From assembly GCA_022511515.1 (NCBI GenBank), contig JAFLRP010000158.1:1-36033 (forward strand): DNA of 36,033 nucleotides. The letters run 5' to 3'. Of this stretch, positions 1 through 36,033 are shown piece after piece. The first letter of the stretch is position 1, and each line of letters starts with the position of its first letter. The position numbers and the translations under genes were made by a program. The notes beneath the pieces are model-generated. The model saw nothing but the letters and a program-made list of their open reading frames with translations. It made no database searches and was not told where the DNA came from. The stretch comes from Acutalibacter sp. Lineage in GTDB: Bacteria; Bacillota; Clostridia; Oscillospirales; Acutalibacteraceae.

Positions 1-136
1 TATCATTGACCTGGGCCCCGAGGGCGGCAACCGGGGCGGCGAGGTCATCGCCCAGGGCACCCCGGAGCAGGTGGCGAAGATCCCCGGCTCCTACACCGGG
101 CAGTATTTGAAGCCCATGCTGGAAAAAGGGAAGTAA
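1..136 (+). CDS. uvrA: UvrA excinuclease ABC subunit A, C-terminal end (partial)
   Basis: Only the last 44 residues are in the window, read from base 2 to the TAA at 134-136. The stretch beginning [20 protein letters not shown] followed by PEQVA and ending in [10 protein letters not shown] is the characteristic UvrA C-terminus (ABC-ATPase domain II, just after the Walker B region). UvrA is the damage-recognition ATPase of nucleotide excision repair and works with UvrB and UvrC in the cytoplasm. The start and nearly all of the protein lie upstream. No clear rho-independent terminator follows; the gene runs straight into an inverted-repeat element. Confidence 0.93.
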
Positions 137-165
137 ATCTCAGCAACAGTGCGTTTTCCCGACAT

Positions 166-378
166 TCTGCTTTCGCACGCTTTGGCCGCTGCCCTTTCGT
201 TAGTGTTGCTGCGTGCGAAATGTTCTTTCGGGGGCTTTGCTCCCTATCGTCCTCATGAAAGCGGTAGTCTGCGACTTTACGGGGGGTTGGCAGGGGCGGA
301 GCCCCCTGCCAAATAAAAAGAAAATCGCACGCGGCAATACCGGAAAAGGGGTAGAAATCAGAATGTGCGAAAGCAGAA
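166..378. repeat. Inverted-repeat element, copy 1 (MITE/REP-like)
   Basis: This 213-bp block is bounded by a perfect 14-bp inverted repeat (TTCTGCTTTCGCAC at 166-179, its complement at 365-378). Each arm continues as an imperfect copy of about 54 bp (166-219 and 325-378), and each arm itself holds a TCGCAC...GTGCGA inverted repeat. The core has a GC-rich hairpin (about 288-311) and a GGGGGC-TTTG-CTCCC hairpin (229-245). A related core and one arm recur in reverse orientation at 16945-17090. No ORF worth calling lies inside. It looks like a non-autonomous dispersed element; whether it is mobile is inference. Confidence 0.65.
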
Positions 379-541
379 ACTATAGGGGAATTCTTTTTTG
401 ACAAATTACGGGAGACGCTTCTTTTGGAGTGTCTCCTTGCAGCATTGAGACCCGGAACAGGCAACAGACAGTTGCTTGCTTTCGGCGCCACGGTATGGGA
501 GAATGATGGCAGAAAAATTCTCGTGTCTTGAGGTGAACACT

Positions 542-991
542 GTGGAAACAAAAGATGTTTTATTAGAGCTGCGGAAAAAGAACCAATTCACGCAGGACGA
601 GCTTGCGGAAAAGGTGTTTGTGACACGACAAGCTGTGTCCAGATGGGAATCCGGCGAAACCACCCCAAATGTGGAAACATTAAAGCTGCTTTCAAAGCTG
701 TTTGACGTTTCCATCAACACTCTTTTGGGGTCTCCCCGCAAATTGATTTGTCAATGCTGCGGTATGCCGCTGGACGATACTTCGATCAGCAAAGAACCGG
801 ACGGGTCATTCAATGAAGAGTACTGTAAATGGTGTTATACGGACGGGGAATTTGTTTATCGGGATATTGGTGAATTGATCGATTTTTTGGTAGAGCATAT
901 GTCCAACGAAAATTGGCCGCCCGAGCAGGCAAGAACATTTTTTGAGGAGCAGTTGCCTAAACTGAAACATTGGAGCGGAAGCGAACTGTAA
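542..991 (+). CDS. XRE-family HTH regulator with C-terminal zinc ribbon
   Basis: This is a 149-aa protein. Residues 1-65 form a classic XRE helix-turn-helix: LRKKNQFTQDELAEKVFVTR, then QAVSRWESGETTPN and a short helix ending in INTLLGS. It is followed by a Cys-rich module with CQCCGMPL and later CKWCYTDGEF, matching the 'putative zinc ribbon' (zf-ribbon_2) found behind XRE domains in Clostridia, and then a short helical tail. The GTG at 542 is chosen because AGGTG lies 6 bases upstream and homologues start with a similar METKDVL-type sequence; an in-frame ATG at 476 has no such site. It probably binds DNA, with the metal site sensing or stabilising; the target is unknown. It stands alone between the repeat element and a terminator. 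Confidence 0.85.
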   Translation: METKDVLLELRKKNQFTQDELAEKVFVTRQAVSRWESGETTPNVETLKLLSKLFDVSINTLLGSPRKLICQCCGMPLDDTSISKEPDGSFNEEYCKWCYTDGEFVYRDIGELIDFLVEHMSNENWPPEQARTFFEEQLPKLKHWSGSEL

Positions 992-1037
992 CCGGATCCT
1001 GTAAACTTTTCAGAAAAAACACCGTTTCAAAATAGAG

Positions 1038-1070
1038 AACCCGGTATCAGATGCCTGATACCGGGTTTCT
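1038..1070 (+). terminator. Rho-independent terminator after the HTH/zinc-ribbon gene
   Basis: A perfect 13-bp stem (AACCCGGTATCAG at 1038-1050, its complement at 1055-1067) with an ATGC loop is followed by TTTCTT. It lies 46 bp after the stop codon. Confidence 0.85.
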
Positions 1071-1188
1071 TACGATTTCGACGGGATTTATTTACAATGT
1101 GTTCAAGAACTCGCTGCTCAAATGGAGTACAATAATAGCGTTGTCCCGGGAATTTTTCCCTGCGGCCAAAAATAAATGGATTTTTCTG

Positions 1189-1217
1189 TTTCCAAAAAAT
1201 CCCTTTTATGGTACAAT
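1189..1217 (+). promoter_or_regulatory. Sigma-A-type promoter for the DUF5685 gene
   Basis: TTTCCA (1189-1194), a 17-bp spacer and TACAAT (1212-1217), with a TG one base upstream of the -10 box (extended -10). It sits 36 bp before the ATG at 1254 in an AT-rich gap. Confidence 0.65.
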
Positions 1218-1253
1218 TAATTTATAGTCATTAAGTCGTCACAAGGTGAGAAA

Positions 1254-2168
1254 ATGTTCGGCTATGTTCGTCCGTATCAATCGGAGCTGCTGGTAAAAGA
1301 ATATGACCAGTATAAGGCGATCTACTGCCAGCTTTGCCGGATTCTGGGAAAAGAATACGGCTGGCTCGCCAGATTTTCGCTGAGCTATGATTGCACTTTT
1401 TACGCCATGCTGGCGCTGTCCGTGTCCAAGGCGGGAATGACCGAATGCCGCCGGTGCTGCGGGGCGAATCCCCTGAAAAAATGCCGGTATCTGGAAGCGG
1501 AGGGCGGCGCCTATGAAAAGGCGGCGGCGCTTTCCGTGCTGCTGACCTATCACAAGCTGCTGGACGACAAAGAGGACGAGAGTTTTTTCAAGTCTTTGGG
1601 CTGCCGGCTGTTGCTGCCGCTGGTGTCCCGCAAGGCAAAAAGGGCCGCGAAAAAGTATCCCTTTTTGGCAGAGCTGGCGGAGACCGCCACCCGGGAACAG
1701 GCAGAGGCCGAGCAGAGGAAAACCGGAATAGACGAATGCGCCGAGCCCACTGCAAAATTGCTTTCCGCACTTTTTGGAGAACTTGCCGGAGAAAATGCGG
1801 GACAAAAAGCGGCGCTCACGCAATTCGGCTACTTTTTGGGGCGCTGGGTCTATTTGATGGACGCATCCGACGACTTGACGGAGGACGCGAAAGCGGGAAA
1901 ATTCAATCCCTTCCTGTTGCGGTTGGGGCTTTCCGACCGGCGGGAGCTGACCGGCGAAGAGCAGAAACATGCCGAAGAATTCTGCAACAATGCCTTGAAT
2001 TTTACCCTTTCCATGCTGTTGCCGCCCCTGAATCTCATCGACATGGAACATTTCGGCCCCATCATCGAAAACGTGGCGGAAAAGGGGCTGCCGGAAATCC
2101 AGCGGGAAATTTTGTTTTTGCACGTCAGGCAGAAATCCCGGTTCCATCCGGGCAGGGCGGGCAAATGA
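1254..2168 (+). CDS. DUF5685 family protein (function unknown)
   Basis: This 304-aa protein opens with MFGYVRPYQSELLVKEYDQY and CQLC, typical of DUF5685 in Clostridia. Cysteines 25, 28, 65, 68, 69 and 77 could bind a metal. It is predicted all-helical and has two acidic motifs: DDKEDE at residues 104-109 and DASDDLTEDAKAGKFNP from 203. Their spacing and form resemble the two Asp motifs of head-to-head prenyl synthases (the phytoene/squalene synthase pattern RDxxEDxxxGRxxxP). That link is inferred, and no function is established. No signal peptide is seen. GAGG-like GGTGAGAAA precedes the ATG. It is followed by a J-domain gene and a membrane-protein gene in the same direction, suggesting a functional cluster. 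Confidence 0.85.
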   Translation: MFGYVRPYQSELLVKEYDQYKAIYCQLCRILGKEYGWLARFSLSYDCTFYAMLALSVSKAGMTECRRCCGANPLKKCRYLEAEGGAYEKAAALSVLLTYHKLLDDKEDESFFKSLGCRLLLPLVSRKAKRAAKKYPFLAELAETATREQAEAEQRKTGIDECAEPTAKLLSALFGELAGENAGQKAALTQFGYFLGRWVYLMDASDDLTEDAKAGKFNPFLLRLGLSDRRELTGEEQKHAEEFCNNALNFTLSMLLPPLNLIDMEHFGPIIENVAEKGLPEIQREILFLHVRQKSRFHPGRAGK

Positions 2169-2261
2169 TTTTTTGAGAATCTTGCTGAGAGAAACTATCT
2201 AAGACCTTTTGTTTGTATATAAGTCCGAATGAGATAAGCAAAAAGAAAAGGAGTGATGGGT

Positions 2262-2876
2262 ATGACGGATCCCTATAAGGTGCTGGGCGTATCGCCTTCC
2301 GCTACCGACGAGCAGATCAAAGAGGCGTACCGCAATCTGGCGAAAAAATACCATCCCGACCAGTACGCGGAAAGTCCCCTCAAAGAGTTGGCCGACGAGA
2401 AGATGAAGGAGATCAACGAAGCCTACGATACCATCACCGCCCAGAGAAAGGCGGGGAATCGGGGCTATGCCGGGGGATACAACCCGGTGGGGGGAAATTC
2501 CGGTTCCGGTTTCAACGATGTGCGCAGTCTCATCATGTCCGGGCGCATTGCCGACGCGGAGCAAATTCTGAACGGCGTGCCGCCGGAGCGCAGAAACGCC
2601 GAATGGTACTTCCTCAAGGGTTCTGTACTGTACCGCCGGGGCTGGCTGGAGGAGGCGAAGGACCATTTCTCCCGTGCTTGCCAAATGGACCCCGGCAACG
2701 GGGAATACAGCGCGGCTTTGAATCAGGCCATGAGCAGGGGCAGCGGCATGTACGGCGGGTACAATCCCAACAGCACCATGACCGGGGGCTGCAATACCTG
2801 CGACCTCTGCTCCACGCTGATGTGCGCTGACTGCTGCTGCGAGTGCATGGGCGGCGACCTGATCCCCTGCTGCTGA
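2262..2876 (+). CDS. J-domain (DnaJ-like) protein with Cys-rich tail
   Basis: A J domain fills residues 1 to about 65: DPYKVLGVSPSATDEQIKEA, the invariant HPD loop (KKYHPDQY), then the final helix KEINEAYDTI. J domains stimulate the ATPase of DnaK-type Hsp70s. A Gly/Asn-rich linker, then a helical segment resembling one or two TPR units (about 90-155: GRIADAEQILNGVP, YFLKGSVLYRRGWLEEAKDH). The last 30 residues are very Cys-rich (CNTCDLC, CADCCCEC, final CC). There is no DnaJ zinc-finger or C-terminal substrate domain, so this is a specialised J protein, not DnaJ itself. ATG 2262 is preferred because AAAGGAG lies 8 bases upstream; ATG 2256 is too close. The 85-bp gap to DUF5685 suggests co-expression. 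Confidence 0.88.
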   Translation: MTDPYKVLGVSPSATDEQIKEAYRNLAKKYHPDQYAESPLKELADEKMKEINEAYDTITAQRKAGNRGYAGGYNPVGGNSGSGFNDVRSLIMSGRIADAEQILNGVPPERRNAEWYFLKGSVLYRRGWLEEAKDHFSRACQMDPGNGEYSAALNQAMSRGSGMYGGYNPNSTMTGGCNTCDLCSTLMCADCCCECMGGDLIPCC

Positions 2877-2994
2877 TTTTTTTCACAGCGCAAAGGTAAG
2901 CTGCATTGTTTCAGACAGTATCTTCTTTTGTGCCGGGAACTGTGCGGTTTGCCGCTGGTGAGAGATAAGAAAAAGCAAAAAGAGAAGTGAGCGC

Positions 2995-3540
2995 ATGAGC
3001 ATGAAGCAGTCCATGAAGATACCCTTTTGCGGGATGATTGCGGCCCTTTCTGTGACGGTCATGTTTTTGACGGGGCTGATTCCCGTGGCCACCTTGGCAC
3101 TGCCCGCTTTGGCCGGATGCTTTCTCATCCCCGTGGTGGGGGAACTGGGCGTGCGCTGGGGGTTTTCCGTGTACGCCGTGTGCGCGGTTCTTTCCTTTCT
3201 CCTTGCGCCGGATCGGGAAGCGGCGCTGTGCTATCTCCTGTTTTTTGGCTATTACCCTGTGCTGACGGCGATGTTCGGCAGGGTGAAAAACAAAATCCTC
3301 CGCATGATTTTGAAGCTGCTGTTGTTCAATGCCGCCGCAGTATCGGAAGGTTTGCTGACAGTCTTTGTTCTGGGTATCCCCTGGGAAAGCATGGATTTCC
3401 TGGGAAATGCCGGGATCCCCGTGCTGCTGTTGATGGCGAATGTCATGTTCCTGCTGTACGATAGGGCGCTGGGGGGCTTGATTTTCCTGTATTTCCGGAA
3501 ATTCAGCCGTCAGGTACGGAGGATTTTGAAGTTGAAATAG
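2995..3540 (+). CDS. Small polytopic membrane protein, function unknown
   Basis: A 181-aa very hydrophobic protein with about five predicted membrane segments (for example IAALSVTVMFLTGLIPVATL, GFSVYAVCAVLSFLLAP, LCYLLFFGYYPVLTAMF, VSEGLLTVFVLGIP, GIPVLLLMANVMFLLYD) and a basic C-terminal tail (RKFSRQVRRILKLK) expected to face the cytoplasm. Its general form resembles ECF-transporter S components or other small integral membrane proteins, but no diagnostic motif was recognised. GAGAAGTGAG upstream acts as ribosome-binding site for the ATG at 2995. It follows the J-domain gene by 118 bp and is closed by a terminator, so it is the likely last gene of the DUF5685 cluster. Confidence 0.75.
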   Translation: MSMKQSMKIPFCGMIAALSVTVMFLTGLIPVATLALPALAGCFLIPVVGELGVRWGFSVYAVCAVLSFLLAPDREAALCYLLFFGYYPVLTAMFGRVKNKILRMILKLLLFNAAAVSEGLLTVFVLGIPWESMDFLGNAGIPVLLLMANVMFLLYDRALGGLIFLYFRKFSRQVRRILKLK

Positions 3541-3549
3541 CAAAGGTGT

Positions 3550-3580
3550 GACCCACGGGTTTCCTGTGGGTCGCTTTTTT
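3550..3580 (+). terminator. Rho-independent terminator after the membrane-protein gene
   Basis: GACCCACGGG pairs with CCTGTGGGTC (one G-T wobble) around a TTT loop and is followed by GCTTTTTT. It starts 10 bp after the stop codon. Confidence 0.85.
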
Positions 3581-3603
3581 GCAGGATTCCATTTGAATCC
3601 TGC
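3581..3603. promoter_or_regulatory. Perfect inverted repeat upstream of the RpiR gene
   Basis: GCAGGATTC (3581-3589) and its exact complement (3595-3603) are separated by 5 bases. The repeat lies just upstream of the candidate -35 box at 3612, so it could be an operator for the regulator encoded next. It could equally be part of the preceding termination region. Confidence 0.4.
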
Positions 3604-3611
3604 ATTTTCAC

Positions 3612-3639
3612 TTGATTTTTCCGAAAAAACGCGTAAAAT
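3612..3639 (+). promoter_or_regulatory. Candidate promoter for the RpiR regulator operon
   Basis: TTGATT (3612-3617), a 16-bp spacer and TAAAAT (3634-3639), 44 bp upstream of the chosen start codon. Confidence 0.5.
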
Positions 3640-3683
3640 GAGAGTGGGTGAGTTTTTCCCAGACAGAAAAGGAGGGAAAGCAT

Positions 3684-4562
3684 ATGAACAGTCAGCTTTC
3701 CGAGAGGATCCGGCAGAAAACGCCGGAATTTTCTAAAGGACAAAGGGCCATCGCCCGTTATATTGAAGAGCATTCGGACAAGGTCGCCTTTATGACTGCG
3801 GCCACGTTGGGCAAAACGGTGGGGGTCAGCGAATCCACCGTGGTCCGGTTTGCCGTAGAGATCGGCTATTCCGGCTATCCCGCATTGCAAAGCGCCCTTC
3901 AGGAAATGGTGCGCAGCAAGATGACAAGTGTCCAGCGGCTGGAAATGACCTCTACCAATGTCCCCCACGACCAACTTCTGCATGCCGTGTTGGACCAGGA
4001 CATTTCCATTTTAAGGCAGACCAAAGAATCTATCGACAAGGAAGTTTTTTACCGGGCGGTGGACGCCCTGACCGGGGCAAAGAGGGTCTTTGTGCTGGGG
4101 GCGGGCAGCTCCTTGGCACTGACCACGTTTTTGACCCATTATCTGCGGCTGGTATTTGAAAATGTCATCCAGGTGGAGGCAGTCAGCGAAGCCATCATTT
4201 TCCAGCAGTTGGCGCGGCTGGGCGAGGGCGACGCCATCATCGCCATCAGCTTCCCCCGGTACTCCAAGCGGGTCATCAAGGCCATGCAATACGCCTCCGA
4301 TACCGGGGCGGTCACCGTGGCCATTACGGACAGCCAACTGTCCCCGCTGGCGGCCTGCGCCGAGCATCTTCTTCTGGCCAGAAGTGACATGGTCTCTTTT
4401 GTGGATTCGCTGGTGGGTCCGTTGAGCATTATCAACGCCTTGATCGTTTCCGTCGCCATTCGGAAAAAGGACGAAGTGGCGGGGACATTACAGCATATCG
4501 AAAGCGTTTGGGACGAGTACGGAGTTTACGAAAAGGTGGATGTGGACCCGCAGAATGGTTGA
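3684..4562 (+). CDS. MurR/RpiR-family transcriptional regulator
   Basis: A 292-aa protein with an N-terminal RpiR HTH (residues 1-77: FSKGQRAIARYIEEHSDKVA, then LGKTVGVSESTVVRFAVEIG, YSGYPALQ) and a C-terminal SIS sugar-isomerase fold (about 115-270; AKRVFVLGAGSSLALTTF, GDAIIAISFPRYSKRVIKAM, VTVAITDSQLSPLA). The family senses phosphosugars and usually represses sugar or amino-sugar catabolic genes. ATG 3684 is chosen because AAGGAGG lies 8 bases upstream; an upstream in-frame ATG at 3648 lacks a site. Its end overlaps the next gene, so the two are translationally coupled, yet no sugar genes are adjacent; the regulon is not evident. It may also regulate the downstream flavoprotein. Confidence 0.9.
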   Translation: MNSQLSERIRQKTPEFSKGQRAIARYIEEHSDKVAFMTAATLGKTVGVSESTVVRFAVEIGYSGYPALQSALQEMVRSKMTSVQRLEMTSTNVPHDQLLHAVLDQDISILRQTKESIDKEVFYRAVDALTGAKRVFVLGAGSSLALTTFLTHYLRLVFENVIQVEAVSEAIIFQQLARLGEGDAIIAISFPRYSKRVIKAMQYASDTGAVTVAITDSQLSPLAACAEHLLLARSDMVSFVDSLVGPLSIINALIVSVAIRKKDEVAGTLQHIESVWDEYGVYEKVDVDPQNG

Positions 4563-5796
4563 GTATGACAGTATCGTAGTGGGCGGCGGAGCTGCCGGGC
4601 TGATGGCCGCCGGGACTGCCGCGTCCACGGGCAAAAAAGTCGCCCTTCTGGAAAAGAACCGGCAATTGGGCAGAAAATTGCGCATCACCGGGAAAGGCCG
4701 GTGCAATGTGACCAATGCCTGCTCGGTGGAGGAAGCCGTGGCATCAGCGCCCAGAGGGGGAAAATTCCTGTATGCGGCGCTTTCCGCCTTTCCGCCCCAT
4801 TCCACCATGGAGTTTTTTGAAGCCCGGGGCGTGCCCCTGAAAATCGAGCGGGGGCGCAGGGTGTTCCCCGTATCCGACAAGGCTTCCGACATTGCGGAAG
4901 CGCTGGTGAAGTTTCTTTCTGAAACCGGCGTAGAGGTCATACAAGAGACCGTTTCAGAAGTGCTGGCCGAGGACAGCAAAGTGACCGGTGTGCGCACGTC
5001 ATCGGGAACATATCGCGGGAAATCGGTGGTGCTTGCCTGCGGCGGGGCTTCCTATCCCGGCACAGGCTCTACCGGCGACGGGTATCGGTTCGCCGAAAGG
5101 CTGGGGCATACGATTCGCCCCATTGTGCCGTCCCTTGTGCCCTTGGTGGAACAGGGAGATTTTTGCTCCCGCATGATGGGGCTTTCTCTGCGAAATTGCG
5201 GAATAAAAGTGACGGAGCAGGGCAAGAAAAAACCGGTGTACGAGGATTTCGGCGAGCTGCTGTTTACCCATTTCGGGCTGTCCGGCCCTACGGTTTTGAG
5301 CGCTTCCGCCCATCTTCATCCCATGGAATCGGGCAAGTACACGGTGCATATCGACTTAAAGCCCGCCCTCGATCTCCAAAAGCTGGACCTCCGGCTTTTG
5401 CGGGAGCTGGAGGAGCACAAAAACAAGCAATTCGGTAATTCTCTGGAAGCTTTGCTGCCGCAAAAGATGATCCCGGTGGCGGTGGAGCGTTCGGGAATTC
5501 CGGCGGAGATACGCTGCCATTCGGTGACAAAAGAACAGCGCCGGAATTTCGGGCAGCTTTTGAAGGACTTTACCGTGGAAATCAAGGGGTTTCGTCCCAT
5601 CAGCGAGGCCATCGTCACCTCCGGCGGCGTGGACCTTCGGGAGATTGACCCCCGCACCATGGGCTCCAAGCTGGTAAAGGGGCTGTATTTTGCCGGAGAA
5701 ATGATGGATTGCGACGCCTACACCGGCGGGTACAATTTGCAGATTGCCTTTTCCACAGGCCGGCTGGCGGGAATTTCCGCAGTCGGGGAGCTTTGA
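4555..5796 (+). CDS. HI0933/YhiN-type FAD-dependent oxidoreductase
   Basis: About 413 aa. The N-terminal dinucleotide-binding motif VVGGGAAGLMAAG is followed by LEKNRQLGRKLRITGKGRCN, the signature of the HI0933-like flavoprotein family, and the C-terminus has LYFAGEMMDCDAYTGGYNLQ, the family's second FAD motif. Members are annotated as aminoacetone oxidase-like or NAD(P)/FAD-dependent oxidoreductases, but the substrate is generally unknown. The start is either ATG 4555 (MVEYDSIVVGGG, closest to homologues) or ATG 4540. Both overlap the end of the RpiR gene (stop 4560-4562), implying coupling. In many Clostridia this gene precedes cmk, plsC and ispH-rpsA, as here, so it is probably part of that operon. 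Confidence 0.9.
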   Translation: MVEYDSIVVGGGAAGLMAAGTAASTGKKVALLEKNRQLGRKLRITGKGRCNVTNACSVEEAVASAPRGGKFLYAALSAFPPHSTMEFFEARGVPLKIERGRRVFPVSDKASDIAEALVKFLSETGVEVIQETVSEVLAEDSKVTGVRTSSGTYRGKSVVLACGGASYPGTGSTGDGYRFAERLGHTIRPIVPSLVPLVEQGDFCSRMMGLSLRNCGIKVTEQGKKKPVYEDFGELLFTHFGLSGPTVLSASAHLHPMESGKYTVHIDLKPALDLQKLDLRLLRELEEHKNKQFGNSLEALLPQKMIPVAVERSGIPAEIRCHSVTKEQRRNFGQLLKDFTVEIKGFRPISEAIVTSGGVDLREIDPRTMGSKLVKGLYFAGEMMDCDAYTGGYNLQIAFSTGRLAGISAVGEL

Positions 5797-5844
5797 TAGA
5801 ATCATTTAAGAGATTAGGAGAATTTTTGAGAGGAAAGAAAGAGT

Positions 5845-5916
5845 ATGTTTTCAGTTGCAATAGACGGTCCCGTCCGGGCAGCTCCGGCGTGCGTAGTGCA
5901 GTTTCACGACTTTTAG
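5845..5916 (+). CDS. Short ORF A: 23-aa peptide starting like Cmk
   Basis: ATG 5845 to TAG 5914-5916 encodes MFSVAIDGPVRAAPACVVQF plus HDF. The first nine residues are identical to the start of Cmk (MFSVAIDGP), and the first 20 bases equal the cmk start at 6031. After that it departs from the P-loop. GAGAGGAAAG lies about 7-15 bases upstream as a ribosome-binding site. Compared with short ORF B, the first 18 codons have 10 base differences of which 7 are synonymous, so the peptide is better conserved than the DNA. That supports translation. It could be a leader peptide, or a remnant of repeated duplication of the cmk start. No function is known. Confidence 0.5.
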   Translation: MFSVAIDGPVRAAPACVVQFHDF

Positions 5917-5938
5917 TATAGAGAGGAAAATGACTTTT

Positions 5939-5998
5939 ATGTTTGCAGTAGCTATTGATGGTCCCGTCAGGGCAGCTCCTGCATACGGAGTGCGTTGA
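5939..5998 (+). CDS. Short ORF B: 19-aa peptide starting like Cmk
   Basis: ATG 5939 to TGA 5996-5998 encodes MFAVAIDGPVRAAPAYGVR. It shares 15 of the first 18 residues with short ORF A although the codons differ (GTT/GTA, GCA/GCT, ATA/ATT, GAC/GAT, CGG/AGG, CCG/CCT, GCG/GCA). AGAGAGG lies 12 bases upstream; an in-frame ATG at 5930 would have a closer but cramped site. The stop is 32 bases before the cmk start. Together with ORF A and cmk it forms three successive gene starts spaced 94 and 92 bp apart. Role unknown; a translated leader or a decayed duplicate are both possible. Confidence 0.5.
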   Translation: MFAVAIDGPVRAAPAYGVR

Positions 5999-6030
5999 AT
6001 AGATTTTTAGAGAAAAGGAAAGTGACGATT

Positions 6031-6699
6031 ATGTTTTCAGTTGCAATAGATGGGCCTGCAGGAGCGGGAAAGAGCAGCGTAGCCAAAGCGGCGGCGCAGG
6101 AATTGGGGTTCGTGTACGTGGACACCGGGGCGCTGTACCGCACGGTGGCATTGTACTTGCTGCGCCACGGGATAAATCCCAAGGACAGCGAGGCGGTAGA
6201 GCCGGTGCTGTCGGAAATTCAAGTGGATTTGGAACATACTTCCGAGGGGCAGAAAATGTTCCTGTGCGGGGAGGACGTGACCGGGCTGATCCGCACGCCG
6301 GAGGTGTCCATGGCGGCGTCGGACTGCTCCGCGCTGCCGGTGGTACGGGCATTCCTGCTGGACCTGCAGCGGGACTTGGCCCGTCGGAACAACGTGCTGA
6401 TGGACGGCAGAGACATCGGTTCTGTGGTGCTGCCCAATGCGGAATTAAAAATCTTTTTGACCGCTTCCCCGGAGGAGCGGGCCAAGCGCCGGATGCTCCA
6501 ACTGCAGGAGGCGGGTAATCCGGCGGATTTTGAGACCATTCTCAAGGATATCCAGCAGCGGGATTATCAGGATTCCCACCGGGCGGCCGCTCCCTTGAAG
6601 CAGGCGGAGGACGCCGTGCTGCTGGACACTACGGAAATCGATTTACAGCAATCGGTGAAAGTTCTGCTGGAGCTGGTGAAGGAGCGCAGAGGGGCGTAA
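6031..6699 (+). CDS. cmk: Cytidylate kinase ((d)CMP kinase)
   Basis: A 222-aa cytoplasmic kinase that phosphorylates CMP and dCMP with ATP. The P-loop is GPAGAGKS at residues 8-15; then DTGALYRTVALYLLRHGI (nucleotide-monophosphate site), MDGRDIGSVVLPNAELKIFL, the lid region SPEERAKRR, and DSHRAAAPLKQAEDAVLLDT near the end, all standard for Cmk. Length is usual for the family (about 220). ATG 6031 is used because AAAAGG lies upstream and the protein then begins right at the first beta strand; an in-frame TTG at 5995 would add 12 residues not typical of the family. plsC follows after 63 bp. Its start is preceded by two partial copies of itself. Confidence 0.96.
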   Translation: MFSVAIDGPAGAGKSSVAKAAAQELGFVYVDTGALYRTVALYLLRHGINPKDSEAVEPVLSEIQVDLEHTSEGQKMFLCGEDVTGLIRTPEVSMAASDCSALPVVRAFLLDLQRDLARRNNVLMDGRDIGSVVLPNAELKIFLTASPEERAKRRMLQLQEAGNPADFETILKDIQQRDYQDSHRAAAPLKQAEDAVLLDTTEIDLQQSVKVLLELVKERRGA

Positions 6700-6762
6700 C
6701 AAATTGCCGCCGCATGGCTGTTGTGAGGCAGTTCTTCAGATTTTTGGAGAGGGAGTTCGGTT

Positions 6763-7443
6763 ATGACAAGGAAAAAAGAAGCAAAGAAAAAAGGGTGGTT
6801 CTATGCGTTTGGGCAGTTTTTGCTGCGGCTGTTTTACTACCCGGTCTACCGCATCAAAGTGTTTGGCAGGGAGAACGTGCCGGAGACCGGCCCGGTCCTG
6901 CTGTGCTGTAACCATGTGGCCATGAAGGACCCGGTGCTCTTGGGCATTGCCCAGCGCCGGCAGGTGTTCTATATGGCAAAGGAAGAGCTGTTCCGCAACG
7001 GGTTCATCGGTGCGGTACTCAGAGGATTGGGAGCGTTCCCGGTCAAGCGGGGCACCGGCGGCACGGACGCCCTGGAGGAAGCCTACGCCCTATTGAATGA
7101 CAACGCCATGGTGGGGGTGTTTATCGAGGGCACCCGTTCCAAGACGGGAGAGTTGCAGCGTCCGAAAACGGGGGCAGCCCTGCTCCATTACCGCACGAAG
7201 GCGTCTGTTGTGCCGGTCTGCATCACCGGAAGCACGGGGAAATGGGCCATTCCCTTCAAACGGACAGAGGTGCGGTTCGGCAAGCCCATGACCGCGGCGG
7301 AATTGAACATTCCCGACGATTCCAGTATGCAGCTACGCAGGGCAAGCCGCACTATCATGGCAAAAATTGCCGATTTGCGGGCGGAATCCCGGAAATCTCT
7401 GGGACTGCCGGAGCAGAGGCCTGACACGGGGGAGGAAAACTGA
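6763..7443 (+). CDS. plsC: 1-acyl-sn-glycerol-3-phosphate acyltransferase (PlsC family)
   Basis: A 226-aa membrane-associated acyltransferase that makes phosphatidic acid from lysophosphatidic acid. Family motifs are in order: the HX4D box as NHVAMKDP (about residue 50), the FPVKRGTGG block, the FIEGTRSKTGEL block (usual FPEGTRS, here with Ile for Pro) and VVPVCITGS. A hydrophobic N-terminal helix (FYAFGQFLLRLFYYPVYRI) after a basic start is expected to anchor it to the inner face of the membrane. GAGAGGGAG precedes ATG 6763. The stop codon at 7441-7443 is one base before the GTG start of ispH-rpsA, so translation is coupled. cmk-plsC-ispH/rpsA is a common clostridial order. Confidence 0.93.
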   Translation: MTRKKEAKKKGWFYAFGQFLLRLFYYPVYRIKVFGRENVPETGPVLLCCNHVAMKDPVLLGIAQRRQVFYMAKEELFRNGFIGAVLRGLGAFPVKRGTGGTDALEEAYALLNDNAMVGVFIEGTRSKTGELQRPKTGAALLHYRTKASVVPVCITGSTGKWAIPFKRTEVRFGKPMTAAELNIPDDSSMQLRRASRTIMAKIADLRAESRKSLGLPEQRPDTGEEN

Positions 7444-7444
7444 C

Positions 7445-9559
7445 GTGCCTGTGACAGTGGCAAAAACCGCCGGATTCTGTTTTGGGGTGGACCGGGCGGT
7501 CAGCACCGTATATGAGCTTTTAGAACAGGGGAAAAAGGCGGCGACGCTGGGCCCCATCATTCACAATCCCCAGATCGTGGAGGATTTAAAACGCCGGGGC
7601 GTGGAGATCGTCAATTTTCCGGCGGATACGCCGCCCGGTCATACGCTGGTGATCCGCTCTCACGGCGTGCCGGGGAGCGTCATGGAGGAAATCAAAGAGC
7701 TGGGGCTGTCCTATGTGGACGCCACCTGCCCTTTTGTGAAAAAAATCCACGAATTGGCAAGGAAAGCGGGAGAGGAAGAAAAGGTATTTCTGCTCTGCGG
7801 GGATGAAAATCACCCGGAAGTACAGGGAATTATCGGCCATTGCGGCGGCGAACACTATGTGATCCGGGACAGCGAAGCACTGGAAAATTTGCTGAAAAAT
7901 CATCCGGATTTGCAAAAAAAATCGACGGTAATCGCCGCTCAGACCACTTTTCACACAAAAGAATGGCAAAAATGTTTGGAAACGCTGAAAAAAGTATGGA
8001 CTAATGCCGCAGTTTTTGCTACAATATGTAATGCAACTGCGGAGCGTCAGGAAGAGGCACGGTCTCTTGCCCGGCAATGTGACCGAATGGTCGTGATCGG
8101 CGGCAGGGACAGCTCCAACACCGCAAAGCTGCGGGATATCTGCGCGGAATACTGCGAAACCTATCTCGTGGAGAGAGTGGACGAGCTTCCGGACCTGCCC
8201 AAAGGACTTCGTGTTGGCATCACTGCGGGAGCTTCCACGCCCGCAAGCATTATAAAGGAGGCACAAAACACCATGGCAGAAGTAAACAGCAATGAGCAAA
8301 ATTTTGAGGAGATGCTTGAGGAATCCCTCAAAAGCTTAAATACAGACGAAAAGGTACACGGTGTCGTCGTGGGTATCTCTCCCACCGAAGTGTACGTGGA
8401 CGTCGGAAGGAAGCAGGCAGGCTTTATCCCCGTCGCGGAATTGTCCAACGACCCGACGGCGCGCCCGGAAGACTTGGTCAAGCTGGGCGATGAGATGGAA
8501 CTTTTGATCATGAAGACCAACGACCAGGAAGGCACCATTATGCTGTCCAAGCGCCGCGTGGACGCAATGCGGGGCTGGGAGGACATCGAGAAGGCCCAGG
8601 AATCCGGCGAAGTGCTGGAAGGCAAGGTCGTGGAGGTCATCAAGGGCGGCGTCATCGTTTTGAAAGACGCCATGCGCATCTTCGTTCCCGCTTCTCAGGC
8701 TACCGCAACCAGGGGCGAAGAGCTGGAACCCCTGAAGGGACAGATCGTCAAGTTCCGCATTATCGAAGTCAACCGCCAGCGCCGCCGCGCGGTGGGCTCC
8801 ATCCGCAGCGTGCTCCGGGACGAGCGCAGAGCCCGGCAGGAGGAGTTCTGGGCGAACATCGAGGAAGGACAGCAGTTTAACGGCACGGTCAAGTCCCTTA
8901 CCGATTTCGGCGCGTTTGTAGATTTGGGCGGCGTGGACGGCATGGTCCATATTTCCGAGCTGTCCTGGAATCGTCTCCGCCATCCCAGCGAGGCAGTGTC
9001 GGTAGGCGACCCCATCAATGTGTATGTCAAGTCCCTGGATAAGGAAAATCATAAAATCTCCCTGGGCTACAAGCGTCCTGAGGACAACCCCTGGCTCAAG
9101 ATGGAGAGAGAGTATCCCGTAGGCACCGTGTGCGAAGCGACTGTGGTGGGTCTCACTCAGTTCGGCGCCTTTGCCAGCGTGATCCCCGGCATCGACGGAT
9201 TGATCCACATTTCTCAGATCGCCGATCACCGTATTGAAAAGCCCCACGACGTGCTGAAGGTGGGCGACGTGGTAACAGTGAAGATCACCGAGATCGACTT
9301 TGACCGCCACAGAGTGTCCCTGTCCATCCGGGCGCTGTTGGAGGAGCAGAAGGCCGCCGAGGATGAGGCTGCCGCCAACGCTCCCGAGGAGGAAGTTGTT
9401 TATGTGTCCGGTGAGACGGAGACTCATGCCCTGACTGAGGAGACTCCCGTCGAGGAAGCCCCGGTTGAAGAAGCTCCTGTAGAGGAACCGGCGGAAGAAG
9501 CTCCTGCCGAGGAGACTCCCGCAGAAGAAAGCACCGAAGAGGCTCCTGCTGAGGAATAA
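7445..9559 (+). CDS. ispH-rpsA: Fused IspH (HMBPP reductase) and ribosomal protein S1
   Basis: A 704-aa fusion. Residues 1-276 are IspH, the [4Fe-4S] enzyme that makes IPP and DMAPP in the last step of the MEP pathway: cluster cysteines C12 (AGFCFGV), C95 (DATCPF) and C195 (ICNATAERQ), substrate histidines H40, H73 and H123, and E125. Residues 277 on carry four S1 RNA-binding domains (VHGVVVGISPTEVYVDVG; LEGKVVEVIKGGVIVL; FNGTVKSLTDFGAFVDLG; CEATVVGLTQFGAFASV), then an acidic tail of about 45 residues made of EEAPVEE/EEAPAEE-like repeats. GTG 7445 is chosen for its GGAGG 9 bases upstream. A strong internal Shine-Dalgarno before Met277 suggests S1 is also made alone. Such fusions are known in Clostridia. 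Confidence 0.95.
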   Translation: MPVTVAKTAGFCFGVDRAVSTVYELLEQGKKAATLGPIIHNPQIVEDLKRRGVEIVNFPADTPPGHTLVIRSHGVPGSVMEEIKELGLSYVDATCPFVKKIHELARKAGEEEKVFLLCGDENHPEVQGIIGHCGGEHYVIRDSEALENLLKNHPDLQKKSTVIAAQTTFHTKEWQKCLETLKKVWTNAAVFATICNATAERQEEARSLARQCDRMVVIGGRDSSNTAKLRDICAEYCETYLVERVDELPDLPKGLRVGITAGASTPASIIKEAQNTMAEVNSNEQNFEEMLEESLKSLNTDEKVHGVVVGISPTEVYVDVGRKQAGFIPVAELSNDPTARPEDLVKLGDEMELLIMKTNDQEGTIMLSKRRVDAMRGWEDIEKAQESGEVLEGKVVEVIKGGVIVLKDAMRIFVPASQATATRGEELEPLKGQIVKFRIIEVNRQRRRAVGSIRSVLRDERRARQEEFWANIEEGQQFNGTVKSLTDFGAFVDLGGVDGMVHISELSWNRLRHPSEAVSVGDPINVYVKSLDKENHKISLGYKRPEDNPWLKMEREYPVGTVCEATVVGLTQFGAFASVIPGIDGLIHISQIADHRIEKPHDVLKVGDVVTVKITEIDFDRHRVSLSIRALLEEQKAAEDEAAANAPEEEVVYVSGETETHALTEETPVEEAPVEEAPVEEPAEEAPAEETPAEESTEEAPAEE
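8254..8275 (+). promoter_or_regulatory. Internal ribosome-binding site and start for free-standing S1
   Basis: AAAGGAGG (8254-8261), a full Shine-Dalgarno match, lies 11 bases before an in-frame ATG (8273-8275) exactly at the IspH/S1 junction. Re-initiation here would give an S1 protein beginning MAEVNSNEQNFEEMLEESL. Confidence 0.6.
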
Positions 9560-9605
9560 TCAAAAAATATAGGCGTGAAAAGGGTCGAAGTTTTAATGCT
9601 TCGAT

Positions 9606-9647
9606 ACTCCCGCCGGGTCTTTTCGGAGAGCCGGGGGAGTTTTCCTT
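9606..9647 (+). terminator. Terminator after ispH-rpsA
   Basis: ACTCCCGCCGG (9606-9616) pairs with CCGGGGGAGT (9631-9640) with one bulged G, followed by TTTCCTTT. A smaller TCGAAG/CTTCGA hairpin precedes it. It separates ispH-rpsA from secDF. Confidence 0.75.
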
Positions 9648-9741
9648 TGATATTGGGCCTATTCAATTTGGAAAGCAGTAAAAAAATCTTGACGGCCCGT
9701 GATTGATAAAGAGCGGGCGGTCAAATTGGAGGCAAAAACCC

Positions 9742-12048
9742 ATGAAGCGAGTAAAGAAACCTGTCTTTTTTGTCGTGCTGATTTTGATAGCGGCGCTGGT
9801 GTATACGTCTTTGTTCGGCGTGTACATGCAGAATGGCGACTTCAAGATCACGACCATTAAAGGGGCAGAGAATATCCGGTGGGGTATCGACATTCGGGGC
9901 GGCGTGGAAGCCACCTTCAGTCCTGCCGGAGATGTACAGGCCACCAATGAGCAGCTAAACTCCGCCAAGGAGATTGTGGAGACCCGTATGGTGTCCCAGA
10001 ACATCACGGACTATGAGCTGTATACCGACGTGACCAACAACCGGATCATCGTCCGTTTCCCCTGGAAAAGCGACGAGACGGATTTTGACCCTGAAGCGGC
10101 TATCAACGAGCTGTCCGCCACCGCTCTCTTGACCTTCTGCGAGGGCACCGACCACAGCAACGTCATTCTGGACGGCTCTGAGGTGGTCAGCGCCCAGCCG
10201 GCCATCAGCACGAATCAGGAGACCGGCGCCACCCAGTACGTGGTTTCTCTGGAATTCAACGATTCAGGCAAACAGAAATTCGCCGAGGCTACCCAGCGGC
10301 TGGTGGGCCAGACCATCTCCATCTGGATGGACGACGTCATGCTTTCCGCTCCCACGGTAGACGAAGCGATCACCAACGGACAGGGCCAGATCAGAGGCTC
10401 CTTTACCAGTGAGGAAGCCACAAAGCTGGCGGCTCAGATCCAGGCGGGCGCTCTGCCTTTCGCCCTGGAAACTTCCAACTTCAACGCCCTGGCTCCCACT
10501 TTGGGCTCTCAGGCGCTGGAGGCCATGCTGATCGCGGGTATCATCGCCTTCATCATCATCTCCATTCTGATGATCGTCTGCTTCCGGCTGCCCGGCGTGG
10601 TGGCTGTTATCAGCTTGGCAGGTCAGATGGGCGTGATCTTTGCTTCCGTTTCCGGGTTCTTCCCCAACATGAATTCCTTTACCATGACGCTGCCCGGCAT
10701 TGCCGGTATTATCCTCTCCATTGGTATCGGCGTGGACGCCAACGTCATCACCGCCAGCCGTGTCCGTGAGGAGCTGCGCAACGGCAAGTCCCTGGACGGC
10801 GCATTGCAGAGAGGTTTCCAGAGCAGCTTCTGGGCCATCTTTGACGGCAACATTACCACGGCTATCGTGGCTATCATGCTGATGGGCGTGTTCGGGCCCA
10901 GCAACATTTTGTCCATGATCTTCGGCGAGTCCACCACCGGCTCCATCTTCTCCTTCGGCTACACCCTGCTGATCGGTATCATCGCCAACTTCATCATGGG
11001 CGTGCTCGCCACCAGACTGATGACTTTGTCTCTCGCGAGCTTCAAGTGCTTCCACAAGAAATGGCTCTTCGGCGTTTCCGATAAGGATACTCAGCCGGAG
11101 ACTGCCAAGAAAGAATGGAATTTCGATTTTATCAGCAACAGAAAGATTTTGTTCCTGATCCCCGCCGTGCTCATCGTGGTGGGCCTCATCGCGGGCATGA
11201 TCGTCGGGCCCAAGCTGGACATTCAGTTTGCCGGCGGCGCCATGATCCGCTATTCCGTGGACGGCGAGGAGGTTTCTTCCGACAGCATCCAGTCTGTCAT
11301 TAAGGACGAGCTGGGCAGAGATTGCTCCGTGACGGTGAGCCAGGAGATCAATTCCAACGCCAAGAACGTGACAGTGTCCTTCTCCGGCAACCAGAGTCTG
11401 ACCCCGGACGAGCAGACCGAGGTGGCAACCGTCCTGAGCGAAGCTTTTGACGAGGCCAACTTCACCCTGCTGGAATCCAACTCCGTAGACGCTACCATGG
11501 GCGCAAGATTCTTCCAGAAGTGTCTGGCCTGCTTTGTGTTGACCACTGTGCTGCTGCTGGTGTATATCGCCCTGCGTTTTAAGAAGATCGGCGGACTCTC
11601 CGCCGGTGTGACCGCCATCATCGCGTTGCTTCACGACATTATCCTGTCGTTCATCGTGTTCGTCATCTTCGGCATGGCCATCAACGATATCTTCATTGCC
11701 GTCGTGCTGACGATTCTTGGTTACTCTTTGAACAGCACCATCGTCATTTACGACCGTGTCCGTGAAAACCGCCGGAAGATGGGCCCCCGTGTGAGCTACG
11801 AGGAGATTCTCAACGCCAGCTTGAACCAGACTTTGGGACGCACCCTGCTGACTTCACTGACCACGTTCCTTGCACTGCTGGTGGTTTGCATCGTGGCGGC
11901 AGTTTACGGCATCAACACGGTTATTGCCTTCTCGCTGCCCATGATGGTCGGCGTGGTGGCCGGCTGCTTCTCCTCTCAGTGCGTTGCTCCCTGCCTCTTT
12001 GCTGTCTGGCAGATTCGCAAGCGGGAGCGTTTGGACGGGAAGAAGTAA
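9742..12048 (+). CDS. secDF: Protein translocase subunit SecDF (fused)
   Basis: A 768-aa membrane protein joining SecD and SecF, the proton-driven accessory subunits of the SecYEG translocon that pull exported proteins across the membrane. The SecD half (about 1-445) has one N-terminal membrane helix (FFVVLILIAALVYTSLFGVY), GIDIRGGVEATF (the D1 motif), a large outer P1 domain, and five helices with IGIGVDANVITASRVREEL. The SecF half starts about residue 455 (FISNRKILFLIPAVLI) with DIQFAGGAMI and later ILGYSLNSTIVIYDRVREN. ATG 9742 is chosen because GGAGG lies 9 bases upstream; an in-frame GTG at 9703 has none. It forms its own transcription unit between two terminators. Confidence 0.96.
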   Translation: MKRVKKPVFFVVLILIAALVYTSLFGVYMQNGDFKITTIKGAENIRWGIDIRGGVEATFSPAGDVQATNEQLNSAKEIVETRMVSQNITDYELYTDVTNNRIIVRFPWKSDETDFDPEAAINELSATALLTFCEGTDHSNVILDGSEVVSAQPAISTNQETGATQYVVSLEFNDSGKQKFAEATQRLVGQTISIWMDDVMLSAPTVDEAITNGQGQIRGSFTSEEATKLAAQIQAGALPFALETSNFNALAPTLGSQALEAMLIAGIIAFIIISILMIVCFRLPGVVAVISLAGQMGVIFASVSGFFPNMNSFTMTLPGIAGIILSIGIGVDANVITASRVREELRNGKSLDGALQRGFQSSFWAIFDGNITTAIVAIMLMGVFGPSNILSMIFGESTTGSIFSFGYTLLIGIIANFIMGVLATRLMTLSLASFKCFHKKWLFGVSDKDTQPETAKKEWNFDFISNRKILFLIPAVLIVVGLIAGMIVGPKLDIQFAGGAMIRYSVDGEEVSSDSIQSVIKDELGRDCSVTVSQEINSNAKNVTVSFSGNQSLTPDEQTEVATVLSEAFDEANFTLLESNSVDATMGARFFQKCLACFVLTTVLLLVYIALRFKKIGGLSAGVTAIIALLHDIILSFIVFVIFGMAINDIFIAVVLTILGYSLNSTIVIYDRVRENRRKMGPRVSYEEILNASLNQTLGRTLLTSLTTFLALLVVCIVAAVYGINTVIAFSLPMMVGVVAGCFSSQCVAPCLFAVWQIRKRERLDGKK

Positions 12049-12071
12049 TCCGTTTTCAATAATCGAGCAGA

Positions 12072-12114
12072 AAAGAACCGTGGAAAGGGAAACCTTTCTA
12101 CGGTTCTTTTGTTT
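12072..12114 (+). terminator. Strong terminator after secDF
   Basis: A 17-bp stem with one G-T wobble (12072-12088 with 12093-12109) and a GAAA loop, followed by TTTGTTTG. Because its left side is A-rich it may also serve the convergent sodC gene. Confidence 0.88.
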
Positions 12115-12139
12115 GCTTTGATCAAGTGAACTAAAAAAA

Positions 12140-12646
12140 TTATCGTATTTCCCCGCAGGCGATCATGGCGCCGGCGTTGCCGGAGGGCTGGGTGGTGAAA
12201 TCGTCCGGCCCGGCGTGAATGATGACTGTGCGCCCCAAAATATCCCGAATAGTAAAGCGGGAGGTGAGAAAGGTCGTCCAAGCGTAGCCGTTTCTGGCAA
12301 ACAGCGGGGGCAGGTCACCCATGTGGAGGGGATGGGGATTCTCCTGAGGATTCAAGTGTCCACCCGCCTCGGTAAATTCCGGAGAAAACGCCTCGGAGTT
12401 TTCCCGTTCCGGTGTACTCCCGCAGCTTCTCCCGCTGTGGATGTGAAATCCGAAAATGCCCGAGGGGTTTTCCTCCTGCCCCGGCAGACCCCAAATTTCC
12501 GCCAGCACCAGAACGCCTGCCTGCGTCTGAAAAAATTTCACGCTTCCCAAAAGCCTCGGATGTGTTTGATTTCCCCGAACTGCCGCCCAGGCGTTGGCCC
12601 GGCGGGTCAGTCTGTGGCAAAAAGCCTGTGTGTTGCTGCTGATCAT
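12140..12646 (-). CDS. Cu/Zn superoxide dismutase family protein (cytosolic type)
   Basis: A 168-aa protein of the SodC fold, which converts superoxide to oxygen and peroxide. Expected ligands are present: Cu by H68, H70 (GFHIHSG) and H144 (IIHAGPDD); bridging H97 (GGHLNP); Zn by H105, H108 and D111 (HPLHMGD); disulfide C75-C164. The guiding active-site Arg of classical enzymes (GNAGxR) is Met161 here (NAGAMIACGEI), and the zinc loop is shortened (H105-x2-H108). No signal peptide is seen, unlike most bacterial SodC, so it is probably cytosolic, as in other clostridial members. The start at 12646 has GTGAGGG close upstream. It converges on secDF. Activity should not be assumed because of the Met substitution. 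Confidence 0.88.
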   Translation of the reverse strand: MISSNTQAFCHRLTRRANAWAAVRGNQTHPRLLGSVKFFQTQAGVLVLAEIWGLPGQEENPSGIFGFHIHSGRSCGSTPERENSEAFSPEFTEAGGHLNPQENPHPLHMGDLPPLFARNGYAWTTFLTSRFTIRDILGRTVIIHAGPDDFTTQPSGNAGAMIACGEIR

Positions 12647-12786
12647 TCCCTCACCGTCTTTCCTCTTTTCTTTACGGCTGCCCTACATTTTTATGTGCAA
12701 ATATTCTTTTGTACCACCAATAACGCATATTTCTGTCTTCCCCGGCAAACCCTAAAAAGAAATCGGACAGCAGGGGGAGACAAATC

Positions 12787-13089
12787 ATGAGCAAGAAAAG
12801 AAAGCCTATAGAATACCACGAACACGACACGCCGGTGGAAAAAATTTTCCCCGACATCTCCGGCGTGGCTTCCGCCAACGAATGCACCGGCCTGATGTAC
12901 AAAACGCCCGTCGACGCCGGAGAATGGGAATCCTACCAGGAGCTTTCCTCCATGGAAATCCCCAATGAGGAGAAGGAGGACGGGGAACTCTTGACAGAAA
13001 AGCTCCGGCATGCCAAAACCGCCGAAGAGACAGGCGACGCGGTGGAGGAGGCCGTCGGCGAGTACAGTCCAAAACACATGAAAGAATGA
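12787..13089 (+). CDS. Small acidic conserved protein, function unknown
   Basis: A 100-aa hydrophilic, acidic protein beginning MSKKRKPIEYHEHDTPVEKI and FPDISGVASANECTGL, followed by a Glu/Lys-rich, likely disordered or helical tail. The N-terminal block looks like that of small conserved hypothetical proteins in Oscillospiraceae (recalled resemblance, not checked). One Cys (ECTG); no membrane segment or signal. A GGGGGAG site lies about 8 bases upstream of ATG 12787. It is the only gene before the 58-bp tandem repeats and their terminator, and the repeats start 3 bases after its stop, so they are probably in its 3' untranslated region. Confidence 0.7.
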   Translation: MSKKRKPIEYHEHDTPVEKIFPDISGVASANECTGLMYKTPVDAGEWESYQELSSMEIPNEEKEDGELLTEKLRHAKTAEETGDAVEEAVGEYSPKHMKE

Positions 13090-13092
13090 AAA

Positions 13093-13267
13093 ACCTGCGG
13101 TCGGGCGGCCGGCTGTTCTTTTGCAAGAACTATCTTCTCGGGTAAAAAAGACCTGCGGTCGGGCTGCCGGCTGCTCTTTTGCAAGAACTATCTTCTCGGG
13201 TAAAAAAGACCTGCGGTCGGGCGGCAAGCCGTTCTCCTGCAGGAACAATCTTCACGGGCAGAAAAAG
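13093..13267 (+). repeat. Three 58-bp tandem repeats
   Basis: Units begin at 13093, 13151 and 13209 with ACCTGCGGTCGGGC. Units 1 and 2 differ at 2 of 58 positions; unit 3 is more diverged and one base longer. Each holds a small hairpin, best as GTTCTT-TTGC-AAGAAC in unit 1 and altered in units 2 and 3. The period is not a multiple of three, so no frame repeats and the block is unlikely to be coding. There are no spacers, so it is not CRISPR. It lies in the 3' region of the upstream small gene and merges into its terminator. Confidence 0.9.
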
Positions 13268-13297
13268 CGAAGCATTTTGCTTCGCTTTTTCTTTTTG
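13262..13297 (+). terminator. Terminator after the tandem repeats
   Basis: A perfect 13-bp stem (AAAAAGCGAAGCA at 13262-13274, complement at 13278-13290) with a TTT loop, followed by a T-rich run. Confidence 0.9.
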
Positions 13298-13305
13298 TTT
13301 CTTAT

Positions 13306-13334
13306 TTACTTGTGTGAGTGGACTATGCTACAAT
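13306..13334 (+). promoter_or_regulatory. Candidate promoter for the serine hydrolase-GH127 operon
   Basis: TTACTT (13306-13311), a 17-bp spacer and TACAAT (13329-13334), 33 bp before the ATG at 13367. Confidence 0.6.
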
Positions 13335-13366
13335 AATATTACCAATGATCGGGAGGAGTATATACT

Positions 13367-14881
13367 ATGGAATTACAACGAGTTTCGCCGGAAAGCGTGG
13401 GGATCCCCTCGCAGGCCGTTTCGGAAATGCTGGATGAATTGTACCGTTACGGCATCGAGATGCACGCCTTCATGCTGCTGCGGCACGGCAAGGTCTGCGC
13501 CGAGGGAAGCTGGAACCCCTACAGGCCGGGCGTCCAGCACAGCATGTTTTCGTTCAGCAAGAGTCTGACCTCCACCGCCATCGGCTTTGCCCGGCAGGAG
13601 GGAATCCTTTCTCTGGACGAAAAGCTGGTGGACATTTTTCCGGATAAGATCCCCGATGATCCCAGTGAAAACCTGAAAAAGGCGGAGATTCGCCACCTTT
13701 TGATGATGGGCTGCGGCCACGAGAACGAGATCGAGTGGGACGGCGGCGACTGGATCACCACCTTTCTGCACCATCCCTTCGTGTACGAGCCGGGTACCCA
13801 TTTCCTGTACAATACCGCCGGGACCAACCTGCTCTCTGCCATTTTGACCCGGAAAACCGGGCAGACCTTGACCCAGTTTCTCCGTCCCCGTCTGATGGAG
13901 CCCCTGGGACTGTCCGATATTCCCTGCCATGCTTTGCAGGACGGTACGGAAATGGGCGGCGCCGGCTGCTCCCTGACCATCGAGGACATGGCCAGATTTA
14001 CCCAGTTTGTGGCCAACAAGGGCAAATGGGAGGGCAAGCAGCTACTGGAAGAAAGTTGGTTTGAAGAGGCCACCAAAAAACAGATCGAAAACCGGGGCGC
14101 AGGCTGGGACGGCGACCCCGACTGGCAGGTGGGCTACTGCTATCAGTTCTGGCGCTGCGAGCCGGAGGGCGTGTTCCGAGGGGACGGCGCTTTCGGTCAG
14201 TACGGTATTGTCTTTACCAAACAGGACGCGGTTCTGGTGATCCAGTCCGCTTCCATGCGGCTGCAGGCGGTGCTGACCTCTGTCTGGGAGAAATTGCTGC
14301 CCGCTATGAAAGAGGAACCCCTTCCGGAAAATGAAAAAACGCTGGAATTTTTGCAGCACCGTCTGAACAATTTGGAGCTGAACCCCATGCTGAGCATGCG
14401 AAATCCCTGGGCGGAGAAATCTTTGGACGGCAAGGTGTTTTTGCCCGATCAGCCCGCCCCTGCCATGACCGACCTGATCGGCGGCGCAGGGAAATTCACG
14501 CCCGACGGCGGCAAGCTGCTGTCTTTGGGCTTCCGGTTCCGGGGGGACGACGCCGCTCTGCTTTGCAGACAGGATGACTGCGAATATGAAATTAAGCTGG
14601 GCCTTACCGGCCATTTCGACCTTTCCGACGTGAACGGCGTGCCCTACGGCGCAAACGGCTGCTGGAAGGGCGGCAATCAGTTGGAAGTGGAGTTCCGCAA
14701 CACCACCAAGGTCACAGGCAAGCGGGTAACTTTCACCTTTCTTGAAAAAAAATTGACGGTCACGGCTTTGTCCACTCAACCGGAGGGAGGCCTGAACGAC
14801 GATCCCACCCCGGAATTGACCTTCACCCTGTCCGAGGGCGAGGCCGAGACCAAGGGCAAAATGTACTGGGAAACAAAATGA
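13367..14881 (+). CDS. Beta-lactamase-related serine hydrolase (class C/DD-peptidase fold)
   Basis: A 504-aa protein with a class C beta-lactamase-type domain (about 1-330). The nucleophile motif SxxK is SFSK in HSMFSFSKSLTSTAIGFA; the second motif region reads FLYNTAGTNLLSAIL (Tyr as likely base, with Asn-Thr in place of the classic YxN); GDGAFGQYG occupies the third-motif position. The C-terminal 170 residues form a separate, mostly beta domain typical of esterase-like members. The family includes esterases, D-aminopeptidases and penicillin-binding-like proteins, so the substrate is uncertain. No signal peptide, hence cytosolic. GGGAGGAG precedes the ATG. It shares a transcription unit with GH127 25 bp downstream, which suggests a carbohydrate-ester substrate (inference). 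Confidence 0.85.
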   Translation: MELQRVSPESVGIPSQAVSEMLDELYRYGIEMHAFMLLRHGKVCAEGSWNPYRPGVQHSMFSFSKSLTSTAIGFARQEGILSLDEKLVDIFPDKIPDDPSENLKKAEIRHLLMMGCGHENEIEWDGGDWITTFLHHPFVYEPGTHFLYNTAGTNLLSAILTRKTGQTLTQFLRPRLMEPLGLSDIPCHALQDGTEMGGAGCSLTIEDMARFTQFVANKGKWEGKQLLEESWFEEATKKQIENRGAGWDGDPDWQVGYCYQFWRCEPEGVFRGDGAFGQYGIVFTKQDAVLVIQSASMRLQAVLTSVWEKLLPAMKEEPLPENEKTLEFLQHRLNNLELNPMLSMRNPWAEKSLDGKVFLPDQPAPAMTDLIGGAGKFTPDGGKLLSLGFRFRGDDAALLCRQDDCEYEIKLGLTGHFDLSDVNGVPYGANGCWKGGNQLEVEFRNTTKVTGKRVTFTFLEKKLTVTALSTQPEGGLNDDPTPELTFTLSEGEAETKGKMYWETK

Positions 14882-14905
14882 ACCCACCAGAGAAAGGATA
14901 TGCTT

Positions 14906-16852
14906 ATGAATGAAAAAAGCATTGCTTCCTCGATCGGTGGGGGCAGCTACCGTGTAACGGACAAATTCTATTCCCGGCTTAGGAATCTGGTGCGGGATCA
15001 GGTGATCCCCTACCAGTGGGAAGCGCTGAACGACCGGGTCAAGGATGCGGAACCCAGCGGCTGTATCCGCAATTTGAAAGCGGCGGCGGAGAAGACCGGC
15101 GAAAAGCATTACGGCTATGTCTTTCAGGACAGCGACCTCTATAAATGGATGGAAGCGGCGGCCTTCTCCCTGATGTGGTCCCCGGACGAGAAGCTGGAAC
15201 AAGAGCTGGAGGAAGCGGTTTCCCTTCTGGCCGCGGCTCAGCAGGAGGACGGATACTTAGATACCTATTATATTTTGGGCGACCTCAGCCGCCGGTGGAC
15301 GAATTTGAAGGACCATCACGAGCTGTACTGCGCGGGGCATATGATCGAAGCGGCGGTGGCTCATTTCCGGGCCACCGGGCGGGACACGTTCCTGCAAGTG
15401 GCGGAAAAGTCAGCCGAGCATATCTGCTCGGTGTTCGGGCCGGAGGAGGATAAAATCCACGGATATCCCGGGCATGAAGAAATCGAACTGGCGCTGGTCA
15501 AGCTGTATGAAGTCACCGGGAAACAGCAGTATTTGGATCTGGCAAGTTATTTCCTGTCTGAGCGGGGCAAAGAACCTCTCTATTTCAGGGAAGAAACGGA
15601 GCGGGAGGGCAACCGGGATTACTGGAAGGACGGCGTGCTGCAGTACGCCTACTATCAAGCCCACAAGCCCCTGATGGAGCAGGAGCGCCCGGTGGGTCAC
15701 GCAGTGCGGGCCAATTATCTGTATGCCGGAGCGGCCGCAGCGGCACGGTGCACAGGGGACAATGCGCTGTACGATCACCTGCGCCATCTCTGGAAAGAGA
15801 TGACGGAAAAGCAGATGTATCTCACCGGGCAGGTAGGCTCGTCGGAATACGGCGAGGCCTTCACCTTCCCCTATGACCTGCCCAACGACACCGCCTACGC
15901 GGAGACCTGCGCCGGGCTGGCGCTGGCATTTTTCGCCAATCAGATGCTGAAAATCGAGCGCCGAAGCGAATATGCCGACGCCATGGAGCGGGTGCTGTAC
16001 AACGGCGCCATCAGCGGCATGGACCTGACCGGCACGGCCTTTTTCTACGTAAATCCGTTGGAGGTGGCGCCGGAAGCCTGCAAGCTGGACCAGCGGAAAA
16101 TTCACGTGAAGCCCGTGCGCCAAAAATGGTTCGGCTGCGCCTGCTGCCCGCCCAATTTGGCCCGGACGGTTTCGTCCATCACCGATTACGCGGTGCACCG
16201 GACGGAAACTGAAATCTTTCAGCACCTGTACCTGGCGGGAGAATTTGACTGCGAACTAAGCGGTGTGCCGGTGCATATTGTTTTGGACGGCAATTATCCC
16301 TGGGACGGGAAGCTGAGTTTCACCGTCTCTCCCCAGAGCCCGGTGACCTTCACTTACGGTCTGCGGATCCCCGGGTGGTGCGAAGAAGAGTATATCCTGC
16401 GGGTCAACGGCGAAGTGGTAGAGAAAAATCCGGAAAACGGCTATGTGCTGCTCACCCGGGAATGGCAGCCCGGCGATGAGATCAGCCTGTCCCTGCCCAT
16501 GCGGGCCAAGCGGATCTGGGCCAATCGGCACGTCCGGGAGGACGCCGGAAAGGTGGCCGTCCAGCGGGGACCCATCGTCTACTGTTTGGAGGAAGCGGAT
16601 AACGGACCGGAGCTGCATCGCATCCTGCTGCCCAGAGACAGCTTTTTTACCGAGAAATTTCAGCAGTCGCTTTTGGGCGGCGTGATGACTCTGCGCTGCA
16701 CGGCCAAAGTCGAGAACGGGGAACCGGAAGCGCTGTATACCACCCGTCCGCCGGAGGCGAAAGAAACGAAAGAATTGCTGTGGATTCCCTACTACGCCTG
16801 GGCAAACCGGGGCGAGGGAGAGATGACCGTCTGGGTACGGGACGGGAGGTAG
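14906..16852 (+). CDS. GH127 family protein, probable beta-L-arabinofuranosidase
   Basis: A 648-aa protein of the DUF1680/GH127 family, whose characterised member HypBA1 of Bifidobacterium longum releases L-arabinose from beta-L-arabinofuranosides using a zinc-bound Cys nucleophile. The active-site pattern is intact: E317 in YGEAF (acid/base), E333 and C335 in YAETCAG, and C413/C414 in GCACCPPN (zinc and nucleophile). An alpha/alpha-barrel is followed by beta domains with LRIPGWCEEE and WQPGDEISLSLPM. There is no signal peptide, so it acts on imported oligosaccharides. ATG 14906 is used because AAAGGA lies 7 bases upstream; ATG 14900 is too close. It is co-transcribed with the serine hydrolase. 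The exact sugar is not certain. Confidence 0.92.
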   Translation: MNEKSIASSIGGGSYRVTDKFYSRLRNLVRDQVIPYQWEALNDRVKDAEPSGCIRNLKAAAEKTGEKHYGYVFQDSDLYKWMEAAAFSLMWSPDEKLEQELEEAVSLLAAAQQEDGYLDTYYILGDLSRRWTNLKDHHELYCAGHMIEAAVAHFRATGRDTFLQVAEKSAEHICSVFGPEEDKIHGYPGHEEIELALVKLYEVTGKQQYLDLASYFLSERGKEPLYFREETEREGNRDYWKDGVLQYAYYQAHKPLMEQERPVGHAVRANYLYAGAAAAARCTGDNALYDHLRHLWKEMTEKQMYLTGQVGSSEYGEAFTFPYDLPNDTAYAETCAGLALAFFANQMLKIERRSEYADAMERVLYNGAISGMDLTGTAFFYVNPLEVAPEACKLDQRKIHVKPVRQKWFGCACCPPNLARTVSSITDYAVHRTETEIFQHLYLAGEFDCELSGVPVHIVLDGNYPWDGKLSFTVSPQSPVTFTYGLRIPGWCEEEYILRVNGEVVEKNPENGYVLLTREWQPGDEISLSLPMRAKRIWANRHVREDAGKVAVQRGPIVYCLEEADNGPELHRILLPRDSFFTEKFQQSLLGGVMTLRCTAKVENGEPEALYTTRPPEAKETKELLWIPYYAWANRGEGEMTVWVRDGR

Positions 16853-16944
16853 TTCCTTTTTTGGTAGGATTTCTTCCCTCCAGTGATACCTGTTGCGCAG
16901 GCTGATGTGTGCTTATTCTAACTGTCATCTTGCGCAATGATATC

Positions 16945-17090
16945 GCTAGGGGGCTGCGCCCCCTAGCTAGCGTACCCTGCTACAAGCCGCCAGCTAGTGG
17001 TTTTCTGAGGGTCATAGGGAGCGAAGTTCCCTAAAGAAATAATCGCACGCGGCAGTTGTTGTGAAAAGGGCAGAAACTAGAACGTGCGAA
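16945..17090. repeat. Inverted-repeat element, copy 2
   Basis: This block matches the reverse complement of the core and one arm of the element at 166-378: a GC-rich 10-bp hairpin (GCTAGGGGGC-TGC-GCCCCCTAGC, 16945-16967), a middle with CATAGGGAGC followed by AAGTTCCCT, and an arm (17041-17090) with TCGCACGCGGCA at its start and CGTGCGAA at its end. A left arm upstream (about 16888-16940) is degenerate. The whole 16853-17190 gap holds only this element, a hairpin at 17091-17113 and the leader of the dehydrogenase gene. Confidence 0.6.
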
Positions 17091-17113
17091 GAAGTTTCCC
17101 GCAGGGAAACTTC
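17091..17113. terminator. Perfect hairpin beside the repeat element
   Basis: GAAGTTTCCC, loop GCA, GGGAAACTTC: a perfect 10-bp stem about 80 bp upstream of the dehydrogenase start. No T-run follows on the plus strand, so it is a structural or regulatory hairpin rather than a proven terminator. Confidence 0.4.
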
Positions 17114-17190
17114 CGCAGGAGTCCGGGGAAATCTCAGTGAAAAATGCGCCCAAAGCGCAATAATAAATTTTCTGGAACGGAGGAGCTAAA

Positions 17191-18240
17191 ATGGAAGGCA
17201 AAATGAAAGTAGCGATCATGGAAGACATCGGCAAAATGGGCTTTACAGAGCGGGACATTCCCACTCCCGCCGAGAACGAGGTGCTGGTCAAGCTGGAATA
17301 TGTGGGCATCTGCGGCAGCGACCTGCATTATTACGAAAGCGGCGCAATCGGCGATTTCGTAGTGGAAACGCCCTTCGTGCTGGGCCATGAGCCCGGCGGC
17401 ACCGTAGTGGAGGTGGGGTCGAAAGTGACCCATCTCAAGGTGGGCGACCGTGTGGCCTTAGAGCCCGGAACGACCTGCGGTCACTGCGAATTCTGCCGGC
17501 AGGGCAAATACAATCTCTGCCCGGACGTGGTCTTTTTCGCCACGCCCCCGGTGGACGGCGTGTTCCAAGAGTATGTGGCCCATGAAGCCGACCTGTGTTT
17601 CAAGCTGCCGGACAACGTCAGCACCATGGAGGGCGCGTTGATCGAGCCCCTGGCGGTGGGCTTCCACGCGGCCAATCAGGGCGGCGCTCACGCTGGACAG
17701 ACCGCTGTTGTCATGGGCTCCGGGTGTATTGGACTGGTATCTATGATGGCGATGAAAGCCGAGGGCGTCAGCAAGGTCTACGTGGTGGATGTGGTGCAAA
17801 AGCGGCTGGATAAGGCTCTGGAGCTGGGCGCGGACGGCGTCATCAACGGCAAAGAACAGGACACTGTACAGGAAATTCTCAAACTCACCGGCGGCGCGGG
17901 ATGCGATCTGGTCATTGAAACGGCAGGTACGGAATTCACCACAAGTCAGGCCATCCGCATGACGAAACCCGGCGCCACCATCGTGTTGGTGTGGTATTCT
18001 AAATCCGGCGAGATGACCTTGCCCACCAGCGTGTTGGTGAACAAGGAGCTGACCATCAAGACCATTTTCCGCTATCGCCACATTTACCCCATGGCCATTC
18101 AGGCGGTGGAGACCGGCAGGGTCAACTTAAAGGGCCTTGTCACCAATATTTTTGACTTTGACGACATCCAGAATGCCATGGATCAGAGCATCCACGACAA
18201 GGAAAACATCGTCAAGGCCGTGATCAAAATTGCAAAGTAA
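17191..18240 (+). CDS. Zinc-dependent polyol dehydrogenase (sorbitol/xylitol type)
   Basis: A 349-aa medium-chain dehydrogenase. Catalytic zinc ligands are C41 ([13 protein letters not shown]), H66 and E67 (GHEPGG); the structural zinc site is C96, C99, C102 and C110 ([15 protein letters not shown]); E151 lies in [11 protein letters not shown]. The Rossmann motif is [14 protein letters not shown]. The [11 protein letters not shown] stretch and [10 protein letters not shown] are typical of sorbitol or xylitol dehydrogenases, which oxidise polyols to ketoses with NAD+. GGAGGAG lies 8 bases before ATG 17191. It is a single-gene unit between a repeat element and a strong palindromic terminator. 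It may feed sugars released by nearby glycosidases into central metabolism (inference). Confidence 0.92.
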
Positions 18241-18242
18241 CG

Positions 18243-18280
18243 AAAAAATGGGGCGCTTCCCGGGAAGCGCCCCATTTTTT
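18243..18280. terminator. Perfect bidirectional terminator
   Basis: A perfect 38-bp palindrome: AAAAAATGGGGCGCTTCCC followed directly by its complement, ending in TTTTTT. It lies 3 bp after the dehydrogenase stop. Confidence 0.92.
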
Positions 18281-18360
18281 GTATCGGAAGTTCTTTTTTC
18301 TTTCGGGGGGAAGTAAGGCTGCTGGCGGCGCGGAGAAATTGCAATTTTGCATAAATTTAC

Positions 18361-18389
18361 TTGCAATATGTCGAATATCGGACTATAAT
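18361..18389 (+). promoter_or_regulatory. Strong promoter for the zinc-ribbon/lipoprotein pair
   Basis: TTGCAA (18361-18366), a 17-bp spacer and consensus TATAAT (18384-18389). It is 91 bp before the start codon, leaving a short leader. Confidence 0.78.
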
Positions 18390-18479
18390 GTGTATAACGG
18401 CAAAAAGGGATATGGAAAAAGCCGTGACAAAGATTGCAAAACAGAATCAGGACATTACAAAAAGAGAGGGAGCGATACC

Positions 18480-18980
18480 ATGCCGTTTTTCGATCAATTA
18501 GGCAAGAAGCTGACCGATGCAGGACAGGGAGTGGTCCAGCAGACAAAGAATCTGGCAGATGTAACTCGTCTGAACAGCGCGATCAGCAACAGCGAGAAGC
18601 AGATCGCGCAGCTTTACGCTGTTATCGGACAGGCTTATTATGAGGCCCATAAGAACGATCCTAACGCCGAATCGCCGGAACAGATTCAGGCCATCAACGC
18701 GCTGAGCGCGGAGATCGAGCAGAATCAGGAAGCGATCCGGGTGATCAAGGGCATTACACAGTGCCCCAACTGCGGGAAGGATGTCCCCTTGGGTTCTGCC
18801 TTCTGCGCCGTCTGCGGTACGAAGCTCCCCGAAGCAGCCCCCGCGCCTGCCCCCGCTCCGGAGGGTAAGGTTTGCCCCAACTGCGGCGCTGCCGTGGCGG
18901 AGGGGAATTTGTTCTGCAATCGCTGTGGAACCAGAGTAGCAGAAGAAACTGACGACACAAACGGTACGGATGCTCCGTAA
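18480..18980 (+). CDS. Double zinc-ribbon protein with N-terminal coiled coil
   Basis: A 166-aa protein. Residues 1-95 are helical and likely coiled-coil (MPFFDQLGKKLTDAGQGVVQ, SAISNSEKQIAQLYAVIGQA, ALSAEIEQNQEAIRVIKG). Two zinc-ribbon knuckle pairs follow: CPNCGKDVPLGSAFCAVCG (about 98-116) and CPNCGAAVAEGNLFCNRCG (about 137-155), separated by an Ala/Pro linker (PEAAPAPAPAPEGK). Such proteins are common in Clostridia and have no assigned role. ATG 18480 is chosen for GAGGGAG 7 bases upstream, and the longer in-frame reading lies across the promoter. A lipoprotein gene starts 10 bp downstream with its Shine-Dalgarno overlapping this stop codon, so both are one operon. Confidence 0.88.
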   Translation: MPFFDQLGKKLTDAGQGVVQQTKNLADVTRLNSAISNSEKQIAQLYAVIGQAYYEAHKNDPNAESPEQIQAINALSAEIEQNQEAIRVIKGITQCPNCGKDVPLGSAFCAVCGTKLPEAAPAPAPAPEGKVCPNCGAAVAEGNLFCNRCGTRVAEETDDTNGTDAP

Positions 18981-18990
18981 AGGAGAAAAC

Positions 18991-19188
18991 ATGATGAAAA
19001 CATGGAAAAGAACCTTTTTTCTGTTTTTGTGCACGCTGGCGCTGCTGGCGCTGACCGCCTGCGCGGGAAAATGTAAAATGTCCGGTTGTGACGATAAGGT
19101 TTACAAGGACGGTCTCTGCGAGTTCCACTATGGTCTTCAAGTGGCAGGGGACGCTGTCAAAGGCATCTTCGGCGGTCTTTTTGGCTGA
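18991..19188 (+). CDS. Small Cys-rich lipoprotein
   Basis: A 65-aa (or 64-aa from ATG 18994) protein with a lipoprotein signal: a basic start (MKTWKR), a hydrophobic core (TFFLFLCTLALLA) and lipobox LTAC, so the mature protein would be lipid-anchored at the outer face of the membrane. The short mature part holds CKMSGCDDKVYKDGLCEFHY, a Cys/His set that looks able to bind zinc, then an amphipathic Gly-rich end (GIFGGLFG). AAAGGAG lies 5-8 bases upstream. It follows the zinc-ribbon gene closely. Function unknown; similar small lipoproteins are seen in other Clostridia. Confidence 0.78.
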   Translation: MMKTWKRTFFLFLCTLALLALTACAGKCKMSGCDDKVYKDGLCEFHYGLQVAGDAVKGIFGGLFG

Positions 19189-19234
19189 TCGGCCTCTTTG
19201 CTGCCGACGGGGATCCAATTTTCGATCGGCAATG

Positions 19235-19266
19235 ATATCCCTCCGCGAAGCGGAGGGATATATTTC
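19235..19266. terminator. Bidirectional terminator between lipoprotein and SLOG genes
   Basis: ATATCCCTCCGC, loop GAA, GCGGAGGGATAT: a perfect 12-bp stem followed by ATTTCTTTATT. It sits between convergent genes. The preceding GCAATGATATC also occurs at 16935-16945, before the second repeat element. Confidence 0.75.
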
Positions 19267-19267
19267 T

Positions 19268-19771
19268 TTATTCCGATAACAGCGCGGTATTGATCACTTC
19301 CATTCCCTTTTTCCTTGCGTAGTTCACGGTGTAGCCTGTCCCGCTGTCTGCCCTTGTCATGTAGGCGACGCAGACGGAGGAATGGTCTGCCAAATGCCGG
19401 TTGCGGCGATAATAGATGCCGGGAGTGTATTTGCCGGCAAGCACAACGACCTTGGAGGCCCGCTCTTTCAGCCTGTGATATTGGGCTATTTCCGCCGGCG
19501 TCCAGTTTCTTTCCATCTTGTATTGCTCGTCAAAGGGCAGCACGAGAATGAGATGGATATGGGGGTACGCTGTTTTCAGTTTCAGCACCGTTTCCGACGC
19601 CAATGCGTCAAATCCCCGTGCGCCCCCTGCCCCAAAGTATCGGTAGCCTTTTTGTATCAGGCCTTCCACGGTTTCCGTCAATCTCTGTTCCATTTCCGCA
19701 ATCGGTTCTTTTAGCTCTCTGTGCCCTGTAAAGCAAGCTGTTTCTGCTTTTATTTTATCTGCCTTATCCAT
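19268..19771 (-). CDS. SLOG-domain protein (DUF1273/YpsA-like)
   Basis: About 167 aa from ATG 19771; in-frame ATG 19798 or TTG 19819 would extend it. The motifs ACFTGHRELK at the start, GAGGARGFDALASETVLKL in the middle, LVLPFDEQYKMERNW, and SGTGYTVNYARKKG near the end are those of the SLOG superfamily branch containing YpsA/DUF1273. SLOG domains bind nucleotides or related ligands, and some act in immunity or signalling systems. The start is uncertain: only AAAGGAAA, about 14 bases upstream of 19771, resembles a ribosome-binding site. It is divergent from a small HTH gene and shares its AT-rich control region, so it is likely controlled by that protein. Substrate and role unknown. Confidence 0.85.
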   Translation of the reverse strand: MDKADKIKAETACFTGHRELKEPIAEMEQRLTETVEGLIQKGYRYFGAGGARGFDALASETVLKLKTAYPHIHLILVLPFDEQYKMERNWTPAEIAQYHRLKERASKVVVLAGKYTPGIYYRRNRHLADHSSVCVAYMTRADSGTGYTVNYARKKGMEVINTALLSE

Positions 19772-19819
19772 GTTTTGTCGTCTATTTCCTTTTTGCATAG
19801 TTAGCACTTTGTTTGCCAA

Positions 19820-19863
19820 ATTATATCATTGAATTGCTATAAATAGCAATTAAAAGCTATAAA
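19820..19863. promoter_or_regulatory. Divergent promoters sharing a palindromic -35/operator
   Basis: A perfect inverted repeat ATTGCTAT-AA-ATAGCAAT (19833-19850) contains TTGCTA on both strands. On the minus strand it has an 18-bp spacer to TATAAT (19820-19825) towards the SLOG gene; on the plus strand an 18-bp spacer to TATAAA (19858-19863) towards the HTH gene. GCTATAAAT is repeated directly at 19836 and 19856. The repressor encoded beside it is the obvious candidate to bind the palindrome. Confidence 0.6.
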
Positions 19864-19883
19864 TCAAATATGAAAACTGTGAT

Positions 19884-19900
19884 ACCCTAATTAATAGGGT
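19884..19900. promoter_or_regulatory. Inverted repeat over the HTH gene ribosome-binding site
   Basis: ACCCTA (19884-19889) and TAGGGT (19895-19900) are exact complements 5 bases apart and overlap the AGGGTGA ribosome-binding site of the HTH gene. It may be a second operator or an RNA hairpin masking that site. Confidence 0.45.
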
Positions 19901-19907
19901 GATTACT

Positions 19908-20135
19908 GTGAAGACAAAATATGAGCAGGAATATATCAAGTTCGGGCTGAAAGTCCAATATTATCGAAAATTGCGGGGAATGACACAGGAGACCTTTGCG
20001 GAAAAGGTGGGTATTTCGTGGTCATACCTTGCTAAAGTCGAAAGCCCCACCCGCGCGTTCGGCGTGTCCATGGAAACGCTGTTTTCCATGGCGGAAGTTT
20101 TGGACGTGCCCGTTTCCAAATTGTTTGAATCATAA
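19908..20135 (+). CDS. Small XRE-family HTH regulator
   Basis: A 75-aa single-domain helix-turn-helix protein (KVQYYRKLRGMTQETFAEKV, GISWSYLAKVESPTRAFGVS, then METLFSMAEVLDVPVSKLF), typical of small repressors in mobile or stress-linked loci. GTG 19908 is preferred because GGGTG lies 6 bases upstream; GTG 19899 would put the start inside that site. It is divergent from the SLOG gene with a shared palindrome, which suggests autoregulation and control of SLOG (inference). The intergenic DNA is much richer in A+T than the rest of the window, consistent with acquisition of the pair by transfer. A terminator follows directly. Confidence 0.88.
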   Translation: MKTKYEQEYIKFGLKVQYYRKLRGMTQETFAEKVGISWSYLAKVESPTRAFGVSMETLFSMAEVLDVPVSKLFES

Positions 20136-20141
20136 GAAGAT

Positions 20142-20176
20142 CGCTTGCGGCCTTTACTCAGCCGCAAGCGGTTTTT
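20142..20176 (+). terminator. Terminator after the small HTH gene
   Basis: CGCTTGCGGC (20142-20151) pairs perfectly with GCCGCAAGCG (20161-20170), followed by GTTTTT. It is 6 bp after the stop. Confidence 0.88.
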
Positions 20177-20194
20177 CTATTCATTCCCCAAGAC

Positions 20195-20223
20195 TTGACA
20201 GACCGGGAATGTCTTAGTACAAT
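20195..20223 (+). promoter_or_regulatory. Near-consensus promoter for the PLP enzyme gene
   Basis: Consensus TTGACA (20195-20200), a 17-bp spacer and TACAAT (20218-20223), 65 bp before the start codon. No T-box or S-box structure was recognised in the short leader. Confidence 0.82.
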
Positions 20224-20288
20224 TTGGAGTAACCTACTTAAAAAATAGGAATTAAAGTGAAATCTCCGATCGAATGGGAGGAATGGCT

Positions 20289-21482
20289 ATGGGAAAAAGA
20301 ACATACGGAAAAGAATTCGGCTTTATGACAAGGGCTGTCCATACGGGAAACGACGTGGACGCGGAGACCGGAGCCATCCGCAGGCCTATCACCATGGCGA
20401 ACAGCTATGAGCTGCCCTATGACCCTTCCGATATCAACTGGTCCGGCGCGGGAGGCAATCTCTACACCAGAAACGGCGGCTCCAATCAGGCGTATTTGCA
20501 GGAAAAGCTGGCGTCTCTGGAGGGCGGAGAGGACTGCATCGCTCTGGCCAGCGGCGTGGCGGCCTTGTCCGGCTTGTTCTTCGCCCTGCTGCAAAGCGGC
20601 GACCATGTGGTTTTCGGCAGCGTCACCTATATCGCGGCCTACCGGCTCTTAAACGAGCTGTTCAACAACAAATTCCGGGTGGAGACCACCTTGGTGGACA
20701 CCACCGATCCGGACGCGGTGCGCAAGGCCATGCGTCCCAACACCAAGCTGGTGCATATCGAGACCCCCGGCAACCCCACCATGATGATCACGGATATTGC
20801 CGCTATAGCGGAAATCGCCCACGAGCACGGGGCGCTGCTGTCCGTTGACAACACCTTTGCTTCGCCCTTCAATACCCGTCCCATCGAGCTGGGAGCGGAT
20901 TTTGTCATCGAAAGTCTCACGAAATATGTGAACGGACACGGCGACGCCATGGGCGGGGCCATCATTGGAAAGAAGGAGCATCTGGACCTGATCCGCGCCC
21001 AGTCCCAGATCAATCTGGGCGGCACCATCAGCCCCTTTAACGCCTGGCTCATCATGCGGGGCGCTGTGACTCTCCCTCTCAGAATGCGCCAGCACAACGA
21101 GAGCGCCATGAAAATCGCCCAGTGGCTGGCGGCTCAGCCCGGCGTGCGGTTTGTGGCATATCCCGGCCTGCCCGGCTGCAAGGGGCATGAAATCGCCAAA
21201 AAGCAGATGTCCCCGGGATTCAGCGGAATGATGTCCTTCGGCCTGAACGCCGACCACGATACCCACAACAAATTTGTGAGCTGCCTCAAGGTCATCACCT
21301 CGGCGGTCTCTCTGGGGCACGACGAAAGCCTGATCGCGTTCCTCGGCGAAGACGACGAGCGGCAGTACCTGTACCCCGAGGAATTCCACGGCGGATTTTT
21401 CCGCTTCAGCGTGGGTTTGGAGGATACTGAAGACCTCATCGAGGATATTCGGCAAGCCTTGGAAAAGGTGGGGTTGGCATAA
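20289..21482 (+). CDS. Cys/Met-metabolism PLP-dependent enzyme (cystathionine/methionine gamma-lyase type)
   Basis: A 397-aa member of the trans-sulfuration family. Hallmarks are YTRNGGSNQAYLQEKLASLE (PLP-phosphate and substrate side), ALASGVAALSG, HIETPGNPTMM, LLSVDNTFASPFNTRPIELG (Asp holding the PLP ring) and SLTKYVNGHGDAMGGAIIG with the Schiff-base Lys. Such enzymes cleave or build cystathionine, or break down methionine, homocysteine or O-acetylhomoserine. The exact reaction cannot be settled from motifs; the substitution of the usual ESPSNP by ETPGNP is common in gamma-lyases. ATG 20289 has GGGAGG 6 bases upstream; ATGs at 20283 and 20274 are less well placed. It is a single-gene unit with its own strong promoter and terminator. 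Confidence 0.92.
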   Translation: MGKRTYGKEFGFMTRAVHTGNDVDAETGAIRRPITMANSYELPYDPSDINWSGAGGNLYTRNGGSNQAYLQEKLASLEGGEDCIALASGVAALSGLFFALLQSGDHVVFGSVTYIAAYRLLNELFNNKFRVETTLVDTTDPDAVRKAMRPNTKLVHIETPGNPTMMITDIAAIAEIAHEHGALLSVDNTFASPFNTRPIELGADFVIESLTKYVNGHGDAMGGAIIGKKEHLDLIRAQSQINLGGTISPFNAWLIMRGAVTLPLRMRQHNESAMKIAQWLAAQPGVRFVAYPGLPGCKGHEIAKKQMSPGFSGMMSFGLNADHDTHNKFVSCLKVITSAVSLGHDESLIAFLGEDDERQYLYPEEFHGGFFRFSVGLEDTEDLIEDIRQALEKVGLA

Positions 21483-21500
21483 CATTTCGCGCAGCAAAAA

Positions 21501-21535
21501 AGCCTTGAACCGGTACAGTTCAAGGCTCTTTCTTT
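21501..21535. terminator. Terminator after the PLP enzyme gene
   Basis: AGCCTTGAAC (21501-21510) and GTTCAAGGCT (21518-21527) form a perfect 10-bp stem, then CTTTCTTT. The left AAAAAA run allows use by the convergent gene. Confidence 0.85.
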
Positions 21536-21560
21536 ACCGTTCAGTTTCTTCTTGCAGCAG

Positions 21561-22421
21561 TCATCGCTTGTCGCCGAAGGCCGCCTGATCCTGATTGGGA
21601 CTGGAACGCTTTTCCATATCGGGGAAGCGGTGCTCCAGCGCCGCCATGGCGATCTCGATATCCTCCTCGGCTTCCTGAGCGCTGTAAGCGCCTACAGTCA
21701 CCATGTCACAGGGACGGATGGCGTTAAAGGAGAAGGTAAGCCCGACGTAGGGCGTGCACCGTCCTGCCGCCATGGGCTTGATGGTCATCACCGGCTTTTT
21801 GGCGTGGTGAATGATGGAGGCTACCGTCTCGATCTCCACCTGCATCAGAAAGCCCATGCAGTTGAAGAGCTGGATATAGGTCTCCACGTCGTAGCCGTTC
21901 TGATCGGAATAGACCACCAGCTCCGGCATGTGGGCCGAAAGCCCGGGGATCATCCCGGCGTCCCGGATCATTTTGGTGTAGTCGTCCAGGCGCGGAATCT
22001 GCCCCAGATTCTTATTGACTAGCTGCTCCACAGAGGAGTGGTGGATCAGGCAGATTTTCGAGCCCCGTTTTCCGGCGGCCTTGATGGTGGCCTCGGCCTC
22101 TTTGCGGGCGGCGGGATTGTCGTCCACATTGATAATGGGCGTATCCACCATGATGATCTCCCGCCCCGCCTTCTGCTCGGTCTCTTTTACTGCCCGCTCC
22201 AGTTCCGGCGCGCCGCCGAAGGGCGCCATGATGGTGTCCACGCCGTGGCGCAGGTAGGCTGCCAGCACCGGCTTGAAGGCCTCGGCGCTGTTGTAGCGGG
22301 CCTTGATTTGTTCGTCGGCAGAGACGCTGGTGTGGCTCCAGCCCAAAAGCCAGTTGGTGCCCATGATCATGCGGGAGAGGGACAGCCCTCCCACCTCGGT
22401 ACGGGGAAATTGTTTTTCCAT
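21561..22421 (-). CDS. Conserved TIM-barrel-like protein, function unknown
   Basis: A 286-aa cytosolic protein starting MEKQFPRTEVGGLSLSRMIM and GTNWLLGWSHTS. The alternation of strands and helices (IIMVDTPIINVDD, GSKICLIHHSSVEQLV, DAGMIPGLSAHMPELVVY, CMGFLMQVEIETVASI, HAKKPVMTIKPMAAGR, PCDMVTVGAYSAQEAEEDI) fits a (beta/alpha)8 barrel, and the start resembles aldo/keto reductases only weakly. Family members are usually annotated as hypothetical. Conserved-looking Asp, His and Lys near strand ends (VDTPI, IHHSS, IKPMAAGR) suggest an enzyme. AAAGGAGAA precedes ATG 22421. The nitroreductase gene ends 13 bp upstream, so both share a transcript from the promoter at 22998-23026. No function is proposed beyond a possible metabolic partner of that gene. 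Confidence 0.78.
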   Translation of the reverse strand: MEKQFPRTEVGGLSLSRMIMGTNWLLGWSHTSVSADEQIKARYNSAEAFKPVLAAYLRHGVDTIMAPFGGAPELERAVKETEQKAGREIIMVDTPIINVDDNPAARKEAEATIKAAGKRGSKICLIHHSSVEQLVNKNLGQIPRLDDYTKMIRDAGMIPGLSAHMPELVVYSDQNGYDVETYIQLFNCMGFLMQVEIETVASIIHHAKKPVMTIKPMAAGRCTPYVGLTFSFNAIRPCDMVTVGAYSAQEAEEDIEIAMAALEHRFPDMEKRSSPNQDQAAFGDKR

Positions 22422-22434
22422 GGTCGATTCTCCT

Positions 22435-22965
22435 TTAGAGACAAGTCACGCTCTTTTCCGCGCTGTATTCGTGGGGCTCTTTGCTGGCCGCCTTGTGGCC
22501 CACGGCGATGGCGATCTGATACGCATAGCCCTCGGGCAGTTTCAAAGCCTTGGAGAAATATTCCTGTTTTTCGCCGGTGAGAGCGCCCTTGATGCAGCCG
22601 ATGATCACGCTGCCCAGTCCCAGGGCTTCCGCAGCCAGAGCGATATTCTGCACCGCGATGCCCGCGTCCACGGCACTCCAGCCGAAGGCGGCCTCGCCGC
22701 TGAGAATGATGAACGTGGGCGCGCCGTAGTAGAAATTGCTGTCCAGCTTCATATTGGGCCGGTCCTTCAACATTTCCTCCTGCATTTCCATGAGGAGGGG
22801 ATTGTCCCCGTCCAGCACGGTGAAGTGGATTTCCTGCCGATTGGTGGCGGTGGGGGCCTGCATTCCGGCATCCAGCAAAACCTTCAATTCTTCTTCGGTC
22901 AGCTTTTCCGCAGTGTAGCCCCGGGTGGAGAACCGATTTTTCATAGCCTGCAATACTTCATTCAT
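22435..22965 (-). CDS. Nitroreductase family flavoprotein
   Basis: A 176-aa FMN-binding oxidoreductase of the small nitroreductase type. MKNRFSTRGYTAEKLTEEEL followed by LDAGMQAPTATNRQEIHFTV is the N-terminal signature (Arg/Ser residues contacting FMN phosphate); AGIAVQNIALAAEALGLGSV and IGCIKG form the central helix and loop; YQIAIAVGHKA ends the core. Such enzymes reduce nitroaromatics, quinones or enones with NAD(P)H; the natural substrate is unknown. GGGAGG lies 7 bases before ATG 22965. It is the first gene of a two-gene operon with the TIM-barrel-like protein, behind a strong sigma-A-type promoter. Confidence 0.92.
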   Translation of the reverse strand: MNEVLQAMKNRFSTRGYTAEKLTEEELKVLLDAGMQAPTATNRQEIHFTVLDGDNPLLMEMQEEMLKDRPNMKLDSNFYYGAPTFIILSGEAAFGWSAVDAGIAVQNIALAAEALGLGSVIIGCIKGALTGEKQEYFSKALKLPEGYAYQIAIAVGHKAASKEPHEYSAEKSVTCL

Positions 22966-22997
22966 GGTAATTACCTCCCTGTCAATTCTTTGATTTC

Positions 22998-23026
22998 AAT
23001 ATAGCAAGCGGGAAAAAAGTTGTCAA
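22998..23026 (-). promoter_or_regulatory. Near-consensus promoter for the nitroreductase operon
   Basis: On the minus strand: TTGACA (23026-23021), a 17-bp spacer and TATATT (23003-22998), 32 bp before the start codon. Confidence 0.82.
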
Positions 23027-23055
23027 GAAAAAACCTGTGAAATTTGTGATATCTA

Positions 23056-23064
23056 TGCTATACT
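23056..23064 (+). promoter_or_regulatory. Extended -10 promoter for the acetyltransferase-GH30 operon
   Basis: TGCTATACT (23056-23064) is an extended -10 element with no good -35 box, 30 bp before ATG 23095. It faces away from the nitroreductase promoter. Confidence 0.5.
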
Positions 23065-23094
23065 GAACCCATGAAAAGCGGCGGAGGTACAAAA

Positions 23095-23523
23095 ATGAAA
23101 ATCGTATCCGCAACTGTCACAGATGAAATCGTATTGGGACTTTTTTCCGAACACGACGACGCCATGATGGAATTTCTGGGCGAGGACAAAGGACTGTATA
23201 CGCGCTATGACGGGCAGGAGGGCATAGAAAAGGTTTGGGTCATCTATGTTGACGATCTGCCGGCGGGCTGTGTGGCTTACCGTCGAAAAGAGAGCGGCGT
23301 GGGTGAGGTAAAAAGGCTGTTCGTCAGGAGCCAATACCGGGGACAGGGATTGTCCAAGCCGCTTTTGAAAACTGTGGAAGCCTATGCCAGGGAGCAGGGC
23401 TGCAATACCCTGTTTTTGGATACCAGAATTACGCTGGAGCCTGCCGTGTCTCTGTACAAGAAGTTTGGGTTTTCCGTCGTATTTCAGCAGGGACTATACA
23501 TTCAAATGGAGAAAAAAATATAA
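23095..23523 (+). CDS. GNAT-family N-acetyltransferase
   Basis: A 142-aa acetyl-CoA-dependent acetyltransferase. The fold is visible as VWVIYVDDLPAGCVAYR (strands 2-3), EVKRLFVRSQYRGQGLSKPL (motif A, with the pyrophosphate loop QYRGQG) and TLFLDTRITLEPAVSLYKKF followed by GFSVVF (motif B). The acceptor is unknown. ATG 23095 is chosen because GGAGG lies 7 bases upstream; an in-frame ATG at 23071 lies next to the -10 box and is unlikely. GH30 starts 21 bp after its stop, so they are probably one operon, though no functional link is evident. Confidence 0.9.
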   Translation: MKIVSATVTDEIVLGLFSEHDDAMMEFLGEDKGLYTRYDGQEGIEKVWVIYVDDLPAGCVAYRRKESGVGEVKRLFVRSQYRGQGLSKPLLKTVEAYAREQGCNTLFLDTRITLEPAVSLYKKFGFSVVFQQGLYIQMEKKI

Positions 23524-23544
23524 ACACCACGGAGGAGATTCGTT

Positions 23545-25056
23545 ATGAAAGCAACACTGACCACCGCAAAGTATCACATTTCCACAGGCGAGACGGAACT
23601 GCACACTCAAGAACTGACCGTGCAGGACGAAAGCAGGATTCAGCAGCAGCGGGAGCAGAATGTTGTGGGACTGTACCCGGATTTTCTGTTCCAGAAATTT
23701 GAGGGTTACGGCTGCGCCATGACGGAAAGCGCCTGCTATCTGCTTTCTCAGATGGAGCCGGAGCAGCGGAAAAAGGCGCTGTCCTGCTGGTTCGGTCCGG
23801 AGGGCGCAGACGCCCGGTTTATCCGCATTCCCATCGACAGTTGCGACTACTCGCTGGAGGAATATCAGGCCGTCAAAGACCCCATCGCCGACCCGGAGCT
23901 CCATACCTTTTCCATCGACCGGGACCGCAAGTGGGTCTTGCCCGTGGTGAAAGAAGCCATTGCCATGGCAGGGCACCCCCTTTCCGTGCTGCTCAGCCCT
24001 TGGTCGCCTCCGGCTGTCTGGAAAACCCCGCCGCTGGATATTGCTAACGATGAAACCGTCTACGGCGGCAAAGTCGCCGAGACGGCACAAAGAAAACCCT
24101 CCCGCTGCAACGGCGGTTCCCTGAAGCCGGAATATTACGGCCCCTGGGCAAAATACCTCGTCAAGTACGTGAAAGCCTATCTGGACGAGGGAATTCCTGT
24201 CACCATGCTCAGCGTGCAGAATGAAGCCTCCGCCGCCACCAACTGGGACAGTTGCGTGTGGACCGGCGAGCAGGAGCGGATTTTCGTCCGGGACTTTTTG
24301 CACCCCGCCATGCAAGAGGCCGGCCTGACCGATAAAGTGGAACTGTTTGTCTGGGACCACAATAAGGAGCGGCTGGTGGAGCATATCGAGGAGATCATGA
24401 AGGCGGACACCGCCCATATGATTTCCGGCTTTGCCTACCACTGGTATTCCGGCGACCATTTCGAGGCGCTGTCCCTGCTCCGGGAGAAATACCCGGACAA
24501 GATCCTGATGCACTCGGAAAGCTGCGGATTGCACATTCCCGGCAAAGCGCTGGCTTTTGACATTCCGCCGGAGAAATTAGAGGAATGGGGCGAAGATCAT
24601 TTCCTTGTAAAACTCAGCAAAATGGACCCCAGGGAAATGGACTTCAAGGACGCGGTGGACTACGCCCACGATATGCTGGGCGACCTGAATCACGGCATGC
24701 AGCGGTGGATCGACTGGAACATGATGGTGGACCGCACCGGCGGCCCCCGCCATGTTCCCGGCGGCTTTGCAGCCCCTCTGGTGTATGAGGAGGACGGCAC
24801 CTTCAGCCGCACCCCCAGTTACGAGTACATCAAGCTGATCGCAAAGACATTACGCCCCGGCAGCCTGCGCATGGGCTGCTCCGTGTACGGCAGAGAGGTG
24901 GAAGCCGCCGCAGTGAAAAATGAGGACGGCACGGTAGGCGTTGTGCTCCTGAACCGGGCAGAGGAAGATATCACCGTCAATCTGCGCATCAGCGGAAAGC
25001 TGGTCGAAGTCCCGCTGAATGCCGAATCTTTGAGCGCGGTGGTATTGGAAAATTAG
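23545..25056 (+). CDS. Glycoside hydrolase family 30 enzyme
   Basis: A 503-aa GH30-type beta-glycosidase (clan GH-A). Domain start KFEGYGCAMTESACYLLSQM matches the conserved GfGgamTesaA region; the acid/base is E227 in VTMLSVQNEASA and the nucleophile E325 in LMHSESCG. The C-terminal beta-sandwich ends the protein (VAVVLLNRAEED-like stretch, VGVVLLNRAEEDITVNLRIS). Family activities include glucosylceramidase, beta-1,6-glucanase, beta-xylosidase and beta-fucosidase; motifs do not settle which. No signal peptide, so intracellular and likely acting on imported oligosaccharides. GGAGGAG precedes ATG 23545. Together with GH127 and GH3 it points to plant or fungal glycan use. Confidence 0.92.
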   Translation: MKATLTTAKYHISTGETELHTQELTVQDESRIQQQREQNVVGLYPDFLFQKFEGYGCAMTESACYLLSQMEPEQRKKALSCWFGPEGADARFIRIPIDSCDYSLEEYQAVKDPIADPELHTFSIDRDRKWVLPVVKEAIAMAGHPLSVLLSPWSPPAVWKTPPLDIANDETVYGGKVAETAQRKPSRCNGGSLKPEYYGPWAKYLVKYVKAYLDEGIPVTMLSVQNEASAATNWDSCVWTGEQERIFVRDFLHPAMQEAGLTDKVELFVWDHNKERLVEHIEEIMKADTAHMISGFAYHWYSGDHFEALSLLREKYPDKILMHSESCGLHIPGKALAFDIPPEKLEEWGEDHFLVKLSKMDPREMDFKDAVDYAHDMLGDLNHGMQRWIDWNMMVDRTGGPRHVPGGFAAPLVYEEDGTFSRTPSYEYIKLIAKTLRPGSLRMGCSVYGREVEAAAVKNEDGTVGVVLLNRAEEDITVNLRISGKLVEVPLNAESLSAVVLEN

Positions 25057-25085
25057 CGAACATTTTTTAAGTGCTTCTCAGACAG

Positions 25086-25123
25086 AAAAACCTGTACCCT
25101 TGTTCTTTTCGGTACAGGTTTTT
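25086..25123. terminator. Terminator after GH30
   Basis: AAAAACCTGTACC (25086-25098) pairs with GGTACAGGTTTTT (25111-25123). The same stem sequence is reused in the terminator at 30407-30442. Confidence 0.9.
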
Positions 25124-25151
25124 TGGTGTATTCAGGTCCGGAAAAGATTAT

Positions 25152-25181
25152 ATGGCATTTTTATTCGCTATCGTTTATAAT
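25152..25181 (+). promoter_or_regulatory. Candidate promoter for the ParB-BMP fusion gene
   Basis: ATGGCA (25152-25157), an 18-bp spacer and consensus TATAAT (25176-25181), 37 bp before the start codon. Confidence 0.6.
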
Positions 25182-25218
25182 GTTTTCAATGTCAGGAGAA
25201 AAATAGAGGAGGTCGTTT

Positions 25219-27108
25219 ATGGCTACCTTATTTCATTATAAAGAAGCCCAGAAGTTGGCGCAAAAGGAATTCCGGGCGGCAACGTTCAAGGGCGAGCATC
25301 CCTATCCCCCCGCGCTGGACAATTTTGTGACGGACAGTCAAATCATCCGAGGGCAGGACATGGGAACTTTTCACATTCCCATGGAATTTATCATCGGCAC
25401 CCGTACCGGATTGCGCACCAATGCCTTTGCCCGGAATTTCATGCCGCTGATGAAGGAGAACACGGAATTTGCCATCAAATGGGATAAGCTGTGCCAGTCC
25501 CAGATGGAGGAGGGCATTCGTGAGCCCATATTGGCTTACGAGTATTACAACCGGTACTACGTACAGGAAGGCAACAAACGGGTAAGCGTCTTGAAATTCT
25601 GCGGGGCGGACACGGTTTACGCCCATGTGATCCGGGTGCTGCCGGAGTTTGACGAATCCAAGGAATGGGAAGAGATTCGCTACAACGAGCTCACCAAATT
25701 TATCCGGTACAGCGGGGTCAATTATCTGGAGCTGTCAAGGCCCGGGTATGCCCGGCTGCAGCAGCTTGTGGGAAAACAGCCGGAAGAAGTTTGGTCGGTG
25801 GAGGATCGACGGGAGTTTAGAAGTATTCACTTTCATTTCCGCAAGGCCTATGAAGCTTTGGGCGGCAATAAGCTGACATCCACCAGAGGGGACGCGCTGC
25901 TGGCCTTTATCGAGGTGTACGGCTACCCCGCCCTACGAAACAGCACGGAGGATCAGCTCAAGGAAATGCTGGAAAAGGCGTGGGAGGAGATTACCCTCCA
26001 GCAGGAGGAGCATCTCATCGACCTGAAATTAGACCCCGAGGAGGAGAAGAAGCCCAACCTGCTGACGCAGGTGCTGTCTATCGGGGAAAAAACGAAAAAG
26101 GTCGCCTTTATTCACGACGGCAACGCGGAAAATTCTCCTTGGACGCGGGCGCATGAGCAGGGGCGGGAATACGTTCAGAGCGTCTTGGGCGACGCGATAG
26201 AGACCACCCCCTATTTTGACGCGATGGACAATGATCCCATCCCGGTGATGGAGCAGGCGATCGCCGACGGAAACACCATTCTCTTTACCACCTCCGCAGA
26301 GATGCAGGCTGTCGCCCTGCGCTGCGCAATCGAGCACCCCAACGTGATCGTCTTGAACTGCTCGCAGGTTTCCCCCCACCGATATATCCGTACCTATGAC
26401 GTGCGTGTTTATGAGGCGAAATTTGTCTTGGGCGCCATTGCCGGAGCGCTGTCCGACGACAATATGATCGGCTACGTCGAGCGCTTCGACAACGAGATAG
26501 AGGATAAGCACGCCGCCAGAGTGCATACGGCTGCCGCCATTGCCGGGATCAATGCTTTCGCGCTGGGGGCGCAGATCGTCAATCCCCGGGCAAGGGTCTA
26601 TTTGGAATGGTTTGAATCCGAGGGACCGCAGGAGGCGGTAAACCGTCTCACCGAACGGGGAATTCGATTGATTTATTCCCGCAGTCTTTCCGATCCGAGC
26701 CGGGGAAAGGTAAGCCTGTCCCTGATGACGGAGGACGGTCAGAAGGAGCTGGCCGCTCCGGTCTGGAATTGGGGCGTTTATTACGAGACCTTGCTTCGCG
26801 GCATTTTGGATAAGTCCCTCCAGGCGGGGTATGAGGAAAGCAACAGAGCCCAGAACTACTACTGGGGCATGTCCGCCGGGGTGGTGAAGGTGCATTGCTC
26901 GGAAAAGCTGCCGGACAGCACCAAGAATCTGGCGGAGCTTTTGCAGGACAATATCCGCAGCGGGCAGAGCCACCCCTTTAAGGGAAAAATCTACACCCAG
27001 ACCGGCAAAGCGCTGGACAGCGAGCTGACTATGGAGCAGATTATGCATATGGACTGGCTGGCGGAGAACATTGTGGGAACTTTGCCGCTTCTCGAAGAAA
27101 ACAAGTAA
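25219..27108 (+). CDS. Cytosolic ParB-like/BMP (PnrA-like) fusion protein
   Basis: A 629-aa protein with no signal peptide or lipobox. The N-terminal 280 residues contain a ParB/Srx-like stretch (GTFHIPMEFIIGTRTGLRTN, then YYVQEGNKRVSVLKFCGADT around residues 113-131, like the ParB 'dGhhRlaA' motif) and helices. From about residue 293 a basic-membrane-protein/PnrA-type periplasmic-binding fold follows (TKKVAFIHDGNAENSPWTRA, GNTILFTTSAEMQAVALRCA, EAKFVLGAIAGALSDDNMIG, WNWGVYYETLLRGILDK). PnrA domains bind purine nucleosides. Without an export signal this is not a transporter lipoprotein; an intracellular sensor is the likely reading (inference). GAGGAGG precedes ATG 25219. A metallophosphoesterase gene follows 38 bp downstream and shares its terminator. 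Confidence 0.82.
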   Translation: MATLFHYKEAQKLAQKEFRAATFKGEHPYPPALDNFVTDSQIIRGQDMGTFHIPMEFIIGTRTGLRTNAFARNFMPLMKENTEFAIKWDKLCQSQMEEGIREPILAYEYYNRYYVQEGNKRVSVLKFCGADTVYAHVIRVLPEFDESKEWEEIRYNELTKFIRYSGVNYLELSRPGYARLQQLVGKQPEEVWSVEDRREFRSIHFHFRKAYEALGGNKLTSTRGDALLAFIEVYGYPALRNSTEDQLKEMLEKAWEEITLQQEEHLIDLKLDPEEEKKPNLLTQVLSIGEKTKKVAFIHDGNAENSPWTRAHEQGREYVQSVLGDAIETTPYFDAMDNDPIPVMEQAIADGNTILFTTSAEMQAVALRCAIEHPNVIVLNCSQVSPHRYIRTYDVRVYEAKFVLGAIAGALSDDNMIGYVERFDNEIEDKHAARVHTAAAIAGINAFALGAQIVNPRARVYLEWFESEGPQEAVNRLTERGIRLIYSRSLSDPSRGKVSLSLMTEDGQKELAAPVWNWGVYYETLLRGILDKSLQAGYEESNRAQNYYWGMSAGVVKVHCSEKLPDSTKNLAELLQDNIRSGQSHPFKGKIYTQTGKALDSELTMEQIMHMDWLAENIVGTLPLLEENK

Positions 27109-27146
27109 GGCGCGAAAAGACTGTTGTAAGGTGGGAAATTACGGAT

Positions 27147-27761
27147 ATGAAGATTTTGGCCGTCTCTGATATAGATGCGAAGTATTATTACGATTATTAC
27201 ACCCCCGGCAAGCTGGACGAATTCGACATGATTTTGGCCTGCGGCGACCTGCACCGGGAATTTCTGGAATTTTTGGTGACCATGGCCCGCTGTCCGGTGG
27301 TGTACGTTCACGGCAATCACGACAAGCGGTTCGCGGAGACCCCGCCGGAGGGCTGTGTCTGCGCGGACGGGCGCATCGTGGTGGTAAACGGCGTGCGCAT
27401 TTTGGGCCTTGGCGGCTCGTATCGGTACAAGAATTCCAAGTTCATGTACACGGAAAAAGAGATGCGCAGGCGGATTTTTCGGCTGCGCCTTTCCCTTTGG
27501 AAGCACCGGGGCTTTGACATTCTGCTGACCCACGCCCCGGCCCGGCATATCAACGACGAAGACACCCTGACCCACCGGGGCTTTGAGTGCTTTGTGGAGC
27601 TTTTGGACAAGTACAAGCCCAAGTATTTCATTCACGGCCATGTACATATGAACTACGGCCCCCACTTCCCCCGCAAGACCCAGCGGGGCGATACCGTCAT
27701 CATCAACGCCTACGACCACTATGTGTTTGAGTACGACGGGCCGCCGACGGCAGAAAAGTGA
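27147..27761 (+). CDS. Calcineurin-like metallophosphoesterase
   Basis: A 204-aa phosphoesterase with metal-binding motifs SDID (in place of the usual DxH), LACGDLHREF, VHGNHDKRF, LTHAPARH and FIHGHVHMNYGP. The fold cleaves phosphomono- or diesters including cyclic nucleotides. The missing His of the first motif (DIDAKY) is unusual and may change metal use. It lies just downstream of the ParB-BMP fusion, so the two may act together on a nucleotide ligand (inference). Only AAGGTGGG some 15 bases upstream resembles a ribosome-binding site. A terminator follows 12 bp after the stop. Confidence 0.87.
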   Translation: MKILAVSDIDAKYYYDYYTPGKLDEFDMILACGDLHREFLEFLVTMARCPVVYVHGNHDKRFAETPPEGCVCADGRIVVVNGVRILGLGGSYRYKNSKFMYTEKEMRRRIFRLRLSLWKHRGFDILLTHAPARHINDEDTLTHRGFECFVELLDKYKPKYFIHGHVHMNYGPHFPRKTQRGDTVIINAYDHYVFEYDGPPTAEK

Positions 27762-27773
27762 ACAAAAAACGAA

Positions 27774-27806
27774 ACCCTCTCCAAGAAACCCGGAGAGGGT
27801 CTTTTT
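27774..27806. terminator. Terminator between phosphoesterase and SLH genes
   Basis: ACCCTCTCC (27774-27782) pairs with GGAGAGGGT (27792-27800), then CTTTTT. It lies between convergent genes. Confidence 0.85.
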
Positions 27807-27820
27807 GATGTTACGTTATC

Positions 27821-29980
27821 TTATTTTGCCAAATTCCTGTACAGGAAGGTCACGGCTTGAGCCCGAGTGCAACTCTGATTGGGAGAGAAGGTGGTATCAG
27901 TCGTGCCTGCCACGATTTTGTTCTCATAGGCCCACAAAACGGCGTTGTAGTAGTACTCGCCGGATTTCACATCCGTAAAGGAATTGGACGCGGTAACGGG
28001 CTCGGGACGGTTCGCCGCCCGCCACAGGAAGGACACGATCTGCCCTCTGGTGCAGTTCTGATTGGGTGAGAACGTGGTGGCGGAGGTGCCGGAAGCAATG
28101 TTATTTTCATAGGCCCACAAAACGGCCTTGTAGTAGTACTCGCTGGCTTTTATGTCTGTAAAGGGATTGGCCGTTGTCTTCGGTTCAGGCCGCCCCGCCG
28201 CCCGCCACAGAAGGGTCACGATTTCCGCTCGGCTGGTGTTTTTGTTGGGACTGAAGGTGGTATCGGACGTGCCGGCCACGATGCCCTGCTTCACCGCCCA
28301 GTCTACGGCGTTATAGTAGTATTGAGCAACGGGAACGTCGATAAACTTGGAAGCGGAGGGTGTTTCATTGCCGGAATCGTCGGGTTTCTCTGTGTCACTG
28401 GGACCACTTGGGCCGCTGGGCGCGGGGGGATTTGTGCCGCCGGGATTTCCGCCGGTGTTTCCTCCCGTATTGCCGGAATCGTCAGGCTTGCCAGCGCAAC
28501 CGGCACAGGAGCAGGTATTTCCAGAGCAATCACCCGTGCAGGTGCATTTTGTGCTGTCGCAGCCCTTGCAGGTGCATTCCGGCTCGTCGGGAATTTCAGG
28601 TTTGCAGCCTTCACACTCGCAGTCTCCGGTGCAGGTGCATTTACTGCTATCGCAGTCAGTACAGCCGCATTCCGGGTCTTCCGGAGTTTCGGGGGTATCT
28701 GATTCTCCCTCAGGAACAGCCTGCAAAACCGGGCGTTTCAGCGTCGTGCTCATGCCCCACACACTGGTGAAATCCCAGTTTTCAAAGGTGGCTTCCTCTG
28801 CAAACTCTTCGGCGGTTTTCGGTTCCGCCGTGTTGCCTGTCTCCTCAACAAGTTCGCCGTACTCGTACTCAACGCCGATCCCCGGCAGCTCCGTGTTTTC
28901 AGAATCGAGATAATAGCAGTCATTAATCGTGCTGTCCATGCCCGCTCCCACAACGCCGCCGGCACCGGGTGGTAACATCTCGTCGATCTGATCATCGTCA
29001 TGGATCTCAAAAATTATCTTGCCGGTGTTGTAACACTTTGTCACTATTCCGCCTGAATTCGTTCCCACCACACCGCCGACATCAAACTGGCAGCCCCAAT
29101 CGTCGGGAATATCAGCACCGGTCACGGTTCCTGTGTTATAGCAGTTCGTCACCCTGCCCATTTCATTCATTCCCACCACGCCGCCGGAAAAAGCGCCGGA
29201 TACAGTGCCGGTGTGATAGCAGTTCGACACCTCAGCATTTTCCCATTTGAGATTCCAATCCTCGTCCATCTCCGAATTACCATTCCATCCCACTACGCCG
29301 CCGACATTACCGCCGGTCACAGCGCCGGTGTGACGGCAGTTTATCACTCTGCCGTGGTGATTATATCCTACCACGCCTCCAGCATCACCGTAGCTGCCGG
29401 CATCCACTACCCCTGTGCAGGAGCAGTTTATCACTTCGCCGTCGATTCGCCCGGCTACGATTCCAAGAGCTCCGACTGCAAATTCTGCGCCGGTTATCAT
29501 CACCGCGGCGTCTGTAACGTTCAGATTTTTCACAACGGCACCCTCGCTCACACAACCGAACAAGCCCAGATAGTAGAATGGCTGCTCCCACCAGTTCTCT
29601 TGTATTACCTCCACATGGAGATACAAATTTTCGATTTTGTGATGATCGCCGTCAAAAGTGCCGGAAAAGAAGGGTCCATGATCATAGTCGTCATAGTCTT
29701 CAAAACTGCCACCCCCTATCGGCACCCACTGGTTACTTTCACTGCCGTTCAGGTCAATATCCTGCGTCAGCGTGAAAGTCGTGTTTTCATAGGGTTCCCC
29801 GCCGTTGACGGTTTCCGCCAGCGCCTTGAGCTGTTCCACTGTGGAAATCGTATAAGTTCCCCCAGCAGGCGCGCCGCTGTAGTAGGCCGTTCCCTCCGCC
29901 GCCCACACGGTTATTGGCAGACAGCTTGCCAGCAAAAATACTGCCAGCAATACACTTAGAACTCTTTTTGCCTTTTTCAT
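27821..29980 (-). CDS. Secreted SLH-domain protein with GLUG repeats and Cys-rich linker
   Basis: A 719-aa exported protein. Signal peptide about residues 1-28 (KRVLSVLLAVFLLASCLP, ending near VWAAEG). Residues 40-420 form a beta-helix-like region: ISTVEQLKALAETVNGG, FSGTFDGDHHKIENLYL, then GLUG-type repeats (GGVVGYNHHGRVINCRHTG, GGVVGMNEMGRVTNCYNTG, GGVVGTNSGGIVTKCYNTG). Residues about 433-497 are a Cys-rich linker with two CDSxKCTCTGDC units, then a Gly/Pro/Asn-rich spacer. Three SLH repeats (from about 545) end the protein with SRAEIVTLLWR, TRGQIVSFLWR and TRAQAVTFLYR, and anchor it to pyruvylated cell-wall polymer. GGAGGAAAG precedes ATG 29980. An adhesin or glycan-binding surface role is likely but unproven. 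Confidence 0.92.
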   Translation of the reverse strand: MKKAKRVLSVLLAVFLLASCLPITVWAAEGTAYYSGAPAGGTYTISTVEQLKALAETVNGGEPYENTTFTLTQDIDLNGSESNQWVPIGGGSFEDYDDYDHGPFFSGTFDGDHHKIENLYLHVEVIQENWWEQPFYYLGLFGCVSEGAVVKNLNVTDAAVMITGAEFAVGALGIVAGRIDGEVINCSCTGVVDAGSYGDAGGVVGYNHHGRVINCRHTGAVTGGNVGGVVGWNGNSEMDEDWNLKWENAEVSNCYHTGTVSGAFSGGVVGMNEMGRVTNCYNTGTVTGADIPDDWGCQFDVGGVVGTNSGGIVTKCYNTGKIIFEIHDDDQIDEMLPPGAGGVVGAGMDSTINDCYYLDSENTELPGIGVEYEYGELVEETGNTAEPKTAEEFAEEATFENWDFTSVWGMSTTLKRPVLQAVPEGESDTPETPEDPECGCTDCDSSKCTCTGDCECEGCKPEIPDEPECTCKGCDSTKCTCTGDCSGNTCSCAGCAGKPDDSGNTGGNTGGNPGGTNPPAPSGPSGPSDTEKPDDSGNETPSASKFIDVPVAQYYYNAVDWAVKQGIVAGTSDTTFSPNKNTSRAEIVTLLWRAAGRPEPKTTANPFTDIKASEYYYKAVLWAYENNIASGTSATTFSPNQNCTRGQIVSFLWRAANRPEPVTASNSFTDVKSGEYYYNAVLWAYENKIVAGTTDTTFSPNQSCTRAQAVTFLYRNLAK

Positions 29981-30017
29981 TTTCTTTCCTCCAAAAAATA
30001 TTTCCGGCTTTGGTACA

Positions 30018-30049
30018 GCGGAAAGGGAGAAAACAGAAAACCTTTCCGC
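30018..30049 (-). promoter_or_regulatory. Leader hairpin of the SLH gene
   Basis: GCGGAAAGG (30018-30026) and CCTTTCCGC (30041-30049) form a perfect 9-bp stem with a 14-base loop, 38 bp upstream of the SLH start codon. Confidence 0.45.
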
Positions 30050-30072
30050 CGCGCCGATTCTGCCGGAAACAC

Positions 30073-30106
30073 AAAAAAGCAGTGCTGAGCGTTACCTCAA
30101 CACCGC
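30073..30106 (-). terminator. Minus-strand terminator/attenuator upstream of the SLH gene
   Basis: Read on the minus strand: GCGGTGTTGAG pairs with CTCAGCACTGC (two wobbles) around a 6-base loop, followed by six T. It lies 93 bp upstream of the SLH start, in the same direction, so it would attenuate transcripts entering the gene from upstream. Confidence 0.55.
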
Positions 30107-30157
30107 CTGAAAATCAGAGCGCAACACAGAAAAACCTTTTATTCCATTTCGCCAGTC

Positions 30158-30186
30158 TTGAAATAAAGGGGGGAAATGGATATAAT
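30158..30186 (+). promoter_or_regulatory. Strong orphan promoter
   Basis: TTGAAA (30158-30163), a 17-bp spacer and consensus TATAAT (30181-30186), on the plus strand, with no credible plus-strand gene downstream. It drives the candidate RNA below. Confidence 0.72.
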
Positions 30187-30192
30187 AAGGGC

Positions 30193-30285
30193 GTGGTGCA
30201 GTCGTAAGACTGTTGTGTTGAGTGGTGTATTCACTCATCATAGGGACATGGAAAGTTCCCGCTTTTCATGTCCTGCCGCTATTTT
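30193..30285 (+). ncRNA. Candidate structured small RNA (unrecognised family)
   Basis: Downstream of a near-consensus promoter, about 90 nt fold into three hairpins: CAGTC-GTAA-GACTG (30199-30212, GNRA loop), TGAGTG-7 nt-CACTCA (30219-30237), and a 12-bp stem GGACATGGAAAG/CTTTTCATGTCC (30244-30255 with 30262-30273, one wobble). A T-run (ATTTTT, 30281-30286) follows 7 nt after the last stem, so termination there is plausible but not ideal; readthrough would stop at 30407-30442. No match to 6S, SRP RNA, tmRNA or RNase P was seen. It lies between two minus-strand genes. Confidence 0.5.
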
Positions 30286-30406
30286 TGTGTTTCTGTGTTC
30301 ATTTTACCCCAAGAATCCCCAAAAATCAAGGATTTTTTTGCCGTGAAGCAAGTCCCCACGGAAGGATACTTACCGGCTCGACCGCAGCCGGAGCGAAAAT
30401 TTGCCG

Positions 30407-30442
30407 AAAAAACCTGTACCGAGAAATCGGTACAGGTTTTTT
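30407..30442. terminator. Perfect bidirectional terminator
   Basis: AAAAAACCTGTACCGA (30407-30422), tetraloop GAAA, then its exact complement (30427-30442). It ends the CCG-domain gene on the minus strand and could end a plus-strand RNA. The stem matches that at 25086-25123. Confidence 0.9.
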
Positions 30443-30450
30443 GCGAAAAC

Positions 30451-31095
30451 TTACGCCTGATAAGTCCCCATGGCCAGCTCCAATAAATGGACGGCCTTTC
30501 CGCCGCCTAAAAGAATCCCGGCCTTACAGCGGTTGCAATAGGTGACGGCCAGCTCGTAGGGCAACTTTTCTACCTGCTCCCGCATCAAAAGCCGCTGGAT
30601 TTCTTCCGGCAACTGATAGAGAGGCTTTTCTCCGTAGGTTCGGAGCTGCTCCAAGTTCTCCGGATCACGGGGCTCAAAATGCAGATTGCCGCAAAATGGG
30701 GAATGCTCCCGGTTTTCCTCCATCTCCACTACGGTGATGTTCATCTTTTGCAACAGACTTCGCACGGCGGCGAAGATTTCCGGGTGTTCCCGGTCCCGCC
30801 AGCAGTCCTGCACAGTCACGGTGAGCCCGGCGTAATCCGGCAGAGGGAAATCCGTATCCTTGTCCAGATATTGAAAGAGATTCACAAGGGCAAATTTCCC
30901 CTCGGCACGGGCTTCTAAGGTTTCCCGGCAGGCCTGACAAAAGTAGATGGCCGTGCTGCCCTCGGGATAGTCCAGCGTGTCCACCCGGCAGCACCCGGCA
31001 ACCGGCATTTTTTGTTTCAGATACTCCCGAATCCGCTCTGCCGCCAGAGGACTGGCGGCGGTAAAATTACAGCTTGGGAAATAAATATTGCTCAT
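30451..31095 (-). CDS. CCG-domain (HdrB/LutA-like) Cys-rich protein
   Basis: A 214-aa protein with two cysteine-rich domains. The first is complete: C9 (YFPSCNF), C35-C36 (GCCR), C53 and C56 (CQAC), close to the CCG pattern of heterodisulfide reductase subunit B and lactate-oxidation LutA proteins that bind an unusual iron-sulfur cluster or act in thiol redox. The second is degraded: C98 (QDC), a single C135 (SPFCG) instead of CCG, and C187/C190 (YCNRC). Residue after CC is Arg, not Gly. So it may bind one cluster or zinc. AAAGGTG precedes ATG 31095. The esterase gene ends 11 bp upstream, so both are co-transcribed. Function unknown. Confidence 0.75.
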   Translation of the reverse strand: MSNIYFPSCNFTAASPLAAERIREYLKQKMPVAGCCRVDTLDYPEGSTAIYFCQACRETLEARAEGKFALVNLFQYLDKDTDFPLPDYAGLTVTVQDCWRDREHPEIFAAVRSLLQKMNITVVEMEENREHSPFCGNLHFEPRDPENLEQLRTYGEKPLYQLPEEIQRLLMREQVEKLPYELAVTYCNRCKAGILLGGGKAVHLLELAMGTYQA

Positions 31096-31106
31096 AAAGA
31101 CACCTT

Positions 31107-32402
31107 TCAGACGTCAAATTCCATGACGAACGAATCTTCCTTGGAGCAGGGCTGCCAGCCGCCGCCGGGCTCGCCGGTCTTCATGAAATTGGCCCAGTAG
31201 TCCAGCATCTTCTCGGATAGGTCGTAATCGCCCTGCTCAAAGGGCCGCCAGCAGCGCTTCATGGTGCCCATCATGTACCAGAGCTCCGCCGAATGCCACG
31301 CGCCGAAGTCGTTGCCGGGCAGGTCCCGGGTGAAATAGTACACATAGGCGGGCTTTCTGCCCAGTTCCTCTAACTTGTGGCTGAAGGCCTTGCTGCCGCT
31401 GTAGAGGGGAGAATCCTCGGGCTCCTTCATTTCGGGGGTGACAAGAATATCGTCCTTGGTGCTGCCCACCATGTAGGGAATGTCCTTGATCTCGCCCTTG
31501 TCCATCAGCTCGTAGTAGCCGCCGGTGAGCACCTTGCCGTCGATGACAGGCACCAAAAACAGCCCCTTCGCCATGGGGAATACCTTGCCCATGAAAGGAC
31601 CCACCGCGTCCATGATCTCTTCGCTGGATTTGGCCCGCATTTCCTCTAAGCTGTTGACGCCTAAAACTTCCGCGAAAATCTCTCCGTAGCTCTCCTGCTC
31701 GGCAAGAGGAGTGTCCCGATGCAGTCCCGCGCCGTAAGAACCGCCGCTCTGCAAAATCGCCCGCTTGATTTTGTTCCCGGTGAGGGGAGAAGAAATCAGG
31801 GTCTGCACGCTCATGGCCCCGGCGCTTTGTCCGAAGATGGTAATGTTTTCCGAATCGCCGCCGAAAGCGGAAATATTTTCAGTGATCCAGTTCAGGGCGG
31901 CGATCTGGTCCAAAATGCCGTAGTTGCCGGAAGTACCGGCTTCGGCGGTGAGCCACGGGTGAGCCAAAAAGCCCAGTACGCCCAGGCGGTACTGGACGCT
32001 GACGAAGATCACGCCCCGTTTGCAGTAGGCCGCGCCGTCAAACTCTTTCTCACTGGCGCCGCCGCCCATGAACGCCCCGCCGTGGATCCACATGGCCACC
32101 GGGCAATTACTTGCGTTCTTGGGAACCCAGATATTCAGATACAGGCAGTCTTCACTGACGGGCCGCTCATAGGCGGGATCGTCGTAAAAATCCTTGTCGT
32201 AGGGCGGGCCGTTGTGGCCGATCTCCTGCATGGATTTTGCCGGAAATTCTACGGCTTGGTACACGCCGTCAAAGGGCTCCGGGGGCTGAGGGGCTTTCCA
32301 TCTCAACTCTCCCACCGGCGGCTTGGCAAAAGGCACGCCCCGGTATTCTATGTATTCGCCCCGGTCGAGGCCTTCTATTTTGCCGTATTTCGTCTCAATC
32401 AT
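31107..32402 (-). CDS. Type-B carboxylesterase family protein
   Basis: A 431-aa alpha/beta hydrolase of the carboxylesterase/para-nitrobenzyl esterase family. The N-terminal GKIEGLDRGEYIEYRGVPFA and EDCLYLNIWVP blocks are typical; the oxyanion hole is WIHGGAFMGG; nucleophile S193 in FGQSAGAMSV; the likely catalytic His lies in GAWHSAELWYM. It is shorter than the usual 480-550 residues. No signal peptide, so cytosolic. It could remove acetyl, feruloyl or similar esters from imported plant glycans (inference from nearby glycosidases). GGAGG precedes ATG 32402. It lies downstream of a Gfo/Idh/MocA gene on the same strand, with a hairpin between them, and 11 bp upstream of the CCG gene. Confidence 0.9.
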   Translation of the reverse strand: MIETKYGKIEGLDRGEYIEYRGVPFAKPPVGELRWKAPQPPEPFDGVYQAVEFPAKSMQEIGHNGPPYDKDFYDDPAYERPVSEDCLYLNIWVPKNASNCPVAMWIHGGAFMGGGASEKEFDGAAYCKRGVIFVSVQYRLGVLGFLAHPWLTAEAGTSGNYGILDQIAALNWITENISAFGGDSENITIFGQSAGAMSVQTLISSPLTGNKIKRAILQSGGSYGAGLHRDTPLAEQESYGEIFAEVLGVNSLEEMRAKSSEEIMDAVGPFMGKVFPMAKGLFLVPVIDGKVLTGGYYELMDKGEIKDIPYMVGSTKDDILVTPEMKEPEDSPLYSGSKAFSHKLEELGRKPAYVYYFTRDLPGNDFGAWHSAELWYMMGTMKRCWRPFEQGDYDLSEKMLDYWANFMKTGEPGGGWQPCSKEDSFVMEFDV

Positions 32403-32443
32403 AGTTTTTCCTCCCTGTGTTGCGTTGTTCTACAGAAAAGTAT

Positions 32444-32476
32444 AGATTCCCCCGGAGCAAATGTCCAGAGGAATCT
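32444..32476 (-). terminator. Hairpin between Gfo/Idh and esterase genes
   Basis: On the minus strand AGATTCCTC pairs with GGGGAATCT (one wobble) across a 15-base loop, then ATACTTTTCT. The tail is weak, so it may be a partial terminator or a processing site, letting some readthrough into the esterase gene. Confidence 0.5.
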
Positions 32477-32496
32477 TACTTTAGAAAAATTCAGAA

Positions 32497-33606
32497 TTAC
32501 AGAAGGATTTCCTTGCCGGTCTCGGAGGACTTGTAGATGGCTTCCAGAATCTGAGTGACCACAAAGGCCTGCTCGGGTCTGACCACCGGCTCGGTGTTGT
32601 TGATGATGGCTTCCAGCCACTGGCGGTTGTCGATGACGCCGGGCTGAGAATCGCCGCCCTCAAAGTAGGCGATGGCGCCGCCGCCGGCCAGTTCCTCGTT
32701 CATCAGCTGACCGTGACGGCCCCGGTTGTAGACCAGCTTATCCTGCTGATAGCTCATGCCGGAGAAGATTTCCGCGCCGGCCTTGGTGCCGCACAGGGTG
32801 GTGGAAGCTTCTCTGGATTCGCTCATGTTGATGGCCCAAGCGGCTTCCAGGCTGATGGCAGTGCCGTCCTTCATCTTGATGAAGCCCATGGCGCTGTCCT
32901 CTACCTCGTAGGTCTCCGGGTCCCAGGGCCCAAACAGGTTGCCCTCGGTGGCCTGCTGCAGGCCGCCCAGCTTATAGAACACGCTGCCGGTGACGCTGAC
33001 AGGCTCGTAATTGTCCATCATCCACAGGGTCAAATCCAGAGCATGGGTGCCGATGTCGATCAGCGGGCCGCCGCCCTGCTTGGACTTATCCGGGAACACG
33101 CCCCAGGTGGGAACGGCTCTGCGGCGAATGGCGTGAGCCTTGCCGTAGTAGATGTCGCCCAGCTCCCCGGCTTCGCAGGCCTTTTTCAGGTTCTGCACTT
33201 CGGGACGGAAGCGATTCTGATAACCGATGGTGAATTTCTTGCCGCTCTTTTTCCAAGCGTCCAGCATCTGCTGAGCGTCTGCGCTGGTGTGAGCCATGGG
33301 CTTTTCGCAGTAGACATGCTTGCCCGCCTCAAAGGCCGCCACGGTGATGGGGCAGTGAGCCACATTGGGGGTCAGAACGTGAACGACTTCCACCTCGGGG
33401 TCCTTCAGCAGGTCGTGATAATCCTCGTAAACTCTTGCACCGGGTACGCCGTACTCGGCAGCGCCCTGCTCGGCGCGCTCCTTGATAATATCGCAGAACG
33501 CCACGATCTCGCACAGGTCGCTGTTGGCCTTCATGGCCGGGAAGTGCTTCTGGTTGGCAATGCCGCCGCAGCCGACGATGCCGATTTTCAATTTTCCGTT
33601 TTTCAT
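32497..33606 (-). CDS. Gfo/Idh/MocA-family NAD(P)-dependent oxidoreductase
   Basis: A 369-aa dehydrogenase. The N-terminal Rossmann motif is IGIVGCGGIANQKHFPAM; EAGKHVYCEKPMAHT carries the EKP motif with the catalytic Lys; the catalytic-domain signature GGGPLIDIGTHALDLTLWMM gives the Asp/His pair. Family members oxidise or reduce sugars, inositols and sugar acids, usually in catabolic operons. The exact substrate is not shown. GGAGGAATG precedes ATG 33606. It has its own promoter at 33642-33670, divergent from the GH3 glucosidase, and is followed by esterase and CCG genes on the same strand, so it may process a sugar released by the GH3 enzyme (inference). Confidence 0.92.
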   Translation of the reverse strand: MKNGKLKIGIVGCGGIANQKHFPAMKANSDLCEIVAFCDIIKERAEQGAAEYGVPGARVYEDYHDLLKDPEVEVVHVLTPNVAHCPITVAAFEAGKHVYCEKPMAHTSADAQQMLDAWKKSGKKFTIGYQNRFRPEVQNLKKACEAGELGDIYYGKAHAIRRRAVPTWGVFPDKSKQGGGPLIDIGTHALDLTLWMMDNYEPVSVTGSVFYKLGGLQQATEGNLFGPWDPETYEVEDSAMGFIKMKDGTAISLEAAWAINMSESREASTTLCGTKAGAEIFSGMSYQQDKLVYNRGRHGQLMNEELAGGGAIAYFEGGDSQPGVIDNRQWLEAIINNTEPVVRPEQAFVVTQILEAIYKSSETGKEILL

Positions 33607-33641
33607 GTTGCATTCCTCCAGTTGGTCTATTTGTTAACAAG

Positions 33642-33670
33642 ATTTTAGCAATTTCTGGAAAGGAAGTCAA
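33642..33670 (-). promoter_or_regulatory. Promoter for the Gfo/Idh gene
   Basis: On the minus strand: TTGACT (33670-33665), a 17-bp spacer and TAAAAT (33647-33642), 35 bp before the start codon. Confidence 0.75.
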
Positions 33671-33710
33671 CAAGTTAGATAGCTTTTTTAGGAAATATCA
33701 CATAAAAAAC

Positions 33711-33739
33711 TTGCCTTATCTGGAAAAATCTGTTACAAT
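33711..33739 (+). promoter_or_regulatory. Promoter for the GH3 gene
   Basis: TTGCCT (33711-33716), a 17-bp spacer and TACAAT (33734-33739). It is divergent from the Gfo/Idh promoter, 40 bp away, which makes a shared operator possible; no clear palindrome was found there. Confidence 0.72.
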
Positions 33740-33761
33740 AACATCAAAATATTATGGGGCT

Positions 33762-33803
33762 GATTGCGCCGCAATCACCTCCAGCGGTGGGCGCATTTGC
33801 GCC
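33762..33803 (+). promoter_or_regulatory. Two hairpins in the GH3 leader
   Basis: GATTGC-GCC-GCAATC (33762-33776) and GGCGC-ATTT-GCGCC (33790-33803) lie in the 100-base leader before ATG 33841. No known riboswitch was recognised. Confidence 0.4.
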
Positions 33804-33840
33804 TATTCGCTATTAGAATTAAAGGAAAGAAGGAAAGTAC

Positions 33841-36033
33841 ATGGCAAAAATTTTTGCAGGCACAAACCCCAATGTCACTGAGCGGGAAGCCCGGAACATG
33901 GAGCGCTCCCGTAAAATCGCCTCTCAGGGCATGGTGCTCTTGGAGAACTGCGGCATTCTGCCCTTGAAGGGCGTGAAGACCATTGCGGCCTTCGGCGCAG
34001 GCGTTCGGCATACCATTAAGGGCGGCACCGGCAGTGGCGACGTGAACAGCCGTACCGTGATCAATGTGGAGCAGGGCCTTCTTGATGCCGGATTCGAGCT
34101 CACCACCGGCGCTTGGCTGGACAGATACGACCAGCACTGTGTGGACGCTAAGAAGGCCTATCAGGAGTGGGTACAGAAGATGTTCGCCGAAAAGGGCCCC
34201 GCCGCTTTTGCGGAGGTGTTCGGCAAGTCCTATAAGGATCCCGCCCCCCTGCCCATCACCGAGGAAGACCTGAGCGTGAAGGCCGACGCGGCGCTGTATG
34301 TCATCTCCCGCGATTCCGGCGAGGGCGGAGACCGCCATCCCGTAGCGGGCGACTACGAGCTGTTCGAGGAGGAAAAGGAAAACATCGAGGCTCTGGGCAA
34401 GGTCTACGACCACATCGTGGTGGCCCTGAACGTGGGCGGCGTTATCGACACCAAGTTCCTGCGCGCCTGCCCGAAAATCGGCGCCATTCTGCACATGAGC
34501 CAGGCGGGCAACATCACCGGCTATGCGCTGGCGGACGTGCTCACCGGAAAGGTTACCCCCTCCGGCCATCTGGCCATGACCTGGGCGGAGAACTATTCCG
34601 ACTATGCCTGTTCCGACACCTTCTCCCACATGAACGGCGACGTGGATGACGAGTATTATCCCGACGGCATTTACGTGGGCTATCGCTATTTTGATTCTTT
34701 CAACGTGACCCCCGCCTATCCCTTCGGCTACGGCAAGAGCTACACCGAGTTTGACGTAAAGGCCGACAGCGTGGCCGTGGAGGGCACCAATGTGGTGGTC
34801 AAGGCCACCGTAAAGAACACCGGCAGCACCTATTCCGGCAAGGAAGTGGTGCAGGTCTATGTTTCCGCTCCCGCCGGCAATATCGAAAAGCCCTATCAAG
34901 AGCTGAAAGGCTTTGCCAAGACTTCTGAGCTGGCCCCCGGCGCGTCCGAGACTTTGACCATCTGCTTCCCCGTAGGCACCATGGCTTCTTACTGCGAGAA
35001 GTGCGCTTCCTACGTGCTGGAGCCCGGCAAGTATTATGTGCGGGTGGGCACCCATTCCCGCAATACCCATGTGGCCGCCGCTTTGGAGCTCTCTGAGCGC
35101 ACGGTGGTCGCCAAATATGAGAACAAGGTGACCTGCGACGCGGAGATGGAAATGCTCCATCCTACAGGCGCACCCTACGGCTATGAGGGGGAGGCCGCTG
35201 AAAAGGACGCCGCCCCTGTGGCCGCCATCGACCCCAAGAGCATCGTCACCGAGACCGTGACCTATTCCGGCGAGCCCAAGACCATGACCACCGACAAGAC
35301 GGAAACCATCACCATGGAAGACGTGCTCAGCGGCAAGGCTGACCTGTCCGAGCTGGTGGCCCAGCTCACTGTGGAGCAGATGGCCGACCTGTGCATCGGC
35401 ACGGCCAGAGAAGGCTTTGGCGCCGACATCACCGTGGGCATGGCCTCTACCGCCGTTCCCGGCGCCGCCGGCGACACCACCTCTCAGCTCATCGAGAGCA
35501 GAGGGATCCCGAATATCGCCTTGGCGGACGGTCCTGCCGGTCTGCGTCTCGCGAAGCACTTTGTGGCCGACAAGGACGACAATGTTATCCCCGGTCTGAG
35601 CGAGACCGGCATGGAGGGCCTGTCGTTGTTTGGCCCTGCTCAGAAGCCCGAGCGTCCCGCCGATGCTGTGGACTACTATCAGTACTGCACCGCCATCCCG
35701 ATTGCCACCCTGCTGTCTCAGTCCTGGGATATGGACCTGATCACGGAGGCCGGCGACATCGTAGGCGGCGAAATGGAAGAGCTGGGCGTCACCCTGTGGC
35801 TTGCCCCCGGCATGAACATTCAGCGCAACCCCCTGTGCGGCCGGAACTTCGAGTACTATTCCGAAGACCCGCTGGTGGCCGGTCTGTGCGCTGCCGCCGA
35901 CACCAAGGGCGTGCAGAAGCACCCCGGCTGCGGCACCTGTATCAAGCACTTTGCCCTGAACTCTCAGGAGGATAACCGCTACGCGGTGAACGCCCATGTC
36001 ACCGAGCGGGCCGTCCGTGAGATCTACGAGATC
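33841..36033 (+). CDS. GH3 beta-glucosidase-type enzyme with reversed domain order (partial)
   Basis: 731 codons are present and the frame is open to the window edge. The order of GH3 domains is reversed: residues 1-300 are the alpha/beta sandwich domain (ASQGMVLLENCGILPLKG, VVALNVGGVIDTKFL, GYALADVLTGKVTPSGHLAM), then a fibronectin-III-like domain (about 310-430; YPFGYGKSYTEFDV, GKEVVQVYVSAP), and only from about 500 the TIM-barrel domain (LVAQLTVEQMADLCIG, NIALADGPAGLRL, NIQRNPLCGRNFEYYSEDP, CIKHFALNSQEDNRYAVN). The nucleophile Asp (SDW-type motif) should lie beyond the window. Reversed GH3 enzymes are known from Ruminococcus albus and Butyrivibrio. No signal peptide, so intracellular. GAAGGAAAG precedes ATG 33841. 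Confidence 0.93.
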   Translation, partial: MAKIFAGTNPNVTEREARNMERSRKIASQGMVLLENCGILPLKGVKTIAAFGAGVRHTIKGGTGSGDVNSRTVINVEQGLLDAGFELTTGAWLDRYDQHCVDAKKAYQEWVQKMFAEKGPAAFAEVFGKSYKDPAPLPITEEDLSVKADAALYVISRDSGEGGDRHPVAGDYELFEEEKENIEALGKVYDHIVVALNVGGVIDTKFLRACPKIGAILHMSQAGNITGYALADVLTGKVTPSGHLAMTWAENYSDYACSDTFSHMNGDVDDEYYPDGIYVGYRYFDSFNVTPAYPFGYGKSYTEFDVKADSVAVEGTNVVVKATVKNTGSTYSGKEVVQVYVSAPAGNIEKPYQELKGFAKTSELAPGASETLTICFPVGTMASYCEKCASYVLEPGKYYVRVGTHSRNTHVAAALELSERTVVAKYENKVTCDAEMEMLHPTGAPYGYEGEAAEKDAAPVAAIDPKSIVTETVTYSGEPKTMTTDKTETITMEDVLSGKADLSELVAQLTVEQMADLCIGTAREGFGADITVGMASTAVPGAAGDTTSQLIESRGIPNIALADGPAGLRLAKHFVADKDDNVIPGLSETGMEGLSLFGPAQKPERPADAVDYYQYCTAIPIATLLSQSWDMDLITEAGDIVGGEMEELGVTLWLAPGMNIQRNPLCGRNFEYYSEDPLVAGLCAAADTKGVQKHPGCGTCIKHFALNSQEDNRYAVNAHVTERAVREIYEI

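Follow-up and report, generated by a model that had tools for sequence, protein, structure and literature searches.

The question raised by this locus is why the start of cmk should be repeated twice, as short reading frames, immediately in front of the gene itself. The stretch of DNA analysed (36,033 nucleotides, hereafter the window) makes up contig C34 in a 210-contig genome of 2.43 Mb from Acutalibacter sp. (G000). The gene order at the locus is an aminoacetone oxidase family/HI0933-like FAD enzyme (4540 to 5796, TIGR00275, on the plus strand like all of the features located below in the array), the array of repeated starts, cmk encoding a (d)CMP kinase of 222 amino acids (6031 to 6699, TIGR00017 and PF02224), an acyltransferase (6763 to 7443) and a fusion of ispH with ribosomal protein S1.

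The array consists of head-to-tail units at 5844 to 6053 with a period of 94 (TRF score 253, 77% matches; also found by direct-repeat search), and each unit repeats the ribosome-binding site and the first codons of cmk. The first two units form micro-ORFs and the third one is cmk itself. The initial annotation had described three cmk-like starts, and these were borne out by the direct-repeat search, TRF and the translations at positions 5845, 5939 and 6031, with spacings of 94 and 92 bp, respectively. Micro-ORF 1 (5845 to 5916, 23 codons) is copy 1 of the cmk start and reads MFSVAIDGPVRAAPACVVQFHDF before its stop, and micro-ORF 2 (5939 to 5998, 19 codons) is copy 2 and reads MFAVAIDGPVRAAPAYGVR before its stop, as obtained for both by repeat search, translation and TRF. 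Identity between the two copies is 75% over 73 nt. Both carry a core, GGGCAGCTCC, at 5876 to 5885 and 5970 to 5979, respectively, which was invariant across all four known copies (pattern search and comparison of the copies). A further occurrence of GGGCAGCTCC at 4103, inside an rpiR-type gene, was taken as chance.

A purine-rich ribosome-binding site, also part of the earlier description, is present before each start. The SD-like sites of micro-ORF 1 (5828 to 5835), micro-ORF 2 (5919 to 5927) and cmk (6015 to 6025) have predicted energies to the anti-SD of -6.0, -6.4 and -6.6 kcal/mol, respectively. By this prediction the micro-ORF sites are as good as cmk's own, but they are unexceptional against some 150 ATGs taken at random from the window, among which the best 5%, 10% and 25% reached -9.4, -7.2 and -5.7, respectively.

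The resemblance among the three starts is more than chance. A scan of 1,705 candidate starts on both strands, in the window together with 20 stretches from the same genome (215,537 bases in all), gave 10 hits with 24 or more matches of 33. Three of these lie at cmk, one is a minus-strand reading of the array, three come from a 58-bp intergenic repeat near 13126 to 13179 and the remaining three are isolated, with 24 to 25 matches of 33. The 58-bp tandem repeat itself occupies 13089 to 13267 (3.1 copies, 87% matches) and is flanked by a small ORF that ends at 13089 and an ORF that starts at 13367. Another tandem repeat, of 183 bp (2.2 copies, 74% matches), lies at 27874 to 28275 within a minus-strand ORF (27821 to 29980). 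The tandem copies upstream of cmk are real, and an assembly artefact, for which a check had been proposed, is unlikely because the copies of the window have diverged to the identity given above and a diverged copy is found singly in each of two other assemblies.

These two assemblies belong to the same genus, in which cmk was detected in 27 of 29 genomes (none in G011 and G024 at E 1e-30). The copy core was found in three of the 29 (pattern search with up to 3 mismatches): the window's genome has two copies, G013 has one diverged copy, MFSVALGGPFGAAPDYRVLFR, 93 bp before cmk, and G015 has one diverged copy, MFAVALDGPYRAAPDYLHFLDNKR, 92 bp before cmk. Pattern searches for the core and for the cmk start found no array in any of the remaining 24 genomes in which cmk was detected. 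The pattern for the cmk start with up to 2 mismatches matched 26 of the 29 genomes, at more than one place in G000 (three), G013, G015 and G009 (two each). The second place in G009 (L136, C8:5389-5414) has two mismatches and lies on another contig than cmk. Absence from close relatives had been proposed as grounds for refutation, and the outcome is divided: the copies are present in the two nearest relatives and absent from the 24 others. In the cmk protein tree (27 rows), G000, G013 and G015 cluster with a support of 94/90, just under the star mark of 95/80, and the copies take the same place before cmk in all three. Over 55 cmk loci on genome contigs (one with fewer than 100 bases upstream, several with fewer than 400, and some being repeated genus genomes), the upstream sequence matched the cmk start at no more than 18 of 30 positions, against 26 to 28 of 33 in the three carriers. 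Outside the genus, the window's own genome was the sole match to the core both among 398 family genomes (up to 2 mismatches) and among 394 order genomes (up to 1 mismatch), the two draws overlapping and containing neither G013 nor G015.

The array stays with cmk despite a different upstream gene, which is the FAD enzyme in the window and an acetyltransferase-like ORF in G013. The latter ORF (L081 761-1351) was assigned by reading of the sequence and is not the FAD enzyme, and in G015 the copy follows a similar ORF end. The purine-rich stretch ahead of each start is likewise repeated in all three genomes, and the start codon, the open frame and the SD-like site are intact in all four copies. 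Within each genome, the SD-like sites of copy and cmk are similar in strength (-6.0/-6.4 against -6.6, -8.9 against -8.9 and -8.9 against -9.1).

Judging from this anatomy and the cmk tree, the unit is very probably an old tandem duplication of the cmk start in the ancestor of the three species. The ancestral event, of about 92 bp, would have copied the 5' untranslated region of cmk, its ribosome-binding site and roughly its first 12 to 16 codons. The copy of G013 aligns with its own cmk through nucleotide 35 and, after a 7-nt gap, again at AGCTC. Both sequences read AGCTCC after the gap, for which the chance was estimated by our own arithmetic at about 0.004 (exact continuation over 6 bases, 16 gap lengths). 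Against the cmk of G013, copy 2 of the window shows, after a 1-nt gap, the same 7-nt gap followed by AGCTC; the alignment gaps of the window copies and of the G015 copy against their own cmk fall elsewhere. The reading of the copies as cmk starts with a deletion in the P-loop would therefore rest mainly on G013, and how far the duplication reached into the coding sequence (12 to 16 codons) is uncertain because the three other copies do not align to their own cmk as that of G013 does. The most conserved stretch of the copies is the nucleotide core GGGCAGCTCC, identical at 10 of 10 positions in the four copies, and since it is common to all of them, the duplication appears to predate the split of the three species.

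As for what the copies do, our best guess, to which a probability of about 45% was assigned, is that the array is a cis-acting translational leader of cmk. This choice was made because the array was found only before cmk, in three genomes that group in the cmk tree, with start, SD-like site and frame intact in every copy. After the duplication, the frames of the copies would have closed after 19 to 24 codons, and we infer that the copies were then selectively retained as one or two leader micro-ORFs. Ribosomes would load at the duplicated starts, translate the micro-ORFs and terminate 17 to 32 nt before the next start, and this translation might lower or smooth initiation at cmk. Since the start regions of a copy and of the cmk behind it are almost identical, the leader would, as we propose, answer to the same conditions as cmk. 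As a possible second layer, the GCTCC tail of the nearest copy could pair with cmk codons 9 to 12 when the micro-ORF is untranslated. The case is drawn from three species, and the varying copy number (2, 1 and 1) counts against it. Leader peptides controlling cmk had been suggested already in the initial annotation: the starts, SD-like sites, open frames and shared position of the copies uphold that suggestion, but the evidence from sequence drift is weaker than it looked.

That evidence was the statement that the peptide is kept while the DNA drifts. Between the two window copies, 10 base changes in codons 2 to 18, 7 of them synonymous, were counted as before, and if as many changes are placed at random, 7 or more are synonymous with P 0.0054. 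The synonymous excess of this pair is P 0.0016 for codons 2 to 16 and P 0.076 for codons 10 to 16 alone, where 3 of 4 changes are synonymous. For codons 2 to 16 of cross-species copy pairs, P values of 0.57, 0.026 and 0.043 were obtained (three of five pairs tested), and for codons 10 to 16 no significant excess was found in any of four pairs (P 0.076, 0.91, 0.23 and 0.59). Most of the excess lies in codons 2 to 9. Codons 1 to 9, however, descend from cmk and may be refreshed from it, and as cmk is itself under protein selection, codons 2 to 9 cannot prove that the copies are translated. The micro-ORF of G013, moreover, reads FGAAPD where the others read VRAAPA. The synonymous excess claimed for the window pair is therefore real, but it is modest across species and not significant in codons 10 to 16, so that selection on the micro-ORF peptide is unproven.

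Two of the changes between the window copies, CGG/AGG and CCG/CCT, would also keep a four-base-pair hairpin, by reading of the sequence. This hairpin is missing from the best folds predicted for the two whole units, and its register was not kept in G013 or G015. These changes suit synonymous drift and the hairpin alike, and neither is proved. Conservation of the copies was also compared with that of fourfold sites in cmk, which are identical at 55 of 89 (G000 and G013), 44 of 85 (G000 and G015) and 72 of 106 (G013 and G015). Codons 2 to 16 have 73 to 80% identity in all six pairs of copies. One-sided Fisher tests of copy identity against the cmk fourfold sites gave P values of 0.025, 0.13, 0.007 and 0.007 for the pairs of the window with G013 and G015, and 0.094 for a fifth pair; these pairs share genomes and are not independent, and the P values are uncorrected.

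The main rival to a translational leader is a functionless tandem duplication, in which unequal crossing-over or slippage of the 92-bp units would preserve the likeness to cmk and whose conserved and synonymous-biased look would come only from refreshing by a protein-coding gene. We consider this explanation possible, though doubtful. Codon 6 behaves as refreshing predicts, being Ile in the window copies and their cmk, whereas G013 and G015 have Leu (TTA) there in the copy as well as in cmk, and the concentration of the synonymous excess in codons 2 to 9 and the varying copy number fit a relic as well. If this were the case, the lesson would be that a start copy can owe its synonymous drift to the parent gene, and that such drift does not prove translation. 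Refreshing, however, is not clearly shown by the site patterns of the start regions, which are mixed: five quartets gave 1, 3, 3, 4 and 4 sites of genome type, 7, 0, 5, 2 and 2 of paralog type and 3, 3, 5, 1 and 3 of cross type (ungapped alignment, with the SD stretch poorly registered). Concerted evolution of the start regions was rejected on these mixed patterns. Tandem repeats of 92 bp are expected to be lost easily, but all three members of the group keep the array, and the four copies agree fully in GGGCAGCTCC, a sequence that cmk lacks in this exact form.

A less likely reading than these two is that the RNA came first, the copy next to cmk bearing in its tail an antisense arm to codons 9 to 12 of the gene and the duplicated start serving only as carrier; we regard this RNA attenuator as unlikely. 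In the window, the putative arm GCTCCTGCA in the tail of copy 2 (5975 to 5983) is an exact 9-nt complement of TGCAGGAGC at 6057 to 6065, within cmk codons 9 to 12. The exact complement to the own cmk measures 9 nt for copy 2 of the window, 8 nt for G013 and 9 nt for G015, and dinucleotide-shuffled tails reached such lengths in fractions of 0.014, 0.04 and 0 of 500, respectively. Among 27 genus cmk starts, the tail of window copy 2 fits its own cmk best (9, the next 7), as does that of G015 (9, the next 8), and the tail of G013 fits its own cmk second (8, with 9 for the cmk of G015). Complementarity of tail to cmk thus occurs in all three genomes but is suggestive only. The stem was predicted with a probability of 0.94 in G015, against only 0.007 to 0.018 in the window; for G013 the full unit gave 0.019, and only omission of its first 24 nt raised this to 0.98. 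Duplex energies were not significant (P 0.56, 0.39, 0.06 and 0.12 for copy 1, copy 2, G013 and G015, respectively), the TGCA and TCCGGA parts are self-complementary, and copy 1 is complementary to its own cmk over only 5 nt (0.73 of shuffles for length). Template-switch correction of imperfect inverted repeats could, in addition, yield such complements without selection; template-switch homogenisation of inverted repeats is described as a mutational process in the text of PMC8604942 and PMC8794818.

The copied start and the arm might also be combined into one self-derived translational gate, in which the copied start serves as leader and the nearest tail is re-matched as antisense arm whenever the P-loop codons change, a proposal that we hold to be improbable. 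The tail of copy 1 (GCTCCGGCG, 5881 to 5889) is an exact 9-nt complement of the cmk starts of G012 and G021, which are among the 3 of 27 genus cmk starts with which it reaches 9 nt. Within the gate reading, copy 1 would be an outdated arm because of this match, as against the matches to the present cmk in copy 2, G013 and G015.

Scans for RNA signals were negative in the leader region. The predicted fold of the whole leader was not significant (z 0.69), nor were those of the single units (z 0.50, -0.74, -1.10 and 0.30), and the consensus structure had four pairs without compensatory change. Rfam covariance models gave no matches at E <= 1 in 5600 to 6300. A transcription attenuator was rejected on finding no intrinsic terminator in 5600 to 6200 (0.6 expected in shuffles). 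The sole promoter-like site (5709 to 5736) falls inside the upstream gene. CTP-sensitive reiterative transcription, as in pyrG-like control, was dropped because no promoter-like site was found between 5737 and the cores.

Less probable still is a leader that arrests its ribosome by an (R/G)AAP stall motif in the nascent peptide, after the manner of SecM (RAGP) or ApdP (RAPP). The likeness to these arrest peptides lies in a short upstream ORF with an Ala-Pro element: AAP is present in all four micro-ORFs and is preceded by R in three of them. However, G replaces R in G013, the peptides have only 19 to 24 residues and, to our knowledge, cmk has no link to protein export. The motifs described as arresting near the C-terminus are RAPP, RGPP, RAGP and RAPG (PMC12992588, PMC10987492), none of which was found near the C-terminus in the micro-ORF translations. 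RAAP, which the micro-ORFs carry in their place, is absent from the main text of both papers and is not among the wider motif variants given in the text of PMC10987492, where such variants were also searched.

Elements that target the 5' end of a gene are known, such as SXT in prfC, and the copies do have the gene start in common and part from cmk beyond about codon 9, but the earlier suggestion of a scar left by an element that integrates at the 5' end of cmk and brings a replacement start is hardly credible, for no cmk-start copy was found far from cmk in the three genomes (up to 2 mismatches), the tail is no genomic repeat, recurring only at the array in five genomes (up to 3 mismatches) apart from one 3-mismatch site on another contig of G015 (whose own copy is too different to match the search pattern), the spacing is a constant 92 to 94 bp and the G013 tail can be aligned to its P-loop.

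A translational leader, which like the neutral relic is more likely than an RNA arm, an arrest peptide or an integration scar, would mean that tandem duplication of a gene's own start, followed by closure of the frame, is a cheap route to a cis-regulatory leader ORF. Such leaders, if true, would be easily missed by annotation, yet easy to look for. A small probe of the literature met no report of a leader derived from the start of the very gene that it precedes. Its components, tandem duplication and leader micro-ORF, are both of known kinds. With ordinary intergenic tandem duplications the array shares head-to-tail units of 92 to 94 bp, diverged copies and a copy number of 1 to 2; it differs from them in having an intact translation start and in occurring in every one of the three grouped genomes, kept while 38 to 48% of the comparable cmk fourfold sites differ between the window's genome and G013 or G015. 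With known bacterial leader micro-ORFs (uORFs) it shares a short frame with an SD-like site that lies directly before a housekeeping gene and has the same position in the nearest relatives, whereas here the putative leader is a copy of the start region of its own target, in one or two tandem units.
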